64,000 nucleotides of DNA from positions 1 to 64,000 of the forward strand of contig JAETOQ010000010.1 in assembly GCA_021771635.1 (NCBI GenBank), in the 5' to 3' direction. This stretch comes from Oscillospiraceae bacterium (GTDB taxonomy: Bacteria; Bacillota; Clostridia; Oscillospirales; Oscillospiraceae). The notes beneath the pieces were generated by a model. The model was not told the origin of the DNA and ran no database searches. It saw nothing but the letters and a program-made list of their open reading frames with translations. The position numbers and the translations under genes are program-made. Every line of letters starts with the position of its first letter. The first letter of the stretch is position 1. Below are positions 1-64,000 of this stretch, piece by piece.

Positions 1-44
1 CCGGTGGAAATACGCATTGTAACAATGGCTGGATTCCATAAAAG

Positions 45-66
45 CGGCTCCTTTGAGCCGTTTTTA
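45..66 (+). terminator. Rho-independent terminator-like hairpin
   Basis: Perfect 6-bp stem CGGCTC/GAGCCG with a CTTT loop, followed directly by TTTTTA. It probably ends a transcript entering from upstream of the window; no coding sequence for that gene is visible here. Confidence 0.6.
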
Positions 67-264
67 TGGAATTGCGCGGCTGCCGCCGCGCGAATAAACC
101 GATTTGCGGTTTATTCCGCAGACATTATGATAGCAGTTTTGCCCGCCTGTTTCAATCCGATACGGTATCTTTATTTGTAAAAAACGCCGTTCTCTTCCAA
201 AGGATTGTGCATCCTATATATCCCAACCCCGTCATACAGCCGGTTTTTTAGGTGACTTCGACTG
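67..264. other. Non-coding stretch with two tandem inverted repeats
   Basis: I see no convincing gene here. A 61-codon open frame from 66 to 251 lacks a ribosome binding site and any recognisable composition. Two adjacent inverted repeats are present: GCGCGGC/GCCGCGC (74-80 with 85-91) and AATAAACC/GGTTTATT (93-100 with 108-115). Neither is followed by a T-run, so they are not ordinary terminators. Confidence 0.4.
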
Positions 265-293
265 TTGACAGAAAAAGTAATAACGTGTAAACT
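265..293 (+). promoter_or_regulatory. SigA-type promoter of the metNIQ T-box transcript
   Basis: TTGACA (265-270) and TAAACT (288-293) are separated by exactly 17 bp. The pair lies immediately upstream of the T-box leader and points into it. Confidence 0.75.
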
Positions 294-299
294 GCATTA

Positions 300-590
300 C
301 AGATAACAAACAACCGCATACCGCAAAGACGATGAAGAGAAGAGTACGCAGGCAGATATGTCACAGAGAGCCTCGATTGGTGGAAAGAGGTACAGAAGGG
401 CTTGCCGAACATGGTCTCGGAGTTGCGTAGCCGACCGCGAACGCATAGGTTACGACGTGTGCGCACGTCACAGCGCAGGAGTGTGTTGGCACTCCCAAAG
501 GCCGTTTTCGTGAGGAGACGGTGAACCAAGGTGGTACCACGGCGTAGCTTTACGTTCGTCCTTGAGGCATTTGCTTCAAGGGCTTTTTAT
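300..590 (+). promoter_or_regulatory. T-box leader with methionine specifier (ATG), upstream of metNIQ
   Basis: A T-box riboswitch senses uncharged tRNA and switches between terminator and antiterminator. The conserved T-box block containing AAGGTGGTACCACGG lies at about 528-542. An intrinsic terminator follows: stem GTCCTTGAGGC/GCTTCAAGGGC (558-583), then TTTTTATTTTT. Stem I features (GATGAAGAGAAGAGTA, AGAGAGC, GGTGGAAA) are recognisable. In the specifier position after GCCGAAC the triplet is ATG (411-413), predicting tRNA-Met. That agrees with the methionine ABC transporter downstream. The specifier assignment rests on motif position, not on a computed fold. Confidence 0.88.
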
Positions 591-593
591 TTT

Positions 594-758
594 TGAGGCA
601 ACACCGCACAATTGCGTCCGCGGCGTATGACCGAAAATTTTCGCCATAAATGCGTTGCGAAAACTTGAAATACGCAAAGTATTCCTGCGTTTTTGCGCCT
701 TTTTCTGACGAAAATTTTCTGGACATCCGCTCTTGCCGAATGATGCGGTACTGCCTTA
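594..758. repeat. MITE-like dispersed repeat, copy A (short form)
   Basis: About 165 bp bounded by imperfect terminal inverted repeats: GAGGCAACACCGCA at the left and TGCGGTACTGCCTTA at the right. A second, longer copy lies at 37750-37968. The two share the termini and internal blocks such as GAAATACGC, AGTATTCCTGC, TCTGACG and CCGCTCTTGC in the same order. No transposase is encoded, so this is a non-autonomous element. It sits between the T-box terminator and the metN ribosome binding site, so the metNIQ mRNA must read through it. Confidence 0.7.
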
Positions 759-788
759 AAAAATCATCCGAAAAGGAGTTCCGATACT

Positions 789-1841
789 GTGAGCGAATCG
801 ATCATTCAGATCCAGCATCTGACCAAGACCTTCGGCACCGGCGAGGGCGCCGTCCATGCCCTGGAGGACATCAATCTGGATATCAAACAGGGTGAGATCT
901 TTGGTATCATCGGCCTGTCCGGCGCCGGAAAGTCCACGCTGGTCCGCTGCATGAACCTGCTGGAGCGGCCTTCCAGCGGCACCGTGATCGTGGATGGGCA
1001 GAAACTGGCCTGGACGGAGCAGGACGGCGGGAAAGAGCGGCCTGTCCAGATCAGCGAGCGGGAGCTGCGGCAGGTCCGCCGGAAGATCACCATGATCTTC
1101 CAGAGCTTTAACCTGCTGATGCAGCGCACCTGTCTGAAAAACGTCTGCTTCCCCATGGAGATCAGCGGCACCCCCGCCCCGCAGGCGAAAAAGCGCGCCA
1201 TGGAGCTGCTGGACCTGGTGGGGCTGGCCGACAAGGCCGACGCCTACCCCGCCCAGCTCTCCGGCGGACAGAAGCAGCGTGTCGCCATCGCCCGCGCTCT
1301 GGCGACAGATCCCAAGGTGCTTTTGTGTGACGAGGCCACCTCGGCTCTGGACCCCACCACCACCGCTTCCATCCTACGCCTTTTGAAGGACCTGAACCAG
1401 AAGCTGGGGGTGACCGTGGTGGTCATCACCCACCAGATGAGCGTCATTGAGGAGATCTGCTCCCAGGTCGCCATTCTGGACGGCGGCGTGGTGGCGGAGC
1501 AGGGCAAGGTGGAGGACATCTTCTCCCATCCCTCCACCGACGCGGCCCGCCGTCTGGTCTACCCCGGCGGCGCCAGCGTATCGCAGTACCCCATGGGCAC
1601 CCACGCGGTCCGCGTGGCCTTCAACGGCGGTACGGCCTACCAGCCTCTCATCGCCTCCCTGGCCATCGACTGCGGCGTGAAGGTCAACATTCTGGGCGCC
1701 GACACCCGCAATATCGACGGAAAGGCCTTCGGCACCATGCTGCTGGGCCTCCCCGACGATCCCAACGAGGCCGCCAAGGCGCTCTCCTACATCCGGGCAC
1801 AGCCCAACGTTACCGCGGAGGAGGTGGAATACCATGCTTGA
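789..1841 (+). CDS. metN: Methionine ABC transporter ATP-binding protein MetN
   Basis: This is the ATPase subunit that powers D/L-methionine uptake by MetNIQ at the cytoplasmic membrane. The 350-aa protein has Walker A GLSGAGKST at residues 42-50, the ABC signature LSGGQKQRVAIARAL and Walker B VLLCDEATSALDP. Its C-terminal roughly 80 residues match the regulatory NIL domain typical of MetN, which binds methionine to inhibit transport. Start is GTG at 789, preceded by AAAAGGAG. The gene overlaps metI by 8 bp, so the two are translationally coupled. Expression should follow the methionine T-box upstream. Length is normal for the family. Confidence 0.96.
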   Translation: MSESIIQIQHLTKTFGTGEGAVHALEDINLDIKQGEIFGIIGLSGAGKSTLVRCMNLLERPSSGTVIVDGQKLAWTEQDGGKERPVQISERELRQVRRKITMIFQSFNLLMQRTCLKNVCFPMEISGTPAPQAKKRAMELLDLVGLADKADAYPAQLSGGQKQRVAIARALATDPKVLLCDEATSALDPTTTASILRLLKDLNQKLGVTVVVITHQMSVIEEICSQVAILDGGVVAEQGKVEDIFSHPSTDAARRLVYPGGASVSQYPMGTHAVRVAFNGGTAYQPLIASLAIDCGVKVNILGADTRNIDGKAFGTMLLGLPDDPNEAAKALSYIRAQPNVTAEEVEYHA

Positions 1842-2517
1842 GATCTTTACCGCCGGCTTTTGGAGCCAGTACGGTTCCCTGCTGTGGGACGGCACAGTGG
1901 ACACCCTGGTCATGGTGGGCATCTCCACGGTGTTCGCCTATGTTCTCGGCCTTCCCCTGGGAGTGGCGCTGGTCCTGACGCAATCCCACGGCATCTGTCC
2001 CAACCGCTTCATCAACAGCGTCCTGGGCTGGATCATCAACGTGGGACGCTCCCTTCCCTTCATCATCCTGATGATCGCCATCATGGATTTCACCAAGCTC
2101 ATTGTGGGCACCAAGATCGGCGTCAAGGGCGCCATCGTTCCCCTGGTGGTGTCCGCAGCTCCCTTCATCGCCCGCATGGTGGAGACCTCCCTGGCGGAGG
2201 TGGACGCCGGTGTGGTGGAGGCGGCCCAGTCCATGGGCGCGTCCACCTTCCAGATCGTCTGGAAGGTCTACCTGCCGGAGGCGAAGCCCTCTCTGGTCCT
2301 GGGCGGCGCCATCTCCATCGTCACCATCCTGGCCTACACCGCCATTGCCGGCGCCGTGGGCGCGGGCGGTCTGGGCGACCTGGCCATCCGCTACGGCTAC
2401 CAGCGCAAGGTGCCTTCCATGATGCTGGTGACCATCATCTTCCTGATCGTCCTGGTGCAGGTCATTCAATTCGTTTTCAGCTGGGTGTCGAACCGTATCG
2501 ACAAACGCTTGAAATAA
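1834..2517 (+). CDS. metI: Methionine ABC transporter permease MetI
   Basis: Membrane permease of the MetNIQ importer, 227 aa with about five hydrophobic segments. The binding-protein-dependent transport signature is visible around EAAQSMGASTFQIVWKVYLP, with the EAA loop that docks on MetN. The start ATG lies inside the 3' end of metN, after GGAGGTGG. The C-terminus is the usual short basic tail. Gene order metN-metI-metQ is the canonical one. Confidence 0.95.
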   Translation: MLEIFTAGFWSQYGSLLWDGTVDTLVMVGISTVFAYVLGLPLGVALVLTQSHGICPNRFINSVLGWIINVGRSLPFIILMIAIMDFTKLIVGTKIGVKGAIVPLVVSAAPFIARMVETSLAEVDAGVVEAAQSMGASTFQIVWKVYLPEAKPSLVLGGAISIVTILAYTAIAGAVGAGGLGDLAIRYGYQRKVPSMMLVTIIFLIVLVQVIQFVFSWVSNRIDKRLK

Positions 2518-2549
2518 AACCACAAAGAAATCATTGGAGGAAAAGAAAC

Positions 2550-3392
2550 ATGAAGAAACTGCTGACTTTGGCGCTGGCTCTGGTCCTGTGCCTTTCCCTG
2601 GCCGCCTGCGGCGGGAACACCGCCACCCCTGATTCCACCGGCGGTGAGACTCCCGACGCCGCCCCTGCTGAGACCGTCACTCTGAACGTGGCCGCCTCCC
2701 CCACCCCCCACGCTGAGATCCTGGAACAGTGCGTGCCCATTCTGGCCGAGCAGGGCATTGACCTGCAGGTCCATGAGTACGGCGATTACGTCATCCCCAA
2801 CACCGCTGTGGAGGAGGGCGACGAGGACGCCAACTACTTCCAGCATGTCCCCTATCTGGACAACTTCAATGCTGAGAACGGCACCCACCTGGTGAGCGTG
2901 GCCGGTGTCCACATCGAGCCCATGGCCATCTACGCCGGCAAGACCGCCTCTCTGGACGCACTGGCTGACGGCGCCTCTGTGGCCGTCCCCAACGACGTGA
3001 CCAACGAAGCCCGCGCCCTGCTGCTGCTGGAGTCCCAGGGCCTCATCAAACTGAGGGACGACGCCGGCCTGGAGGCCACTCCCAACGACATCGTGGAGAA
3101 CCCCAAGAACCTGACCTTCAACGAGTTGGAGGCCGCCATGGTCCCCACCGTCCTCTCTGAGGTGGACATCGCCGTCATCAACTCCAACTACGCCATGCAG
3201 GCTGACCTGAACCCCGTGGAGGACTCCCTGGCCATCGAGTCCAGCGACTCCCCCTATGTCAACGTCCTGGTGGTAAAGGAGGGCAACGAGGACAACGCCG
3301 CTGTCAAGGCTCTGATCGAAGCCCTGCACTCCGACACTGTCCGCGACTTCATCTCCGAGAAGTACGACGGCGCTGTCGTGCCCGCGTTCTGA
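2550..3392 (+). CDS. metQ: Methionine-binding lipoprotein MetQ
   Basis: Substrate-binding lipoprotein of the methionine importer, 280 aa, anchored outside the membrane. A signal peptide beginning MKKLLTLALALVL ends in the lipobox LAAC with the lipidated Cys at residue 20. A low-complexity Thr/Pro/Gly linker follows, then a NlpA-family domain (TPHAEILEQ near the start, DANYFQHVPYL in the middle). Start is the ATG at 2550, 8 nt after GGAGGAAAAG. The same frame is open further upstream, but that part is an out-of-frame reading of metI. It is the last gene of the T-box operon and is followed by a strong terminator. Confidence 0.95.
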   Translation: MKKLLTLALALVLCLSLAACGGNTATPDSTGGETPDAAPAETVTLNVAASPTPHAEILEQCVPILAEQGIDLQVHEYGDYVIPNTAVEEGDEDANYFQHVPYLDNFNAENGTHLVSVAGVHIEPMAIYAGKTASLDALADGASVAVPNDVTNEARALLLLESQGLIKLRDDAGLEATPNDIVENPKNLTFNELEAAMVPTVLSEVDIAVINSNYAMQADLNPVEDSLAIESSDSPYVNVLVVKEGNEDNAAVKALIEALHSDTVRDFISEKYDGAVVPAF

Positions 3393-3464
3393 AAATCTAT
3401 ATAATGCCCCCAGATGCCTGATCATCCAGTGGCAATTCCAAAAGCTGCAAAGCTAAGACGCAGG

Positions 3465-3508
3465 AGGTCCTCCGGTCATTTTCTGAAATGACCGGAGGAC
3501 CTTTTATA
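3465..3508 (+). terminator. Terminator of metNIQ
   Basis: A 16-bp perfect stem (AGGTCCTCCGGTCATT at 3465-3480 with AATGACCGGAGGACCT at 3487-3502) is followed by TTTATATATA. Confidence 0.9.
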
Positions 3509-3527
3509 TATATCCGTGGACCTTTAT

Positions 3528-3597
3528 CGAATTTCTGTTCGATTTTCTCTTGACAGAAACGTTTGTTCGAGTTATACTGTGATCGAACAAAAGTTCT
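3528..3597 (+). promoter_or_regulatory. SOS-type promoter with three LexA-like boxes at 28-bp spacing
   Basis: TTGACA (3550-3555) and TATACT (3573-3578) are 17 bp apart. GAAACGTTTGTTCG (3556-3569) fills the spacer and is a full match, on the reverse strand, to the Gram-positive LexA/DinR consensus CGAACRNRYGTTYC. CGAACAAAAGTTCT (3584-3597) lies just after the -10 and contains the perfect dyad GAAC-N4-GTTC. A weaker CGAATTTCTGTTCG (3528-3541) lies upstream. All three begin exactly 28 bp apart, which argues for designed operators. LexA repression and DNA-damage induction of the downstream operon follow from this; they are inferred, not shown. Confidence 0.82.
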
Positions 3598-3606
3598 GAT
3601 ATAGTC

Positions 3607-3774
3607 GGCACACTTGAAAATCGGTAAATACCGATTTTCTGACAGCGGCAGAGCCGCTGTCGGGCGGCGCCCGTGTGCTGCCTATGAAGTCTGACGCAAG
3701 GCCGCAAAACGGCCTTGTGGGGTGAGATGTTCCCCCCCCCACAAGTTGAAAAGAAGTTTTTGCTTCTTTTCAAC
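3607..3774 (+). ncRNA. Structured 5' leader: cluster of perfect hairpins
   Basis: Between the promoter and the first gene lie five near-perfect inverted repeats: 3616-3639 (11-bp arms GAAAATCGGTA), 3641-3661 (9-bp arms GACAGCGGC), 3661-3673 (CGGGC/GCCCG), 3697-3717 (8-bp arms CAAGGCCG) and 3745-3774 (12-bp arms GTTGAAAAGAAG). The first three are enclosed by GGCACAC (3607-3613) and GTGTGCTGCC (3673-3682), suggesting a multibranch junction. TGTGGGG/CCCCACA (3716-3722 with 3737-3743) can also pair. None has a T-run, so they are not simple terminators. I recognise no known riboswitch class. The region may be a regulatory leader or a small RNA. Confidence 0.5.
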
Positions 3775-3801
3775 TGCGTCAACTATAAGGAGGACATTCT
3801 T

Positions 3802-3927
3802 ATGACTGGCTGGAGTTTCTTTTTCGTTTTAGTGGGCGTGGTATTTCTGACCGCCCAGCTGTTCCGCGTGATCGATGCCATTGAGCGCCCCAACCGGCAT
3901 CCCCGCCGCCGTGCCGTGGCCCGGTGA
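3802..3927 (+). CDS. 41-aa single-span membrane peptide, first gene of the LexA-box operon
   Basis: Start ATG at 3802 follows a strong AAGGAGGA (about 3787-3794). The peptide is one hydrophobic helix (WSFFFVLVGVVFLTAQLF, residues 4-21) followed by a basic tail ending HPRRRAVAR, so an N-out or membrane-inserted arrangement with the tail in the cytoplasm is likely. It resembles no family I can name. Its position directly behind a LexA-type promoter recalls known SOS-induced membrane peptides: the division inhibitor SidA of Caulobacter, TisB of E. coli, and the membrane-anchored YneA of Bacillus. The resemblance is in size and context, not sequence. The radical SAM gene starts 12 nt after its stop, so it may also serve as a translation-coupling leader. 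Confidence 0.7.
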   Translation: MTGWSFFFVLVGVVFLTAQLFRVIDAIERPNRHPRRRAVAR

Positions 3928-3939
3928 TCTGGTGCGCCC

Positions 3940-5208
3940 ATGGATGTCCTGGAAAAGCTGACCGTCCTGACGGACGCCGCAAAATATGACGCGGCCTGCA
4001 CCTCCAGCGGCGGCAGCCGCTCTGCCAGGAAGGGCTATATCGGCAACACCTCCTCTTCCGTTGCAGGGTGCTGCCACTCCTTCTCCGCCGACGGCCGGTG
4101 CGTGACTCTGCTGAAGGTCCTGCTGACCAACCACTGTGTATACGACTGCAAGTACTGCGTCAACCGCCGCAGCAACGACACGAAGCGGGCGGCTTTCACC
4201 CCGGAGGAGCTGGCGGACCTGACCATCAACTTTTACCGCCGGAATTATATCGAGGGTCTCTTTCTCTCCTCCGGCGTATTTCGCAGTCCGGACTACACCA
4301 CGGAACTGATGATCCGTGCCCTGCGGCTCCTGCGGGAGCAGTACCGCTTTAACGGATATATCCACGCCAAGGCTATCCCCGGCACCTCTCCGGAGCTTGT
4401 GGAACAGCTGGGACTGCTGGCGGACCGGTTGAGCGTCAACATTGAACTGCCGTCGGAGGCCGGACTGAAAACACTGGCTCCCGAGAAAACGAAGCAGGCC
4501 ATCCTAACGCCCATGCGGCAGATCCAGACACGGAACCAGCAGAACCAAGAGGAGTTGGTGAAATACCGCCACGCTCCCAAATTCGCCCCTGCCGGACAGA
4601 GTACCCAATTGATCGTGGGCGCCACCAGGGACACTGATTTACACATTCTGCGTCTGACGCAGGGATTATATGACCGCTACCATTTGAAACGTGTGTTCTA
4701 CTCCGCCTATGTTCCGGTGGTGGAGCACGCCCTGCTGCCCGCCAAGGATGTGAAGCCCCCGCTCCTGCGGGAGCACAGGCTGTACCAGGCGGACTGGCTG
4801 CTGCGGTTTTACGGGTTCCGGGCCGAGGAGCTTTTGGACGAGAGGAATCCGGACTTTGATCCCCGGGTAGACCCCAAGTGCAGCTGGGCCCTGGCCCATC
4901 TGGAATTTTTCCCGGTGGAGGTCAACACGGCGGACTATGAATCCCTTCTGCGGATCCCGGGCGTCGGCGTCACTTCCGCCCGGCGGATCCTGTCCGCCCG
5001 CAGGTCCGGCCGGCTCCACATCGATGACCTGCGGAAGCTGGGCGTTGTGATGAAGCGCGCCCAGTATTTTCTGACAGCCTCCGGAAAAGTGCCTGAAGGG
5101 CTCCGGTTCACCCAGGACAGTCTGCTGCGGGGACTGATCGCCGCGGAACTGCCCTCGCTTCCCCAGCAGGAGGCTGTGCAGCTGTCCCTATTTGACTCTG
5201 TGGGATAA
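3940..5208 (+). CDS. Putative DNA modification/repair radical SAM protein (TIGR03916-like)
   Basis: The 422-aa protein has the radical SAM iron-sulfur motif CVYDCKYC (Cys66, Cys70, Cys73), a TIM-barrel core with NIELPSEAGLKTLAPEK, and a C-terminal helix-hairpin-helix around residues 334-355 (RIPGVGVTSARRILSARR), a DNA-binding element. This layout fits the family described as radical SAM proteins paired with a second protein that is sometimes fused to uracil-DNA-glycosylase-like domains. That pairing is why DNA repair is suspected; the reaction is unknown. The partner gene lies 10 nt downstream. The start at 3940 has only a weak ribosome binding site, so coupling to the peptide upstream is likely. 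LexA-like boxes at the operon promoter independently support a DNA-damage role. Confidence 0.88.
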   Translation: MDVLEKLTVLTDAAKYDAACTSSGGSRSARKGYIGNTSSSVAGCCHSFSADGRCVTLLKVLLTNHCVYDCKYCVNRRSNDTKRAAFTPEELADLTINFYRRNYIEGLFLSSGVFRSPDYTTELMIRALRLLREQYRFNGYIHAKAIPGTSPELVEQLGLLADRLSVNIELPSEAGLKTLAPEKTKQAILTPMRQIQTRNQQNQEELVKYRHAPKFAPAGQSTQLIVGATRDTDLHILRLTQGLYDRYHLKRVFYSAYVPVVEHALLPAKDVKPPLLREHRLYQADWLLRFYGFRAEELLDERNPDFDPRVDPKCSWALAHLEFFPVEVNTADYESLLRIPGVGVTSARRILSARRSGRLHIDDLRKLGVVMKRAQYFLTASGKVPEGLRFTQDSLLRGLIAAELPSLPQQEAVQLSLFDSVG

Positions 5209-5218
5209 GGAGTTCTCC

Positions 5219-6076
5219 ATGGCAGAGATGGTTTATTATTATGACGGCAGCTTCGAGGGGTTCCTCTGCTGCATTTTCGACAGCTACGCAAACAAAGAAG
5301 TCCTCACCGCGATCTATCGCGATGAGGACTTTGTCCCTACGCTGTTTGCCTCCCGCGTCATTCAAACAAACCAGGACCATGCAAACCGTGTTTACAGGAA
5401 AGTTGTAAAGTGTTCTCCCTATACAGCTAGCCTTCTGCAAAAAGGTTTCCTCACCTGCCTGCCGGAAAAGGAATTATACATGTATCGGCTGGTGGTGAAG
5501 CTCCTGCGGGAGGGGCCGGGGTTTCTGCGGAATTTCTCTGACGAGACGCTGCATCCTGTGGCAAAGGCCGTTCAGCATCTGATGGGGGAAGCCCACCTGT
5601 TAAAGGGTTTTGTCCGCTTTTCCGAGCTGGGCGGTGTCCTGGGAAGCGAGATCGCACCGAAAAACCGGGTGCTTCCTGTTCTTCGGAGCCATTTCTGCGC
5701 CCGGTATCAAAACGAAAAATTTTTCATCTATGACCGCACGCATCAGGAGGCGCTGTTCTATGCTGCCGGAAAAGCCGTCATCCGTCCGCTGGTGGACTTT
5801 CAAATGGCCCCTCCGGACGAAACCGAGGCCACCTACCGCATCCTTTGGAAACGGTTTTACGACACCATCGCCATCAAGGAGCGCTATAACCCCAAATGCC
5901 GTATGACCAATATGCCAAAGCGGTATTGGAGCACCATGACGGAATTTCAGGGCGAGGAGCATTTCAAGGCGCAAAGCTCTCCCGCAGCCGGTTCAGTCCC
6001 CGGCGCTCCAGCCGGGATATCTGCACCTGGGAAACGCCCAGAACGCGGGCCGTCTGTTCCTGAGTCAGCCCTTTGA
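5219..6076 (+). CDS. Radical-SAM-linked putative DNA metabolism protein (TIGR03915-like)
   Basis: Start ATG at 5219 follows AAGGAG. The N-terminus VYYYDGSFEGFLCCIFDSY and the later KFFIYDRTHQEALFY, with WKRFYDTIAIKERYN and KRYW near residue 240, match the conserved protein that accompanies the radical SAM family above. No uracil-DNA glycosylase domain is attached, although such fusions are known. The conserved region seems to end near residue 245. The last 38 or so residues are Pro/Ala/Gly-rich, lie entirely inside the antisense of sigF (5964-6076), and look like read-through. Function is unknown; a role with its radical SAM partner in DNA is inferred from family pairing and the LexA-like promoter. 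Confidence 0.82.
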   Translation: MAEMVYYYDGSFEGFLCCIFDSYANKEVLTAIYRDEDFVPTLFASRVIQTNQDHANRVYRKVVKCSPYTASLLQKGFLTCLPEKELYMYRLVVKLLREGPGFLRNFSDETLHPVAKAVQHLMGEAHLLKGFVRFSELGGVLGSEIAPKNRVLPVLRSHFCARYQNEKFFIYDRTHQEALFYAAGKAVIRPLVDFQMAPPDETEATYRILWKRFYDTIAIKERYNPKCRMTNMPKRYWSTMTEFQGEEHFKAQSSPAAGSVPGAPAGISAPGKRPERGPSVPESAL

Positions 6077-6668
6077 AATATCGGAGCAAAATCGTCATCC
6101 GCTCCTTTTCCGGCAAACGGTCGATGGCCTCCCGCAGGGCGATGCGCTCCACCAATCCCTCTTCCGGAGCCTCGGTCCCCAGCATTCCCTCCAGCGTCAG
6201 GCCATCCGCTGTCTCCTGCTGCAAAGATTCCGGCGTGTCGGTGGCCAAGTCCGTCTGTGCGATCTCCTCCGGTGTCAGCCCTGTGCGCTCAGACAGCTCG
6301 GAAAGAGCGGGCTCCCGGCCCAGTTCATGCCGCATCTTCTCCCGAACACTGTAAAGTGTCTGTGCTTGCTCCCGTATGCTGCGGCCGACTTTTACCGCAC
6401 CGTCATCCCGTAAAAACCGGCGGATCTCCCCGGCGATCTTCGGAACAGCGTATGTGGAAAAGCAGGTGCCGTAATTGAAGTCAAAACCCTGGACCGCCTT
6501 CAAAAAGCCCAGGCACCCCAGCTGATACAGATCATCCGGCTCCACGCCCCGGCCGTAATAGCGCCGCACCACGCTCCAGATCAAGCCGTTGTTTTCGATC
6601 ACCGCCTGCTGGCAGGCGTCCCGATCTCCCTCCTGAGCCGCCCGCAGCAGTTCCAACGCAGCGCTCAT
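5964..6668 (-). CDS. sigF: RNA polymerase sporulation sigma factor SigF
   Basis: Forespore-specific sigma factor, 234 aa. Region 2 is seen in DLYQLGCLGFLKAV and TYAVPKIAGEIRRFLRDDG, and region 4 in the HTH TQEQTARVLGVSQVQISRLE. It is the third gene of spoIIAA-spoIIAB-sigF and overlaps spoIIAB by 4 bp (ATGA). SigF is held inactive by the anti-sigma factor SpoIIAB until SpoIIAA releases it in the forespore. The operon context distinguishes it from SigG. Its 3' end overlaps the convergent radical-SAM-linked gene by 113 bp, and no terminator is visible between them. Confidence 0.95.
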   Translation of the reverse strand: MSAALELLRAAQEGDRDACQQAVIENNGLIWSVVRRYYGRGVEPDDLYQLGCLGFLKAVQGFDFNYGTCFSTYAVPKIAGEIRRFLRDDGAVKVGRSIREQAQTLYSVREKMRHELGREPALSELSERTGLTPEEIAQTDLATDTPESLQQETADGLTLEGMLGTEAPEEGLVERIALREAIDRLPEKERMTILLRYFKGLTQEQTARVLGVSQVQISRLERRGLNRLRESFAP

Positions 6669-7114
6669 TTGCCCGCTTTCATTCGAGGCGCCAGCTTCTT
6701 CTTCATGACCACCGTGGTGCCTTTTCCCGGCACAGACCGCACCGTCAGCTTGTCCATGAAGCTCTCCATGATGGTGAAGCCCATGCCGCTGCGCTCCTCT
6801 CCCCCGGTCGTGAACATGGGCTGCCGGGCCTTGTCCACATCCGGGATGCCCCGACCCCGGTCTTTTACCGTCAATTCCAGCACATTTCCCGGGCAGATCC
6901 GCACCTTCACCAGCACCTTGCCGATGGCGTCCGGATAGGCGTGAACGATGGCGTTGGTAACTGCCTCGCTGACAGCGGTCTTGATATCCTCCAGCTCATT
7001 GAGTGTTGGGTCCATCTGCGCGGCAAAGCAGGCCACGGCGGAACGGGCAAATCCCTCGTTGCTGCTGCGGCTGGGGAACTCTATTGTGACCTCATTGGAT
7101 GCTTTGGTTTTCAT
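6665..7114 (-). CDS. spoIIAB: Anti-sigma F factor / serine kinase SpoIIAB
   Basis: 149-aa GHKL-type ATPase that binds SigF and phosphorylates SpoIIAA. The N-box is EAVTNAIVHAYP, the G1 box DRGRGIPDV, and the G2 region RSGMGFTIMESFMD. Length and motif spacing are those of SpoIIAB. It is encoded 15 nt after spoIIAA and overlaps sigF by 4 bp, so stoichiometry is set by coupled translation. Confidence 0.96.
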   Translation of the reverse strand: MKTKASNEVTIEFPSRSSNEGFARSAVACFAAQMDPTLNELEDIKTAVSEAVTNAIVHAYPDAIGKVLVKVRICPGNVLELTVKDRGRGIPDVDKARQPMFTTGGEERSGMGFTIMESFMDKLTVRSVPGKGTTVVMKKKLAPRMKAGK

Positions 7115-7129
7115 TATGTAAACCTCCTT

Positions 7130-7435
7130 TTATCGAATCGTCACCAGCCGCCCGATCCCGGCGGCGTCCAAAACACGCTTCGCCTGGGCCGGGACATTGC
7201 ACACCAGCAGGCTGCCGTCCAGGAGCTGCATCCGCTGCTGTGCCCGCAGGATCAGCGCGATGCCGGAGCTGTCCATGAAGGTGACACCGGACATGTCCAG
7301 CACCAGTTTTTTCGGCAGGGCCGCGTCCACCGCCAGCTCCACTTCGTGCAGCGCGTTTCTGGCGCCGTGATGGTCCAGCTCTCCGCTGAACTCCAACAGC
7401 AGGTTTCTGTCCGCGCTTTTTGCATTGATTTCCAT
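7130..7435 (-). CDS. spoIIAA: Anti-anti-sigma factor SpoIIAA
   Basis: 101-aa STAS-domain protein. The phosphorylation motif FMDSSGIA places the regulatory serine at residue 57 (family Ser58 equivalent). Unphosphorylated SpoIIAA removes SpoIIAB from SigF. Start ATG at 7435 follows GAGGCGAG. First gene of the spoIIA operon. I could not find a clear SigH promoter; a Spo0A-type heptamer lies about 110 bp upstream. Confidence 0.95.
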   Translation of the reverse strand: MEINAKSADRNLLLEFSGELDHHGARNALHEVELAVDAALPKKLVLDMSGVTFMDSSGIALILRAQQRMQLLDGSLLVCNVPAQAKRVLDAAGIGRLVTIR

Positions 7436-7488
7436 GTTCTCGCCTCATTTGCAGGTTATTGGCCAAATTTGGCCCGATTTATATGAAA

Positions 7489-7524
7489 AAATCACCGCAA
7501 GGTCTTTCGCCTTACGGTGATGAT
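7489..7524 (-). terminator. Terminator-like hairpin between the DUF3795 gene and spoIIAA
   Basis: Read on the minus strand, ATCACCGTAAGG and CCTTGCGGTGAT form a near-perfect 12-bp stem followed by TTTTTT. It would end the DUF3795 transcript just before spoIIAA. If the spoIIA promoter lies upstream of it, it would act as an attenuator instead. Confidence 0.8.
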
Positions 7525-7546
7525 ATCATGTCCTGTTTTTGATTTC

Positions 7547-7553
7547 TGTCGAA
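7547..7553. promoter_or_regulatory. Possible Spo0A box upstream of spoIIA
   Basis: TGTCGAA matches the core 0A-box and lies about 110 bp upstream of spoIIAA, a known Spo0A target operon. A 7-bp match alone is weak, and no SigH promoter could be placed next to it. Confidence 0.3.
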
Positions 7554-7589
7554 ACAGTTGGGAGGAATGCGGAAATTTCCATATTCTGT

Positions 7590-8138
7590 TCACTTCGCGG
7601 GCTTCTTCCGCAGCTTCAGGTCAATGCCCCGCCGGGATGCCGCCATCTGAAGCAGTTCTGCCACCTGGACCGCCTTTTCTTTTACCGGCAGATCCGCCGG
7701 CCCTCTGGACAGCTGCGCTAAAACAGCGTTCAGTTCTTCCAGTTCCAGCAGATTGACCGCGGCGGCAAACAGGGGCTTTCGCCTGCCGTCATTGCAGGTC
7801 TCCAACAGGGTTTGCAAAATTTCGCACTTTTTGACCTGTTCCGCCCGGTATGCCTCCGGACCGATGCGCCGCGCTTTTTCCATATCCGCCCGCCGATTGC
7901 GATGGGTGATGAAGCTGTCGTATTCATCGATCCCCTCGTAGCGGGCACAGGGGTACTCCGCGCACAGATAGCAGTACGCCACACCGCCGTGTTCCAAGCT
8001 GCACCGGGCAACGGCGCAGCTCTGGTTTCCTGTGCCTCCGCCGCACCCCGGACAATAACCGCCCAGATGCATGGTGCAAAGCCCGCAGTTCAATCCACAG
8101 AGCGAAAACAGCTGATCTTCCCGTTCAAAATCTTTCAT
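7590..8138 (-). CDS. DUF3795 family protein
   Basis: 182 aa. The N-terminus carries a dense cysteine pattern (LCGLNCGLCTMHLGGYCPGC, then CAVARCSLEHGGVAYCYLC and YPCARY), typical of DUF3795 and suggesting metal or iron-sulfur binding. The middle FITHRNRRADMEKARRIG also fits the family. Function is unknown. It sits between valS and spoIIA on the same strand and ends at its own terminator. Start ATG at 8138 has the modest ribosome binding site AGGTGAGG and lies 4 nt after the stop of a short upstream open fragment. Confidence 0.8.
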   Translation of the reverse strand: MKDFEREDQLFSLCGLNCGLCTMHLGGYCPGCGGGTGNQSCAVARCSLEHGGVAYCYLCAEYPCARYEGIDEYDSFITHRNRRADMEKARRIGPEAYRAEQVKKCEILQTLLETCNDGRRKPLFAAAVNLLELEELNAVLAQLSRGPADLPVKEKAVQVAELLQMAASRRGIDLKLRKKPAK

Positions 8139-8142
8139 AGCC

Positions 8143-8274
8143 TCACCTATCTGCTGACAGTTCTTTATTCAGGAGCGCACGCACACGCTCCACTCCGTTG
8201 GCAGCCTTAATGCCAATGACTGGCACCGTCTGTCCCGCTTCGTCCAGCGCAGACTGGCCAGAAACACCACCCGC
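8143..8274 (-). pseudogene. Possible 3' remnant of a degraded gene
   Basis: One minus-strand frame is open from just after a TAG (8275-8277) to a TGA at 8143-8145. It reads like genuine protein: GGVSGQSALDEAGQTVPVIG, then IKAANGVERVRALLNKEL. There is no start codon with a ribosome binding site, so it looks like a decayed C-terminal piece. I cannot name the parent family. Confidence 0.3.
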
Positions 8275-8333
8275 CTACTTCGTTGGTCGTTGAACATCCC
8301 TTGCTCCTTTCACAAATCATCCTCTGTATGCGG

Positions 8334-8364
8334 ACAGGGGCGGGATTCATGATTCCCGCCCCTG
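8334..8364 (-). terminator. Strong GC hairpin downstream of valS
   Basis: ACAGGGGCGGGA (8334-8345) pairs perfectly with TCCCGCCCCTGT (8353-8364). No T-run follows on the minus strand and only TTTT follows on the plus strand, so termination efficiency is uncertain. Confidence 0.5.
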
Positions 8365-8376
8365 TTTTCGTGGCTT

Positions 8377-11013
8377 TTACGCCCGCATCGCCTTGGCGGA
8401 TTCCTCCAGCTTGGCGATCAGCTCTTGATATTTGGCGGCTTTCTCCCGCTCCACATTGACCACCGCCTCGGGGGCCTTGGAGACGAATTTCTCGTTGGAG
8501 AGCTTCTGCTCCACGATCCGCAGGCCGTTCCTGGCCTTTTCGATCTCCTTTTGGATGCGGTCCAGCTCGGCGGCAATGTCCACCAGCTCCGCCATGGGCA
8601 TATAGGCCGTGGCGTTGTGGGTAACCACGGACACCTGCTTGGAGACATCGGCGGGCGCCGCAGCCGCAAAGGTGACCTCGCTGGCGTAGGCCAGACGCTG
8701 GATGAAGTGCAGGCCCTGTTTGTAGATCTCCGGGGTGGCGGTGACCAGCAGCACCTCCGCTTTCTTGGAGGGCGGCACGTTCATCTCCGCCCGGCGGGCG
8801 CGGATGGCCTTGATGGTATCCATGACGGCCTCCATCGCGGCCTCTTCCTCCGGGAAGTGCAGGGCTTCCTGATATTCCGGCCAGTGGGAGGTCATGATGA
8901 AATCGCCGGTGTGGGGCAGCGCCTGGAAGATCTCCTCCGTGATGAAGGGCATGAAGGGATGCAGCAGCTTCAGCAGCTCCGTCAGGACATAACAAAGAAC
9001 GTTCTGAGCCGCCAGCTTGGCGCCCTCGTCCTCGCCGTTCAGGCGTGTCTTGGTCAGCTCGATATACCAGTCGCAGTAGGTATCCCAGATGAAATCGTAG
9101 ACCTTGGCGGACGCCACGCCGATCTCATAGGCGTCCAGGTTCTCCGTGACTTCCTTCACCAGGGTGTTCAGCTTGGAGAGCACCCACTTGTCCTCCGGGG
9201 CCAGCTGGTCCGCCGCGGGCAGCCCGCACTTGTCGATGGTCAGGTTCATCATGACAAAGCGGCTGGCATTCCAGATCTTGTTGGCGAAATTCCGCATGGC
9301 CTCGCACTTCTCGGTGTAGAACCGGGTGTCGTTTCCGGGGCTGTTGCCGGTAATGAGGTTGAAGCGCAGGGCGTCGGCGCCGTACTTCTCCGCCATCTCC
9401 AGGGGATCGATGCCGTTGCCCAGGGACTTGGACATCTTGCGGCCCTTGTCATCCCGGACCAGGCCGTGGATGAGAACAGTGTGGAAGGGGATCTTCTTCA
9501 TCTGCTCACAGCCGGAGAAAATCATGCGGGCCACCCAGAAGAAGATGATGTCGTAGCCGGTGACCATGACGGACGTGGGATAGTAATAGTCCAGATCCGC
9601 GGTTTTTTCCGGCCAGCCCAGGGTGCTGAAGGGCCACAGGGCGGAGGAGAACCAGGTGTCCAGCACGTCCTCGTCCCGGGTCAGGTGGGTGCAGCCGCAC
9701 TTCTCGCACTTCGTCGGATCCTCCCGGCTGACGTTGATGTGGCCGCACTCGTCACAGTACCATGCGGGGATCTGATGGCCCCACCACAGCTGGCGGGAGA
9801 TGCACCAGTCATGGACATTCTCCATCCAGTTGGTGTAGGTTTTGGAAAAACGCTCGGGAACGAACTTGACCTCGCCGTCCTTTACAACACGCAGGGCCTC
9901 CTTTGCCAGAGGCTCCATCTTCACGAACCACTGGGCGGAGATCAGCGGCTCCACATCGTTGTGGCAGCGGTAGCAGGTGCCCACGTTGTGGTTATAGGGC
10001 TCGGTCTTCACCAGATATCCCTGCTCCTCCAGGTCCTTCACGATCTGCTTGCGGCACTCGTAGCGGTCCATCCCGCAGTAGGGGCCGCCGTTCTCGTTGA
10101 TCTTGCCGTCATCGCCGATGCAGCGGATGACCTCCAGATTGTGGCGCAGGCCCACCTCGAAGTCGTTGGGGTCGTGGGCGGGGGTCATCTTCACGGCGCC
10201 GGTGCCGAAGCCCAGTTCCACGTAGTCGTCGGCCACGATGGGGATCTCCCGGTTCATAATGGGCAGAATGCAGGTCTTGCCCACCAGGTGCTTGAACCGC
10301 TCGTCCTCCGGGTTCACGGCCACGCCGGTGTCGCCCATCATGGTCTCGGGGCGGGTGGTGGCCACCACCAGGTCGCCGGAGCCGTCGGCCAGAGGATAGC
10401 GGATGTGCCACAGGTGGCCGGGCTTGTCCTGGTACTCCACCTCGGCATCGCTCAAAGCGGTGATGCAGTGGGGGCACCAGTTGATGATGCGGCTGCCCTT
10501 GTAGATCAGGCCCTTGTCATACAGCTCGCAGAAGGTCTCCCGAACGGCCTTGGAGCAGCCCTCGTCCATGGTGAAGCGGGAACGGTTCCAGTCGCAGGAG
10601 ACGCCCATCTTCTTCTGCTGTTCCACGATGCGGCCGCCGTATTTCTCCTTCCACTCCCAGACGCGCTCTAAGAACTTCTCCCGGCCCAGGTCATAGCGGG
10701 TCTTCCCCTCCTTGACCCGCAGCTCCTCCTCCACCTTGATCTGGGTGGCGATGCCGGCGTGGTCGATGCCGGGGACCCACAGGGCCTCATAGCCCTGCAT
10801 CCGCTTGAAGCGGGTCAGGATGTCCTGGAGGGTGCAGTCCATGGCATGGCCCATGTGGAGCTGGCCGGTGACGTTGGGGGGAGGCATGACGATGGAGAAG
10901 GGCTTCTTCTCAGGATCGGGGGTGCTGGCGAAGCAGTTGTTGTCCTCCCACATCTGATAGATGCGGGACTCCACCTGCTGGGGTTCATACACCTTGGGCA
11001 GTTCTTTGTTCAT
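8377..11013 (-). CDS. valS: Valyl-tRNA synthetase
   Basis: Class I synthetase of 878 aa that charges tRNA-Val. The HIGH signature is HMGH at residues 53-56 within [16 protein letters not shown], and the KMSKS loop is [14 protein letters not shown]. The large editing domain between them, the anticodon-binding domain, and the ValS-specific C-terminal coiled coil ([19 protein letters not shown]) are all present. Start ATG at 11013 follows AAGGAG. A valine-specific T-box lies about 600 bp upstream, with a small membrane-protein gene between and no terminator in the gap. The two genes are therefore probably one tRNA-Val-responsive transcript. Confidence 0.97.
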
Positions 11014-11120
11014 TGGTTAATCTCCTTTTTATCTGTGTAATCTTCTTGATTTTATTTGAATCATGTCTTTTCCGCTCTTGCTCTTCCAAAAATCCACAAA
11101 CATTTCGGGGTTCCCCATCG

Positions 11121-11603
11121 TCATAGCCTCTTTTGGTAAAACAAACGCATGGCGTTTGTCCAAAAACAGGAACCAGCGCTTCTGATCATCATATCATCAT
11201 ATGCGTCCTGAAAACCATTGTAGTGATAATGGGCAACGCCTTTACTTGTCTGCGCCGTTACACCTTCATCATCTAATACAAACAGGAAGCTGCCAGTATT
11301 CTTCAGCATCATGTGTCGGCTCTTCCATGCGGAAATGCGGAAGTAAAAGAGTCCCAAAAACAGCCATAGCAGCCCAATTGCCAGCGGAACGGCCACCAGC
11401 TGCCAAACAGGCGTCTCCCCCACATATCCCCCATCCAGCCATGATAGGCCGGAAAGAACAAAAGCCGCGCCTACCACAATCAAAAGCAGGCGAAACAATG
11501 GCGTTGTCCATCGTCGGATTTTTCCCCTTTTTACGCTCAACTTGTTTAAAGCCACCAGTTCTTGTGTCGAATACCCGTTTGACAATTCAAACCGAAACTC
11601 CAT
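11121..11603 (-). CDS. YcxB-like membrane protein between the valine T-box and valS
   Basis: 160 aa, starting at the ATG at 11603 after GGGAGGGG. The N-terminal MEFRFELSNGYSTQELVALN is followed by two membrane spans (about residues 35-52 and 66-87) and a soluble tail with VLDDEGVTAQTSKGVAHYHY. That arrangement recalls the YcxB-like family. The usual C-terminal PKR-type motif is only vaguely present (LFYQKRL), so it may be truncated or divergent. The frame stays open into the T-box, but that part is leader RNA. A T-box normally abuts the synthetase, so this gene looks inserted in the leader-valS interval and should share the regulation. Confidence 0.7.
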   Translation of the reverse strand: MEFRFELSNGYSTQELVALNKLSVKRGKIRRWTTPLFRLLLIVVGAAFVLSGLSWLDGGYVGETPVWQLVAVPLAIGLLWLFLGLFYFRISAWKSRHMMLKNTGSFLFVLDDEGVTAQTSKGVAHYHYNGFQDAYDDMMIRSAGSCFWTNAMRLFYQKRL

Positions 11604-11604
11604 C

Positions 11605-11870
11605 TTCCCCTCCCAAAGAAAAACGCCCCGAGCCTTTCGGCTCAGGGCGAACAGTTCTGTCCGTGGTACCACCTGGATTCGGGAAGATTCCCGCACTCTT
11701 GGGCGCAAAGCGCCCCTCCCCGGTAACGGAGGGATCACCGCCGCGGCTTACTTCTCTTTCATCCGCAATGCTCCGGGACGACTTCTCCGGCCGCTTCACG
11801 GGCGCTTCCACCAACCGCGCCCTCTCTTGGCTTTCACTGACCGGGTACTGCTCCCCATCTTCGCAGTATT
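11605..11870 (-). promoter_or_regulatory. T-box leader with valine specifier (GTC), upstream of valS operon
   Basis: Read on the minus strand, the T-box CCAGGTGGTACCACGG lies at 11661-11676. It is followed by the terminator stem CGCCCTGAGCC/GGCTCGGGGCG (11620-11649) and TTTTTCTT. Stem I elements include GAAGATGGGGAGCAGTA, AGAGAGGGCG and GGTGGAAGCG. The specifier triplet after GGAGAA is GTC (11780-11782), a valine codon, matching valS downstream. The fold was judged by eye. Confidence 0.88.
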
Positions 11871-11887
11871 ATATTCATACTCATGTT

Positions 11888-11916
11888 AGTATAATATACC
11901 CGGTTTTGATTGTCAA
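11888..11916 (-). promoter_or_regulatory. SigA-type promoter of the valine T-box transcript
   Basis: On the minus strand TTGACA (11916-11911) and TATACT (11893-11888) are separated by 17 bp. The -35 lies 3 bp from the stop codon of sigE, so the promoter sits at the very end of the upstream operon. Confidence 0.8.
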
Positions 11917-11918
11917 GA

Positions 11919-12623
11919 TTATGATAAACGCAAAATCTCCTTTTTCAGCCGGGAAATGATGCGCTTTTCCAGCCGGGAGATGTAGCTCTGGGAGATGCCC
12001 AGCTGGTCCGCCACCTCCTTTTGCGTCTGCTCCTTTCCACCGCCCAGCCCGAAGCGCAGGGTAATGATCTGCTTCTCCCGGGGAGACAGGATGCTGATGG
12101 CCGCCGCCAGCAGGGAGCGGTCCACGTCCTCCTCAATGGGGCGCATCACCGTGTCCCCGTCGGTGCCCAGCACGTCGGAGAGCAGCAGCTCGTTGCCGTC
12201 CCAGTCGGTGTTCAGCGGCTCGTCAAAGGAGACCTCGCCCTTCCGGTTGGCGTTTTTCCGCAGGTACATCAGGATCTCATTTTCGATGCACCGGGAGGCA
12301 TAGGTGGCCAGCTTGATGTTCTTGTCCGTCCGGTAGGTCCCCACCGCCTTGATGAGTCCGATGGTGCCGATGGAGATCAGGTCCTCGATGTTGATGCCTG
12401 TATTTTCAAACCGCCGGGCGATGTACACCACCAGACGCAGGTTATGTTCGATCAGCTCCTTCCGGGCGTCCTCGTCCTCCAGGCGCTCCAGCAGCTCCGC
12501 CTCCCGCTCCTTTGTCAGCGGCGGCGGCAGGGTGTCGCTTCCCCCGATGTAATGGATGCCAGCTGACGGCACCAGCCCCAGCCATTCCAGCAGCTGCCGC
12601 CACTTTGTCAGTAACATGTTCAT
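11919..12623 (-). CDS. sigE: RNA polymerase sporulation sigma factor SigE (pro-form)
   Basis: Mother-cell sigma factor, 234 aa, made as an inactive precursor. The pro-sequence (residues 1 to about 29) runs into the hallmark [12 protein letters not shown]. Region 2 has [20 protein letters not shown] and region 4 has [20 protein letters not shown]. SpoIIGA, encoded immediately upstream, cleaves the pro-sequence. Start ATG at 12623 follows GGGAGGAAG. The stop lies beside the valine T-box promoter, with no terminator between. The spoIIGA frame unusually runs into this gene. Confidence 0.96.
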
Positions 12624-13497
12624 GACTTCCTCCCTTTCTGACCTCGCCGCCCCACAGGGCTGTGTATCCCGTTCCCAGCGCCGTCGGCGAAAGGGCCGCG
12701 GACAGTCCTGGATACCGCGTCTCGGCGATCTCCGTCCAGTCGGTGCGCACCGCCAGCAGCAGGCCGCCCGCAGTCCCCACCGCGTGATACGGCACCAGAT
12801 GGGGCCGCAGCTCCGGCGCCGCCCGGCGCACAGGCGCCAGCAGGTCCGCCGGAGCGCTGAGCGCCTCCGGTGTCAGCATCTGCCGGACTTCCCGCGGCAG
12901 CACGGCGTTCAGAGCGCCGGGAGCCGCCACCAACACCGGCTGTCCTGCCGCCGGATCCCGCAATGCGTTTCCGCTGTCCCACAGAGCGGCCAGCTCTGTG
13001 ATCCGGCCGCAGGCGCAGATTCGCACCGGGAGCGTCTCGCCGCCGACACCGTGCTTTGCCGCCGACCGGAACACCACCGTCAGCACCAGATATGCCGCGG
13101 CGGCGGCGATCAGCAGGACTTTGGCGTTTACGTCCGTGTAAAAGATGCCATTCACCATAGGCACGGCGCTGCCCGCCAACAGTCCCAGCGCCAGCACACA
13201 GCCCGCGAAGCCGCAGGAGACCGTGAACAGCAGCAGCGTCAGGCGGAGCAGCTTTTCCTCCCCGCCGTAGGCCAGCAGCGACAGCAGCACACCTGCCGCC
13301 GCCTTTGCCGGCGCGGCGGACAAAAAGCCGCCCCAGGGCAGGAACACCGCTACGGCATAGGCGCCGCCCGTCAAAGCCGCCAGCAGATACCGCCCCCGCC
13401 GGAGGGGCACTCCCGCCAGCCGTGCGGTCAGCAGGAGCAGCAGATAATTCATCGCCGCATTCAGGACAAACACGCTGTCCACATATACCACCGTCAT
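12442..13497 (-). CDS. spoIIGA: Sigma-E processing peptidase SpoIIGA, with 3' extension into sigE
   Basis: Membrane aspartyl protease that activates pro-SigE. The N-terminal half carries about five membrane spans starting [20 protein letters not shown]. The soluble half holds the catalytic-type segment [15 protein letters not shown] (DSGN). Start ATG at 13497 follows AGGAGGGGGG; the ATG 21 nt upstream would contain that ribosome binding site. As read, the protein has 351 aa, and its last 60 or so residues are the out-of-frame translation of the start of sigE, giving a 182-bp overlap. A -1 shift at AAAGGGA (12631-12637) would end it at TGA 12620-12622 with about 292 aa, close to the family norm. 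Confidence 0.9.
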
Positions 13498-13526
13498 GGC
13501 ATCCCCCCTCCTGTTCAACGGAACCC

Positions 13527-13532
13527 ATTATA
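13527..13532 (-). promoter_or_regulatory. Candidate -10 element of the spoIIG promoter
   Basis: On the minus strand TATAAT lies 30 nt upstream of the spoIIGA start. No good -35 sits at 17 bp. In Bacillus the spoIIG promoter also lacks standard spacing and depends on Spo0A. Only the -10 is visible here. Confidence 0.4.
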
Positions 13533-13563
13533 GGGCAGGCTCCTTGTAAAACCAGTCGCAAAA

Positions 13564-13602
13564 GGGAGATGCACCTTAAAAAAGGTGCATCTCCCTTTTG
13601 CT
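13564..13602. terminator. Bidirectional terminator hairpin downstream of the fabZ-like gene
   Basis: GGGAGATGCACCTT (13564-13577) pairs with AAGGTGCATCTCCC (13583-13596), and a TTTTG tract follows on both strands. It ends the fabZ-like transcript, and perhaps the whole operon before it, ahead of spoIIGA. Confidence 0.85.
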
Positions 13603-13640
13603 TTACCCGGATAAAAAATCATTTTCTAAGACCGGATATC

Positions 13641-14072
13641 TTATCGCATTGCCAAGGTCACATCGCCCACGGCTGCCAGCTCTCCCTGGCGGTACACCTC
13701 CGCTGTACAGGTGGCAATGGCCTTTTCCCTCCGCTCAGAAGCAAGCTTTGCCCGGATCTCAATGGTATCCCCTGGAATGATCTTGCGCAGGAAACGAACG
13801 TGATCGATCCCCAGAAATAGGGGCGTTTTTCCCGCGTATCGTTCCATAGAAAGAAGCAGAATATCCGCAGTCTGCGCCATGCACTCCACTGAATAGACGC
13901 CAGGCAGCACCGGCTCATCCGGAAAATGTCCTTTAAAAATCTCCCGTGCCGGATCAACGTAGAAGGTACAGGTGATGGACTCCCCCTGTACTATTTTTTC
14001 CACAGTGCTGACCAGCAGCATCGGATCCCTGTGAGGGATCACTTTCTTAATTTCTTCCTGACTCATCTTCAT
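13641..14072 (-). CDS. FabZ-like 3-hydroxyacyl dehydratase
   Basis: 143-aa hot-dog-fold protein. The active-site histidine lies in IPHRDPMLLV, followed by GHFPDEPVLPGV and the catalytic Glu in YSVECMAQ. It would dehydrate (3R)-hydroxyacyl thioesters, classically on acyl carrier protein in fatty acid synthesis. Start ATG at 14072 follows GGAGGTG; a GTG 12 nt upstream is possible. No other fab gene is nearby. It lies 60 nt after the last dehydrogenase of the sugar-acid operon on the same strand with no terminator between. It may therefore be co-transcribed and act on a pathway intermediate; that is inference. Confidence 0.85.
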   Translation of the reverse strand: MKMSQEEIKKVIPHRDPMLLVSTVEKIVQGESITCTFYVDPAREIFKGHFPDEPVLPGVYSVECMAQTADILLLSMERYAGKTPLFLGIDHVRFLRKIIPGDTIEIRAKLASERREKAIATCTAEVYRQGELAAVGDVTLAMR

Positions 14073-14132
14073 GGCTGAATACACCTCCGTAATGACTCAT
14101 TTTTCTGCCGCGCTAATATCTATGCACGGAAT

Positions 14133-15095
14133 TCAGTTAACTACATTGATCGGTGCTCCGGCCAGGTACGCTCTGGCGTTTTCCGCCGCGCAGTCCATGA
14201 TCCTCTGCCGGCTCTCCCGGGAAGCCCAGGAAATATGCGGGGTGATGAAGCAGTTTTTTGCATGCAGCAATGGGTTGTCCCCGCGAATCGGCTCTGTGGA
14301 AACCACATCCAGTCCCGCCGCATAAATCTTTCCGCTGTTGAGCGCGTCCGCCAAATCCTGCTCCACCACCAGCTGTCCACGGCTGTTGTTCAAAAGAATG
14401 ACTCCATCTTTCATCTTGGCGATGGTCGTTTGATTGATCATTCCCTCGGTCTCGGGGAATAGGGGACAATGTAGTGCAATCACATCAGATTTTCCCAGCA
14501 GTGTGTCCAGGTCCACATAGGTCCCAATGGCTCTGCCGCTCTCGTTTTCATAACGGTCATGCGCCAGAACATTCATGCCAAGAGCCCTGGCGATTTTCCC
14601 CGTCTGCTGGCCGATACGCCCGAAGCCGATGATTCCCAGTGTCTTTCCGTCCAGCTCAATCAGGGGATAATCCCAATAACACCAGTCCTGGCAGCGTTCC
14701 CACTTTCCCTGATGCACGCTCTCGCTATGAGCGGCCACATGGTGGCAAATCTCCAGCAGCATGGCAATCGCAAACTGCCCCACCGCCGCTGTGCCGTAGA
14801 CCGGTATGTTGGAGACGGGGATCTCCTTTTCCCTGGCATATGCAACGTCCACTACATTGTAGCCGGTAGCCAGCACGCCGATGAACTTCATATGGGGGCA
14901 GGCATCAATCACCCGGCGGGAAATCGGCGTCTTATTGGTAAACACCATCTCCGCCTCCCCGACGCGGCTGATGATCTCCGCCTCATCCGTCAAGCTCGTC
15001 CGGTCGTATACCCGCAGCTCTCCCAGCGTCTCCAGGGCGTTCCAGCTTAAATCTCCGGGGTTTTCCGTATATCCATCCAGCACCACGATCTTCAT
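14133..15095 (-). CDS. D-2-hydroxyacid dehydrogenase (hydroxypyruvate/glycerate dehydrogenase-like)
   Basis: 320 aa. The NAD-binding motif GFGRIG is at residues 157-162. The catalytic Arg lies in LNNSRGQLVVE, the Glu in VVSTEPIRGDNPLL and the His in FITPHISWAS. Such enzymes interconvert 2-keto and D-2-hydroxy acids. With glycerate kinase 1 nt upstream, reduction of hydroxypyruvate to D-glycerate is the likeliest step. It is the distal dehydrogenase of the operon that starts at 22362. Other 2-hydroxy acids (2-ketogluconate type) cannot be excluded. Confidence 0.88.
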   Translation of the reverse strand: MKIVVLDGYTENPGDLSWNALETLGELRVYDRTSLTDEAEIISRVGEAEMVFTNKTPISRRVIDACPHMKFIGVLATGYNVVDVAYAREKEIPVSNIPVYGTAAVGQFAIAMLLEICHHVAAHSESVHQGKWERCQDWCYWDYPLIELDGKTLGIIGFGRIGQQTGKIARALGMNVLAHDRYENESGRAIGTYVDLDTLLGKSDVIALHCPLFPETEGMINQTTIAKMKDGVILLNNSRGQLVVEQDLADALNSGKIYAAGLDVVSTEPIRGDNPLLHAKNCFITPHISWASRESRQRIMDCAAENARAYLAGAPINVVN

Positions 15096-15096
15096 A

Positions 15097-16254
15097 TCAA
15101 CAGCTTCCTTTCTTTTTCTCGATTTCCGCTCCCAGCCTCAGCAGGCAGAAAAGCCTGTCGGCGGCCTCTCCTGCCAGTTCATCCGCCCGTTCCATCGCTT
15201 TTTCCAGCGGCATGGCGTCATTGATGGTCGGCACCACGGCGGAAATCCCACGCGCATAAATATCTGATGCATCCGCTCCCATGCCGCCCACCAATGCCAC
15301 TGCTGGAACATCATGTGCTCTGCACAGCCTGCCAATGCCGTCCAAGACCTTGCCGCAGGCGGACTGCCCATCGCAATGCCCCTCTCCGGTGATAACCAGG
15401 TCTGTCCCCTGAAGGTGGTCCGCAAACCTTGAGATTTCCAGCATCAGCCCAATCCCGGAGCAGACCTCAGTATCCAGAAATGCCATCAACGCCGCGCCCA
15501 GTCCCCCGGCCGCGCCTGCCCCAGGCAGGCCGCGGATCTGGCGCCCGGTGGTCTTTTCCAACACATCGGCATAGACGCTCATCCCCGTTTCCAAAAGCTG
15601 TCGCCGCTGGGCATCCGCACCCTTTTGGGGGCCAAAGACCATAGTGGCGCCTGTGGGACCTAAAAGCGGATTGCGCACATCGCTCATAATGCGGAATCTT
15701 GCCTTTGCGGCCAGTGGTTCAAGCCCGCTCCGGTCGATTCGAACAATGTGTTCCAAATCTCTGGGCAGCGCCTCCAGTTCCTGGCCCTGCCGGTCCAGAA
15801 AACGGATTCCCAGCGCCCGCATGCATCCGATTCCTCCGTCATTGGTGGCGCTGCCGCCCAGCGTCACCACAATATCCCGGCAGCCATCCCGCAGCGCCTG
15901 AAGAATGATCTGCCCGGTCCCGTAGGTGCTGGCCAAAAGAGGGTCCCGTTCCACCGGCGGAACCAGTGTCAGGCCGCTGGCCTCCGCCATCTCCACCACT
16001 GCGGTTCCTTCCGCCAGCAGTCCATAGCGGCTCTTGCGCGGACGGCCCATGGGATCATATGCCTCCACTGTCACCTCTCTGCTTCCGGGCAGTTCCAGTA
16101 AAGCGGCCAAGGTCCCTTCGCCGCCGTCCGCAATGGGGATCTCCACGATCTCACAGTCCGGGAAATACCGGCGTGCGGCACGGGATAAAATACCAATCAT
16201 CTCCCGGGAGGAAAAGGTTCCCTTAAAGGAATCCGGTGCCAATATGATTTTCAT
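15097..16254 (-). CDS. Glycerate kinase
   Basis: 385-aa member of the GlxK/GarK family. The signature N-terminus IILAPDSFKGTFSS is followed by PIADGGEGT, with GSATNDGGIGC and GPTGATMVFGPQKGA further along. It phosphorylates D-glycerate, usually to 2-phosphoglycerate, feeding glycolysis. It overlaps the upstream FGGY kinase by 4 bp and is followed after 1 nt by a hydroxyacid dehydrogenase. That arrangement fits hydroxypyruvate or tartronate semialdehyde going to glycerate and then phosphoglycerate. GarK versus GlxK specificity cannot be settled here. Confidence 0.93.
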   Translation of the reverse strand: MKIILAPDSFKGTFSSREMIGILSRAARRYFPDCEIVEIPIADGGEGTLAALLELPGSREVTVEAYDPMGRPRKSRYGLLAEGTAVVEMAEASGLTLVPPVERDPLLASTYGTGQIILQALRDGCRDIVVTLGGSATNDGGIGCMRALGIRFLDRQGQELEALPRDLEHIVRIDRSGLEPLAAKARFRIMSDVRNPLLGPTGATMVFGPQKGADAQRRQLLETGMSVYADVLEKTTGRQIRGLPGAGAAGGLGAALMAFLDTEVCSGIGLMLEISRFADHLQGTDLVITGEGHCDGQSACGKVLDGIGRLCRAHDVPAVALVGGMGADASDIYARGISAVVPTINDAMPLEKAMERADELAGEAADRLFCLLRLGAEIEKKKGSC

Positions 16255-17732
16255 ACACGCTCCTTCGCTGCTCGCCGTCCGATGATGTTCCCGGCCTGCT
16301 CCAATGCCGGATGAAGCTCCCGGAACGTCTCCGCTGCCCGCAGGTAAGCCTCCGCATACTCCCGCCGCGGCAGGATATACTCCCTTGGCTTATTCCAGCA
16401 CACAAGATCTCCCTGAGACAGCCGTCCTGTTCCCATCCCTGCCAGCATCGCGCTTCCCATGGTCTCTGTCTCCAGATGCTCCGGTACGATCAGTTCTTTT
16501 TGAAAAATATCACTGAGGATCTGCAGCCACACACGGCTTTTTGCGCCGCCGCCGCCTGTATAAATGCGGTCAATGCGCGCGCCACTCTCCTGTTCGAGGA
16601 TCTTCATATTCTCCCACAGGGAGAAACCAACGCCCTCCAGCACAGCCCGGGCATAGTGTCCTGCGGTGTGGAATGCCTCCATCCCCAGAAAAGCGCCTCT
16701 GGCGGCAGGTTCCCAGTGCGGGCAGGTGCTGCCCGTCAGATAGGGAAAGAAAAACAATCCCTCGGACGCGGCGGGAACATGTTCCGCCATAGCGTCCATT
16801 TCCCGGTAGTTTCCCTCCTCTGGACAGCGGAACAGTACATCCCGAATCCAGCGAACCGCGATGCCCGCATTGTTGACCGGGGTCATACTGATCCTGCGGC
16901 TGCGGTCTGGAAGCTGGGTATTGAGAAAGCGGCGGTCCAGCCGCGCGGGATAGGCCGCAAATCGTCCCACGCTGCCAAGAATCAAAACGGTCTCTTCTTG
17001 TCCCGCGGCCATGCCCTGCATGGCCGCCACCGTGTCCATGCACCCCACGGTCACAGGGATCCCATCCGGCAGGCAGAGGCCCTCCGTCTTTTTGGTGCGC
17101 CCCACAATCTCCTGAGAACCGAACAGTGGCGGACACATTTCACGAGAAATGTGAAAATAATCGCACAGGTCTTGGCTCCATGAGCCGCGCTCCAGGTCAT
17201 AAAGCATCGTGGTCGCCGCCCTGGTATGGTCCATGCTGTACACCCCGGTCAATCGCATCACCAAATAGCTGCTGGGTGTAAACAGGTAGCAGACCGAACC
17301 AAAGGCCTCTTCCCTCTCCTGGAGCCATTTCAGCGTGGGACCCCACAAAAATCCAGCGGCATTCCGGTTTCCCGTAATGGAAAAGATCCGCTCCTCCCCA
17401 AATTCTCTGGAAATCCGTTCCACCATGCAGCCCCCTCGCTGATCCATCTGCATAATGGCGTCAAAGGGAGCCTGCATATCTTTGTCCGTGGGGATCAGGG
17501 CGTTGGCGTGGCTGATCCCAATGGCTTCTATTCTCCGCAGGTCGCACTGACTCTCCAGCTCTGCAAAGCAGCCGCAAAGGCTCTTCCACCACACCTCCGG
17601 CGAAATCGTCACCCGTCCGCCCTTCCGGTATTCCAGGCTGTACGCGCGGTATGCGCAGTGCAGCCGCTCTCCTTCCTCAGAAAATAACGATACTTTCAGG
17701 CCCGTGGACCCTACATCAATCCCTGCTAACAT
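16251..17732 (-). CDS. FGGY-family carbohydrate kinase (first of two)
   Basis: 493 aa. The ATPase motif GIDVGSTGLKVSLFS opens the protein. The C-terminal FGGY domain carries YTGGGAKSRVWLQILSDIF and a substrate-side motif near CMDTVAAMQG. The family phosphorylates ketoses and polyols (xylulose, ribulose, gluconate, erythritol and others), and specificity cannot be read by eye. It starts 3 nt after the second FGGY kinase, so two divergent paralogues are co-translated. One may serve a different substrate or have drifted to another role. Confidence 0.87.
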   Translation of the reverse strand: MLAGIDVGSTGLKVSLFSEEGERLHCAYRAYSLEYRKGGRVTISPEVWWKSLCGCFAELESQCDLRRIEAIGISHANALIPTDKDMQAPFDAIMQMDQRGGCMVERISREFGEERIFSITGNRNAAGFLWGPTLKWLQEREEAFGSVCYLFTPSSYLVMRLTGVYSMDHTRAATTMLYDLERGSWSQDLCDYFHISREMCPPLFGSQEIVGRTKKTEGLCLPDGIPVTVGCMDTVAAMQGMAAGQEETVLILGSVGRFAAYPARLDRRFLNTQLPDRSRRISMTPVNNAGIAVRWIRDVLFRCPEEGNYREMDAMAEHVPAASEGLFFFPYLTGSTCPHWEPAARGAFLGMEAFHTAGHYARAVLEGVGFSLWENMKILEQESGARIDRIYTGGGGAKSRVWLQILSDIFQKELIVPEHLETETMGSAMLAGMGTGRLSQGDLVCWNKPREYILPRREYAEAYLRAAETFRELHPALEQAGNIIGRRAAKERV

Positions 17733-17735
17733 GCT

Positions 17736-19217
17736 CTACTCTCCCCGCAGCCGAAGCGGAAACAGTTCCCTGTTCGCCCGGTAAATCTTTTGAAACAGTT
17801 CATATCCTACGTCATATACTGCCCGGTTTTCGGCCTTGGGACGGCACACACTTCCCGCATCCCGCTCCGGCCAGGGAATGGGCAAGCCCAGCGCCTGCAT
17901 GCACAAAAAGGCGTCTCCGCGAACCGCGGCGTCAAACCCCATTTTATAGACGCAAATCTCTCTGTTTAAAATATCGGCTTTAATTTGCGTCCAGACAGGG
18001 CTGCGATATCCTCCGCCGGTCCCGAGAATCGGTTTTTTTTCCAGTTCAGTTCCGAATTCCTCCAGAATGGTCCGCAGCGCATAGCCAGTGCCTTCCATGA
18101 TTGCCCTGACCAGATCCGCGCGGTCGGTGGCAGTGGAGATGCCGAAATAGATCCCCCGCAGCGATGTATCCCACAGCGGTGCCCGCTCTCCGTTCAGGTA
18201 TGGCAGAAACGTAACGCCCCGCGCCCCCGGAACGGAGGAGTCCGCCAAACGGTCATATTCCTGGTAATCCCCGGCACGGTCCACCTGGTCCCGGAACCAC
18301 TTCAGCGCGCCGCCTGAGCAGGACATGCTTCCCTTTAAGATCCACTGCCCCGAAAGCGCGTGTTTCAGGCTGCAAAGATTCGGGTGAAATTTAGGCTCGG
18401 CCTGGAGCACACCGATTCCCGAGGACTGGCCGCTCATCTCAAAAATGTCTCCCGCGGTTCGCAGTCCCAGTCCCAGGGGGACGGCGGCACCATCGATGCA
18501 GCCTGCCACCACCAGCACGGAGGGAGGAAGTCCCCACGCTTCTGCCACAGCTGGCAGCACCTCTCCAACGATCTCGCCGCAGCCGCAGATGCGGGGCCAT
18601 TTCTCCATTTCCAGCCCGAACAGCCCAAAGGCCTTTTCCTCCCAGTCCATCTGGTAGATATTGACCATCTGTGTCAGAGCGGCGTGGGTCTGGTCAATGG
18701 TACGCCGGCCGGTGAGCCGATAGACAAGCCACCCGTTGATCTGGAGATACTGGTCTACTTTTCGGTATGTCTTCGGATCGTTTTCCTTCTGCCACAGAAG
18801 TTTTGGCAGAACATAATAGGGATCAAGCCGGTTTCCGGAATATGCCTCAATATAAGCCTTGTGCAGCGCCAGTTCCCGCTCACAGATTCCCTGTGCCCGC
18901 CGGTCCATCCAGATCATGGCGTTTCCAACAGGATTTCCCTGCCGGTCAATCCCAAACAGTGTCGGCGCCTGACTGCTGACGCACACGCAGCAGATTCTGG
19001 AGGCCAGATCCGGGCGGGCAGCCGTCAGCTGGCGGACGGCTGCCGCTGCCGCGTTCCACCAGTCCTCCGCCCGCTGCTCCGCCCAGCCCTCCGATGGATA
19101 AAAGCTCGGGTACTCCCTGGACACTTGACAAAGTCCATTGCCGCCGGCGTCCACCAGCCCGGCCTTGACGCTGGTGGTGCCGACATCCACACCCAAAAAC
19201 AGTTTATCGGACCACAT
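17736..19217 (-). CDS. FGGY-family carbohydrate kinase (second of two)
   Basis: 493 aa from the ATG at 19217 (MWSDKLFLGVDVGTTSVKAG). The frame extends 36 nt further upstream, but that part lies inside the preceding gene and lacks a better ribosome binding site. ATPase motif GVDVGTTSVKAGLVD, a mid-protein GCIDGAAVPLG, and the C-terminal LGTGGGYRSPVWTQIKADIL are typical of FGGY sugar kinases such as xylulokinase. It overlaps the end of the upstream dehydrogenase by 14 bp. Only about moderate similarity to its neighbouring paralogue is apparent by eye, so distinct substrates are plausible. Confidence 0.87.
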   Translation of the reverse strand: MWSDKLFLGVDVGTTSVKAGLVDAGGNGLCQVSREYPSFYPSEGWAEQRAEDWWNAAAAAVRQLTAARPDLASRICCVCVSSQAPTLFGIDRQGNPVGNAMIWMDRRAQGICERELALHKAYIEAYSGNRLDPYYVLPKLLWQKENDPKTYRKVDQYLQINGWLVYRLTGRRTIDQTHAALTQMVNIYQMDWEEKAFGLFGLEMEKWPRICGCGEIVGEVLPAVAEAWGLPPSVLVVAGCIDGAAVPLGLGLRTAGDIFEMSGQSSGIGVLQAEPKFHPNLCSLKHALSGQWILKGSMSCSGGALKWFRDQVDRAGDYQEYDRLADSSVPGARGVTFLPYLNGERAPLWDTSLRGIYFGISTATDRADLVRAIMEGTGYALRTILEEFGTELEKKPILGTGGGYRSPVWTQIKADILNREICVYKMGFDAAVRGDAFLCMQALGLPIPWPERDAGSVCRPKAENRAVYDVGYELFQKIYRANRELFPLRLRGE

Positions 19218-20178
19218 GGATCGGTTTCCCCTGTTCCATAAACGCCCGTACATCCTCCATAACGATCCTGGTCTGCTGGGCGATCATATCCCGGGAGGCG
19301 CCGCCGATGTGTGGCGTCAAAATTATGTTGTCAAGCTCCAGGAATGGAGAATCATGCGGCATCGGCTCATGGACCTGCGCGTCCAAAGCCGCGCAGGCGA
19401 TGCGTCCATCTTTTAGGGCACTATACAGCGCCTCCTCATCCAGCAGCGCCCCCCGGGCGGTATTGATTAGAATGCCGGTCTTTTTCATTCTGCCGATGGC
19501 TTCGCCGTTCACCAGCCCGCGGGTCTGCTCGGTCAGCTTGGCATGTATGCTGACAATGTCAGACTTAGAGAACAACTCCTCCCAAGTCACGCTCCGCACC
19601 CCCTGGGGCCACTGTGTCAAAAAGGGATCATAGGCCAGCAGCTCCACATCAAAGCCTGAAAGCTTTCTGGCCACCCGTCTTGCAATGGCGCCATAGCCTA
19701 CAAAGCCCACGGTCTTGCCGTCCAGTTCAAATCCGTCAAAGGTCTTGAATCCATTGTTCCCTGCCATGTCCCAGGGAACCCGGTCCCATTGCTGCGACAT
19801 GATGTAATGGTGGGTTTTGGGGATGTGCCGCAGGGCGCACAGCATCAGCGCCACTGTCAGCTCCGCCACAGCGTTGGCATTTCTGCCGGGAGCTGAGGAA
19901 ACCCACACCTGGTGACGGCGGACCGCTTCCCGGTCCACATTTTCCACGCCACCTCTGGAACAGGCGATGAACCGAAGCTTGGGAAGATGGTCCAGAACGT
20001 AATCGTTGATCTCCTCATAGCAGATCACCATCATCTCACAGTCAGCCGCCTGCTCTACCAATTCTTCCGGTGTCAGCTTTTTTCCGGTGGCGCCCCAACC
20101 TCCGAACTTCAGCTCCGCATACTGCTCCAGCTCCCGGATTCCCTCCGGCGTAAGCTGGGCGGACACAAAGGCTTTCAT
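19204..20178 (-). CDS. D-2-hydroxyacid dehydrogenase (phosphoglycerate-dehydrogenase-like)
   Basis: 324 aa. NAD-binding region VGFVGYGAIARRVARKL, catalytic Arg in LINTARGALLDEEAL, Glu near LDAQVHEPMPHDSPF and His in LTPHIGGASRDM. The N-terminal substrate domain differs clearly from the other dehydrogenase of this operon (14133-15095), so the operon has two distinct enzymes of this class. The substrate is a 2-hydroxy or 2-keto acid of unknown identity. Start ATG at 20178 follows GGAGTCAG. Confidence 0.87.
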   Translation of the reverse strand: MKAFVSAQLTPEGIRELEQYAELKFGGWGATGKKLTPEELVEQAADCEMMVICYEEINDYVLDHLPKLRFIACSRGGVENVDREAVRRHQVWVSSAPGRNANAVAELTVALMLCALRHIPKTHHYIMSQQWDRVPWDMAGNNGFKTFDGFELDGKTVGFVGYGAIARRVARKLSGFDVELLAYDPFLTQWPQGVRSVTWEELFSKSDIVSIHAKLTEQTRGLVNGEAIGRMKKTGILINTARGALLDEEALYSALKDGRIACAALDAQVHEPMPHDSPFLELDNIILTPHIGGASRDMIAQQTRIVMEDVRAFMEQGKPIHVVR

Positions 20179-20194
20179 TATTTTCTGACTCCTT

Positions 20195-21247
20195 TCACGC
20201 CCAGGGGTCCAGAATTGTCTTGACTCCCACGTAATTGGCTTTCATCTCAAAGGCGGTTTTCCACTCCTCCAGGGGGAAGCAGCCGGAGATCATCCCCTCG
20301 GTCCTGACCTTGCCGGAATCCAGCAGGCGGAATACTTCTTCCTGATTTTTAGCGGAGGAAGAGGAAGATCCCGTTACCACAAGTTCCTTATAATGAATGA
20401 TATTGGGGTCCAGGGAGATTTTTGTCCCAACCGGCATTCCCGCAAAAATCACCAGCCGCCCGCCTTTTTTCACATAGTCCAGAGACTGCTCCAGCACTGC
20501 GGGAACACCTACGTCTACAATCACCGCGTCAGCGCCGCGGCCATCCGTCTGCGCGGCGATGACCGCCTTGACATCCTCGTTGGCCGGATCTAAAACCAGA
20601 TCCGCACCCATGCGCAGGGCCATCTGCCGCTTCTCAGCAATAGGCTCCACAACGATGAGCTTTTTCAGGTCGCTTCCGCGGGCAAGCTGCGTATGGAACA
20701 ACCCAATGGGACCCGCGCCGATGATGACAAACACATCGCCCGGCCGCAGGCATGCCTGCTGGATACCATGGTACGCAGCGGCGATGGGCTCGGAAATGGC
20801 GGCGATCTCATCGGAAACGCCGTTGGGAATGCGCACCACGTTGCCGCAGGCGATGGCCTCTTTGGGGATGCGGACATACTGTGCGAATCCCCCGTCAATC
20901 TCATAGCCAATGGTGGTGCGGCTCACACAGATATTGGTCTTTCCCTCCAGACAACAGTGGCACTTACCGCAGTGGATCATGGGATAGACGCTGACCCGCT
21001 CACCAGCCTGATACCCAGAAACCTTAGCACCCACCTGCTCAATGACGCCAGAGAACTCATGTCCGGTGATTCTGGGCGCTGCGATGACCTTGGTCCCTTG
21101 GTAGATCCGATTGTCTGTACCGCACACGCCGCCAAAGCGTACCCGAACCAAAATCTCCTCCTCGCTAATAACAGGAATCGGGACCATTTTGACCGCAAAC
21201 TGCTTAGGCCCCTGGAACACCAGAGCCTTCATCATACCGTTTTCCAT
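20195..21247 (-). CDS. Zinc-dependent alcohol dehydrogenase (sorbitol/threonine-dehydrogenase-like)
   Basis: 350-aa MDR enzyme. Catalytic zinc ligands are Cys42 (GGVCGTD) and His63-Glu64 (TGHEFSG). The structural zinc site is Cys93, 96, 99 and 107 (HCGKCHCCLEGKTNIC). The NAD-binding motif is IGAGPIGLFHTQLA. It probably oxidises a secondary alcohol of a polyol or sugar acid to the ketose form that the FGGY kinases could phosphorylate. Start ATG at 21247 follows GGGAGGAG; internal Met5 or Met6 is possible. Part of the operon reading from 22362 down. Confidence 0.9.
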   Translation of the reverse strand: MENGMMKALVFQGPKQFAVKMVPIPVISEEEILVRVRFGGVCGTDNRIYQGTKVIAAPRITGHEFSGVIEQVGAKVSGYQAGERVSVYPMIHCGKCHCCLEGKTNICVSRTTIGYEIDGGFAQYVRIPKEAIACGNVVRIPNGVSDEIAAISEPIAAAYHGIQQACLRPGDVFVIIGAGPIGLFHTQLARGSDLKKLIVVEPIAEKRQMALRMGADLVLDPANEDVKAVIAAQTDGRGADAVIVDVGVPAVLEQSLDYVKKGGRLVIFAGMPVGTKISLDPNIIHYKELVVTGSSSSSAKNQEEVFRLLDSGKVRTEGMISGCFPLEEWKTAFEMKANYVGVKTILDPWA

Positions 21248-21257
21248 AGCTCCTCCC

Positions 21258-21905
21258 TTACAAAGAAACCTTAGCGAAAAGATGTTTGAGGTCGCTTTCT
21301 GTCAGCGTCCGGGCCTTTCCCTGCGAGAGGAAATGGATCATCAGGTCGTTCTCCACCTCATTGGCGCAGGAAACCGCCGTTTCCATATCCTTTCCGACAG
21401 CCACCACCCCATGGTTGCCCAGCAGCACCGCGTTCGATTTTAAAATGCCATTTCGCACATACTCCCCAAGCTCTTCAGAGCCGGGAAAAGCGAAGGGTGC
21501 CACCTGAACCTGGCCGACTTTGGCGGCAACACTGGGGACATAAACCGGCATGCACGCCCCGGGCTCCGCCATGCTTGCAAAAGTGGTAGCATAGATAGAA
21601 TGCGTATGGCACACTGCGCGCACATTGGGCCGTATCTCATAAGCCGCCAGATGCAGCGGCACTTCCTTAGTGGGTGGACATCCATCCAGATGCTCGCCAT
21701 GGACGCTGCATTTGCTGATGCACGCCTCGCTCATGTGCCCCAGAAAGAAGCCGGTAGGTGTCAGCAGGACGGTGTTCTCGTCCATCCGGATGGAGAGGTT
21801 TCCGCCGCTGCCCTTTACCAATCCCTGGTCGTACAGCTCCTTTCCCCAGTTTACCAATTCCCGCCGGAGCCGCTGCTCCTGCTCATAAGTCGCAAACTTG
21901 TCCAT
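21258..21905 (-). CDS. Class II aldolase/adducin family protein
   Basis: 215 aa. The fold's landmarks are GSGGNLSIR, LLTPTGFFLG, the zinc-binding HTHS (His100, His102) and LGNHGVVAVGKD with the third His. Members include L-fuculose-1-phosphate and L-ribulose-5-phosphate enzymes and the tetronate-pathway decarboxylase OtnC. Together with FGGY kinases, it likely cleaves a phosphorylated ketose or decarboxylates a phosphorylated keto acid. The neighbouring kinase is not the DUF1537 type of the known tetronate pathway, so that pathway is not simply repeated here. Confidence 0.9.
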   Translation of the reverse strand: MDKFATYEQEQRLRRELVNWGKELYDQGLVKGSGGNLSIRMDENTVLLTPTGFFLGHMSEACISKCSVHGEHLDGCPPTKEVPLHLAAYEIRPNVRAVCHTHSIYATTFASMAEPGACMPVYVPSVAAKVGQVQVAPFAFPGSEELGEYVRNGILKSNAVLLGNHGVVAVGKDMETAVSCANEVENDLMIHFLSQGKARTLTESDLKHLFAKVSL

Positions 21906-21930
21906 ATTCTGTATACACTCCTCTCTTCAG

Positions 21931-22362
21931 TCACAGCTTATCAATGTAACCGATGCCGAAAGCGTCCGTATACCGGGTCAGCGCCATATCAGTTACCTCC
22001 ACAAAGCTCAGTTCCACCAGATACTGCACCTGGCAGCCCGGTTCCAAATGACCAACAAAAGTCTCCCCGCCGGGTGCGGAGCAAACCATATGAATATGCG
22101 GCACTCCATTGAGCACAATGCCCTGCATGCATCCCAGCTCAATCGGCTTTTTCTCGGAGATAAAATAATCACAGGGCTGGTCGCTGGTCTTGGCAATGGC
22201 GTGAGCCTCCAGCTGGCGCAAAGACCCGATACCAGAAGTAAGGATCGCGTTCTTCACGCCAGACTTCTTCAGCTCCTCTGTAATAGTTTCCAGCACAAGC
22301 TCTCCCTTACCCAAATGCAGGACAATTACGCGGCCATACTCTTTGCATTCAAACTTTTTCAT
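21931..22362 (-). CDS. Stand-alone PPC/DUF296 domain protein
   Basis: 143 aa spanning one PPC (PCC/DUF296) domain: GSLRQLEAHAI, ELGCMQGIVLNGVPHIHMV and GHLEPGCQVQYLVELSF. In plants this domain sits on AT-hook proteins; bacterial single-domain members are trimers of unknown function. Conserved histidines (HIHMV, GGETFVGH) could bind a ligand or metal. It is the first gene of the sugar-acid operon, immediately behind two LacI-type operators. A catalytic or small-molecule-binding role in the pathway is inferred from position only. Start ATG at 22362 follows GGGAGGAAA. Confidence 0.85.
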   Translation of the reverse strand: MKKFECKEYGRVIVLHLGKGELVLETITEELKKSGVKNAILTSGIGSLRQLEAHAIAKTSDQPCDYFISEKKPIELGCMQGIVLNGVPHIHMVCSAPGGETFVGHLEPGCQVQYLVELSFVEVTDMALTRYTDAFGIGYIDKL

Positions 22363-22381
22363 GCTGATTTCCTCCCTATTT

Positions 22382-22472
22382 TGTAATCGTTTTCATTTTT
22401 AGTAAAAATTTTTGTGACAGCATTAGCTTTCTCGCGCAGTCAAATTGTAATCGTTTTCATTTTAAAATGCAA
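22382..22472 (-). promoter_or_regulatory. Promoter with two LacI-type operators, for the PPC-to-dehydrogenase operon
   Basis: On the minus strand TTGCAT (22472-22467) and TACAAT (22449-22444) are 17 bp apart. TGTAATCGTTTTCA occurs twice on the plus strand. One copy, 22446-22459, lies over the -10 and spacer. The other, 22382-22395, lies in the leader exactly 64 bp away, roughly six helical turns. Both fit the LacI/CcpA-type consensus TGWAANCGNTNWCA. The adjacent LacI regulator is the natural candidate, although CcpA could bind the same sequence. Confidence 0.82.
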
Positions 22473-22548
22473 GAGCCTTTTTATTTTTTGTAGAAAATAG
22501 CAAATCAGGCCCCTCGCTTTTTGGCAAAACACCGTAAACTGCGGGAAA

Positions 22549-23583
22549 TCACGTCTGCGGAACCCCCAAAGAATTGCCCTGGATAATCGTCGGATCAAAA
22601 ATAAACTTCCTGTTTTCTCCCTCCGGATTTTGAATCCGCTCAAGGATCGCCTTTCCAAGCCGCTCTCCAATAGCTGTGGTATCAAAGGTGGCGGAGGTGG
22701 GACGGGTGACCATCAAATCCATATTGTTAATGGCGTCATACGAAACAAGGGAAACCTGCTCCGGCACCCGGATATTCCGGGCGTGAAGCTGCTCCAAAAT
22801 GCCAACTGTAAGCATGTTATTCATGGAGAGAATGGCGGTGGGCTTGTCCTCCATTTCGTATAGATGGTTCACAGCCTCCATGCCAGACTGCATCAGAAAA
22901 TCTCCCGTATATATATACGGGTAATGCTCATCCACACAAATGCCCTTCTCCGCCATGGCGTCCACAAATCCCTGAAAGCGCTCCTGGCTGTTGCTCAGGT
23001 GTGCGGGGCCACAGACCACAAAAATTTTCCGGTGTCCCAGGGACAGCAGCTGCTTGGTCAGCAGATAGCAGCCCAGATGGTTGTTTGTATCCACCAGATC
23101 TCCGTGAAATCCCTCTGCCTGCACCTGACGGTTCAAAAGAACCATGGGAATCTGCGTGTTCATCTTTAAGATAAAATCGTCATTGTGGCCTGTTGTATTC
23201 AGAATCAGCCCGTCCACATTGCGGCTCAGCAGCATTTTCAGATAATCCAGCTCCCGGTCCGCCCGGTTCCCCGTGCTACACAGAAACAGATTGTACTTCT
23301 GTCGGCTGACGATATCCTCCACCGTTCTGGCAATGGAAATCAAAAAGTGGTTGGAGATATCTGGCACCAAAAAGCCAATCGAGTATGTGCTGTTCGTTTT
23401 CAGACTCTTGGCAATAGAGTTTGGCACATATCCAAGCTCCCGTACCGTCTCCATCACCCGCTGCCGCATAGCGTCTGTCACGCAGTCACTGTCATTCAGG
23501 ACACGAGACACCGTGGCCACTGAGACATGGGTCTTTTTTGCGATATCCTTGATGGTGATCTGTTTTGGCATGAACGTACTCAT
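22549..23583 (-). CDS. LacI-family transcriptional regulator
   Basis: 344 aa. N-terminal HTH (ITIKDIAKKTHVSVATVSRV) and hinge helix PNSIAKSLKT are followed by a periplasmic-binding-protein-like effector domain beginning YSIGFLVPDISNHF. It lies between the operon at 22362 and the divergent isomerase gene, and operators of LacI type flank both. It is therefore the probable local repressor of the island. The effector is likely a sugar acid or phosphorylated intermediate. Start at 23583 (or Met5 at 23571). Confidence 0.94.
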   Translation of the reverse strand: MSTFMPKQITIKDIAKKTHVSVATVSRVLNDSDCVTDAMRQRVMETVRELGYVPNSIAKSLKTNSTYSIGFLVPDISNHFLISIARTVEDIVSRQKYNLFLCSTGNRADRELDYLKMLLSRNVDGLILNTTGHNDDFILKMNTQIPMVLLNRQVQAEGFHGDLVDTNNHLGCYLLTKQLLSLGHRKIFVVCGPAHLSNSQERFQGFVDAMAEKGICVDEHYPYIYTGDFLMQSGMEAVNHLYEMEDKPTAILSMNNMLTVGILEQLHARNIRVPEQVSLVSYDAINNMDLMVTRPTSATFDTTAIGERLGKAILERIQNPEGENRKFIFDPTIIQGNSLGVPQT

Positions 23584-23654
23584 TTCCCTGACCGCAGTTC
23601 CCTGGAATCCCTGAAACTCCCCTGCCGCCAGAAGTTTTTACATTAATTTTACAT

Positions 23655-23683
23655 ATTGTACCATAGATCCGTGAATCTAGCAA
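23655..23683 (-). promoter_or_regulatory. Promoter of the lacI-type gene
   Basis: On the minus strand TTGCTA (23683-23678) and TACAAT (23660-23655) are 17 bp apart, followed by a roughly 70-nt leader. Confidence 0.6.
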
Positions 23684-23753
23684 ATACCTTTCTTGCCTTT
23701 TTCTCTTAAACGGTTGCGACAAAAATTCGTGTTTTTTTTGTCAAGATTGGCAG

Positions 23754-23840
23754 TTGCACTCCCCGTTCTCTTATGATAGGATAATAGGAAAGTAGGATTT
23801 ATTAAATTTTATTTTTTGCCGCAATTTGTAAACGTATTCA
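23754..23840 (+). promoter_or_regulatory. Promoter and operator for the isomerase-BKACE operon
   Basis: TTGCAC (23754-23759) and TAGGAT (23777-23782) are 17 bp apart. TGTAAACGTATTCA (23827-23840), a LacI-type operator with one mismatch to the consensus, lies about 45 nt downstream. The -10 is part of TAGGATAATAGGA (23777-23789), which resembles the second motif found at 30990 and 34852. Confidence 0.62.
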
Positions 23841-23865
23841 TTTAACGATGACCGAGGTATATTTT

Positions 23866-24648
23866 ATGAAAATTGGATGCTGCGCACGTCCGGAGGAAAT
23901 TTCTCTTGTGAAGGAACTGGGATTTGACTATGTTGAGCTGTCAGGAAAAGTCATTTCCGCCATGAATGAGGACTGCTTCCAGGCTTTGGTCAGCCAGCTT
24001 TCACAACTGGAACTTCCCTGTCGAAACCTGAACGCATATTGTCCGCCTGAAGTCCAGATGGCCGGCCCCGCCTATAACAAAAACGCCAACCGTGCTTACG
24101 CTGAAAGCCTGGCCAGACGGGCCATGGCCTTAGGGGTGCAGTGCGTTTGTGTTGGTTCCCCCCTCTCCAGAAGGCTGCCGGAAAACTTTGATCGAAAGCT
24201 GGCTGTGGATCAGCTCACGGGCTTTCTCTCCGACATGGCGGAGGTCTTTTCCTCAGCCAAGATTAAGATTGGTTTTGAAGCCCTTGGCGTCTGCTACTGC
24301 AATTTTTTCAACCATATGGAGGAGACACTTCCTCTGCTGGATCGCTTTCCCTCCGGAACCATCGGCTTGACCGTGGACTTCTACAACATGGAGCAGAGTG
24401 GTGAAGAGGAACTGCCTCTGGGCCCCTATCTGCCCCATATCGTTCACGCCCACATTTCCGACGACGCCGGCGCCCCTGACAAACGGGACTTTTTGATCCC
24501 ATCTCGCTTTCCTATCCACCACAGGAGGCTCCGCCGCTTGATAAGCGGCGGCTACGATGAGACGATCTCCCTGGAGATCGATCTGCCGGTCCGAAGGACG
24601 GAGGCGATTCGCTCGCTTCAACTGCTGCGCGAGACCTGCATTTCCTAA
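23866..24648 (+). CDS. Sugar phosphate isomerase/epimerase-type TIM-barrel protein
   Basis: 260 aa from the ATG at 23866 (MKIGCCARPEEISLVKELGF), which has GAGG 8 nt upstream; an earlier ATG at 23848 lacks one. The AP-endonuclease-2/xylose-isomerase-like barrel is shown by GFDYVELSGK, KIGFEALGVCYCNFFNH, LTVDFYNM and VHAHISDDAG, whose Glu, Asp and His residues would bind a divalent metal. It probably isomerises or epimerises a pathway intermediate. First gene of the plus-strand operon that continues with BKACE. Confidence 0.85.
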   Translation: MKIGCCARPEEISLVKELGFDYVELSGKVISAMNEDCFQALVSQLSQLELPCRNLNAYCPPEVQMAGPAYNKNANRAYAESLARRAMALGVQCVCVGSPLSRRLPENFDRKLAVDQLTGFLSDMAEVFSSAKIKIGFEALGVCYCNFFNHMEETLPLLDRFPSGTIGLTVDFYNMEQSGEEELPLGPYLPHIVHAHISDDAGAPDKRDFLIPSRFPIHHRRLRRLISGGYDETISLEIDLPVRRTEAIRSLQLLRETCIS

Positions 24649-24694
24649 GTAGTTTTTCCTCTATTTCTCTATTTTTTACAAAAGGAGTTTTACT

Positions 24695-25627
24695 ATGGGA
24701 CATTCACAAAAAAAAGTCATCATCTCGGCCGCCATCACCGGGGCCATCCACACGCCTGCCATGTCCCCTTATTTCCCCGCCTCGCCCGAACAGATTGCCA
24801 CTCAGGCGGTAGAGGCAGCTAAGGCTGGCGCCGCAGTAGTCCATATCCACGCCCGCCGGGAAGACGGGATGCCCGTGGGTGATCATGAGACTTTCGGAAA
24901 GATCCTCTCTTCCATCAAGCGCCAGTGCAGCGCCGTAATCGGTATTACCACCGGCGGCGCAAACGGCATGAGTACCGAGGAGCGTTTTTCCGTCATTGAA
25001 CGCTTCCAGCCGGAAATGGCCTCCGCGAATGGAGGGTCCATGAATTTCTGTTACCATAAGCTGGCCAAAAACCTGACTCCTAAATATGACTGGGAGCTGA
25101 ATTATCTCACCCGCACCTATGACAATGTTTTCAAAAATACCTTCCAGGACATGGAGTACTGCATCCGGACAATGAACAAATGTGGGACTCTCCCGGAATA
25201 TGAGGTTTTTGATTACGGTCAGCTGAGCAATCTGGCATTCTTCCAGAAAGAGGGTGTCATCACCCAGCCTATCTACATTCAGTTCGTTCCCGGCGTTATG
25301 GGCGGATTCCCCATGAGCAACGAGGGCATGATGTTCATGATTGACCAGGCAAAGAAGATCCTGGGCAGCGATATTCAGTACAGCACCGTGGCTGGCGGCC
25401 GGCGGATGTTCCGCTATGCTACCATGATGGCGCTGAACGGCGGCAACGTCCGCGTGGGCATGGAGGACGGATTATACATCAAGCCCAACGGCGAACTGGC
25501 AGTCAGCAATGCGGCTCAGGTAGAAAAGATCCGCCGGATTCTGGAGGATTTGGACTATGAGATTGCAACCCCTGAAGAAGCCCGTGAGATGCTGCACCTG
25601 AAAGGTGGTGACAAGGTCTGCTTCTGA
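24695..25627 (+). CDS. Beta-keto acid cleavage enzyme (BKACE, DUF849)
   Basis: 310 aa. The family converts a beta-keto acid and acetyl-CoA into acetoacetate and a new acyl-CoA, as Kce does in lysine fermentation. The zinc-binding VHIHARREDG (His50, His52), ITTGGANGMSTEERF and VPGVMGGFPMSNEGM are family blocks. Start ATG at 24695 follows AAAGGAG. It is paired in this island with a 3-hydroxyacyl-CoA-dehydrogenase-type enzyme (33784-34713) that could make its beta-keto substrate. The chain is at least analogous to carnitine degradation. The true substrate is unknown. Confidence 0.92.
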   Translation: MGHSQKKVIISAAITGAIHTPAMSPYFPASPEQIATQAVEAAKAGAAVVHIHARREDGMPVGDHETFGKILSSIKRQCSAVIGITTGGANGMSTEERFSVIERFQPEMASANGGSMNFCYHKLAKNLTPKYDWELNYLTRTYDNVFKNTFQDMEYCIRTMNKCGTLPEYEVFDYGQLSNLAFFQKEGVITQPIYIQFVPGVMGGFPMSNEGMMFMIDQAKKILGSDIQYSTVAGGRRMFRYATMMALNGGNVRVGMEDGLYIKPNGELAVSNAAQVEKIRRILEDLDYEIATPEEAREMLHLKGGDKVCF

Positions 25628-25717
25628 CCCGTGCTCCGCGTCTTTCAAAAATACATCCATAACCCCTGGTTCCTATTTGGAATCATAAATTGATCATGTA
25701 AACAGGAGGATTTTACA

Positions 25718-26617
25718 ATGCGCATTGGTTTTATCGGTTTAGGCGCCATGGGGCGCCCCATGGCAAAGAATCTGATTCACGCCGGACATGAGCTGCATGT
25801 TTTTGATCTGGTGCAGCCCGCTGTTGACGAGCTGGTGGCTGCCGGCGCCATTGCCGAGGAGAACAACAAGGCTGTTGCCGCCGCTTCTGAAGTGGTCATC
25901 ACCATGCTGCCCAACTCCCCGCACGTAAAGGCGGCAATCTGCGGCCCCAATGGTGTGCTGGAGGGACGCCACCCCGGCATGAAGATTATTGAAATGAGCT
26001 CCATCGCCCCTCTGATGACCCGGGAGGTGGGCGCCGCCTGTGCTGAAGCAGGCGTTCCCATGCTGGAATCTCCCGTATCCGGCGGAACCATGGGCGCAGC
26101 CGATGGCACGCTGTCTTTGATGTGCGGCGGTGACAAGGCCCTGCTGGAGGAACTGCGCCCCATTCTGGAGGTACTGTCCAGCTCTATTGTCCTCTGCGGC
26201 GGCCTGGGCGCCGGCAACACCACCAAGCTGGTGAACCAGCATATCATCGCCGTGGAGATCGCCGCCGTGGCCGAAGCGTTTGCCATGGGCCAGAAAGCCG
26301 GTGTAGAGCCGGAGGTCATCTTCAACGCCATCCACAATGGCTATGCCGGTTCCAAGGTCCTGGAAGGCAAGCTGACCGCCGCGATGGACCGTCAGTTCAA
26401 GGCCGGCTTCCGGCTGGATCTGCATATCAAAGACCTGGCCAATGCTCTGGAGACGGCTCACAGCGTGGGCGCGCCCATGCCCCTTGGCAGTCTTGTAATG
26501 GATGAGATGAAGTACCTCTCCAACAATGGTCTTGGCAGCGAGGACAACGCCACTCTGATGAAATATTATGAGCGCCTGGCCGGCATTGAGTTTCACCGCT
26601 GTCAGGAAGCTCAGTAA
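25718..26617 (+). CDS. NAD(P)-dependent beta-hydroxyacid dehydrogenase (GarR/HIBADH-like)
   Basis: 299 aa. The Rossmann motif GFIGLGAMGRPMAKNL opens the protein. The substrate motif is PVSGGTMGAADGTLSLMCGG, and the catalytic Lys lies in NTTKLVNQHI. The family includes tartronate semialdehyde reductase, 3-hydroxyisobutyrate dehydrogenase and tetronate dehydrogenases. With glycerate kinase in the divergent operon, tartronate semialdehyde to glycerate is one possibility; oxidation of an aldonic acid at C2 or C3 is another. Strong ribosome binding site AGGAGG. Confidence 0.92.
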   Translation: MRIGFIGLGAMGRPMAKNLIHAGHELHVFDLVQPAVDELVAAGAIAEENNKAVAAASEVVITMLPNSPHVKAAICGPNGVLEGRHPGMKIIEMSSIAPLMTREVGAACAEAGVPMLESPVSGGTMGAADGTLSLMCGGDKALLEELRPILEVLSSSIVLCGGLGAGNTTKLVNQHIIAVEIAAVAEAFAMGQKAGVEPEVIFNAIHNGYAGSKVLEGKLTAAMDRQFKAGFRLDLHIKDLANALETAHSVGAPMPLGSLVMDEMKYLSNNGLGSEDNATLMKYYERLAGIEFHRCQEAQ

Positions 26618-26628
26618 GGAGGCCGCCC

Positions 26629-27180
26629 ATGAAAGTATTGATGCTGGACGCGGGCCCAGATCCCTCCTCCACCACCGCAGTCGCCCTGCATGAAATCCAG
26701 TCACAGCTGGAACAGGAGGGCGTGGAGTCCGAGGTCCTCTTTATCGGCCATGATCCGGACAAGTGCAACATGGATGCAGTCGTTCAGGAAATGCTGGGCA
26801 AAACAAGCGAGACGGACGGATACATCTTCGCCTGCCAGGGGCATTTCGGCGTTGCCAACAGCTGCCTCGCTACTGTGCTGCACCGGTTCTTCAATGCGGA
26901 TTCCACCTGCGTCAATAAGCCCGTTTCCGCCGTCATCACCTGCCGGCGCAGCGGCGGCACCTCCGCACTGGCCGAGCTGAACTCCTTCTTCACCATGAAA
27001 GGCCTCCCTCTGGTCTCTTCCTCCTATTGGAACGTTTTGGTGGGCAATACGCCGGAGTTGGTCAGGCAGGACACGGAGGGACTGAAAACCATGCGGAACC
27101 TGGCCCGGAACATGGCGTGGATGCTCAAGAGCATTGAGGCCGGAAAAGCCGCCGGACTCGCAAAGCCCACGCTGGAATAA
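26629..27180 (+). CDS. Flavodoxin-like / NADPH-dependent FMN reductase family protein
   Basis: 183 aa with an N-terminal MKVLMLDAGPDPSSTTAVAL phosphate-loop-like start, YIFACQGHFGVANSCLATVL in the middle and SAVITCRRSGGTSALAELNS for FMN binding. This pattern fits the iron-sulfur flavoprotein/FMN reductase fold, without an obvious iron-sulfur motif. It may supply or accept electrons for a pathway step, but nothing here fixes that. Last gene of the plus-strand operon, 11 nt after the GarR-like gene, behind AAGGAGG. Confidence 0.78.
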   Translation: MKVLMLDAGPDPSSTTAVALHEIQSQLEQEGVESEVLFIGHDPDKCNMDAVVQEMLGKTSETDGYIFACQGHFGVANSCLATVLHRFFNADSTCVNKPVSAVITCRRSGGTSALAELNSFFTMKGLPLVSSSYWNVLVGNTPELVRQDTEGLKTMRNLARNMAWMLKSIEAGKAAGLAKPTLE

Positions 27181-27281
27181 CAAAAGGGCCACGCAACGCC
27201 TGACATTTTCCCCCGGGATGCCGATTCCAGCATCCCGGGGGGGCTGTTTGCCCCTGAACTCTCAGCGGTCCTCTCCCGCAA

Positions 27282-27322
27282 AAAACGTGCATCCACGATA
27301 GCCGTGTGATGCACGTTTTTAG
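27282..27322. terminator. Bidirectional terminator between convergent genes
   Basis: AAAACGTGCATC (27282-27293) pairs with GATGCACGTTTT (27307-27318), with T-tracts on both strands. Another GC hairpin, CCCCGGGATGC/GCATCCCGGGG, lies at 27211-27240. Confidence 0.8.
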
Positions 27323-27783
27323 ATACCATCGATTAACAAGGGGAAACACGCCTGCCAGCGCCTATTTATGCTCGCTGGCAGGTCTTTCGGAGTTTTTCGG
27401 GAGCGAAAACGGGGGCTGGCAAGGCGGACGAGGCCGCCGGGCTGTCGCCCGGCAACGAGGACAACGCCCTGCGGGTCCATGATCCAGATGATCAGAAGCA
27501 GTGACCATACCCCGGCCACCATCGCGTCCTGAAACAATCCGCCTCCCCGGCGGTACGTCCCCCAGCCTTTGCGCCATATGTCTTCCAATGCCCCCAGTGC
27601 CACCATACCGTAAATACCCACGGAAGTGAGAATCTGATGCAGGAGCTGATAAGGGGACCAGTAGGCCGTGGCAAGAGATATAGCCGCCAGCACACCGAGC
27701 AGGAAATACGCCGTGCGGCTCTTTCCGGACAGCTCTTTCCGCCGCAGTGGCGGACGGAACAGGCTTTCTACGAGTTTAGACAT
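27319..27783 (-). CDS. Small membrane protein of unknown function
   Basis: 154 aa from the ATG at 27783, which has GGAGGTG about 12 nt upstream. Hydrophobic spans lie at about residues 25-45, 52-70 and 88-110 (YFLLGVLAAISLATAYW, AGVWSLLLIIWIMDP). The C-terminal 45 residues are polar, read through a perfect hairpin (27351-27382), and end inside the terminator, so the true 3' end may be earlier or degraded. I recognise no family. It sits between the isomerase operon and the TRAP genes, on the TRAP strand. Confidence 0.5.
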   Translation of the reverse strand: MSKLVESLFRPPLRRKELSGKSRTAYFLLGVLAAISLATAYWSPYQLLHQILTSVGIYGMVALGALEDIWRKGWGTYRRGGGLFQDAMVAGVWSLLLIIWIMDPQGVVLVAGRQPGGLVRLASPRFRSRKTPKDLPASINRRWQACFPLLIDGI

Positions 27784-27815
27784 GATGAAATACACCTCCG
27801 CGTTTTGAGGTAGAA

Positions 27816-27860
27816 AAGAAGCACACTGAACGCCTATTTAGACCGTCCAGTGTGTTTCTT
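27816..27860 (-). terminator. Terminator downstream of the TRAP operon
   Basis: AAGAAGCACACTGAACG and CGTCCAGTGTGTTTCTT form an imperfect 15-17 bp stem, followed on the minus strand by TTTTCTAC. The loop contains TAAATAGGCG, also found in the hairpin at 27351-27382. Confidence 0.7.
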
Positions 27861-27899
27861 CTCTGGAAAGGAAGGAAAGAGTTTTATCGCGGCACGTTA

Positions 27900-29177
27900 T
27901 CAGCCCACCAAACAGAGCGTCAGCTGTGGGATAAACGTAATCGCCATCAAAGTGACAAACAGCGGCAGATAAAACGGCGCCACGCCGTGGATCATCTGCT
28001 CAAAGGACAGCTTGGAGACTCTTGCGGTGGCATACAGGCACATGCCGACCGGCGGTGTCAAAAGGCCGATCATCAGATTGAACACCATCACCAGGCCAAA
28101 GTGGACCGGATCGATGCCAAAGGCAGTGGCCGCCGGAAGCAGAATGGGCGTCAAAATGAGGATGGCCGCGTTGGATTCCATAAAGCAGCCCACAAACAGC
28201 AAAAACAGGTTGATCAGCAGCAAAAAGACGTATTTGTTCGCGCTGATGGACAGGAAGAAGTTCAACACCATGGTGGGGATCATGAACTTCGTGATCATAT
28301 AGCCATACAGTGTAGACGCGGCAACCACCAGCATGATCGCGGCGGTTTCACAGCAGACCTCCCGGCCAGTGCGGATCAAATCACTCAGAGAGATCTCATG
28401 ATAAATCAGGCGCGTGAGGATCAGTGCGTAGAGAGATGCGACCGCGGCCGCTTCCGTGGCTGTGAAAATGCCGCCAAGAATGCCGCCGATCAGAATGACC
28501 GGGGTCAGCAGCGCCAAAAAGGACTGGCAGAAAAGACGCCACACTTCCTTGAATGTGGGGAACTTCCGGCGGGGATAGTGGCGCCGGACCGCCATGACAG
28601 CCACCATCACGCCCAGGCAGATGGCGCAGGTCACGCCGGGAACGATACCACCCACCAGCAGCTTTGCAATGGACACGCTGCCGGCGCATCCAAACATGAT
28701 CAGCGGAATACTGGGCGGGATGATGGGGCCGATGGTGCTGGAGGCCGCCGTAATACCCGCAGCGAACTCTGTGTCAAATCCCTCTTCCTCCATGGCCTTG
28801 ATCTCAATGGTGCCAAGTCCGGCGGCATCGGCGACAGCGGAGCCGCTCATGCCGGCAAACACCACGCTGGCCAGGATATTGACCTGTCCAAGGCCGCCGG
28901 GGATCCAACCCACCAGCGCATTGCAGAAGCTGAATATGCGCTGGGTAATGCTTCCCACATTCATCAGCTTACCGGCCAGGAGAAAGAAAGGAATCGCCAG
29001 CAGTGTAAAGCTGTTGACACCGGAGGCCATCTTCATGGCCACGGTCCCCATCTGTGTCACGCCGAAGCTGCCGGAGTAAAACATGCCCACGATGGCAGTG
29101 ATGCCCAGGGCATAGGGAACCGCTACGCCGATCAGGAACATGATCAGCAAAAGACCTATAAAAATTGCAATCAGCAC
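27900..29177 (-). CDS. TRAP transporter large permease subunit (DctM family)
   Basis: 425 aa from the GTG at 29177, which follows GAGGAGGG; the frame upstream is not coding. It has about 12 hydrophobic segments with family motifs such as AIPFFLLAGKLMNVG, FAGMSGSAVADAAGLGTIEI and GPIIPPSIPLIMFG. This subunit uses the sodium gradient to import carboxylic acids delivered by DctP. TRAP systems typically carry C4-dicarboxylates, sugar acids or keto acids, in line with the island's enzymes. Confidence 0.94.
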   Translation of the reverse strand: MLIAIFIGLLLIMFLIGVAVPYALGITAIVGMFYSGSFGVTQMGTVAMKMASGVNSFTLLAIPFFLLAGKLMNVGSITQRIFSFCNALVGWIPGGLGQVNILASVVFAGMSGSAVADAAGLGTIEIKAMEEEGFDTEFAAGITAASSTIGPIIPPSIPLIMFGCAGSVSIAKLLVGGIVPGVTCAICLGVMVAVMAVRRHYPRRKFPTFKEVWRLFCQSFLALLTPVILIGGILGGIFTATEAAAVASLYALILTRLIYHEISLSDLIRTGREVCCETAAIMLVVAASTLYGYMITKFMIPTMVLNFFLSISANKYVFLLLINLFLLFVGCFMESNAAILILTPILLPAATAFGIDPVHFGLVMVFNLMIGLLTPPVGMCLYATARVSKLSFEQMIHGVAPFYLPLFVTLMAITFIPQLTLCLVG

Positions 29178-29190
29178 AGCTTTTCCCTCC

Positions 29191-29673
29191 TCAAACCTTG
29201 TATTCTTCTTCCGCTTCCTGCAAAACGGTTTTGATATGCGCCGCGCGGTAAACCACAAACACGATACCGAACACACCGCCCACCAAAATCGGAATATACT
29301 GATAACTCATGATCAGCCATGTCGTGGAGCCAAAGGTCAGGGTGCTTACCTGCCCCATGACCTCGTAGCTGCCATAGCTTAAAATTGCCAAAAAGGCAAC
29401 ATACGCAGCCGTCATCACCCAATAAAGACCTATGCGCAGCTTCCGGGGGACCTTGTCAAAGAAGTAGGTGACCTTGAGCTGTTCATTTTTAGATTCCAAT
29501 ACGGGAAGCATCAAAAAGACCATCCAGATATAGAACATTCTGGAAAATTCCTCTGTAAACGTGACCGGCAGCTTCACCACAAAGCGGAACAGCACTTGCA
29601 GCAGACAGCAGATCAGCATCCCAACCAAAAATACCAGTGCGCATGATTCAATTATTTTTTCCAGTTTTTTCAC
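29191..29673 (-). CDS. TRAP transporter small permease subunit (DctQ family)
   Basis: 160 aa with four hydrophobic segments and the family pattern FSRMFYIWMVFLMLPVLE followed by LKVTYFFDKVP. Start GTG at 29673 follows AGAGG. It forms the membrane complex with DctM, 13 nt downstream. A hairpin separates it from dctP. Confidence 0.92.
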   Translation of the reverse strand: MKKLEKIIESCALVFLVGMLICCLLQVLFRFVVKLPVTFTEEFSRMFYIWMVFLMLPVLESKNEQLKVTYFFDKVPRKLRIGLYWVMTAAYVAFLAILSYGSYEVMGQVSTLTFGSTTWLIMSYQYIPILVGGVFGIVFVVYRAAHIKTVLQEAEEEYKV

Positions 29674-29716
29674 GTGATACCTCTTTCATTTTAAACGGAA
29701 ACCACGATGTTTCAGC

Positions 29717-29752
29717 GTACACCCCTGCCGCAGCCGCAGCAGGGGTGTGTAC
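29717..29752 (-). promoter_or_regulatory. Intergenic hairpin between dctP and dctQ
   Basis: GTACACCCCTGC and GCAGGGGTGTGTAC form a strong stem without a T-run. Such structures commonly stabilise the binding-protein mRNA or damp expression of the membrane subunits; that role is inferred. Confidence 0.55.
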
Positions 29753-29756
29753 GATC

Positions 29757-30803
29757 TCAGCCAGCCATGTAGTTGTTGACGTACTCCTGCGCCAGGGGGT
29801 CCATCTCCGCAAGAACCTTTTCAATACCGGGGGTGGCAGCCTCGCGCCAGACATTCTTATCCACATCAACGAACGTCACACTGCCGTCGGCCAGGATGTC
29901 CTCCTTATACTGGGCATTCATAGCCTCCAGCTCTCCGTTGGCCCACTCAATAGCCTCTGCCAGGCAATCCACCAGGATCTGCTGCGCCTCCGCGTCCATG
30001 GAATCATAGAAATCGGCGTTGATGCACCAATGGTGCAGGCCCTGCAGATGTTCGGTATTCATGATATACTTATTGACCTCAAAGATCTTGTTGCTGTAAA
30101 TGTTGTCAATGGGATTCTCCTGTGCATCCACCACGCCGGTCTGCAGCGCGGAATACGTCTCGGACCAGGCCACGACCGTGCTCAGCGCGCCCATACCACT
30201 CCAAACAGTCACCCAGGAATCAATCTCAGGCACCCGGACCTTGACGCCTTTGAGCTGGTCAGGTGTCGCGATCTCCTTGCTGGCGGTCAGCAGCCGGGGG
30301 CTGCGGTCCTGCAGGCCGATCAGATAGACATTGTTATTTTCCTTTGCCGCTTTGGCAATAGCGGCTCCCAGCGTCTCATCGGAATAGACGGCTTTTACGT
30401 CGTCCAGGCTCTCAAAAATAAAGGGGATCACCGTGGGATCAATGCCGGTGGCAATCTGGCTGCCGAAGTTGTCACCGAACTTTCCAATGTGAATTTCGCC
30501 GGTCTTGATCTGCTGCATGTTCTCCGTCTCGGAACCGAGAACCGCGTCCTGGAAGAAGTTGATCTTGATTCGGCCGCCGGACGCCTCATCTACCAGTTCC
30601 ACGAACTTTTCACCACAAAGGCCGCCCACTGTGCCGGTCGCGTCAAAAGACGCCATGGTGATCTCGTACTCCGGGGCATTACTCCCCTGTGAAGCAGTGT
30701 CTTCATTTCCTTCGGGCGCCGGAGTCGTGTCTTTCGAACCGCCACAGGCCGTCATAGCCAGGAGCATGCTCAGCGTAAGCATCAGTGCAAAAATTTTCTT
30801 CAT
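29757..30803 (-). CDS. TRAP transporter substrate-binding lipoprotein (DctP family)
   Basis: 348 aa from the ATG at 30803. The signal peptide MKKIFALMLTLSMLLAM ends in the lipobox MTAC, so the protein is membrane-anchored outside the cell. The family pattern includes GGRIKINFFQDAVLGSE, GVKVRVPEIDSW and LQTGVVDAQENPIDNIY. The conserved Arg in VRVPE is the usual carboxylate-binding residue, so a sugar acid or keto acid is expected. The preceding region carries a promoter and two LacI-type operators. Confidence 0.94.
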   Translation of the reverse strand: MKKIFALMLTLSMLLAMTACGGSKDTTPAPEGNEDTASQGSNAPEYEITMASFDATGTVGGLCGEKFVELVDEASGGRIKINFFQDAVLGSETENMQQIKTGEIHIGKFGDNFGSQIATGIDPTVIPFIFESLDDVKAVYSDETLGAAIAKAAKENNNVYLIGLQDRSPRLLTASKEIATPDQLKGVKVRVPEIDSWVTVWSGMGALSTVVAWSETYSALQTGVVDAQENPIDNIYSNKIFEVNKYIMNTEHLQGLHHWCINADFYDSMDAEAQQILVDCLAEAIEWANGELEAMNAQYKEDILADGSVTFVDVDKNVWREAATPGIEKVLAEMDPLAQEYVNNYMAG

Positions 30804-30847
30804 TGTCAAGAGAGCCTCCAATCTCATTTTTGTTTCGCAGACGGAAA

Positions 30848-31167
30848 AGAAAACGTTTTCATTTTTCTGATAGATTTAGACCGCTCAAGTAAAAATCTAC
30901 TTCCGGCAAGGGTAAACTTCTACTTTTTACGCGGCTGGCAGAATCCAAATCATCTAGCTGCAGAGCGTTTTTCTTTCTTCTGCTTAATGTAGGATAATTC
31001 TATCATGCATTTTTTGCTTTTGCAATCTTTTTTTCGTGGTTTTCCTACACCGGAATGTACAAATAGATGTCCGTTTTTTGTGAGTTTTGCTAATCTTGAT
31101 TTTTTCTGCTTGCTCTTTTGTCAAATCCGTCAAAATAGTTGTCGAGAAGTTGTTGAAATCGTTTTCA
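30848..31167 (-). promoter_or_regulatory. Promoter and operators of the TRAP operon
   Basis: This roughly 400-bp AT-rich gap holds no gene. On the minus strand TTGCAA (31025-31020) and TAGAAT (31002-30997) are 17 bp apart. AGAAAACGTTTTCA (30848-30861) and TGAAATCGTTTTCA (31154-31167) match the LacI-type operator seen at 22382 and 22446. TAGGATAATTCTA (30990-31002) covers the -10 and recurs as TAGGATAATACTA at 34852. The TRAP operon thus appears to be under two regulators. Confidence 0.65.
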
Positions 31168-31218
31168 AATATTTGTACTACAAGCCATATGCAATAGGAG
31201 CTTTCCTCGCAGTATGTA

Positions 31219-31254
31219 TGCAGTCAGCCTCCCTTTTTGGAAAGCTGACTGCAT
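31219..31254. repeat. Inverted repeat after the GntR gene
   Basis: ATGCAGTCAGC (31219-31229) pairs with GCTGACTGCAT (31244-31254). No T-run follows on the minus strand, so it is a poor terminator for the gene ending at 31267. Confidence 0.45.
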
Positions 31255-31266
31255 AATCGACTGCAT

Positions 31267-31989
31267 TCAGCCCTGCGTTGACTGTTTTTCAATATCGATG
31301 TACAAACCGCCTACATAATCCATATGCTCTTTCATTCTCTGCCCCGCCAGATTCACATCCCCCGCACATACGGCCTCCATGATCGCTTGGTGCTGTAAGG
31401 TAGAGATCTGATGTGCGGCCGGCGCGTCTGCCTGGAGCCTCCGTATCCAATCATGGATCCCATCGATCAACAGTAAAAGTGTCTGCTTTAAAAAGCCATT
31501 TCCCGCAATATCCGCGATGGTAAAATGAAATTTGACGTCACATTCCCGTCTGGTATTGTCATCCTGAGCCGTGCGCAGCTGGTCAAAAACCTCTCTCAGC
31601 TTCCTTTTATCCTCCTCTGTGGCTCTCTGCGCTGCCAGACGGACGATCCCGTACTCCACCGAAGCACGGGCCTCCGTCAGCTCTTGTACATTATCATATC
31701 CATAGCGGCTGGTCATTTGTAGCTTTCTAGTATAAAAATTGTCAAAAGTTTTGGCAACAAACATCCCCTCCGGAACACTGACCTCTACAAATCCAATGAT
31801 GCTCAATGCCCGGATCGCTTCACGCAGAGTATTGCGTCCCACACCAAACATGTCCGACAGCTCTTTTTCTGTGGGAAGCTTCTCGCCCGGGGCAAATTTT
31901 CCAGAGAGAATCAACTCAATGAGTTGTTTCGCAACCAAGTTAGAAATATTTTCCTTTCTTTTGATTGGGCGGATCAGATCCTCTGTCAT
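31267..31989 (-). CDS. GntR-family (FCD) transcriptional regulator
   Basis: 240 aa. The N-terminal winged helix has KLPTEKELSDMFGVGRNTLR and EAIRALSIIGFVEV. The C-terminal FCD ligand domain has DVKFHFTIADIAGN and LQHQAIMEAVCAGD, whose Asp and His residues bind a metal and a carboxylate effector. FCD regulators commonly sense sugar acids. It lies about 110 bp downstream of the dehydratase gene and is the likely reader of the TAGGATAATnCTA motif. TATAAT lies in its upstream gap. Confidence 0.92.
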   Translation of the reverse strand: MTEDLIRPIKRKENISNLVAKQLIELILSGKFAPGEKLPTEKELSDMFGVGRNTLREAIRALSIIGFVEVSVPEGMFVAKTFDNFYTRKLQMTSRYGYDNVQELTEARASVEYGIVRLAAQRATEEDKRKLREVFDQLRTAQDDNTRRECDVKFHFTIADIAGNGFLKQTLLLLIDGIHDWIRRLQADAPAAHQISTLQHQAIMEAVCAGDVNLAGQRMKEHMDYVGGLYIDIEKQSTQG

Positions 31990-32097
31990 GCCACAGTCCC
32001 CTCCTTATATTATAAGTCACTTCACTGTGAAAGCAAAGTGGAAATAACTTCCTGTCAAGATCTTCGCTGGACGGCGGCATAACACAAGCACTACTTC

Positions 32098-33768
32098 TCA
32101 GCAGCCACTGTCATCCAATACCGCACCCTGGCTGGCGGAGGTCACCAACGAGCGATATCTCTTCAAATACCCAGTGACCTCTTTCAGCGCCTTAGGAGTC
32201 ATCTCTTTTCGCCGCCGCTCAATTTCCTCCTCCGGCACCAGCAGTTCCAAGCAGTGTTTATCGATGTCGATCTTAATGAGATCGCCGTCCATCACATAGG
32301 CCAGCAGGCCGCCAGAGGCTGCCTCCGGGGAAATATGACCGATGGAAGCTCCCTTGGACACACCAGAAAACCGTCCGTCTGTGATCAGGGCGCAGGTTCT
32401 GTCCAGCCCCCGGCCAGCCAGTGTGGCCGTGGGCGAGAGCATTTCCCGCATGCCGGGGCCGCCTTTTGGTCCTTCATACCGGATCACAACCACGTCCCCG
32501 TCCACTACTTTTCCAGCAGACAGGCCAAGGATGCATGCCTCCTCACTGTCAAAGCACTTGGCAGGTCCTGTGTGAGTCATCATCTCCGGAAGCACAGCGC
32601 CTTTTTTCACAACGGCGCCATCCGGGCAGAGATTCCCCCACAGTACCGCCAGACCGCCGGTCTGGGAATATGCTGTTTCCTTTGTGCGGATGACCTCGCT
32701 GTCTCGGATCACAGCCTGAGCAATATTCTCCGCAACCGTTCTGCCGTTCACTGTGCGCGCATCCCCCTGAATCAGTCCCATCTCATCCAGCCGCTTTAAA
32801 ACAGCCTGCAACCCGCCAGCCTCGTTCAGGTCCACCAGGAAGTGGGAGCCTGCGGGATTCATCTTGACAATGTGGGGAACCCGTTCACTTAACTCGTTCA
32901 CATGGCGCAAATCGATCCGCATTCCGCCCTCATGGGCAATGGCGGGAAGGTGCAGCAACGTATTGGTAGAACAGCCCAGGGCCATATCGGCGGTGAGTCC
33001 GTTTTCCAGTGCTTTTTCCGTGATGATATCCCGCGCTCGGATGTTTTCTTTCACCAGTTCCACCGCCCGCATGCCAGTGTGCTTCGCAAGGCGGATACGC
33101 TCGGCATAAACGGCGGGGATCGTGCCGTTGCCGGGCAGGGCAATGCCCAGCAGCTCACACATGCAATTCATGGAATTGGCAGTGAACATGCCCGCACAGG
33201 AACCGCATCCCGGGCAGCTATGTTCCTCTATCTCGTGAGCCGTCTCCTGGTCCATCCGGTTTGTTTCCACAGCGCCGGGCGCCTCAAACGCGTCTGTCAG
33301 GGCAACATTTTTCCCGTAAACCCGCCCCGGCAGCATAGGGCCACCTGAGACGAAGATGGTGGGAAGATTCAGCCGCATGGCAGCCATCAGCATTCCCGGT
33401 ACAATTTTATCACAATTCGGAATAAAAACCAAGCCATCAAACGGATGGGCAGTAGCCATAATTTCCACGGAATCGGCAATATGCTCCCGGCTGGGCAGGG
33501 AATAAAACATCCCTGCGTGGTTCATGGCGATCCCGTCACACACACCGATGGCAGGAAATTCAACAGGCGTTCCACCCGCCATACGGATACCATCTTTCAC
33601 CGCCTGCGCCACCGTGTCCAGATGCACATGGCCTGGAATGATCTCATTGTGTGCGTTTACCACACCGATAATGGGGCGGGACAGTTCCTCATCGGTCAGG
33701 CCCAAGGCCTTGAACAACGCCCTGTGAGGAATTCTCTGAACTCCCTTGGTCATCAAATCACTGCGCAT
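32098..33768 (-). CDS. IlvD/Edd-family dehydratase
   Basis: 556 aa. Iron-sulfur ligands are in [11 protein letters not shown] and [18 protein letters not shown], with [19 protein letters not shown] near the end. It would remove water from a 2,3-dihydroxy acid to give a 2-keto-3-deoxy acid. Length and N-terminus fit dihydroxy-acid dehydratase (IlvD). However, no ilv gene is near, and the gene is 15 nt after a dehydrogenase in a sugar-acid island. A role on an aldonic acid is therefore at least as likely as isoleucine/valine synthesis. An automatic ilvD label should be treated with care. Confidence 0.92.
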
Positions 33769-33783
33769 ATCTGTTTCCTCCTT

Positions 33784-34713
33784 TTATTGATAAAGGCACT
33801 TGGCAAGCTTGATAAACAGCTCGTCACGGCGGCGAATCGCCTCCTCATCCTTGCCGTCCGAATAATCGTAAAAACCTTCACCGCTTTTCACGCCCAGTTT
33901 TCCAGCCTGTACCAGCCCATGCAGCATGGCACTTTTCTCCTTTTGATCGCACAAATCAGCAAACAGATAGCTGGCAATGTGGTCAAAGGTATCCAGACCG
34001 CCCAGATCCGCCGTCAAAAACGGCCCCAGCGCCGCATAGCGCAGGCCCAAGCCGTATTTCATCACATTGTCAATATCCTCTACCGTTGCCGCGCCGGTTT
34101 CCACAATGTACAGCGCCTCTCGCAAAATCGCGAATTGGATGCGGTTGATGAGAAAACCGTTGATGTCTTTCACCACTACCGGCTTTTTATTCAGACCTAT
34201 CACCAGTTCCCGCATACGCTCCACGGTTTCCTCGCTGGTATCCTTTCCCACAACCAGCTCGCAAAGCGGCAGCAGGTGCGGAGGATTCAGCCAGTGCTGC
34301 CCGATAAAGCGGTCCCTGCCCTCCATTCGCTGGGCAATGTCGCTGATGTGCAGGCCGGACGTATTGGTGGCCAGCAGCGCCGTCTTGGGTGCCATGGAGG
34401 AAACCTCCTCCCAAAAAGCCTGCTTCGCATCCAGTTTCTCCACAATATTTTCCAAGATAATGTCAACACCCTCTTCTGCAAAGCAGCGCTTGTCACAGGT
34501 ATAATGGATGCGGGATATCAGCAAATCCGACTCCGCTTGGGACAAAATGCTCTCTTTGACCAGTGTGGACTGGTTGAGTGCGATGAGGGCACGTCCTTTT
34601 TCCAGAGAGGACTCTCTCCTGCCCCACAGCAAAACCTGGTATCCTGCCCGTGCATAAACCTGGGCCAAAGATGCTCCCATTACGCCCGCACCGGCAATGA
34701 CCGCCTTTTTCAT
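33784..34713 (-). CDS. 3-hydroxyacyl-CoA-dehydrogenase-family enzyme (L-gulonate/carnitine dehydrogenase-like)
   Basis: 309 aa. Rossmann motif AVIAGAGVMGASLAQVYA, catalytic His and Glu in GQHWLNPPHLLPLCELVVG, and the C-terminal helical domain with VKDINGFLINRIQFAILREA. Free-acid members of this family oxidise L-gulonate or carnitine at C3, producing beta-keto acids. Such a product is what the BKACE at 24695 would consume. First gene of the operon with the IlvD-type dehydratase and perhaps the GntR regulator. Its promoter overlaps the TAGGATAATACTA motif. Confidence 0.88.
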   Translation of the reverse strand: MKKAVIAGAGVMGASLAQVYARAGYQVLLWGRRESSLEKGRALIALNQSTLVKESILSQAESDLLISRIHYTCDKRCFAEEGVDIILENIVEKLDAKQAFWEEVSSMAPKTALLATNTSGLHISDIAQRMEGRDRFIGQHWLNPPHLLPLCELVVGKDTSEETVERMRELVIGLNKKPVVVKDINGFLINRIQFAILREALYIVETGAATVEDIDNVMKYGLGLRYAALGPFLTADLGGLDTFDHIASYLFADLCDQKEKSAMLHGLVQAGKLGVKSGEGFYDYSDGKDEEAIRRRDELFIKLAKCLYQ

Positions 34714-34851
34714 AAGCTTTTCCTCCTATTTCATATCGGTTGCTTGCGAATAATAACCGCAATGCCTGACTTTCTCCGCCCCTTGAATCACACGGCAGTA
34801 AACCGCTCCCTCCGTCATCCATAGATGTGGGCAATACTTACAATCCAATTA

Positions 34852-34892
34852 TAGGATAATACTATATTATGCTGTTATTTCCCATGTGTCAA
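34852..34892 (-). promoter_or_regulatory. Promoter and putative GntR-type operator of the dehydrogenase-dehydratase operon
   Basis: On the minus strand TTGACA (34892-34887) and TAATAT (34869-34864) are 17 bp apart. The quasi-palindrome TAGGATAATACTA (34852-34864) abuts the -10 and covers the expected transcription start, a repressor position. The remaining stretch to 35004 holds nothing recognisable. Confidence 0.68.
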
Positions 34893-35004
34893 CCCCTCTT
34901 CTGCGTTGAAACCATAGAATTCCATTTGAAAATTCTGTATCTTTTGTTCAAGCGTGAAGGGCATCACCACGTGGGCGTGTCCCATGGACATGGTCTTGAC
35001 CAAG

Positions 35005-35043
35005 TAAAAACCGCCGCGGAACAACTGCGGTTCCGCGGCGGTC
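35005..35043 (-). terminator. Terminator of the DUF951 operon
   Basis: ACCGCCGCGGAAC (35011-35023) pairs perfectly with GTTCCGCGGCGGT (35031-35043). On the minus strand TTTTTAC follows. Confidence 0.88.
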
Positions 35044-35061
35044 AGGGACATTCTCCGTTTT

Positions 35062-35157
35062 TTATGATAATACAAACTGCGGCAGCACAGATGCCACCAG
35101 GGACAGGACCATAACGGCAACCAGCACAAGCGCCAGCACACGCGTCCTTCTGTTCAT
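35062..35157 (-). CDS. 31-aa single-span membrane peptide coupled to DUF951
   Basis: Starts at the ATG at 35157, which overlaps the TGA of the DUF951 gene as ATGA. The peptide MNRRTRVLALVLVAVMVLSL plus 11 further residues has a basic N-terminus and one hydrophobic span. It resembles an uncleaved signal anchor. Too short for normal gene calling, but the stop-start overlap and the terminator just after it support it. Function unknown. Confidence 0.55.
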   Translation of the reverse strand: MNRRTRVLALVLVAVMVLSLVASVLPQFVLS

Positions 35158-35345
35158 TTTGTCTCCTCCTTTGTCAGGATCTTCCGAATGCTCTTCTCCG
35201 CCTTGCTGCGGGGCACCATCAATTCGTGCCCGCAGCCCAGGCATTTGAGCTTGATATCCATGCCCACCCGCAGGATCTCCCATTGGGTGCTGCCGCAGGG
35301 ATGGGGTTTTTTCAGCTCCACCTTGTCATGCAGATGCAGGTCCAT
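35154..35345 (-). CDS. DUF951 family protein
   Basis: 63 aa. The sequence DKVELKKPHPCGSTQWEILR followed by VGMDIKLKCLGCGHELMVPR is the DUF951 signature. The Cys residues and basic surface suggest a zinc-bound nucleic-acid-binding fold. Start ATG at 35345 follows AGGAGG. Widely conserved in Firmicutes without a known function. Its stop overlaps the start of a 31-aa membrane peptide. Confidence 0.92.
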   Translation of the reverse strand: MDLHLHDKVELKKPHPCGSTQWEILRVGMDIKLKCLGCGHELMVPRSKAEKSIRKILTKEETK

Positions 35346-35430
35346 ACGCGCCTCCTGTCAATCCAGTCTCCACAATTGCATATAGTATCTTAAAAAGCCG
35401 CGGCCTGCGGCAGATAGGATGCGATCAACG

Positions 35431-36363
35431 ATGCCGGAAAACAATCTGTTCCCCCCGGAGGGCCTGCGCCCTCCCACCGTCTATTCCCTCTCCGACCTAA
35501 GAGATGCCCAGGAAAACGGCACCATTCTGGAAAGTCCCGTCCAGCGGTGCGACACCAGCCATACCCTCCACATCCAGCTCGGCAGTGTGGAGGGGCAGAT
35601 GCCCCGCCAGGAGGTCATCGCCCCCTGGATCAGCGGTGCATCCCGTGATATTGCGATTTTATCAAGAGTTGGCAAGCCAACTTGCTTTACAGTCTTAAAG
35701 CTCTCCGCAGATCCGAAGGGCGCGCCGGTGGCCCTGCTCTCCCGCCGGACGGCCCAGGAATCCGCCATGGTCTATTTCCTAGAACACCTGGAGCCGGGGA
35801 TGGTGCTCACCTGCCGGGTGACACGCCTGGAATCCTTCGGGGCCTTTCTCGATATCGGCTGCGGCATCATCGCCATGCTGCCCATTGAGCATATCTCCGT
35901 CTCCCGCATCGCCCACCCAAAGGACCGCTTTCAGGAGGGGCAGAAGATCCTGGCGGCGGTCTGGTCCATCGACCGGGAGAACCGCCGGATCACCATGACA
36001 CACCGGGAGCTGCTGGGCACCTGGATGGAAAACGCCAGCCGCTTTGCCCCCGGCGAGACTGTCCGGGGCACGGTCCGAAGCGTCAAGGAATATGGCAGCT
36101 TCATCGAACTGGCGCCCAATCTGTCCGGCCTGACGGACGCCCGAGAGGGGCTGTCCCCAGGGGACGGCGTCTCCGTCTACATCAAAAGCATCCGTCCGGA
36201 GCGGATGAAGATCAAGCTGCAGGTCATTGAAAAGCTGCCACCCGCCGAGGAGCCGGAGCCTCTGCGCTACCAGGTCACGGACGGCAGGCTGGACCACTGG
36301 GTCTACTCCCCTCCCAATTATGAAAAGCCGCCGGTGGAAACGGTATTTCAGTCTGACGGCTGA
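35431..36363 (+). CDS. S1 RNA-binding domain protein
   Basis: 310 aa with two S1 repeats: LEPGMVLTCRVTRLESFGAF (about residues 120-190) and FAPGETVRGTVRSVKEYGSF (about 205-270). The N-terminal third has an S1-like remnant. It resembles the short RpsA-type S1 proteins of Clostridia that lack a full ribosomal S1, so binding to mRNA or the ribosome is likely. Start is uncertain: ATG 35431 has AGGA 11 nt upstream, while ATG 35419 overlaps that AGGA. Divergent from DUF951. Confidence 0.85.
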   Translation: MPENNLFPPEGLRPPTVYSLSDLRDAQENGTILESPVQRCDTSHTLHIQLGSVEGQMPRQEVIAPWISGASRDIAILSRVGKPTCFTVLKLSADPKGAPVALLSRRTAQESAMVYFLEHLEPGMVLTCRVTRLESFGAFLDIGCGIIAMLPIEHISVSRIAHPKDRFQEGQKILAAVWSIDRENRRITMTHRELLGTWMENASRFAPGETVRGTVRSVKEYGSFIELAPNLSGLTDAREGLSPGDGVSVYIKSIRPERMKIKLQVIEKLPPAEEPEPLRYQVTDGRLDHWVYSPPNYEKPPVETVFQSDG

Positions 36364-36399
36364 TGAGCGTCACCGTTCTTATGCCCTCTCCCTCAGCGG

Positions 36400-36432
36400 C
36401 GCATGGCCTTCCGGAGGCCGGCAGGCCATGCG
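36400..36432. repeat. Inverted repeat between convergent genes
   Basis: CGCATGGCCT (36400-36409) pairs with AGGCCATGCG (36423-36432), GC-rich and without a T-run. It lies between the S1 gene and rarA and may limit read-through. Confidence 0.4.
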
Positions 36433-36455
36433 GCGGGCGATCCAGCATCAGCAGC

Positions 36456-37724
36456 TCATAGCTCTTTCCCTTTGATCTTCTCCCAATATGCCCTGGCGGC
36501 CTGCTCCGTCTTGTTGTCGCCCCACTGGTAGTAGCGGACGCTTTTCAGCGTGTCCGGCAGGTACTGCTGCTCCACCCAGTGTCCGGTAAAGTTATGGGGA
36601 TAGAGATATCCCTGCTCCCGCTCCATGCCGGTGGAATCCGCGTGGACATTCTGCAGCTCCCTGGGAACGTCCCCGGTCCTGCCGGCACGGACGTCGGCCC
36701 ACGCAGCGGCAATGCCGGCGGAGACACTGTTGGACTTGGGCGCGGTGGCCAGCAGGACCGCCGCCTGGGCCAGGGGCAGCTGCGCCTCCGGCAGCCCAAG
36801 CTGCATGGCCGCGTCCACGCAGGCCTTCACAATGGAGACCGCCTGTGGATACGCCATGCCGATATCCTCACTGGCGGAGCACAGCAGCCGCCGGCAGGGG
36901 GTGATCAGGTCCCCCGCCTCCAAAAAGCGGGCCAGATAGTGCAGCGCCGCGTCGGGGTCGCTGCCCCGCAGGGACTTCATCAGCGCCGAGGCGATGTCAT
37001 ACATGGCATCGCCTCCCTTATCGTACCGCATCGCGCTGCGCTGGGACACCTGTGAAGCATCTCCACTTGTCAGATACAGTTTTCCTTTTCTCGGAACAGC
37101 CGCCTGATACAGCAGCTCCACGGCGTTGATGGCTTTTCGCACATCCCCGCCGCAGGAGGTTGCGATCTGTAACGGCACGCCTTCCTCCCACTCCAAGGGC
37201 AGCTCACTGCGCTCTTTCTCGATCTGCAGCGCCCGCAGGACGGCGGGCTCCGCCTCCTTTGCCGTCACCGCCTTGAACTCAAACACCGTGCTGCGGGACA
37301 GCAGGGCGCTGTATACATAGAAATAGGGATTCTCCGTGGTGGAGGCGATCAGCGTCAGCTTGCCGTTCTCCATGAATTCCAGCAGACTCTGCTGCTGTTT
37401 CTTGTTGAAATACTGGATCTCATCCAGGTACAGAAGAACGCCGCCGGGGGCCAGCAGTGTTCCCACATCGGCGATGATGTCCTTGATATCCTGCAAAGAT
37501 GCCGTGGTGGCGTTGAGGCGGTACAGCGTCTTATTGGTCTTTTCCGCGATGATATTGGCGATGGTGGTCTTGCCGGTGCCGGATGGACCGTAAAACACCA
37601 TATTGGCGTCGGTGCCGCTTTCGATCAGGCGGCGGAGCACCGCGCCGGGGGCCAGCAGATGCCGCTGTCCCACCACCTCATCCAACGTTTTCGGACGGAT
37701 CTCGTCCGCCAGGGGGCGCTGCAT
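36456..37724 (-). CDS. rarA: Replication-associated recombination protein A (RarA/MgsA AAA ATPase)
   Basis: 422 aa. N-terminal RPKTLDEVVGQRHLL, Walker A GPSGTGKTTIANIIA, Walker B VLLYLDEIQYFNKKQQQ, and the C-terminal MgsA domain with MKSLRGSDPDAALHYLARFL. RarA works at stalled replication forks as a tetrameric clamp-loader-like ATPase. Start ATG at 37724 follows GGAGGGAC. The MITE-like element lies just upstream, so its promoter may lie in or beyond the element. Confidence 0.95.
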   Translation of the reverse strand: MQRPLADEIRPKTLDEVVGQRHLLAPGAVLRRLIESGTDANMVFYGPSGTGKTTIANIIAEKTNKTLYRLNATTASLQDIKDIIADVGTLLAPGGVLLYLDEIQYFNKKQQQSLLEFMENGKLTLIASTTENPYFYVYSALLSRSTVFEFKAVTAKEAEPAVLRALQIEKERSELPLEWEEGVPLQIATSCGGDVRKAINAVELLYQAAVPRKGKLYLTSGDASQVSQRSAMRYDKGGDAMYDIASALMKSLRGSDPDAALHYLARFLEAGDLITPCRRLLCSASEDIGMAYPQAVSIVKACVDAAMQLGLPEAQLPLAQAAVLLATAPKSNSVSAGIAAAWADVRAGRTGDVPRELQNVHADSTGMEREQGYLYPHNFTGHWVEQQYLPDTLKSVRYYQWGDNKTEQAARAYWEKIKGKEL

Positions 37725-37749
37725 GGCGGTCCCTCCTTCCTGTCATGTC

Positions 37750-37968
37750 TAAGGCAATACCGCGCAAATGCATCGGCGGCGCTTTGTGAAAATTTTGCGC
37801 CATCCATGCGTTGCAATTTTTTGAAATACGCCAGCCTCGGCCCAAAGGAACAGGCCTCGGCAGACCTCACGGTATGATGTGAGGCCAGTATTCCTGCAAA
37901 ATTGCGCCTTTGTCTGACGCAAAATTTGCTTGCAAACCGCTCTTGCTGCATGATGCGGTGTTGCCTTA
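37750..37968. repeat. MITE-like dispersed repeat, copy B (long form)
   Basis: 219 bp with terminal inverted repeats TAAGGCAATACCGC and TGCGGTGTTGCCTTA. It is collinear with the copy at 594-758 but carries about 55 extra bp between GAAATACG and AGTATTCCTGC. The extra piece contains its own hairpin (CCTCAC/GTGAGG) and a doubled GCCTCGGC. No coding capacity. It fills most of the gap between the divergent genes rarA and nth. Confidence 0.72.
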
Positions 37969-38065
37969 AATTTGTATTTTATCATATCCACTCCGCAATT
38001 GCCATTGTTTTTTCTCTGGCCTTTTGGCGAACTTTGTGATATTCTGTCATCGAGAGGTGATGGCC

Positions 38066-38710
38066 ATGAAATCCAAAGCCGCCGTCAAGCGGATCATTGA
38101 GACGCTGAAGGGCATCTATCCAGACGCTCTCTGCTCTCTGCAATATGAAAAGGACTATGAGCTGCTGTTTGCCGTCCGGCTCTCCGCCCAGTGCACCGAC
38201 GCCCGGGTAAATATGGTAACACCGGCGCTGTACGCCCGGTTCCCCACCCTGGAGAGCTTTGCCCAGGCCGATCCGAAAGAGGTGGGCGAATACATCCACT
38301 CCTGCGGCTTCTACAACGGCAAGGCCCGGGATATCGTGGCCTGCGCCCGGATCTTATTGGAGAAGCACGGCGGCAAGGTCCCCGGCACCATGGAGGAGCT
38401 GACGGCTCTCCCCGGCGTGGGCCGCAAGACCGCCAACCTGATTCTGGGCGATATCTTCGGCCAGGAGGGCTACGTCTGCGACACCCACTGCATCCGCATC
38501 ACCGGACGGCTGGGCATCACCGACGGCTCCAAGGACCCCCTCCAGGTGGAAAAACAGCTGCGGCAGTCCATCCCCCCTGTGGAATCCAACAATTTCTGCC
38601 ACCGGATGGTGCTGTTTGGGCGGGACACCTGCACCGCCCGCTCTCCCAAATGTGAGGGATGTCCCCTGATCAAGGACTGTGACACCGGAAAAACAGCTTC
38701 CAGAAAATAA
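38066..38710 (+). CDS. nth: Endonuclease III (DNA-(apurinic or apyrimidinic site) lyase)
   Basis: 214 aa from the ATG at 38066 (GAGAGGTG 8 nt upstream; ATG 38060 is also possible). Base-excision glycosylase/lyase for oxidised pyrimidines. The HhH motif LPGVGRKTANLIL carries the catalytic Lys, and VCDTHCIRI carries the catalytic Asp. The C-terminal iron-sulfur loop is C-x6-C-x2-C-x5-C (CTARSPKCEGCPLIKDC). Single gene followed by a terminator. Confidence 0.95.
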   Translation: MKSKAAVKRIIETLKGIYPDALCSLQYEKDYELLFAVRLSAQCTDARVNMVTPALYARFPTLESFAQADPKEVGEYIHSCGFYNGKARDIVACARILLEKHGGKVPGTMEELTALPGVGRKTANLILGDIFGQEGYVCDTHCIRITGRLGITDGSKDPLQVEKQLRQSIPPVESNNFCHRMVLFGRDTCTARSPKCEGCPLIKDCDTGKTASRK

Positions 38711-38719
38711 GCATTTTCT

Positions 38720-38749
38720 GTGCCTGCGCAAATGCGCAGGCACTTTTTT
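38720..38749 (+). terminator. Terminator of nth
   Basis: GTGCCTGCGCA (38720-38730) pairs with TGCGCAGGCAC (38733-38743), followed by TTTTTT. Confidence 0.9.
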
Positions 38750-38808
38750 GCCTCTGTGCTCATATACTGCTTTGGAACACAAAACCTTTCAGCATATAAG
38801 GAGGCACT

Positions 38809-39069
38809 ATGGACGAAAAAACAACGCGGCTGGTGGAACAGCTGAAAAGCAACCCGGCGATGCTTCAGACATTGATGCAGTCCCGGGATGGGCAGGCACT
38901 GATGCAGATGCTGACACAGGGAGACCGGGGCGCCGGACTGCAGCGGGCAGTCCAGTCCGCCGCGAAGGGCAATCCGGCGGACATGGTGAAGCTGGTGAAT
39001 CAGGTCATGCAAAGCCCCGACGGCGCGGAACTGGTAAACCGCATCAACAAGGCAGTCCAGAAACCATAA
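38809..39069 (+). CDS. Hypothetical protein, first of a three-gene cluster
   Basis: 86 aa, all-helical composition, with two short related segments: NPAMLQTLMQSRDGQALMQML and NPADMVKLVNQVMQSPDGAEL. It looks like a duplicated NPxxMxxLxxSxDGxxL unit. Ribosome binding site AAGGAGG. No family recognised. It and the next two genes form a tight operon with a shared terminator. The next protein also begins with a related NPDAMAQIMQMAQSL segment, so the cluster seems built on one motif. Confidence 0.75.
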   Translation: MDEKTTRLVEQLKSNPAMLQTLMQSRDGQALMQMLTQGDRGAGLQRAVQSAAKGNPADMVKLVNQVMQSPDGAELVNRINKAVQKP

Positions 39070-39090
39070 CGCGGAAGGCGGTTGGACAAC

Positions 39091-39531
39091 ATGGCGGAAT
39101 TCGATGAAAAACTAAACAGTCTGCTGTCCAACCCGGACGCCATGGCGCAGATCATGCAGATGGCCCAGTCCCTCTCCGGCGGCGGACAGCAGGAGCAGGC
39201 GCCGCCTCCCCCAGACCCGCCCGCGCAGCAGCCCAAGCAAAATCCGGGCTTTTCCTGGCCGGCTCAGGGGCAGCAGGGACAGCAGCCGGCCGCGCCGGGA
39301 GGGATGGATATGCTCTCATCCCTCACCGGCGGCATGGACCCCAAGCTGATGATGAAGCTCCTGCCCCTGATCCAGGAGCTGGGGGGGCAGCAGGATTCCA
39401 ATGCCCGGCAGCTGCTCTATGCCCTGCGGCCCTATCTGAAGCCAGAACGGCAGGAGAAGATCGAGCGGGCGCTCCAGCTGGCAAGGCTGTTCCACCTGGG
39501 AAAGAAATTTCTGGCGGGATGGGAGGGCTGA
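39091..39531 (+). CDS. Hypothetical protein with Pro/Gln-rich linker, second of three
   Basis: 146 aa from the ATG at 39091 (a TTG at 39082 is possible). An N-terminal helix LNSLLSNPDAMAQIMQMAQS is followed by a Pro/Gln/Gly linker (about residues 45-85) and a C-terminal helical part GGMDPKLMMKLLPLIQELGG with ALRPYLKPERQEKIERALQL. No transmembrane span. The C-terminal block recalls small Firmicutes proteins of unknown function; I cannot assign one. Its stop overlaps the next gene's first possible start. Confidence 0.72.
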   Translation: MAEFDEKLNSLLSNPDAMAQIMQMAQSLSGGGQQEQAPPPPDPPAQQPKQNPGFSWPAQGQQGQQPAAPGGMDMLSSLTGGMDPKLMMKLLPLIQELGGQQDSNARQLLYALRPYLKPERQEKIERALQLARLFHLGKKFLAGWEG

Positions 39532-39534
39532 TGG

Positions 39535-39912
39535 ATGTATAACCGATATATCCGCAATGACAACGGCTCTTATACCCGCATCCCCCAGGAGGAATCCAAA
39601 CAGGCCGCTCCCTCCCCCGGTCAGAGGGAACAGCCGCCCCGTCAGGCACCGCCGCCCCCTCCGGAACCGGAGGCGAGATCCTCCGGCGGCGGACAGCGCG
39701 GTCCCCTGCCCTTCCTCTCCTCACAATCCTCCGCCGGGCTTGGCGGTATCACTGACGGCCTCACCAGCTTTCTGCGGCACATTTTGGATCAGCTCCACCT
39801 GGACCACGTGGACACCGGAGACCTGCTGCTTCTGGTCCTGCTGTTCTTCCTGTTCCGGGAGGACGCGGACGAGGAGCTGCTGGTCTCCCTGGGGCTGCTG
39901 CTGATCTTATAG
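39535..39912 (+). CDS. Hypothetical protein with C-terminal leucine-rich segment, third of three
   Basis: 125 aa. A short N-terminal NRYIRNDNGSYTRIP is followed by a proline-rich linker (PSPGQREQPPRQAPPPPP) and the hydrophobic end DTGDLLLLVLLFFLFREDAD and EELLVSLGLLLIL. The last 35 residues could insert in the membrane. Ribosome binding site GGGAGGG. Being last in the trio, it may anchor the other two. Function unknown. Confidence 0.72.
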   Translation: MYNRYIRNDNGSYTRIPQEESKQAAPSPGQREQPPRQAPPPPPEPEARSSGGGQRGPLPFLSSQSSAGLGGITDGLTSFLRHILDQLHLDHVDTGDLLLLVLLFFLFREDADEELLVSLGLLLIL

Positions 39913-39913
39913 C

Positions 39914-39945
39914 AAAAGGACGGAGCACCGCTCCGTCCTTTTTTG
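39914..39945. terminator. Bidirectional terminator
   Basis: AAAAGGACGGAG (39914-39925) pairs with CTCCGTCCTTTT (39931-39942), followed by TT. It serves the trio on the plus strand and the convergent gene at 39947 on the minus strand. Confidence 0.88.
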
Positions 39946-39946
39946 A

Positions 39947-40693
39947 TCATTTCAGCAAAACCGTTCCGTCCGGCAGGGTAAAATCCGACGCGTCAGGCGC
40001 CGTTTGATCCACATTCAGCGCGCCCATCCGATAAACGGTCTCCCCTGACAGCAGTTTTTCCGCCGCTGCCAGAAGTCCGGTGTCCACGCTGACCCAATAG
40101 CGGAATACATAGCCCTCCGGCGTCTCGCCGGTCTCCACGTAAATGCAGTTTACCTCCGAGATCGTGCGGTAGTCCGCCTCCCTGATATCCGCCGTCTGGA
40201 GGCGCAGGATATCCTCATAGGTGGGAATGGTCTGTTCATTATCCGCCGAAATATCTCCGGCGGGCACGTTATATACGTCTTTCTCGTCGTTGTACCAGAT
40301 ATAAGTCGTCTCTCCATCGGTGACCGCGCGGCGCGTCTGTCCGTCCGGCAGGATGCGGTCCGTCCTCGTCCAGCCGCCGCTGACCTTCACCGTGACCTCA
40401 TAGGTGCCGCTGCCGCCGCTCCAGAACTGCTCCACCGTCACGGTGCGGCTGTACGCCTCCGGCCGTGCCAGTGTCTCCACCGCCGCCTGGACTGTCTCCG
40501 GCGTCACCGCCACCACCGTCGGCATGCTGCCGCCGGCGCCGCCGTTCTCCGTCAGCTGATCCGGATCCGTGCCGCTCTCCGGCAGGGTGATGCGGGAGGA
40601 CCGGCGCAGACTGCCTGTCAGCATCAGGGCAGCGGCCAGCACCATCAGGGCCACGAAGGCCCAGGTGATCCGGTTCAATCTCCGCTTGTCCAT
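39947..40693 (-). CDS. Membrane-anchored hypothetical protein (extracytoplasmic, LolA-like composition)
   Basis: 248 aa from the ATG at 40693, behind GAGGAGG; the open frame upstream overlaps wecB and is not coding. Residues 9-28 form one signal anchor (WAFVALMVLAAALMLTG). The rest is extracytoplasmic beta-rich sequence with YEVTVKVSGGWTRTDR, TDGETTYIWYNDEKDVYNVP and YRTISEVNCIYVETG. The alternating pattern resembles LolA/outer-membrane-lipoprotein-sorting folds, but that is only an impression. It starts 22 nt after wecB and may be co-transcribed with it. Confidence 0.7.
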   Translation of the reverse strand: MDKRRLNRITWAFVALMVLAAALMLTGSLRRSSRITLPESGTDPDQLTENGGAGGSMPTVVAVTPETVQAAVETLARPEAYSRTVTVEQFWSGGSGTYEVTVKVSGGWTRTDRILPDGQTRRAVTDGETTYIWYNDEKDVYNVPAGDISADNEQTIPTYEDILRLQTADIREADYRTISEVNCIYVETGETPEGYVFRYWVSVDTGLLAAAEKLLSGETVYRMGALNVDQTAPDASDFTLPDGTVLLK

Positions 40694-40715
40694 GCCTGCC
40701 TCCTCTCCTGAATTT

Positions 40716-41864
40716 TTATAACGCCTGATAATCCGCGGGCTTCTCACCCCGTCCGAAATGCCACAAAATGGCGTCCGCGATGCGGCGGCAGGCGTTGCCG
40801 TCTCCATAGGGATTCACGGCATGGGCCATTTTGGCATAGGCGTTCTGATCACAAATCAGCCGTTCCGCCATGGTGACGATGTCGTCCTGCACCACACCGG
40901 CCAGCTTCACCGTACCGGCGGCCACGGCCTCGGGCCGCTCCGTCTCCCGGCGCAGCACCAGGACAGGCTTGCCCAAAGCGGGCGCCTCCTCCTGCAGGCC
41001 GCCGGAGTCCGTCATGACCATATAACAGCGGGCCATCAGATTGTGCATCTCGTCGGCGGGCAGCGGATCGATGAGGTGGACCCGGGGCGCGCCCCGCAGG
41101 TAGGTGTCCACCGCCTCCCGGACCACCGGGCTCAGGTGGACGGGGTACACCAGCTCCACGTCCTCATGCTGCTCCGCGATCTGCCGCAGGGCCAGGCAGA
41201 TGTTCTTCATGGGTTCCCCATAGTTCTCCCGCCGGTGGCAGGTGACCAGGATGATCTTCTTCTCTCCATAGGGCAGGCGGTTCAGTTTCTCGGTAGTGAA
41301 GCGGTAATCCTCCCGGACGGTGGTCCTTAAGGCGTCGATCACCGTGTTTCCGGTGACGAACAGGCCCTTATCGATGCCCTCTTTCAGGAGGTTGTCCCGG
41401 TTATTCACCGTGGGGCAAAAGTACAGGTCCGCAATGGCGGAGACCAGTTTCCGGTTCATCTCCTCTGGAAAGGGAGAATACTTGTCATAGGTCCGCAGGC
41501 CGGCCTCCACATGGCCCACCGGCACCTGATGGTAAAACGCCGACAGGGCGCCGGCAAAGGTGGTGGAGGTGTCGCCGTGGACCAGGATCATATCGGGCTT
41601 CAGGGCGTCAATGGCCGCGTCCATACCCAGCAGGCACTTGCTGGTGATGGTGGACAGCGTCTGCCGGGGTGTCATGATATCCAGGTCCCAGTCCGGCTTC
41701 AGGTCAAAGACCTCCAGCACGGAATCCAGCATCTGACGGTGCTGGGCCGTGACACAGCAGAGGCTCTCGATCTCCGGCCGGGTGGACAGCTCCCGCACCA
41801 GCGGACACATTTTGATAGCCTCCGGCCGGGTGCCGAAGACGCTCATAATACGCAGCTTGTCCAT
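40716..41864 (-). CDS. wecB: UDP-N-acetylglucosamine 2-epimerase (non-hydrolysing)
   Basis: 382 aa. Begins IMSVFGTRPEAIKMCPLVRE and contains VHGDTSTTFAGALSAFYHQ, GHVEAGLRT and TDSGGLQEEAPALGKPVLVL, all family landmarks. It interconverts UDP-GlcNAc and UDP-ManNAc for wall polymers such as teichoic acid linkage units. It directly follows the TagO/WecA-type transferase (stop and start adjacent), and the two act in the same pathway. Confidence 0.95.
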   Translation of the reverse strand: MDKLRIMSVFGTRPEAIKMCPLVRELSTRPEIESLCCVTAQHRQMLDSVLEVFDLKPDWDLDIMTPRQTLSTITSKCLLGMDAAIDALKPDMILVHGDTSTTFAGALSAFYHQVPVGHVEAGLRTYDKYSPFPEEMNRKLVSAIADLYFCPTVNNRDNLLKEGIDKGLFVTGNTVIDALRTTVREDYRFTTEKLNRLPYGEKKIILVTCHRRENYGEPMKNICLALRQIAEQHEDVELVYPVHLSPVVREAVDTYLRGAPRVHLIDPLPADEMHNLMARCYMVMTDSGGLQEEAPALGKPVLVLRRETERPEAVAAGTVKLAGVVQDDIVTMAERLICDQNAYAKMAHAVNPYGDGNACRRIADAILWHFGRGEKPADYQAL

Positions 41865-43016
41865 TTACAGTTCCTCACCTTTCTCCGGCGTTTCTTCCTC
41901 TGCCGCTTTCTTCGGCGGCTCGTGATGGCCGTGCTCCTTCAGCTCCTCCAGCTCTTCATGCAGCTCTTCCCGGACCTCCTTGGGAAATACCACCTGGGCG
42001 GCCACCACCGCCACGATGCAAAGCGCCGCGAAGAACAGCATGGCCTTCTGCTCGCCGCCCGTGGTCAGCACCACGGCGGACAGGCCCAGGATGGCGGAGA
42101 TCACATACAGCGTCGCCACCGCCTGCTTCTGGTTCAAGCCCATGTCGATCAGCCGGTGGTGGATGTGGCTCCGGTCGGCGTGCATGGGACTCTGGCCGTG
42201 GGCGATGCGGCGGATGAAGGCGAAGGCCGTGTCAAAAATGGGCAGGCCCAGGATCAGGAAGGGCACCACGAAGGAGATCACCGCATAATACTTGAACAGG
42301 CCCTGAATGGACATGGTGGCCAAAATATAGCCCAGGAAGGTGGCGCCGGTATCTCCCATGAACATCTTGGCGGGATTCAGGTTGTAGGGCATGAAGCCCA
42401 CGCAGGCCCCCACCAGCGCCGCCAGAACGATGGCCACCTGGGCCTCGGAGGCCATCAGGGCGATGACCAGCATGGTGGTGGCGGAGATGGCGGAGACGCC
42501 GTTGGCAAGGCCGTCCAGTCCGTCGATCAGGTTCACGGCATTGGTGATGGCCACGATCCACAAAACCGTAAAGGGAATGGACATCCAGCCCAGAACCCAG
42601 TACAGGTTGTCGGAAAAAATATTGGGGTTGGAGAAGGCCTGGATGACCACGCCATGGGTGGCGGGGATGGCCGCCGCCACGATCTGCACCACGAATTTCA
42701 GCATGGCGGGCAGGGCCATGATATCGTCCACCACGCCCAGGACCACGATGATGACGGCTCCCAGGAGGATGCTCTTCATCTCCGGCGTGACACGCACGAA
42801 CAGCAGGATGCTGACCATAAAACCGATGAAGATCGCCAGTCCCCCCAGCCGGGGGATGGGGACCTTGTGCATCCGCCGGGCGTCCTTGGGAACGTCGATG
42901 GCGCCGACTTTGTAGGCGAAGGTCTTGACCACCGGCGTCATCAGGAAGCTGACCACCAACGCCACCAGCAGTGCCAGAAGCACATAGGCGATCAGCTGAC
43001 TTTCAAATATCAACAT
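41865..43016 (-). CDS. Undecaprenyl-phosphate N-acetylglucosaminyl 1-phosphate transferase (MraY/WecA/TagO family)
   Basis: 383-aa polytopic membrane enzyme. Motifs VPIPRLGG, VVDDIMALPAMLKFVVQ, NAVNLIDGLDGLANGVSAIS and MGDTGATFLGY are those of the GT4 family, and DRSHIHHRLIDMG is the WecA/TagO-type His motif rather than MraY. It starts lipid-linked wall polymer synthesis. A charged cytoplasmic tail (EEETPEKGEEL) extends beyond the usual end. Confidence 0.94.
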   Translation of the reverse strand: MLIFESQLIAYVLLALLVALVVSFLMTPVVKTFAYKVGAIDVPKDARRMHKVPIPRLGGLAIFIGFMVSILLFVRVTPEMKSILLGAVIIVVLGVVDDIMALPAMLKFVVQIVAAAIPATHGVVIQAFSNPNIFSDNLYWVLGWMSIPFTVLWIVAITNAVNLIDGLDGLANGVSAISATTMLVIALMASEAQVAIVLAALVGACVGFMPYNLNPAKMFMGDTGATFLGYILATMSIQGLFKYYAVISFVVPFLILGLPIFDTAFAFIRRIAHGQSPMHADRSHIHHRLIDMGLNQKQAVATLYVISAILGLSAVVLTTGGEQKAMLFFAALCIVAVVAAQVVFPKEVREELHEELEELKEHGHHEPPKKAAEEETPEKGEEL

Positions 43017-43028
43017 GCTCCTCCTCCG

Positions 43029-44036
43029 TCAGCGTGCCAGGAATCCGACTTTTTTATAGACCTTGCTGACAGTGCGGTCCGCCACCCGGGCGGCCTTTTC
43101 CGCGCCGGCGCGGTACACGCTCTCTAAGTAAGCCTTGTCCGCCAGCAGGCGCTCGGTCTCCTCCCGGATGGGCCGCAGCAGCTCCACCACGGACTCGCCC
43201 ACGGCCTTTTTGAAGTCGCCGTAGCCCCGCCCGTCGAACTCCGCCTCAATGGTCTCAAAGCTCTCGCCAGTGGCCACGGAGTAGATCTGCATCAGATTGG
43301 ACACGCCGGGCTTGGCGGCGGGATCGAAGCGGACGCAGGCGTCGGAGTCCGTGACGGCCTTTTTGAACTTTCGCATGATGTCCTCCGGCTTTTCCAGCAT
43401 GTAGACACAGCCGTTTTGGTCCTTGTCGGACTTGGACATTTTATTCTCCGGGGAGGTCAGGCTCATGACGCGGGCGCCCACCTGGGGGATGTAAGGCTCA
43501 GGGATCTTGAACACATCGCCGTAGATGCCGTTGAAGCGGTTGGCGATGTCCCGGCAGATCTCCACGTGCTGCTTCTGGTCGCCGCCCACCGGCACCAGGT
43601 CCGCCTGATACAGCAGGATATCGGCGGCCATCAGGGCCGGATAGGTGAACAGGCCCGCGTTGATGTTGTCCGCGTTCTTGGCGGACTTGTCCTTAAACTG
43701 TGTCATGCGGGAGAGCTCGCCGAACATGGTGTAGCAGTCCAGCACCCAGCCCAGCTGAGCGTGGGCAGGGACGTGGGACTGGACGAACAGCACGTTCTTC
43801 TCCGGGTCCAGGCCGCTGGCGATATAGGCCGCCACCTGTGTCAGGGTGTGGCGGCGCAGGTCCGCCGGAACCTGCCGCACGGTGATGGTGTGCATATCCG
43901 CCAGCATATAATAGCAGTCATATTCATCGGCCAGCGCCGCCCAGTTCTTGATGGCGCCCAGATAGGACCCCAGTGTCAGGTCGCCGGAGGGCTGGATACC
44001 GCTGAGAATTCTCTTTTTCTGCACTATGTTTTCCAT
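43029..44036 (-). CDS. trpS: Tryptophanyl-tRNA synthetase
   Basis: 335-aa class I synthetase. ILSGIQPSGDLTLGSYLGAI includes the HIGH-equivalent loop, and ENKMSKSDKDQNG is the KMSKS loop. Start ATG at 44036 follows GAGGTG; the 15-codon extension upstream has no better signal. Charges tRNA-Trp. No T-box is seen in the short leader. Confidence 0.96.
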   Translation of the reverse strand: MENIVQKKRILSGIQPSGDLTLGSYLGAIKNWAALADEYDCYYMLADMHTITVRQVPADLRRHTLTQVAAYIASGLDPEKNVLFVQSHVPAHAQLGWVLDCYTMFGELSRMTQFKDKSAKNADNINAGLFTYPALMAADILLYQADLVPVGGDQKQHVEICRDIANRFNGIYGDVFKIPEPYIPQVGARVMSLTSPENKMSKSDKDQNGCVYMLEKPEDIMRKFKKAVTDSDACVRFDPAAKPGVSNLMQIYSVATGESFETIEAEFDGRGYGDFKKAVGESVVELLRPIREETERLLADKAYLESVYRAGAEKAARVADRTVSKVYKKVGFLAR

Positions 44037-44101
44037 GATTCGCACCTCAATATTCAACACCGCCGGACGCGAATGGCACAAGGCGGCAATTTAACTTTTA
44101 T

Positions 44102-44130
44102 ATTGTAGCATGGTACGATAAAAAGTGCAA
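44102..44130 (-). promoter_or_regulatory. Promoter of trpS
   Basis: On the minus strand TTGCAC (44130-44125) and TACAAT (44107-44102) are 17 bp apart, about 65 nt before the start codon. Confidence 0.72.
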
Positions 44131-44173
44131 TCACTTTCCCGTTAATATATAAAGGGCGCACACGAAAAACGCC

Positions 44174-44202
44174 TTGACAATCCGCTGTTGAAAAGAGATA
44201 AT
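44174..44202 (+). promoter_or_regulatory. Promoter of gltX
   Basis: TTGACA (44174-44179) and GATAAT (44197-44202) are 17 bp apart, 45 nt upstream of the gltX start. Confidence 0.75.
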
Positions 44203-44246
44203 GTAGATTGTTATATTGCGTAAAATTCCGACATGGAGGTACTTTC

Positions 44247-45737
44247 ATGGCACTTGATATGAAATTTTTCGAGGAGATGGAGGCCCGCATCCCCAAGGGG
44301 AAGGTCCGCACCCGGTTCGCCCCCTCTCCCACGGGTTATATGCATGTGGGCAACCTGCGCACCGCCCTGTACACCTGGCTGATCGCCCGCCACGCGGACG
44401 GCACCTTCATCCTCCGCATTGAGGACACCGACCAGGGCCGTCTGGTGGAGGGCGCCACGGACGTCATCTACCGCACCATGGCCGAATGCGGCCTGACCCA
44501 TGACGAGGGTCCCGATGTGGGCGGTCCTGTGGGCCCCTACATCCAGTCTGAGCGCCGGGACCTGTATCTGCCCTACGCCCAGCTTCTGGTGGAAAAGGGC
44601 GCGGCCTATTACTGCTTCTGCGAAAAGACGGAATCCGAGGAGGACAGCGGCGAATTTGACCGGGCGGAGGACCCTTGCCGGAACCTCAGCGCCGAGGAAG
44701 TGGCGGCCAACCTGGCTGCCGGGAAGCCCTACGTCATCCGCCAGCGCATCCCCCACGAGGGCACCACCACGTTCCACGATGTGTCCTTCGGCGACATCAC
44801 CGTGGAAAACAAGACTCTGGATGACCAGGTGCTCTTGAAGCGGGACGGCCTGCCCACCTACAACTTCGCAAACGTGGTGGACGACCATCTGATGGGCATC
44901 ACCCACGTGGTCCGGGGCAGCGAGTATCTCTCCTCCGCGCCCAAGTACAACCTGCTCTATGAGTCCTTCGGCTGGGACATTCCCACCTATGTCCACTGCT
45001 CCCCTGTGATGCGGGACCAGCACAACAAGATGTCCAAGCGCCACGGCGATCCCTCTTACGAGGACCTGAAGGCTCAGGGCTATCTGACAGACGCCATTTT
45101 GAACTACGTTGCCCTGCTGGGCTGGGCCCCCAAGGGTGAACGGAGCGAGCAGGAGATCTTCTCCCTCAGCGAGCTGGTGGAGGCCTTCGACATCGCCGGC
45201 ATCTCCAAGTCTCCCGCCATCTTTGATATTGAAAAGCTGACCTATTTCAACGCGACCTACCTCCGCGCCCTGGCTCCCGAGGCCTTCGCCAAGGCTGCCG
45301 AGCCCTATATCCGCCAGAGCGTGAAAAACCCCGCCATGGACGCCTCCGCCATCGCCGCCCTGCTCCAGGCCCGGTGCGAAAAGCTGACGGACATCCCGGA
45401 GAAGGTGGACTTCTTCGATAAGCTTCCCGACTACGATGTGGAGTTCTTCACCAACAAGAAGTCCAAGACCAATGCTGAAGTTTCCCGGGACATGCTGGAG
45501 AAGGCCATTCCCGCCCTGGAGGCCATTCCCGACTGGACCGCGGACGCCGTCCACGACTGCCTGATTTCCCTTGCGGAGTCTCTGGGCGTGAAAAACGCCA
45601 CGCTGATGTGGCCCGTCCGCATTGCCGTGGCCGGCAAGCTGGTGACGCCCGGCGGCGCCGTGGAGCTGTGCCACATCCTTGGCAAGGACGAGACTCTGCG
45701 CCGCCTGCGGCTGGGCTGTGAGAAGCTGAAGGCATGA
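44247..45737 (+). CDS. gltX: Glutamyl-tRNA synthetase
   Basis: 496-aa class I synthetase. RFAPSPTGYMHVGNLRTALY holds the HIGH motif, and NKMSKRHGDPSY the KMSKR loop. Start ATG at 44247 follows GGAGGT; the earlier in-frame ATG at 44208 lies too close to the promoter. Charges tRNA-Glu. Its stop overlaps the start of the SpoIIM-like gene (ATGA). Confidence 0.96.
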   Translation: MALDMKFFEEMEARIPKGKVRTRFAPSPTGYMHVGNLRTALYTWLIARHADGTFILRIEDTDQGRLVEGATDVIYRTMAECGLTHDEGPDVGGPVGPYIQSERRDLYLPYAQLLVEKGAAYYCFCEKTESEEDSGEFDRAEDPCRNLSAEEVAANLAAGKPYVIRQRIPHEGTTTFHDVSFGDITVENKTLDDQVLLKRDGLPTYNFANVVDDHLMGITHVVRGSEYLSSAPKYNLLYESFGWDIPTYVHCSPVMRDQHNKMSKRHGDPSYEDLKAQGYLTDAILNYVALLGWAPKGERSEQEIFSLSELVEAFDIAGISKSPAIFDIEKLTYFNATYLRALAPEAFAKAAEPYIRQSVKNPAMDASAIAALLQARCEKLTDIPEKVDFFDKLPDYDVEFFTNKKSKTNAEVSRDMLEKAIPALEAIPDWTADAVHDCLISLAESLGVKNATLMWPVRIAVAGKLVTPGGAVELCHILGKDETLRRLRLGCEKLKA

Positions 45738-46354
45738 TCCTCCAATATCAATTCGACGGGCTCAAAAACGCTTGGCACGACGGTCTGAACGGCGAGGTCA
45801 AGCGGACCGCCATCGCCTTCCCCCTTTTGGCTGTTCTGGCCTTCGCCGCCTGTATGGTCCTGCCGGACCTGCGGGCACGGCTGGTAGATCTGGTCATGGA
45901 TGCAATGAACGGTCTGAATGTCACGGGGGAGAACGGCTCGCTGTCCGCTCTGGGACTGCTCTCCAACAACGTGCGAGCCTGTGCCTTTACCATGGTCTAC
46001 GGGTTGATCCCCTTTCTCCGCCTCCCCGCCATGGCCCTGGGCGTCAACGCCATGCTGCTGGGCGTTCTGGCGGCCTGGTATGTATCTGAGGACATCTCCA
46101 TGCTGGGCTATCTGGCCGCCATTGTGCCCCATGGCATCTTTGAGCTTCCCGCCCTGGTCCTGGCCTTTGCCATGGGCCTGTATGTCTGCGGGCAGCTGAC
46201 CCGCCGCTGCCGCGGGGACGAGTCCGCCCTCCATGTCTGGGACTGCCTGGCGCTGATCTCCCGGATGCTGCTGTTGGTGCTGATCCCCCTGCTGGCCCTG
46301 TCCGCTGTGGTGGAGGCCTATGTCACTCCGGTCATCACCTCCCTGTTTATTTGA
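45734..46354 (+). CDS. SpoIIM/DUF95-family membrane protein
   Basis: 206 aa with about five membrane spans. NNVRACAFTMVYGLIPFLRL and VPHGIFELPALVLAFAMG are the hallmarks of the stage II sporulation protein M (DUF95) superfamily. True SpoIIM joins SpoIID and SpoIIP in engulfment. This copy lies behind gltX and away from other engulfment genes, so it may be a vegetative paralogue. Translationally coupled to gltX. Confidence 0.85.
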   Translation: MILQYQFDGLKNAWHDGLNGEVKRTAIAFPLLAVLAFAACMVLPDLRARLVDLVMDAMNGLNVTGENGSLSALGLLSNNVRACAFTMVYGLIPFLRLPAMALGVNAMLLGVLAAWYVSEDISMLGYLAAIVPHGIFELPALVLAFAMGLYVCGQLTRRCRGDESALHVWDCLALISRMLLLVLIPLLALSAVVEAYVTPVITSLFI

Positions 46355-46389
46355 TTCTTCAAAATTTAAATAAAGGACTGTTTTGACGC

Positions 46390-47397
46390 ATGAGCAAACT
46401 GACGATCCCTGCCGGCTACCGTATGCCGCTGACCAACAATGAACTCCAGCGTGCCATTGAATTGATCCACGCGGATTTTCAGCACAACCTGACTGTCCGT
46501 CTGAACCTGCACCGTGTCTCCGCTCCCCTGTTCGTGGACGGCCGGACCGGCCTGAACGATGACCTGAACGGCGTGGAGCGCCCCGTGTCCTTCGATATCC
46601 CCGACGTGGGGACCGATGGGCAGGTGGTCCATTCCCTGGCAAAGTGGAAGCGCCTGGCGCTGAAGCGCTATGAATTCAAGCTGGGCACCGGCCTGTACAC
46701 CGATATGAACGCCATCCGCCGGGACGAGGAGGTGGACAATCTCCACTCCATCTATGTGGACCAGTGGGACTGGGAGAAGCATATCGATCCCCAGAACCGC
46801 AATGTCCAGTATCTGAAGGACACGGTACAGGACATTGTGGGCTGCATCTGCGACACCGCCACTGCCCTGCGGAACACCTTCCCCGTCCTGACCTACAAGC
46901 CTGACCGGGAGGTGTATTTTATCACCACTCAGGATCTGGAGGACCGCTATCCCGACCTGACTCCCAACGAGCGTGAGACGGAGATCTGCCGGGAGCACCA
47001 CACCGTGTTCCTCATGCAGATCGGCAAGACGCTGAAGTCCGGCACAAAGCACGACGGCCGAGCCCCCGACTATGACGACTGGGAGCTGAACGGCGATATC
47101 CTGATGTGGAACCCCGTTCTGGAGCGGCGGTTCGAGATCTCCTCCATGGGCATCCGTGTGGACGCCGCCGCTCTGGACCGCCAGCTGACTGCTGCCAATT
47201 GCGACCACCGCCGCCAGCTGCCCTTCCACCAGATGCTGCTGAACGGCCAGCTGCCCCAGTCCATCGGCGGCGGCATCGGCCAGTCCCGGCTGTGCATGCT
47301 GCTGCTGGGCACCTGTCACATCGGCGAGGTTCAGGTCAGCCTGTGGGACCATGCGACCATGGAAGCCTGTGAAAAGGCCGGTATCACGCTGCTGTAA
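46390..47397 (+). CDS. asnA: Aspartate-ammonia ligase (asparagine synthetase A)
   Basis: 335 aa. Class II-synthetase-like fold with VSFDIPDVGTDGQVVHSLAK, KRYEFKLGTGLYTDMNAIRR, DQWDWEKHI and LPQSIGGGIGQSRLCMLLLG. Makes asparagine from aspartate and ammonia. No T-box is present in the 35-nt gap to the gene before it. Ends at a strong terminator. Confidence 0.96.
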   Translation: MSKLTIPAGYRMPLTNNELQRAIELIHADFQHNLTVRLNLHRVSAPLFVDGRTGLNDDLNGVERPVSFDIPDVGTDGQVVHSLAKWKRLALKRYEFKLGTGLYTDMNAIRRDEEVDNLHSIYVDQWDWEKHIDPQNRNVQYLKDTVQDIVGCICDTATALRNTFPVLTYKPDREVYFITTQDLEDRYPDLTPNERETEICREHHTVFLMQIGKTLKSGTKHDGRAPDYDDWELNGDILMWNPVLERRFEISSMGIRVDAAALDRQLTAANCDHRRQLPFHQMLLNGQLPQSIGGGIGQSRLCMLLLGTCHIGEVQVSLWDHATMEACEKAGITLL

Positions 47398-47420
47398 AGA
47401 AATATCACAGGACAGAATAA

Positions 47421-47459
47421 GTCCAGGCCCCGCCGTAAAACGGCGGGGCCTGGACTTAT
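47421..47459 (+). terminator. Terminator of asnA
   Basis: Perfect 15-bp stem GTCCAGGCCCCGCCG/CGGCGGGGCCTGGAC with a TAAAA loop (47421-47455), then TTAT. AT-rich flanks on both sides allow bidirectional use. Confidence 0.8.
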
Positions 47460-47471
47460 CATCGTTTATAC

Positions 47472-47511
47472 ATCCTTTTTAGGCGGAAGCACAAGTGGGA
47501 CTAAAAAGGAT
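47472..47511. repeat. Inverted repeat downstream of polC
   Basis: ATCCTTTTTAG (47472-47482) pairs with CTAAAAAGGAT (47501-47511) across an 18-nt loop. It may contribute to ending the polC transcript. Confidence 0.45.
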
Positions 47512-47527
47512 TTTAGCTAAGTCAAAA

Positions 47528-50500
47528 TCAAAACAGCGTGAGCTGGCTGGTCTCCGCCATTCCGGCAAAGGCCCCCAGGGCCTTCAGCTGTTCGATATGC
47601 GTCTTGGACAGCTTATTGCAGCACATGGCGAACTCCTCGATGGAGATGAACTGCTTTCCCTTCCGCTTCTCCACCGTGTCGATAGCCGCCGCCTCGCCCA
47701 GGCCGTGGACCGTGGTGAAGGGCGGCAGAAGGCCGTTCTCCGTCACGATGAACTTGGTGGCGTCAGACTTGTAGATGTCAATGGTGTCGAAGTGGAACCC
47801 CCGGAGGTAGAACTCATAGCACACCTCCAGGGTGGTCAGCAGGTTCTGCTCCACCGCCGTGGCGTCCTTGTTGTTCTCGATCTCCCGGATCTTCCGTTTC
47901 ACCGCGTCCTTTCCGGCGCAGCAGTACTCCGCGTCAAAGGCCTTGGCCCGGACGGAGAAGAACGTGGCGTAAAACGCCAGCGGCTCATGGACCTTGTACC
48001 AGGCGATGCGGAAAGCCATCATGACGTAAGCCACGGCATGGGCCTTGGGGAACAGGTAGCCGATCTTGGCCAGGGAATCGATGTACCACCCGGGGACGTC
48101 ATGCTCCTGCATGGCCTCCACCCAGCCCGGCTCAAAGCCGCCCTTTTTCACCTTGCCCTTTCGGACGGATTCCATGATCTTGAAGGACATCTTGGCGTCC
48201 AGGCCCTTGGAGATCAGGTACAGCATGATGTCGTCACGGCAGCCCACCGTCTCCAAAACGCTGGCGGTGCCGCTGACAATCAGCTCCCGGGCGTTGCCCA
48301 GCCACACGTCGGTGCCGTGGGAGAAGCCGGACAGCCGCACCAGGGTGTTGAAGTCCTTGGGCTGGGTGTCGATCAGCATCTGCCGGGTAAACCGGGTGTT
48401 GAACTCCGGAATGGCCACGGCGCCGGTGGGGCCTAAGATCTCGTCATTCTCATACCCCAGCACCTTGCTGGAGATGAAGATGGACATGGTGTCCGGGTCG
48501 TCCAGGGGAATGTCATGGGGGTCCACGCCGGTCAGATCCTGCATCATGCGGACCATGGTGGGGTCATCGTGTCCCAGCATGTCCAGCTTCAGGATATTGG
48601 CCTCCATGGAGTGGTATTCAAAATGGGTTGTGATGGTGTCGGAGTCATCGGCGTCCGCCGGGTGCTGGACGGGACAGAAATCCTCCATGTCCTTGTCATC
48701 CGGAACCACCACCAGGCCGCCGGGGTGCTGGCCGGTGGTGCGCCGGACGCCAACGCAGCCGGTGGCAAGGCGCTTTTTCTCGGCATTGCCCACCTCCATG
48801 CCGTTCTCCTCCAGGTATTTCAGGACAAAGCCGAAGGCGGTCTTGTCCGCCAGGGTGCCGATGGTGCCCGCCCGAAACACCTGTGTCTCGCCGAACATCT
48901 CGATGGCATGGCGGTGGGCCCGGGCCTGGTACTCACCGGAGAAGTTCAGATCGATATCCGGCACCTTGCCGCCGCCGAAGCCCAGGAAGGTCTCAAAGGG
49001 GATGTCAAAGCCGTCTTTGACATACTTCGTGCCGCAGACGGGACACACCTTGTCCGGCATATCTGCGCCGCAGCCGTAGGAGCCGTCGGTGATGAACTCG
49101 CTGCTGCGGCACTTGGGGCAGCGGTAATGGGGCGGCAGGGAGTTGACCTCCGTGATGCCGGACATATAGGCCACCAGGGACGAGCCCACGGAGCCACGGG
49201 AGCCCACCAGGTAGCCGTTTTCCAGGGACCGCTGCACCAGCTTCTGGGCGGACATGTACACCACGTCGTACTTGCCCAGGATGCCGCCCAGCTCCACATT
49301 CAGACGGTCCACGATCAGCTGGGGCGGGTCCTCACCGTAGAGCCGGTGGACCTTCTCCCACACCAGGCGATTCAGGTCCTCCTCGGAGTTCTCCAGCCGG
49401 GGTGGGAACAGCTCACTGGGCAGCAGCTCAAAGGTCTCCACCTGGTCGGCCACCAGCCGGGTGTTGGCCACCACCACCTCATAGGCCTTCTCCTCCCCCA
49501 GATAGCTGAACTCCTTCAGCATCTCGTCGGTGGTCTTGAAGTAGATGGGCAGGGACTCGTTGGCGTCCGGGAACTTTTTGGAGGCCAGCAGGATATGGCG
49601 GTACACCTCGTCCTCCGGCTCCTGGAAATGCACGTCGCCGGTGGCGCACACCGGCTTGCCCAGCTCCTCGCCCAGGCGGATGATGGTGCGGTTGAACTCC
49701 TTCAGCTCCTCCACGGACTGCACGTCGCCGTTTCGCAGCATGAACATGTTGTTGCACAGGGGCTGGATCTCCAAATAGTCGTAGAAGGACGCGATGCGCT
49801 TCAGCTCGTCCCAGTCCTTGTGGTCCGCCACGGCCCGGAACAGCTCGCCCGCCTCGCAGGCGGCGCCCACGATGATGCCCTCCCTGTGCTCATTGAGCAA
49901 ACTCTTGGGGATGGTGGGCACCCGCTTGAAGTACTTCAGGTTGGAGGCGGAGATCATCTGGTACAGGTTCTTCAAGCCCACCTTGTTCCGCGCCAGCAGG
50001 ATGATGTGCTTGGGAAAGCGGTTGGTCTTGCTGCCCAGGGGCCGCAGTTTCTCCATCTCCGGGTTGACAGCCTGGAGCGTGTGGATCCCCCGCTCATGGA
50101 GCATCTTCCAGAAGGGGATCAGCATATAGCCCACCGTGGCGGCGTCATCGCTGGCCCGGTGGTGGTTGAAGGCGGGCAGGTCCAAATGCTCCGCCACGAT
50201 GTCCAGCTTGTATTTGTGCAGGTCCGGCAGCAGGTTCTGCGCCAGGATCAGGGAGTCCACATAGGTGGGATGGAACTCCAGCCCCACCTCTTTGCACCCC
50301 GCCCGGATGAAGCTGATGTCGAACTCCGCGTTGTGGGCCGCCAGGGGGCGGCCGTTGACGAACTTCAGAAACTCCGTCAGGGCCTCTTTCAAAGAAGGAG
50401 CGTTCTTCAGCATCTCGTCGGTGATGCCCGTCAGGCCGATGATCTCCGGTGTCAGGCGGCGGTTGGGGTTGACAAAGGTCTGGAACCGCTCCGTGATCTC

Positions 50501-51520
50501 ACCGTTTTTCAGCACCACCGCGCCGATCTCCGTGATGGTCTCCCGGTCCACCTTCAAGCCGGTGGTCTCGATGTCAAAGCAGACGAATTCGTCGTCCAGG
50601 GAGCAGTCCAGGGAGCCGTGGACCACCACCCGGTCGTCGATGTTGTTGACGAAATACCCCTCCACACCGTAGAGGATCTTGATCTTGTCCCCGGCGGCGT
50701 GCCAGGCGTCCGGGAAAGACTGGGCCACACCGTGGTCCGTGATGGCGATGGCGGGGTGCCCCCAGCGGATGGCCTGCTGGATGACCGACTTCGTGTCCGT
50801 CAGGGCGTCCATATTGCTCATGCGGGTATGTAAATGCAGCTCCACCCGCTTTACCGGGGCGGTGTCCTCCCGGCCCTTATGCTCCACCACGTTGATATGG
50901 TAGGGGTTGAGCTGGATGTCCTTGCCGTCCCAGGTGGGCTCCATCTTGCCCTGGACCCGGAGCCACATGCCGGGCTTCACGGCGCTCTCCAGGGCCTGGG
51001 CCTCCTTGGCGGTCAGGTTCTTCTGGACCGTCACGGAGTTAGTATAATCCGTCATGTCAAAACTCAGGCGCCACATGCCGGGCCGCCGTGTCTCCCGGCA
51101 CTCAAAGGCAAAGACCTTGCCCTCCACCGTGGCATTGCCCATCTTCAGGTTCAGATCCTTCATGGGGCCGGGCTTTGCCTTGATGGGGTTGCCCATCAGC
51201 ACCTTGCCCGGCGCCGGCTTGCCGGCCTTGCTCCCAGCGGACGCGGCGGGGGCCGGAGCGGCGGACCGGGAGGCCTCCTGGGGCTTGCAGGTGATGTCCA
51301 TGTCCACCTTTGTGAAGCCGTAGACCGACCGGATCATGTCCTGGATATCCTGAAGATCCTTCTCCGACAACGGGAATTTGACCAGCAGGCGCAGACTCAT
51401 GGTCATGGCCCCCTGGTCGATGCAGGCCCCCGACAGCACGGCGCCCGCCAGCTTCAGCCGCAGCTCGCCCGAGAGCTGCAGCTCTGTGAACATTTCAAAA
51501 AACGGGATATCTTTTGACAT
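47528..51520 (-). CDS. polC: DNA polymerase III alpha subunit, PolC type
   Basis: 1330 aa, somewhat shorter than the roughly 1440 of Bacillus PolC. In order: an N-terminal domain, an OB fold around 125-215, PHP beginning VELHLHTRMSNMD (about 227), an inserted DnaQ-like exonuclease with CFDIETTG (about 314-321), the rest of PHP, a zinc-binding CPKCRSSEF...CPVCGTKY segment, and the polymerase core with PDIDLNFSGEYQ. A low-complexity Ala/Pro linker (about 83-105) follows the N-terminal domain. The main replicative polymerase of low-GC-type Firmicutes. Last gene of the pyrH-to-polC string, 120 bp after ispG. Confidence 0.97.
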   Translation of the reverse strand: MSKDIPFFEMFTELQLSGELRLKLAGAVLSGACIDQGAMTMSLRLLVKFPLSEKDLQDIQDMIRSVYGFTKVDMDITCKPQEASRSAAPAPAASAGSKAGKPAPGKVLMGNPIKAKPGPMKDLNLKMGNATVEGKVFAFECRETRRPGMWRLSFDMTDYTNSVTVQKNLTAKEAQALESAVKPGMWLRVQGKMEPTWDGKDIQLNPYHINVVEHKGREDTAPVKRVELHLHTRMSNMDALTDTKSVIQQAIRWGHPAIAITDHGVAQSFPDAWHAAGDKIKILYGVEGYFVNNIDDRVVVHGSLDCSLDDEFVCFDIETTGLKVDRETITEIGAVVLKNGEITERFQTFVNPNRRLTPEIIGLTGITDEMLKNAPSLKEALTEFLKFVNGRPLAAHNAEFDISFIRAGCKEVGLEFHPTYVDSLILAQNLLPDLHKYKLDIVAEHLDLPAFNHHRASDDAATVGYMLIPFWKMLHERGIHTLQAVNPEMEKLRPLGSKTNRFPKHIILLARNKVGLKNLYQMISASNLKYFKRVPTIPKSLLNEHREGIIVGAACEAGELFRAVADHKDWDELKRIASFYDYLEIQPLCNNMFMLRNGDVQSVEELKEFNRTIIRLGEELGKPVCATGDVHFQEPEDEVYRHILLASKKFPDANESLPIYFKTTDEMLKEFSYLGEEKAYEVVVANTRLVADQVETFELLPSELFPPRLENSEEDLNRLVWEKVHRLYGEDPPQLIVDRLNVELGGILGKYDVVYMSAQKLVQRSLENGYLVGSRGSVGSSLVAYMSGITEVNSLPPHYRCPKCRSSEFITDGSYGCGADMPDKVCPVCGTKYVKDGFDIPFETFLGFGGGKVPDIDLNFSGEYQARAHRHAIEMFGETQVFRAGTIGTLADKTAFGFVLKYLEENGMEVGNAEKKRLATGCVGVRRTTGQHPGGLVVVPDDKDMEDFCPVQHPADADDSDTITTHFEYHSMEANILKLDMLGHDDPTMVRMMQDLTGVDPHDIPLDDPDTMSIFISSKVLGYENDEILGPTGAVAIPEFNTRFTRQMLIDTQPKDFNTLVRLSGFSHGTDVWLGNARELIVSGTASVLETVGCRDDIMLYLISKGLDAKMSFKIMESVRKGKVKKGGFEPGWVEAMQEHDVPGWYIDSLAKIGYLFPKAHAVAYVMMAFRIAWYKVHEPLAFYATFFSVRAKAFDAEYCCAGKDAVKRKIREIENNKDATAVEQNLLTTLEVCYEFYLRGFHFDTIDIYKSDATKFIVTENGLLPPFTTVHGLGEAAAIDTVEKRKGKQFISIEEFAMCCNKLSKTHIEQLKALGAFAGMAETSQLTLF

Positions 51521-51640
51521 GGCTTCCTCTCTTTGAAATCAGGAAATAGAAATGAGGAATTTCGGTGTCCCTCTTGTCCAAGCAGGTCTGGATTCCTCTC
51601 GCCGCAAAAGGAACGCCGCAATTCCTAATTTTTCATTTTC

Positions 51641-52678
51641 TCACAGCTTCTCGATCTCCGCCATCAGCGCGTCCACAAGCCGCTCCTGTGGCACCTTGTA
51701 AAGGATCTCCCCTTTTCGGAACAGCAGGCCCTCGCCCTTGCCGCCGGCGATGCCAATGTCAGCGGCGGCGGCCTCTCCGGGGCCGTTGACGGCGCAGCCC
51801 ATCACCGCCACGGTGATGTTCTTTTTGCAGTTCGCCAGCCGCCGCTCCACCTCCTCCGCGATGGGGATCAGGTCGATGCGGGTGCGGCCGCAGGTGGGAC
51901 AGGCGATGAGGTTCACGCCGTCCTTCCGCAGTCCCGCGGCTTTCAAAATTTTATGGGCGGCGTAGATCTCCTCCACCGGGTCGGCGGTGAGCGTCACTCG
52001 GATGGTGTCGCCGATCCCCATGCACAGCAGGCCGCCGATGCCCATGGCGGACTTCACCAGCCCTAAGGAGGGCGTGCCCGCCTCGGTGACGCCCAGGTGC
52101 AGGGGATAGTCCGTCTGCTGGCTCAGCAGCGTGTAGGCCCGCATGGTCAGCGGCACGTCGGAGCACTTCACGGAGATGCAGATATCGTCAAAATCGAACC
52201 TGTTCAGCAGATGTACGTGGCCCATGGCGCTCTCCACCAGGGCCTCGGCGGTGACGCCGCCGTACTTTGCCCGCAGCTCCTTTTCCAGGGAGCCGCCGTT
52301 GACGCCGATGCGGATGGGGATGCCCTTTTGGCGGCAGATGTCCGCCACAGCCTTGACCTTCTCCGCCCCGCCGATGTTGCCGGGGTTGATGCGCAGGGCG
52401 TCGATGCCCCGCTGGGCGCACTCCAGGGCGAATTTATAGTTGAAGTGGATGTCGGCGATCAGGGGGATGGAGATCTGCTCCTTGATTTTATCCACAGCCT
52501 CCGCCGCCGCCTGGTCCGGGATGGCCACCCGGATGATCTCGCATCCGGCGGACTCCAGCGCCTTGATCTGGGCCACCGTGGCGGCCACGTTGTCTGTCTT
52601 GGTATTGCACATGGACTGAATGGACACCGGGGCGCCGCCGCCCACGGGCACACTGCCCACGAATAACTGCTTTGTCAT
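51641..52678 (-). CDS. ispG: 4-hydroxy-3-methylbut-2-enyl diphosphate synthase (IspG)
   Basis: 345 aa. Acts late in the MEP isoprenoid pathway on MEcPP. VGGGAPVSIQSMCNTKTDN opens the enzyme. The iron-sulfur ligands are in IACPTCGRTRIDL and AVMGCAVNGPGEA. It follows rseP by 13 nt in a classical Firmicutes order. Confidence 0.96.
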   Translation of the reverse strand: MTKQLFVGSVPVGGGAPVSIQSMCNTKTDNVAATVAQIKALESAGCEIIRVAIPDQAAAEAVDKIKEQISIPLIADIHFNYKFALECAQRGIDALRINPGNIGGAEKVKAVADICRQKGIPIRIGVNGGSLEKELRAKYGGVTAEALVESAMGHVHLLNRFDFDDICISVKCSDVPLTMRAYTLLSQQTDYPLHLGVTEAGTPSLGLVKSAMGIGGLLCMGIGDTIRVTLTADPVEEIYAAHKILKAAGLRKDGVNLIACPTCGRTRIDLIPIAEEVERRLANCKKNITVAVMGCAVNGPGEAAAADIGIAGGKGEGLLFRKGEILYKVPQERLVDALMAEIEKL

Positions 52679-52691
52679 CCTCTGTGCCTCC

Positions 52692-53756
52692 CTATTGGAA
52701 GAGTTTGAACACGTCGTGGAACGTCACCACCAGCATAAAGCCCATCAGCACCACGAACCCCGCCGTGTTGACGGCGGCCTGGTACTTCTCCGGCACTTTC
52801 CGCTTAAACAGTGCCAGAGACAGAGCGTCCACCGCCAGGAAAAAGATCCGCCCGCCGTCCAGCGCCGGGATGGGCAGCAGATTCATCACCGACAGGTTCA
52901 CCGCCAGCAGCGCCGCGAAATAGGCGATGTTCTGCACGGCGATCAGCGTGGTCTTGGAGGCGGCTCCCACCTCGGTGATGGTGGACACGATGCCCACCGG
53001 TCCGCTGAGGTCCTGCATGCCGGCATTTCCGCTGAACAGCTGAGCCAGACTGAACCACACCAGCTGCACAAAATCCAGGGCCTGATACCAGGCAAACCGC
53101 AGCTTGGCGCCAAGGGTGGCCGGGATCTGCTCCGTCCCCACATACAGGCCAAAGCCCTGGTAGGTGGTGCCGTCCGTGCTGGTGCAGGTCTGCCGGGGCA
53201 CATCCTCCAGCCGGATATGGCGGCCGTCCCGCACCACTTCAATATCCGCCGTATCACCGGCATAGTCCAGAAACAGCTTCGCGTCCCCATTGAGATACGT
53301 GCGGTAGCCGTCGACTTTGTAGAAAACATCACCGGCCATCAGGCCGTCCTCGCCCGTCTGGGTGAACTCCGGCGCCAGTCCGATGACCTGGTCCACATAG
53401 AAGCTCTGATACCCGGCAAACAAGGCCAGGATGATCACCAGTCCCGCCAGAAAATTCATGAAGGAACCGGCGGCCAGGATGATGAATTTTTTCCAGAAGC
53501 CCTGGCGGACAAAGGACCGGTCATCGCCGGTGTCCTCGTCCTCGCCCTCCATGGCGCAGTAGCCGCCCACGGGAAGCGCCCGCAGGGAGTACAGTGTCTC
53601 CCCCCTCTTCCGCTGCCAGACGAGAGGCCCCATACCGATGGAAAACTCGTTGACCCGCACGCCGCAGAGCTTTGCCGCCACAAAATGGCCCAGCTCATGG
53701 ACGGCGATCAGCACGCCGAAGATCAAAATCGCTGCCAGGATAAAAATTGGTTTCAT
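52692..53756 (-). CDS. rseP: Site-2 membrane zinc metalloprotease (RseP/RasP)
   Basis: 354 aa from the ATG at 53756 (GGAG upstream). Zinc site HELGH at residues 20-24 in the first span. A PDZ-like region lies around 110-200, and LLPIPALDGGR carries the third ligand. Cleaves membrane anti-sigma factors and signal peptide remnants inside the membrane. Co-transcribed between dxr and ispG. Confidence 0.94.
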   Translation of the reverse strand: MKPIFILAAILIFGVLIAVHELGHFVAAKLCGVRVNEFSIGMGPLVWQRKRGETLYSLRALPVGGYCAMEGEDEDTGDDRSFVRQGFWKKFIILAAGSFMNFLAGLVIILALFAGYQSFYVDQVIGLAPEFTQTGEDGLMAGDVFYKVDGYRTYLNGDAKLFLDYAGDTADIEVVRDGRHIRLEDVPRQTCTSTDGTTYQGFGLYVGTEQIPATLGAKLRFAWYQALDFVQLVWFSLAQLFSGNAGMQDLSGPVGIVSTITEVGAASKTTLIAVQNIAYFAALLAVNLSVMNLLPIPALDGGRIFFLAVDALSLALFKRKVPEKYQAAVNTAGFVVLMGFMLVVTFHDVFKLFQ

Positions 53757-53775
53757 GCAATAGCTCCAAATCGTT

Positions 53776-54918
53776 TTATTTCCCAAGCACGGCGCACCGG
53801 GCCTCCCGGTCCGCCGCTAAGATCTCCTCCAAATCTGGCTCCCGCACCACCGGCACTTCCCTCCTGGCCTTTTCAACCAGGCGTGGAATGTCATGGAAGC
53901 CGATCTGATCCGCCAAAAACAGCCCCACCGCCTCCTCATTGGCGCCGTTCAGGATGGCGCAGGCCGTGCCGCCCTCCGTGGCGGCCTCCTCCGCAAGCCG
54001 CAGGCAGGGAAAGGCCTCCCGGTCCGGAGCCGCGAAGGTCAGGGGCGGGCAGGACAGAAGGTCCAGCGGTTCCGCCGGGTTGACGCCCCGCTCCGGGTAC
54101 GTCATGGCGTACCGGATGGGCAGGCGCATATCCGGCGTGCCCAGCTGGGCCAGCACCGCGCCGTCCCGGTACTCCACCAGGGAGTGGACGATGGACTGGC
54201 GGTGAATGACCACGCTCACCTGCTCCAAGGGCAGGCGGTAAAGCCGCATGGCCTCGATGACCTCCAGTCCCTTGTTCATCAGCGTGGCGCAGTCCACGGT
54301 GATCTTGGGGCCCATCTTCCAGTTGGGATGCTTCAGGGCGTCCGCTTTTGTCATTCTGCCCACTTCGTCATAGGTCATTCCGTAAAACGGCCCGCCGGAG
54401 CAGGTCAGGATCAGCCGCTTGATCTCCCGGCGGTCCGCACAGCCCTGAACGCACTGAAAAATGGCGGAGTGCTCGGAATCCACCGGCACGATCTCCGCGC
54501 CAAAGCGGTCCGCCGCGTCCATCACCAGCTGTCCGGCGCAGACCAGCGTCTCCTTGTTGGCAAGGGCAATGCGCTTTTTTTCTTTAATGGCGGCCAGGGT
54601 GGGCTTCAATCCCACCATGCCCACCACGGCGGTGACCACGGTGTCGGCCTCCGGGGCCGTGGCCGCCTCTTCCAGGGCATCAAAGCCGCCCAGGACTTTC
54701 GTAGTCGTGTCTGCCAGACGGACGGCCAGGTCCTTCGCCGCCGCCTCGTCGGTCAGCACCGCCAGGGCGGGATGGAATTTCCGGACCTGTTCCTCCATGC
54801 GCTCCACGCTGGAATGAGCGGTCATGGCCGCCACCCGGAGATCCATCTGCTCCGCCACATCCAGTGTCTGGCGGCCAATAGAGCCGGTGGAGCCAAGTAT
54901 TGAAATCGTCTTACTCAT
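53776..54918 (-). CDS. dxr: 1-deoxy-D-xylulose 5-phosphate reductoisomerase
   Basis: 380 aa. NADPH motif ILGSTGSIGRQTLDV, metal and substrate residues in VPVDSEHSAIFQC, ILTCSGGPF and HPNWKMGPKITVDCATLMNK. Makes MEP in the isoprenoid pathway, which feeds UppS two genes upstream. Gap to cdsA is 29 nt. Confidence 0.96.
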   Translation of the reverse strand: MSKTISILGSTGSIGRQTLDVAEQMDLRVAAMTAHSSVERMEEQVRKFHPALAVLTDEAAAKDLAVRLADTTTKVLGGFDALEEAATAPEADTVVTAVVGMVGLKPTLAAIKEKKRIALANKETLVCAGQLVMDAADRFGAEIVPVDSEHSAIFQCVQGCADRREIKRLILTCSGGPFYGMTYDEVGRMTKADALKHPNWKMGPKITVDCATLMNKGLEVIEAMRLYRLPLEQVSVVIHRQSIVHSLVEYRDGAVLAQLGTPDMRLPIRYAMTYPERGVNPAEPLDLLSCPPLTFAAPDREAFPCLRLAEEAATEGGTACAILNGANEEAVGLFLADQIGFHDIPRLVEKARREVPVVREPDLEEILAADREARCAVLGK

Positions 54919-54947
54919 ATCCTCATCTTATTTCACAAAGCTTAAAA

Positions 54948-55748
54948 TTATCTCAAAGCAAACATCAAAACCATCTCAATGACCGGCGTCACGAACAGCA
55001 CGCTGTCAAACCTGTCCAGCACGCCGCCGTGTTCCAGGAACAGATGACCGTAGTCCTTGATGCCGAACTCCCGCTTGATGAGGGAAAAGCTCAGATCGCC
55101 CACCTGGGCCACGATGCCGCACAGCAGGGCCAGAACGACCATCGGACCATAGCCGATGCTGCCGCCAAACCAGCGGTCCATCACAAAGGCGAAGAGCAGA
55201 CCGCACACCACGTTGCCCGCCATGCCGCCGATGGAGCCTTCGATGGTCTTTTTGGGACTGACCTTGGGGGCCAGCTTATGCTTGCCGAAAGCCAGGCCCG
55301 CGAAGTAGGCAAAGGTATCGCAGGCAAAACTGAGAATAAAGGGCAGCAGCAGATAGGCCCGGTGGATGCCGGCGGCTTCCATGCGGAGGAAGGCGGAAAA
55401 GGAATAGCTCAGGAAGATACCGCCGAACAGAATCGCGGTGAGGTGATGGAACTTCATCTTCCCAGCCTCAAGCACTGCCAGAGCGGACACCAAAACTCCC
55501 GCCGCCACAAAAAATACCGCAATCGCGTCAGGGCTTTTATAGTACACCCACACCGCCCACATGGAGAAAATAACGCCAACGGATTCCCAACCGCAACGCT
55601 CCCCACCGTTCACACAGCGCACCAGTTCCCAGGAGCCGATGCCCGCCAAAATGGCCAGCGCCGCCATCATCACCAGCGTGGGCGCCCACAGGACCACCCA
55701 CACCAGCACTGGCACGCCCACCACAGCCACCAAAATTCTCGATTTCAT
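54948..55748 (-). CDS. cdsA: Phosphatidate cytidylyltransferase
   Basis: 266 aa with about seven membrane spans. The signature is seen in SPKKTIEGSIGGMAGNVV and IKDYGHLFLEHGGVLDRFDS. Produces CDP-diacylglycerol for phospholipid synthesis. Classical position after uppS. Confidence 0.94.
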   Translation of the reverse strand: MKSRILVAVVGVPVLVWVVLWAPTLVMMAALAILAGIGSWELVRCVNGGERCGWESVGVIFSMWAVWVYYKSPDAIAVFFVAAGVLVSALAVLEAGKMKFHHLTAILFGGIFLSYSFSAFLRMEAAGIHRAYLLLPFILSFACDTFAYFAGLAFGKHKLAPKVSPKKTIEGSIGGMAGNVVCGLLFAFVMDRWFGGSIGYGPMVVLALLCGIVAQVGDLSFSLIKREFGIKDYGHLFLEHGGVLDRFDSVLFVTPVIEMVLMFALR

Positions 55749-55772
55749 AACAGCCCTCTTTTCTGTAAAGGC

Positions 55773-56525
55773 TTATTTCTTCACACCGCCGAAGCGGCGG
55801 TCCCTTCCCTGATAGGCCGCGATGGCCCTGTCCAACTCCGCCTCGTCAAAGTCCGGCCACAGCACATCCGTGAAATAGAACTCCGAATAGGCGCACTGCC
55901 AAAGCAGGAAGTTGGAAAGCCGCAGCTCCCCGCTGGGACGGATGATCAGCTCCGGGTCCGGGATTCCCCGGGAGTCCAGATAGGAGGAGAACATGGCGTC
56001 GTCCAGGTCCTCCGGCTTCCGCTCTCCCGCCGCGCAGTCGGCGGCGAATTGCCGTACCGCCCGCAGGATCTCGTCCCGCCCGCCGTAATTCAGGCAGACG
56101 TTGGCCTGGAAATCGTCTTTGGACAGATGCTCTGTGATCTCGTCCGTCTCCCGGGCCAGTGCCCGCAGCTCCGGCGAGATGGGCGTCATGTCTCCGAAGA
56201 AGTGGAGCCGGATGTGGTCCCGCTCCATGGTGTCCACAGCCTCCATCAGGTACTTTTTCAATAGTGCCATGATGGCGCCCACCTCGTCGGCGGAGCGCTT
56301 CCAGTTCTCCGTGGAAAAGGCGTACACCGTCAGGTACTGCACCCCGATGTTCTTGCAGTACGTGGCGATGCGGCGGAAGTTCTCGGCTCCCGCCTTGTGT
56401 CCGGCGGTCCGGGGCAGGCCCCGGCGGGTGGCCCAGCGGCCGTTGCCGTCCATAATAATCGCAATATGGCGAGGCGGGTGAAGTTCCCGCCCCGCCGTAT
56501 TGGTGGTTTGCATCATATCAGCCAT
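55773..56525 (-). CDS. uppS: Undecaprenyl diphosphate synthase
   Basis: 250 aa. HIAIIMDGNGRWATRRGLPR holds the catalytic Asp. YLTVYAFSTENWKR and LIIRPSGELRLSNFLLWQCA follow. Makes the C55 lipid carrier for wall synthesis. Its start shares one base with the frr stop (TGATG). Confidence 0.96.
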   Translation of the reverse strand: MADMMQTTNTAGRELHPPRHIAIIMDGNGRWATRRGLPRTAGHKAGAENFRRIATYCKNIGVQYLTVYAFSTENWKRSADEVGAIMALLKKYLMEAVDTMERDHIRLHFFGDMTPISPELRALARETDEITEHLSKDDFQANVCLNYGGRDEILRAVRQFAADCAAGERKPEDLDDAMFSSYLDSRGIPDPELIIRPSGELRLSNFLLWQCAYSEFYFTDVLWPDFDEAELDRAIAAYQGRDRRFGGVKK

Positions 56526-57082
56526 CAGACCGCCAGCAGTTCCTTTTCCTTTTTCGCCAAAAGCTCGTCGATCTTCTTGCAGCTGTCATCGGTCAGCTTC
56601 TGAAGGTCCTTTTCCGCCATCTTCATCTCATCTTCGGTGATCTCGGCCTTCTTCTCCTGCTTCTTGAAGTTGTCCATGGCGTCCCGGCGGATGTTGCGGA
56701 CAGCCACCTTGCCGGCCTCGGCATACTTGCGGATCTGCTTTACCAGTTCCTTGCGGCGCTCCTCCGTCAGCTGGGGGAAGTTCAGGCGGATGCTGCGTCC
56801 ATCGTTCTGGGGATTGATGCCCAGATCGGAGTTCTGGATGGCCTTTTCAATGGACTTCAGCGCCGAACCGTCCCAGGGGGCGATGACCAGCGCCCGGGGA
56901 TCGGGAGAGGAGATGGCCGCGATCTGCTGGATGGGCGTGGGGCTGCCGTAATAATCGACCATGATCCGGTCCAGCACCGCGGCGTTGGCCCGGCCTGCCC
57001 GCACGGAGGCAAAGTCGGCGGCAACGGAGTCGATGCTCTTCTTCATTTTGTCCTCGTATACCTTGTATTCATCCTTTAACAT
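56525..57082 (-). CDS. frr: Ribosome recycling factor
   Basis: 185 aa, normal length. SVRAGRANAAVLDRIMVDYY, IQNSDLGINPQNDGRSIRLN and the C-terminal three-helix-bundle segment are typical. Separates ribosomal subunits after termination. Lies 57 nt after pyrH. Confidence 0.97.
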   Translation of the reverse strand: MLKDEYKVYEDKMKKSIDSVAADFASVRAGRANAAVLDRIMVDYYGSPTPIQQIAAISSPDPRALVIAPWDGSALKSIEKAIQNSDLGINPQNDGRSIRLNFPQLTEERRKELVKQIRKYAEAGKVAVRNIRRDAMDNFKKQEKKAEITEDEMKMAEKDLQKLTDDSCKKIDELLAKKEKELLAV

Positions 57083-57139
57083 AATGGGGTCCTTCCTTTC
57101 ACATGGTGTTTATAGGAGGCGCACAAGCGCGTGATTCTC

Positions 57140-57856
57140 TTATTCCCTGACAATCGTTCCCACGTTCTCGCCGCACAGGGCACGGATGATGTTGCGGGGG
57201 TCCTTCAGTGCGAACAGCAGCACAGGGATGTGGTTGTCCATGGACAGGGATGTGGCGGTGGAGTCCATGACCATCAGGTGCTGGGCCAGCACATCGTCAT
57301 AACTGATGGTGTCGTACTTCACGGCGGTGGGGTCCTTCACCGGGTCGGCGGTGTACACGCCGTCCACATTCTTAGCCAGCAGGATCACATCGGCGTTGAT
57401 CTCCGCCGCCCGCAGCACAGCCGCCGTGTCCGTGGAGAAATAGGGGTTGCCGGTGCCTGCGCCGAAGATGACCACCCTGCCCTCCTCCAGGTGCCGGATG
57501 GCGCGGCCGCGAATGTACGGCTCCGCGATGGCCCGCATCTCAATGGCGGTCTGGACACGGACAGGAATGCCCTTCTGTTCGCACACGTCGGCCACCGCCA
57601 GGCAGTTCATCACCGTCGCCAGCATACCCATGTGGTCGGCCCGGGTGCGCTCCATTTTGCCGCCGCTGTTCTTGGCACCCCGCCAGAAGTTACCGCCGCC
57701 GATCACCAGCCCCACCTGGACACCCATGTCCAGGCACTCCTTGATGACGTCACAGACACTGCTGATCATCTCAAAATCCAGACCGGTGCCCTTGCCGCCG
57801 GCCAGGGCCTCGCCGCTGATCTTCAGCAGGACCCGTTTATATACAGGTTTCGCCAT
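57140..57856 (-). CDS. pyrH: UMP kinase
   Basis: 238 aa. [34 protein letters not shown] and [20 protein letters not shown] are the bacterial UMP kinase motifs. First gene of this string; rpsB and tsf, often upstream, are absent. The gap to the divergent regulator (57857-58123) holds an AT-rich TAAAAT-like element but no clear promoter pair. Confidence 0.97.
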
Positions 57857-58123
57857 TTTGAAAAACCTCCCCAGTTTGGTCGCAGATCATATTGCATTTA
57901 TTTTACCGTATTTTTTCAGATTTGCATAGGGGGTAGAGAAGATTTTCCCGAAAAAAAGCGGGAACCATCCGACTCCCGAAAACGGTGCGCTCTCCGATGC
58001 CCACTGCCGGTCTTGGGATAAAAATGCCCTAAAACTGCCGCCGCAACCGATATTTGACACGGAGGTGGTAGCTTTTTGCCCGCATATCTGTCATACTGGG
58101 GGTGGAAAAGGAGGTGTCCGCCC

Positions 58124-59707
58124 ATGGCCTTGGGAAAGCGGATCAGCCAATATCGAAAGGGACTGGGGATCTCCCAGGAGGAGTTGGGTGCCCGTCTGGG
58201 CGTCAGCCGGCAGGCGGTCAGCAAATGGGAGACCGGTACGGCGGCGCCGGATATGGAAAACCTGCTGGCACTGGCCCGGGAATTCGGCGTGTCCGTGGCA
58301 GAGCTGACTGGGACGCCGGAGCCCCGAGACATGCCGGTTGCGGCTGCACCGGCAGCATCTCCTCCACGCCGTGGCTGGTGGGTAGCGCTGGGTGCTCTTA
58401 TTGCAGCGATCCTCGTTCTGCTGGGTGTTGTCATCTATTGGTGTGTCCATGTGAATGACGGCCAGGTCAGCAAACTGCCCGAGCCGGGCCACGATCCATC
58501 CGAATGGTCTGACATGGAGCAGACGCCTCCCACTCCCTATCCGGCTTCGGACTTTGCCCTTCTCTGGACCAATGGGGATGGGGATGAGGAATTTCTGGAG
58601 TTGGGAGAGCAAGAGGACTTCTTCCCCTTTGGCACTTCCCTGGAACTGACGGCACCGGAGGAAATCCTGGACACAGACTACCATCTGACGGAGCTGCACA
58701 AAACCGTCTGCGGTGCCGTCAACATGGACTATCTCCATATGGGAGAGGACCTGGATTTGGACCCGGAATCGACGGAGCGGGAATCGATCATCCGCCTGTC
58801 CTCTATCGCCCCCAGCGTCCGCACGCCCCGGGGCATCCATATCGGCAGCACAAAAGCCGAGGTGACGGCGGCCTATGGTGATGATCTGGTGTACTGCCTG
58901 AAAGAGGAGGGCGGCTACACATTGGTCCAGCATGACGAGTATTATGCCTACCAGACCGTGGAACACCCCACCTTCGCCCTGCTGTTCTTTCTGAAAGACG
59001 GCCTGGTGGCGGGTATCCGGGCGGAAAATGTTATGGACCTGGGGCTGGATGCCTACACTCCCAACAACGTTTCCCGCTTCCCCGTGGTGGACGGCGAACC
59101 GGACTTTTCCCAGCGGGTGGAGCCGGAGCGGGAAGATTTAGATGACACCCGAAAGGTCTATATCGCCTGGAACCAGCTGGTGACCAACGACAATCTCTCG
59201 GCGGAGGAACTCTATACGGATCGCTGGACCATTTTCTCCACCCTCTCCAACTTGGACTGGTGGGCTTTTGGCGACTTGGGCACCACTGAGCACCGGGATG
59301 AAACCATTTCATCTTTTCTGACCTGGCTCCGGGAACAGGCTCCCTATTCGGAGGCTGAGATCTTCCGGCTCCAGATGGGCGTCCAGTCCAATCTGGACGG
59401 CTGGCTGGCGGACTCTTATTCTTCCCTGCTGTCCGGTGCCTTCTTCGGTGACCCCACCTCCTTTGTCAAGGGATTGGCCTATCCCAGCCTTGAGGACACT
59501 ATGCTTGAGGTCATCCACCTCACCGCTTATGACGCCGATTGGCACCCGGTGGAGCTGGAGGCGGCGCTGGAGACGCTGGATAACGCGCTGAACGGCGGGC
59601 AGTTTACAGAGGCAGAGGCCGGCTGGGCCAGACTGCTGCGCCTCTATCTCATTACCCCCATCGATGAACGGAACGAGCTGCCTAAAACCCCGGCGGAACT
59701 GCAATAG
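58124..59707 (+). CDS. XRE-HTH protein with one membrane span and a large external domain
   Basis: 527 aa from the ATG at 58124, behind AAGGAGGTG. The N-terminal Cro/CI HTH (GISQEELGARLGVSRQAVSK, about residues 10-60) is followed by a span at about 86-108 (WVALGALIAAILVLLGVVIY) and roughly 420 residues outside. The external part contains RGIHIGSTKAEVTAAYGDDL, a short motif known from Firmicutes surface proteins, and several Trp/Asp-rich helices. The layout suggests a membrane-bound sensor-regulator. No family for the external domain is recognised. Single gene with its own terminator. Confidence 0.82.
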   Translation: MALGKRISQYRKGLGISQEELGARLGVSRQAVSKWETGTAAPDMENLLALAREFGVSVAELTGTPEPRDMPVAAAPAASPPRRGWWVALGALIAAILVLLGVVIYWCVHVNDGQVSKLPEPGHDPSEWSDMEQTPPTPYPASDFALLWTNGDGDEEFLELGEQEDFFPFGTSLELTAPEEILDTDYHLTELHKTVCGAVNMDYLHMGEDLDLDPESTERESIIRLSSIAPSVRTPRGIHIGSTKAEVTAAYGDDLVYCLKEEGGYTLVQHDEYYAYQTVEHPTFALLFFLKDGLVAGIRAENVMDLGLDAYTPNNVSRFPVVDGEPDFSQRVEPEREDLDDTRKVYIAWNQLVTNDNLSAEELYTDRWTIFSTLSNLDWWAFGDLGTTEHRDETISSFLTWLREQAPYSEAEIFRLQMGVQSNLDGWLADSYSSLLSGAFFGDPTSFVKGLAYPSLEDTMLEVIHLTAYDADWHPVELEAALETLDNALNGGQFTEAEAGWARLLRLYLITPIDERNELPKTPAELQ

Positions 59708-59713
59708 CGGAAA

Positions 59714-59745
59714 AAAAGGAACGGCTTTCGCCGTTCCTTTTCTCA
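59714..59745. terminator. Bidirectional terminator
   Basis: AAAGGAACGGC and GCCGTTCCTTT (about 59715-59740) with a TTTC loop and T-tracts on both strands. Separates the HTH gene from the convergent engB. Confidence 0.88.
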
Positions 59746-60339
59746 TCGTTCGCAGGCCGCGTTCAGGAGGCCGATCAGCTCTTCCTTGCCGCTGCCTTTT
59801 TCCGCGGAGAAGGGCACCAGAGTGTCTGCCTCCGTCAGTTCCAGCGTCTCCCGGATCAGAGCCAGCGCCGGTTCCACCTGGCTTTTCTTCAGCTTGTCCA
59901 GCTTGTTGGCCACCACGATCTCCGGACAGCCGGTCTCCCGAAACCAGCGGTGCATAATGAGGTCGTTCTCCGTGGGCTTGTGGCGGATGTCCACGATCAG
60001 GACACCGGCGGTCAGGATGCCGCTCTCGTCCTGAAAATAGTTCTCCATCAGCCTGCCCCAGCGTTCCTTTTCCGCGCGGCTGACCTTGGCGTAGCCATAG
60101 CCCGGCAGGTCCACCAGATAGGCGCCCTTGTCCACCAGAAAATAGTTGATCTGGGTGGTCTTTCCGGGGGACGCGCCCACATAGGCCAGGTTCTTCCGCC
60201 CCACCAGCCGGTTGATGACAGAGGACTTGCCCACATTGGACCGCCCCGCAAAGGCAAATTGAGGCAGGCCGTCCCGCAGGAAGCCGGACCGGTCGGCGGC
60301 GGAGCGCACAAACTCCACCTTCGCAAAATTCAAAGCCAT
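59743..60339 (-). CDS. engB: Ribosome biogenesis GTPase EngB/YsxC
   Basis: 198 aa. G1 FAGRSNVGKSSVINRLVG, G3 DLPGYG, G4 NKLDKLK and the family-typical PGKTTQINYFL. Needed for large ribosomal subunit assembly. Follows lon by 11 nt, as is common in Firmicutes. Confidence 0.96.
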   Translation of the reverse strand: MALNFAKVEFVRSAADRSGFLRDGLPQFAFAGRSNVGKSSVINRLVGRKNLAYVGASPGKTTQINYFLVDKGAYLVDLPGYGYAKVSRAEKERWGRLMENYFQDESGILTAGVLIVDIRHKPTENDLIMHRWFRETGCPEIVVANKLDKLKKSQVEPALALIRETLELTEADTLVPFSAEKGSGKEELIGLLNAACER

Positions 60340-60350
60340 GATCTGCTCCT

Positions 60351-62771
60351 TTACTGCCGCAGGGCGGCGTCATTCACCGCCTCCCGGCTCTTGGGGGCAA
60401 AGGCGGCCACATGGGTGGCGACCTCCTCCCGGACGGGATCGGTCTCCGGGCACAGGGCGGCGGCAAACACCTCATCCACCGTGCCCACAGGAACGAACCG
60501 CAGGGCGGCCCGCACGGTCTGGTCGATCTCCTCCAGATCCCGCACATTGTCCCTGGGGATCAGGACCGTGCCGATGTGATTGCGGAGAGCCGCCATGGTC
60601 TTTTCTTTCAGGCCGCCAATGGGCAGCACCCGGCCCCGTAAAGTGACCTCACCTGTCATCGCAATGCCCGCCTTGACTTTCCGCCCTGTCAGGGCGGAGA
60701 GCATGGCGGTGGTCACCGCGATGCCGGCGGAGGGACCGTCCTTGGGCACCGCCCCCTCCGGGAAGTGGACATGGATGTCCTTGCTCTTATAGAAGTCCGC
60801 CTCGATGCCCAGCACAGCCGCACGGCTCCGCAGGCAGCTCAGCGCCGCCTGGGCGGATTCCTTCATCACATCGCCCAGATTGCCGGTCAGCTCCAGCTTG
60901 CCGGAGCCGTCCATCACATTGACCTCGACTTCCAGGATCTCGCCGCCTGCCTCTGTCCAGGCCAGACCGTTCACCACGCCGACCTCCTCCTTCTCCGTGT
61001 GGAGCGCGGGGGGATAGGGCTGGCAGTCCAGCAGCTTGGGCAGGTCTTTTTCTGTGATGGTAATACGCTTTACATCTCCTGCCAACAGGCGCATATCTGT
61101 CTTCCGACAGATGGCGGCCAGCCGCCGCTCCAGCAGGCGGACGCCGGACTCCCGGGTATAGTCCCGGATGATGGCCCGCAGCACATCATCGCTCACCCGC
61201 ATGGCGCCCTTTTTGATGCCGTGCTCCGCCATCTGCTTGGGCAGCAGGTGGCGCTTGGCGATCTGCGCCTTTTCCTCGTCGGTGTAGCTGGAGAGCTGGA
61301 TGACCTCCATGCGGTCCAGCAGGGGCCGTGGGATGGTGTCGGTGGTGTTGGCGGTGGTGATGAACATCGCCTTGGAGAGGTCCACGGGGATCTCCAGGAA
61401 GTGGTCCCGGAAGGCGTAATTCTGCTCGCTGTCCAGCACCTCCAGCAGGGCGGAGGCGGGATCGCCCCGGTAGTCATTGCCCAGCTTGTCGATCTCGTCC
61501 AGCAGCAGCAGGGGATTCATGGAGCCGCTGCGGCTGATGGCCTCGATGATGCGGCCGGGCATGGAGCCTATGTAGGTCTTGCGGTGGCCCCGGATATCGG
61601 CCTCGTCCCGAACGCCGCCCAGGGAGATCCGGGCCAGCTTCCGGTTCAGCGCCTTGGCCACGCTGATGGCGATGGAGGTCTTGCCCACACCGGGAGGGCC
61701 CACCAGGCAGATGATCTGCCCCTTCCCCTCCGGATTCATCTGGCGGACGGCGATGGTCTCCAGAATGCGCTCTTTCACCTTTTCCAGGCCGAAGTGGTCC
61801 TTTTCCAGCACCTTGCGGGCGGCGTCCACGCTGACCCGCTCCTTCGTGACGGTATTCCAGGGCATTTCCAGGCACACGTCCAGATAATTCCGGATCACAG
61901 CACCCTCGGCACTGCCGAAGGGCTGCTTGGACAGCTTATTCACCTCTTTTAACAGGTGCTTTTCCGCGTCCTCGCCCAGCGCCAGCTCCGCGATCCTCCG
62001 GCGGTAGGTCTCGATCTCGTCGTCGCCGTCCTCCGTCTCTCCCAGCTCGTTTTGGAGAACGCGGATCTGCGTCCGCAGGATCTGGTCCCGCTGGGACTGA
62101 GCCAGCTGATCCCGGATCTTGCCCTCCATCTCGTGCTCAAAGCTCAGGACGTTGCACTCCCGGGCCAGGAAGCCGTTCAGCTTCCGCAGGCGGACAAAGG
62201 GGGCCATCTCCTCCAGGATCTCCTGCTTGTCGTCATAGCGCAGGGCGATGTTCTGGGCGATATAATCCGCCAGATACCCCACGTCCCGGCAGTCCATGAC
62301 GGTGGTGATGACCTCCTCCGCCATGTTGCCGGCCAGTCCGGCATACTCACTGACGAGGTTCCAGGTCTGCCGGAGCAGCGCCTCCGTCCGGGGACTGCGC
62401 TGGAACGCCTCGGAGACCGGCTCCTCCTCCATCAGCTCCACATTGGCCTGGAGGAAGGGCTCGCTCTGCCACAGGCGGCGCAGGCGCGCCCTGCGGCGGC
62501 CCTCCACCACACAGCGGACGGAGTTTTGGGAGAGCCGCAGGATCTGTGTGATATGGGACAGGGTGCCCACCTGATACAGATCCTTCTCCCCCGGTGCGTT
62601 GACGCCGATCTCCCGCTGCGTCACCAGAAAGATATCCTGGTCCGCCTCCATGGCGCGCTCCAGGGCGGTGATGGAGATACGGCGCTCCACATCGAAAGTA
62701 AGGCTCATATGGGGAAAAACCGTCAGGCCCCGGAGGGCCAGGACGGGAATATTCAATGTCGTCGGTTCCAT
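60351..62771 (-). CDS. lon: ATP-dependent protease Lon
   Basis: 806 aa. N-terminal LON substrate domain ([20 protein letters not shown]), central AAA module with Walker [10 protein letters not shown] and Walker [11 protein letters not shown], and the C-terminal serine protease with the catalytic Ser in [13 protein letters not shown] and Lys in [14 protein letters not shown]. Degrades misfolded and regulatory proteins. Start ATG at 62771 follows AAAGGA. Sits between clpX and engB. Confidence 0.97.
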
Positions 62772-62836
62772 ACGGATATGTTCCTTTCAGGGAAATAGAG
62801 GAAGGGGCGCCTTCAGCGTCCCTTCCCCTTGTTTGC

Positions 62837-64000
62837 TTAAGACGCCGATCTGGGGGCAGCGCCGCCGGATGCGGTCTTATCCCCCTTGCCGGTGTTCAGT
62901 TTCACGGAATAGCTGATCTTGTTCGGGTCCCGGGTCAGGACGGGCTTTCCATTCCCCTCCACGCAGTCGCGGGTGATGACCGCCTTAACGATGGTGGGAT
63001 CCGAGGGAATGTCGTACATGATCTGTGTCAGGATCCCCTCCATGACGGCCCGCAGGCCCCGGGCGCCGATGTTGCGCTCAATGGCCTTGTCGGCAATAGC
63101 CTCCAACGCCTCCGGCTCGAATTCCAGATCCACATCGTCATATTCCATCAGCTTTTTGTACTGCTTGACCAGGGCGTTCTTCGGCTCCTGGAGGATGCGC
63201 ACCAGGTCCTCCCGCCGCAGGGCGTTCAGCGGCGCGATCACCGGCAGGCGGCCCACCAGTTCGGGGATGATGCCGAACTTCAGGATATCGTGGGGCTGGA
63301 CTTCATGGAGGATCTTGTTCACGTCCTTGTCCTTCTTGCCCTGGACATTGGCGCCGAAGCCGATGCTCTTCTGGTCCAGGCGCCGCTCGATGATCTTCTC
63401 CAGCCCGTCAAAGGCGCCGCCGCAGATGAACAGGATGTTCTTGGTGTTCATCTGGATGAACTCCTGGTGGGGGTGCTTCCGGCCGCCCTGGGGCGGCACA
63501 TTGGCCACGGTGCCCTCCACGATCTTCAGCAGCGCCTGCTGCACACCCTCGCCGGACACGTCCCGGGTGATGGAGGTGTTCTCGCTCTTCCGGGCGATCT
63601 TGTCGATCTCGTCCACATAGATGATGCCCCGTTCGGCCCGCTCCACATCGAAGTCCGCGGCCTGGAGCAGGCGCAGGAGGATGTTCTCCACGTCATCGCC
63701 CACATAGCCGGCCTCCGTCAGGGTGGTGGCGTCGGCAATGGCAAAGGGCACCTTCAAAATGCGGGCCAGTGTCTGGGCGAACAGCGTCTTGCCGGATCCG
63801 GTGGGGCCCATCATCAAAATGTTGCTCTTCTGCAGCTCCACGTCCTCATCGCCGCCGAAAAAGATGCGCTTATAGTGGTTGTACACCGCCACGGACAGGG
63901 CCACCTTGGCCTCGTCCTGGCCGATGACATACTGGTCCAGCACGTCCTTGATCTCCCTGGGCGTGGGAAGCTGGTCGGGGATATCCTCCAAGGGGTTGGA
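62837..64000 (-). CDS. clpX: ATP-dependent Clp protease ATP-binding subunit ClpX (partial, 5' end beyond the window)
   Basis: At least 387 codons are in the window. The frame stays open to the last base (S-N-P-L-E-D-I-P), so the N-terminal zinc-binding domain lies outside. A TTG at 63991 should not be taken as the start. Walker [16 protein letters not shown], Walker [14 protein letters not shown], the pore loop GYVGDD and sensor [12 protein letters not shown] are present. Unfolds substrates for ClpP. The C-terminus ends in a short Gly/Ala/Ser tail. Confidence 0.96.

Follow-up and report, generated by a model that had tools for sequence, protein, structure and literature searches.

A probably SOS-controlled operon joins an unnamed membrane peptide family to a radical SAM protein and its DUF4130 partner in Oscillospiraceae

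Operons that pair a radical SAM gene with a TIGR03915/DUF4130-type partner have been connected with the SOS response before. CAC3343-CAC3344 of Clostridium acetobutylicum has already been predicted as a LexA target; the available part of that paper mentions neither a membrane peptide nor a ladder of three boxes (PMC3828012). The COG1573-COG4277 operon is reported to be SOS-controlled in Bacteroidetes and, by citation, in Verrucomicrobia and Alphaproteobacteria (PMC8565304). Like the operon described here, it combines a radical SAM/helix-hairpin-helix gene with a UDG/DUF4130-type partner under SOS control, but its partner is fused to a UDG domain, its LexA motifs are different and no peptide is mentioned in the available part of the source (PMC8565304). 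SOS control of the pair is therefore not new as an idea. According to an earlier note on this DNA, the pair was suspected of DNA modification or repair only because some partners are fused to uracil-DNA-glycosylase-like domains. The fusion is real, since the Leisingera partner combines TIGR03915 with UdgX, but the word "only" is outdated because SOS control had already been predicted and reported (PMC3828012, PMC8565304).

The operon lies in a 64,000-nucleotide stretch of an Oscillospiraceae genome (contig JAETOQ010000010.1; the whole stretch is referred to as the window), and its features are collected in Table 1. Three LexA-type boxes follow each other in exact 28-bp steps, one filling the promoter spacer and one just past the -10 hexamer, as the earlier note had described them; 5 bases separate the last box from the hexamer. 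The genes it had placed behind these boxes, encoding the peptide, the radical SAM protein with CxxxCxxC and helix-hairpin-helix, and the partner, are all present, the helix-hairpin-helix match being below the Pfam cut-off. The number of boxes alone is not significant, since a plain two-mismatch box search of the window gave 7 matches versus 13.4 expected; the core GAAC-N4-GTTC with at most one mismatch occurs at 15 sites, compared to a shuffle mean of 22.9. A triple with two 28-bp steps is found once in the window and in none of 20 dinucleotide shuffles, and any three core sites within 120 bp occurred in one of 20 further shuffles of the window. The case for these putative operators rests on their spacing, their placement in the promoter and the comparative data, not on their number.

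Table 1. Positions of the promoter elements, genes and protein motifs of the operon in the window
Feature	Position	Strand	Sequence	Basis or remark
LexA-type box 1, upstream of -35	3528-3541		CGAATTTCTGTTCG	sequence, box search
-35 hexamer TTGACA	3550-3555	+		sequence
LexA-type box 2, inside promoter spacer	3556-3569		GAAACGTTTGTTCG	sequence, box search, relatives
-10 hexamer TATACT, 17-bp spacer	3573-3578	+		sequence
LexA-type box 3, over expected transcription start	3584-3597		CGAACAAAAGTTCT	sequence, box search
Interspersed, strongly folding repeat	3597-3788	+		between promoter and ribosome site
Shine-Dalgarno AAGGAGG of peptide	3787-3793	+		8 nt before ATG
41-aa single-span membrane peptide, unnamed family	3802-3927	+		sequence, relatives
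Radical SAM protein, TIGR03916 (rSAM_link_UDG), COG4277-type	3940-5208	+
N-terminal conserved cysteines C20, C45, C54	3997-4101	+		alignment
Radical SAM motif C66-x3-C70-x2-C73	4135-4158	+		90/90 aligned sequences
Helix-hairpin-helix region, residues 326-356	4915-5007	+		below Pfam cut-offs
C-terminal QLSLF, beta-clamp-binding-type motif	5179-5193	+		sequence, relatives
Partner, TIGR03915/DUF4130	5219-6076	+		profile matches

The GAAC-N4-GTTC operator expected of a LexA regulon is conserved at the promoters of orthologues. Within the family, 44 of 54 loci carry a box with at most one core mismatch upstream of the radical SAM gene (200 shuffles: mean 4.5, maximum 12; inside-gene control 10), and the core is exact in 24 (200 shuffles: mean 0.2, maximum 2; inside-gene control 0). 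The TIGR03916/TIGR03915 pair is widespread in the class (over cut-off in 147 of 391 genomes searched), and among the 30 best-scoring of these 147 loci, which span 14 families, 29 have a box, exact in 11. Such a box also precedes lexA itself in 15 of 30 loci of the family. Because boxes precede the radical SAM gene so regularly, and with box-bearing lexA genes in relatives, the direct SOS control that the earlier note had deduced is strongly supported and very likely. In named loci outside the Clostridia no GAAC-N4-GTTC box was found in Bacteroides, Acinetobacter and Leisingera and one weak box in Spirosoma, which is uninformative since other LexA motifs are expected there.

The peptide heading the operon belongs to a conserved family under purifying selection that we did not find in the literature searched. 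Strong hits adjoin this operon in 18 of 19 cases, and all 53 complete peptides have a hydrophobic span, preceded by a segment without net charge and followed by a positive tail; the family also shares a fixed region L-M-R-L-I-D-x-L-D-x-P. Omega was 0.23, 0.26 and 0.28 in three pair sets chosen by radical SAM identity (0.23 for the 9 pairs at 90% identity or more). Many pairs are saturated in the wider samples, where the median omega was 0.67 for all pairs with pS 0.05-0.6 and pooling 24 disjoint pairs gave a pN/pS of 0.62. A first estimate of 0.14 was discarded as biased, since its pairs had been picked by low peptide divergence. Amino-acid conservation and linkage to the operon across relatives led us to reject a chance ORF. 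Scans with seven members against described families gave no NCBIfam match at E 1, and best values of 0.13 in Pfam and 0.048 in PHROGs. Weak look-alikes elsewhere were read at 15 places and were not counted as SOS genes, because 13 of them have no box (at most one mismatch, up to 250 bases upstream). The peptide had been proposed as the arm of a damage checkpoint; the comparisons bear out a real, conserved family tied to the operon, while for its role restraint of growth or division is what we infer as most likely.

The ladder of three boxes marks the peptide loci in the genomes compared, and this association was not found in the literature searched. It is present in 7/7 loci with the peptide versus 0/45 without it, and in none of 1400 shuffles. 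Scanning the genome contigs with a promoter pattern built on -35, box 2 and -10 yielded 59 loci sharing these elements, 53 of which encode the peptide. The radical SAM gene follows in 52 of the 53, the last record ending before that point, and the partner in 39 of these 52, the other 13 records ending before it. The position of box 1 is kept in most relatives with the peptide; the full ladder at two or fewer core mismatches is seen in only 40 of the 53 peptide loci from the pattern, and three sites with at most one mismatch in 34. Two sub-branches of the clade have lost the peptide and kept the radical SAM/partner pair.

The approximately 190-nt leader between promoter and peptide is an inserted repeat with at least 26 long copies at 84-100% identity in the window's genome (G000); it is absent from the relatives whose promoters were compared. 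It folds strongly (z -10.95), but a riboswitch or attenuator was rejected because of these copies and because no Rfam family matched at its gathering score. The earlier note did not remark on this repeat, nor on the C-terminal QLSLF or the missing lexA.

Translation of the radical SAM gene looks coupled to that of the peptide, an arrangement not found in the literature searched, because the gene mostly lacks a ribosome site of its own where the peptide precedes it. Ribosome-site energies at the start of the radical SAM gene reach -6 or better in 10 of 52 loci with the peptide, compared to 38 of 45 without it and 29 of 30 class loci. The peptide start has a strong site in 50 of 52 relatives, such a site having been one criterion in choosing the starts, and the gaps from the peptide's stop codon to the start of the radical SAM gene range from -22 to +11 nt. 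These gaps and the weak site would also suit a peptide that is a translational leader only: its ORF would feed ribosomes into the radical SAM gene, its product would be inert, and SOS control and repair pair would be left standing. We regard this as unlikely, given the low omega in all three pair sets, the invariable span with its charge pattern and fixed region, and close relatives without the peptide that simply have a ribosome site at the radical SAM gene. It is rather doubtful that the peptide is instead a toxin acting on membranes like TisB or DinQ, with no functional tie to the repair pair. Three boxes would then guard against leakage because leakage would be harmful, and the ladder indeed occurs at peptide loci alone, with a single box in both lineages from which the peptide was lost (G071, G086, G122, G029). 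The available account of DinQ likewise describes a peptide of this size with one span, controlled by LexA through overlapping operators (PMC3567139). The family scans gave the peptide no match, however, and its fixed linkage to the repair pair argues for a shared task.

The boxes themselves could be read by another S24-type repressor in a species that lost lexA. No lexA was found in the window's draft genome (94.7% complete), which also counts against the SOS reading itself; 16 of 18 peptide genomes have lexA over the cut-off. HTH + S24 genes adjoin the radical SAM gene in G010, G003, G047 and G035. Among the ten box-less family loci, such a repressor gene lies directly upstream in four; no S24 gene was found in the other six. 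We nevertheless consider this very improbable: lexA scored over the cut-off in all five other congeners searched, the lexA of relative G082, Oscillibacter sp. PC13, has GGAACAAATGTTTG upstream, the draft is in 170 contigs, and it gave only two S24 matches, both weak.

The radical SAM protein matches TIGR03916 with 656.6 bits (E 1.6e-197; curated cut-off 343.5). C20, C45 and C54, possible ligands of an auxiliary Fe-S cluster, are conserved in 88 of 90 sequences; those that deviate are two paralogues scoring below the cut-off. HHH_3 (E 4.1e-5, 24.1 bits against a Pfam cut-off of 27) and HHH (E 6.1e-5) both stay under their cut-offs. The C-terminus looks like a beta-clamp-binding motif, a feature of this protein not found in the literature searched: QLSLF agrees with the Q-L-x-L-F form expected at or near a C-terminus (consensus in PMC4549789), and PolC in the same window ends in QLTLF. 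By a pattern chosen after looking at the sequences, 72 of 82 proteins have such a motif within their last 60 residues, and 9 of the remaining 10 have close variants; it is absent from one protein (G008) and from two dropped paralogues (second copies of G002 and G108). The structural model (mean pLDDT 73.2, poor at 15-60) matched HydE, HydG, MiaB and PFL-activase at TM about 0.3-0.4, which points to a radical SAM protein but not to its substrate. The NCBIfam scan, read down to E 0.01, did not list spore photoproduct lyase. The literature searched held no description of the chemistry of the pair. The partner matches TIGR03915 (E 9.1e-62, 208.9 bits, cut-off 112.25) and DUF4130 (E 2.6e-45, 154.5 bits, cut-off 27); no UDG domain of the UdgX/TIGR03914 fusion was found in it. 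Foldseek searches with its model (mean pLDDT 79.6) were too weak to use, both the best match, PAP phosphatase (E 3.8e-4, TM 0.38, rmsd 11.4), and the others, mostly DHH-type phosphodiesterases and RecJ.

Taken together, we favor, with a probability of roughly 0.55, a radical SAM repair enzyme that is induced by damage, recruited by the clamp and made together with a membrane peptide acting as a restraint on growth or division. In undamaged cells, LexA would tightly shut a near-consensus promoter from three operators, one upstream of -35, one in the spacer and one over the transcription start; RecA-driven LexA cleavage would open it. Ribosomes would load at the strong site of the peptide and continue into the radical SAM gene. 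The clamp motif and the helix-hairpin-helix might keep the product of this gene on freshly replicated or gapped DNA, where it would use radical chemistry on a base that is damaged or modified and then hand over to the DUF4130 partner, which elsewhere is fused to the UdgX uracil-DNA-binding domain. The peptide, inserted N-out/C-in, would most likely restrain division or membrane energisation during repair. A more specific version, an SOS module in which a clamp-tethered enzyme with an auxiliary Fe-S cluster is translationally coupled to a proportional brake on division or membrane energy, is only tentatively put forward; if it is true, brake and repair enzyme would rise and fall together. Conserved SOS boxes and a clamp-type tail make the suspected DNA repair testable, predicting DnaN binding, induction by damage and action at forks for the radical SAM protein. 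With the peptide, gut Oscillospiraceae gain a membrane protein family that has no name so far and is probably under SOS control.

TisB of E. coli is a tiny LexA-controlled single-span inner-membrane peptide. SidA (Caulobacter), YneA (Bacillus) and SosA (Staphylococcus) are small SOS-induced one-span membrane proteins that inhibit division; no sequence relation to the peptide tested positive, and to our knowledge none of the three heads a radical SAM operon. DinQ of E. coli resembles the peptide in being tiny, LexA-controlled and single-span in the inner membrane, as far as the available account goes (PMC3567139). DinQ and TisB are type I toxins under antisense control and lie outside repair operons, and the family scans gave the peptide no match. 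Spore photoproduct lyase, SplB, is a radical SAM DNA repair enzyme. The available part of one report describes it as SOS-controlled in some species (PMC8565304). SplB belongs to a different family model, and the radical SAM protein described here differs from it by three extra N-terminal cysteines, the helix-hairpin-helix and the clamp-type tail.

The arrangement described in the earlier note was borne out by sequence, pattern and profile checks for all parts of the operon, from the three LexA-type boxes and the promoter to the membrane peptide, the radical SAM gene (TIGR03916) and its partner. The 28-bp steps are exact, with box 2 lying within the promoter spacer and box 3 starting 5 bases past the -10. 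Loose LexA-type matches in the window do not exceed chance, but a 28+28 triple does (0/20 shuffles had one). The same gene order is found in Pusillibacter faecalis pMM59_01, where the peptide is annotated as a hypothetical protein. Tail to tail with the partner and overlapping its 3' end is a sporulation sigma-F-like gene, an arrangement shared with P. faecalis. The locus also carries an interspersed ~190-bp repeat with a strong predicted RNA fold (z -10.95), present in at least 26 long copies in this genome (26 of 42 candidates scored); 5 of 30 further congeners contain partial matches to it.

Features of the operon and related elements in the window
Feature	Position	Strand	Remark
LexA-type box 1	3528-3541		
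LexA-type box 2	3556-3569		
LexA-type box 3	3584-3597		
~190-bp repeat	3597-3788		
Membrane peptide	3802-3927		
Radical SAM gene	3940-5208		TIGR03916
QLSLF tail	5179-5193		
Partner gene	5219-6076		TIGR03915/DUF4130
Sigma-F-like gene	5964-6668	-	
PolC	47531-51538	-	ends in QLTLF

The comparison of orthologous promoters proposed earlier has now been performed. The radical SAM gene scored over cut-off in 52 of 150 family genomes, giving 54 loci with two below-cut-off copies, and boxes were sought no further than 250 bases from the gene (450 in the case of the window). With one core mismatch allowed, 44/54 loci carry a GAAC-N4-GTTC box (24/54 an exact one), compared to maxima of 12 and 2 loci in 200 dinucleotide shuffles and to 10 and 0 when the same stretch was taken within the gene. 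In the class, where 147 of 391 genomes have the gene over cut-off, the best-scoring 30 of the 147 (14 families) contained a box in 29 cases and an exact one in 11 (maxima 6 and 1 in two-base-block shuffles). Such a box also occurs within 150 bases of the gene at 15/30 lexA loci of the family. SOS control of the radical SAM/partner pair is an already published idea, stated for CAC3343-CAC3344 as a prediction in a passage of PMC3828012 and for COG1573-COG4277 in a passage of PMC8565304.

At four of the ten boxless family loci (L127, L131, L136, L142), a gene encoding HTH and S24 domains ends 6-29 bases ahead of the radical SAM gene; here a different damage-type repressor occupies the same place. 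The promoter ahead of the radical SAM gene at locus L029 has no LexA-type box and carries a perfect 10-6-10 palindrome, AAACATGACA-N6-TGTCATGTTT. At L227, a perfect LexA-type core precedes another small hydrophobic ORF and a gene resembling, by eye, DNA polymerase I. Counting against SOS control, neither TIGR00498 nor PF01726 matched in the window's draft genome (2.8 Mb, 170 contigs, of which the window is contig C154; 94.7% complete). The missing lexA is most simply explained by a gap in the draft; lexA is over cut-off in 16/18 genomes with the peptide, among them every one of the five other congeners searched.

The three-box ladder (three rungs at 26- to 30-bp steps, with 2 core mismatches at most) accompanies the peptide: among the 52 over-cut-off family loci it was found at 7/7 with the peptide vs 0/45 others, and in 0/1400 shuffles of the seven peptide promoters. 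A profile built from seven peptides had matches with E of 0.1 or less in 43 of 300 family genomes; 19 of the matches, from 18 genomes, were strong (E 2.2e-9 or less), and the radical SAM gene adjoins all but one (in G290). Independently, scanning the genome collection for the promoter pattern TTGACA-N3-AC-N3-TGTTCGA-N-TTA-N-AAT gave 59 loci, 53 with the peptide and six with something else. The radical SAM gene follows in 52 of these 53, the remaining record ending before reaching it. The ladder is complete in 40/53 and is therefore typical of peptide loci, not universal.

The 53 complete peptides are 34-75 aa long, with a hydrophobic stretch of 17 residues (mean Kyte-Doolittle 1.7-2.4) containing a conserved glycine, followed by a conserved LMRLIDxLDxP-like region. 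Since net charge is zero ahead of the span and +1 to +8 behind it, the sequences suggest an N-out/C-in orientation. Omega is 0.23 (nine disjoint pairs, picked by radical SAM identity), and no family in Pfam, NCBIfam or PHROGs matched at E 0.01. Mapped on a 68-row radical SAM tree, the peptide distribution needs three changes, which would fit one gain and two losses, the deep node being weakly supported. Look-alikes outside SOS operons occur at L253 (in G290), L244, L245, L250 and L257; in the latter four, the gene directly before has a match to the end of phrog_434, a family of phage RecE-like exonucleases.

Translation of the radical SAM gene appears to be coupled to that of the peptide, its start lying -22 to +11 nt downstream of the peptide stop. 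Anti-Shine-Dalgarno pairing of -6 kcal or better was found at only 10/52 radical SAM starts with the peptide vs 38/45 without it, and at 29/30 class loci. Peptide starts reach that score in 50/52 cases, having been selected partly by such a site.

The radical SAM protein has a variable C-terminal end, and residues 409-422 fall below pLDDT 50 in the predicted model. Nevertheless, 72/82 proteins contain Q[LIMVFT]S[LIMFV][FW] within the last 60 residues (leaving out two paralogues, both without it), against one occurrence in 30,915 residues elsewhere in these proteins. Nine of the other ten have QLTLF, QLRMF, QLSFL or QISIL; one has none. QLSLF is present in Pusillibacter, Leisingera, Spirosoma and Lachnospira, and by eye Acinetobacter ends in QLSLGF and Bacteroides has QLLLDF, which we take to resemble the six-residue form of the beta-binding motif. 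A passage of PMC4549789 terms QLSLF the full consensus beta-binding sequence, usually C-terminal. Among all window reading frames of at least 120 codons, only the radical SAM protein and PolC contain Q[LIM][SDTN]LF. Extra cysteines C20, C45 and C54 occur in 88/90 radical SAM sequences, being absent only from the two paralogues mentioned above, and could possibly hold an auxiliary cluster, as known from LipA and MiaB.

A literature search, thin on subscription journals and preprints, found nothing on the peptide, ladder, coupling or clamp motif in the TIGR03916 family. DUF4130 is called a predicted mutagenesis-related enzyme in a passage of PMC3765255; a fold search with the partner gave no usable match. 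In Leisingera, TIGR03915 (10-237) is fused to UdgX (239-470), whereas the window partner consists of TIGR03915/DUF4130 without a UDG domain.
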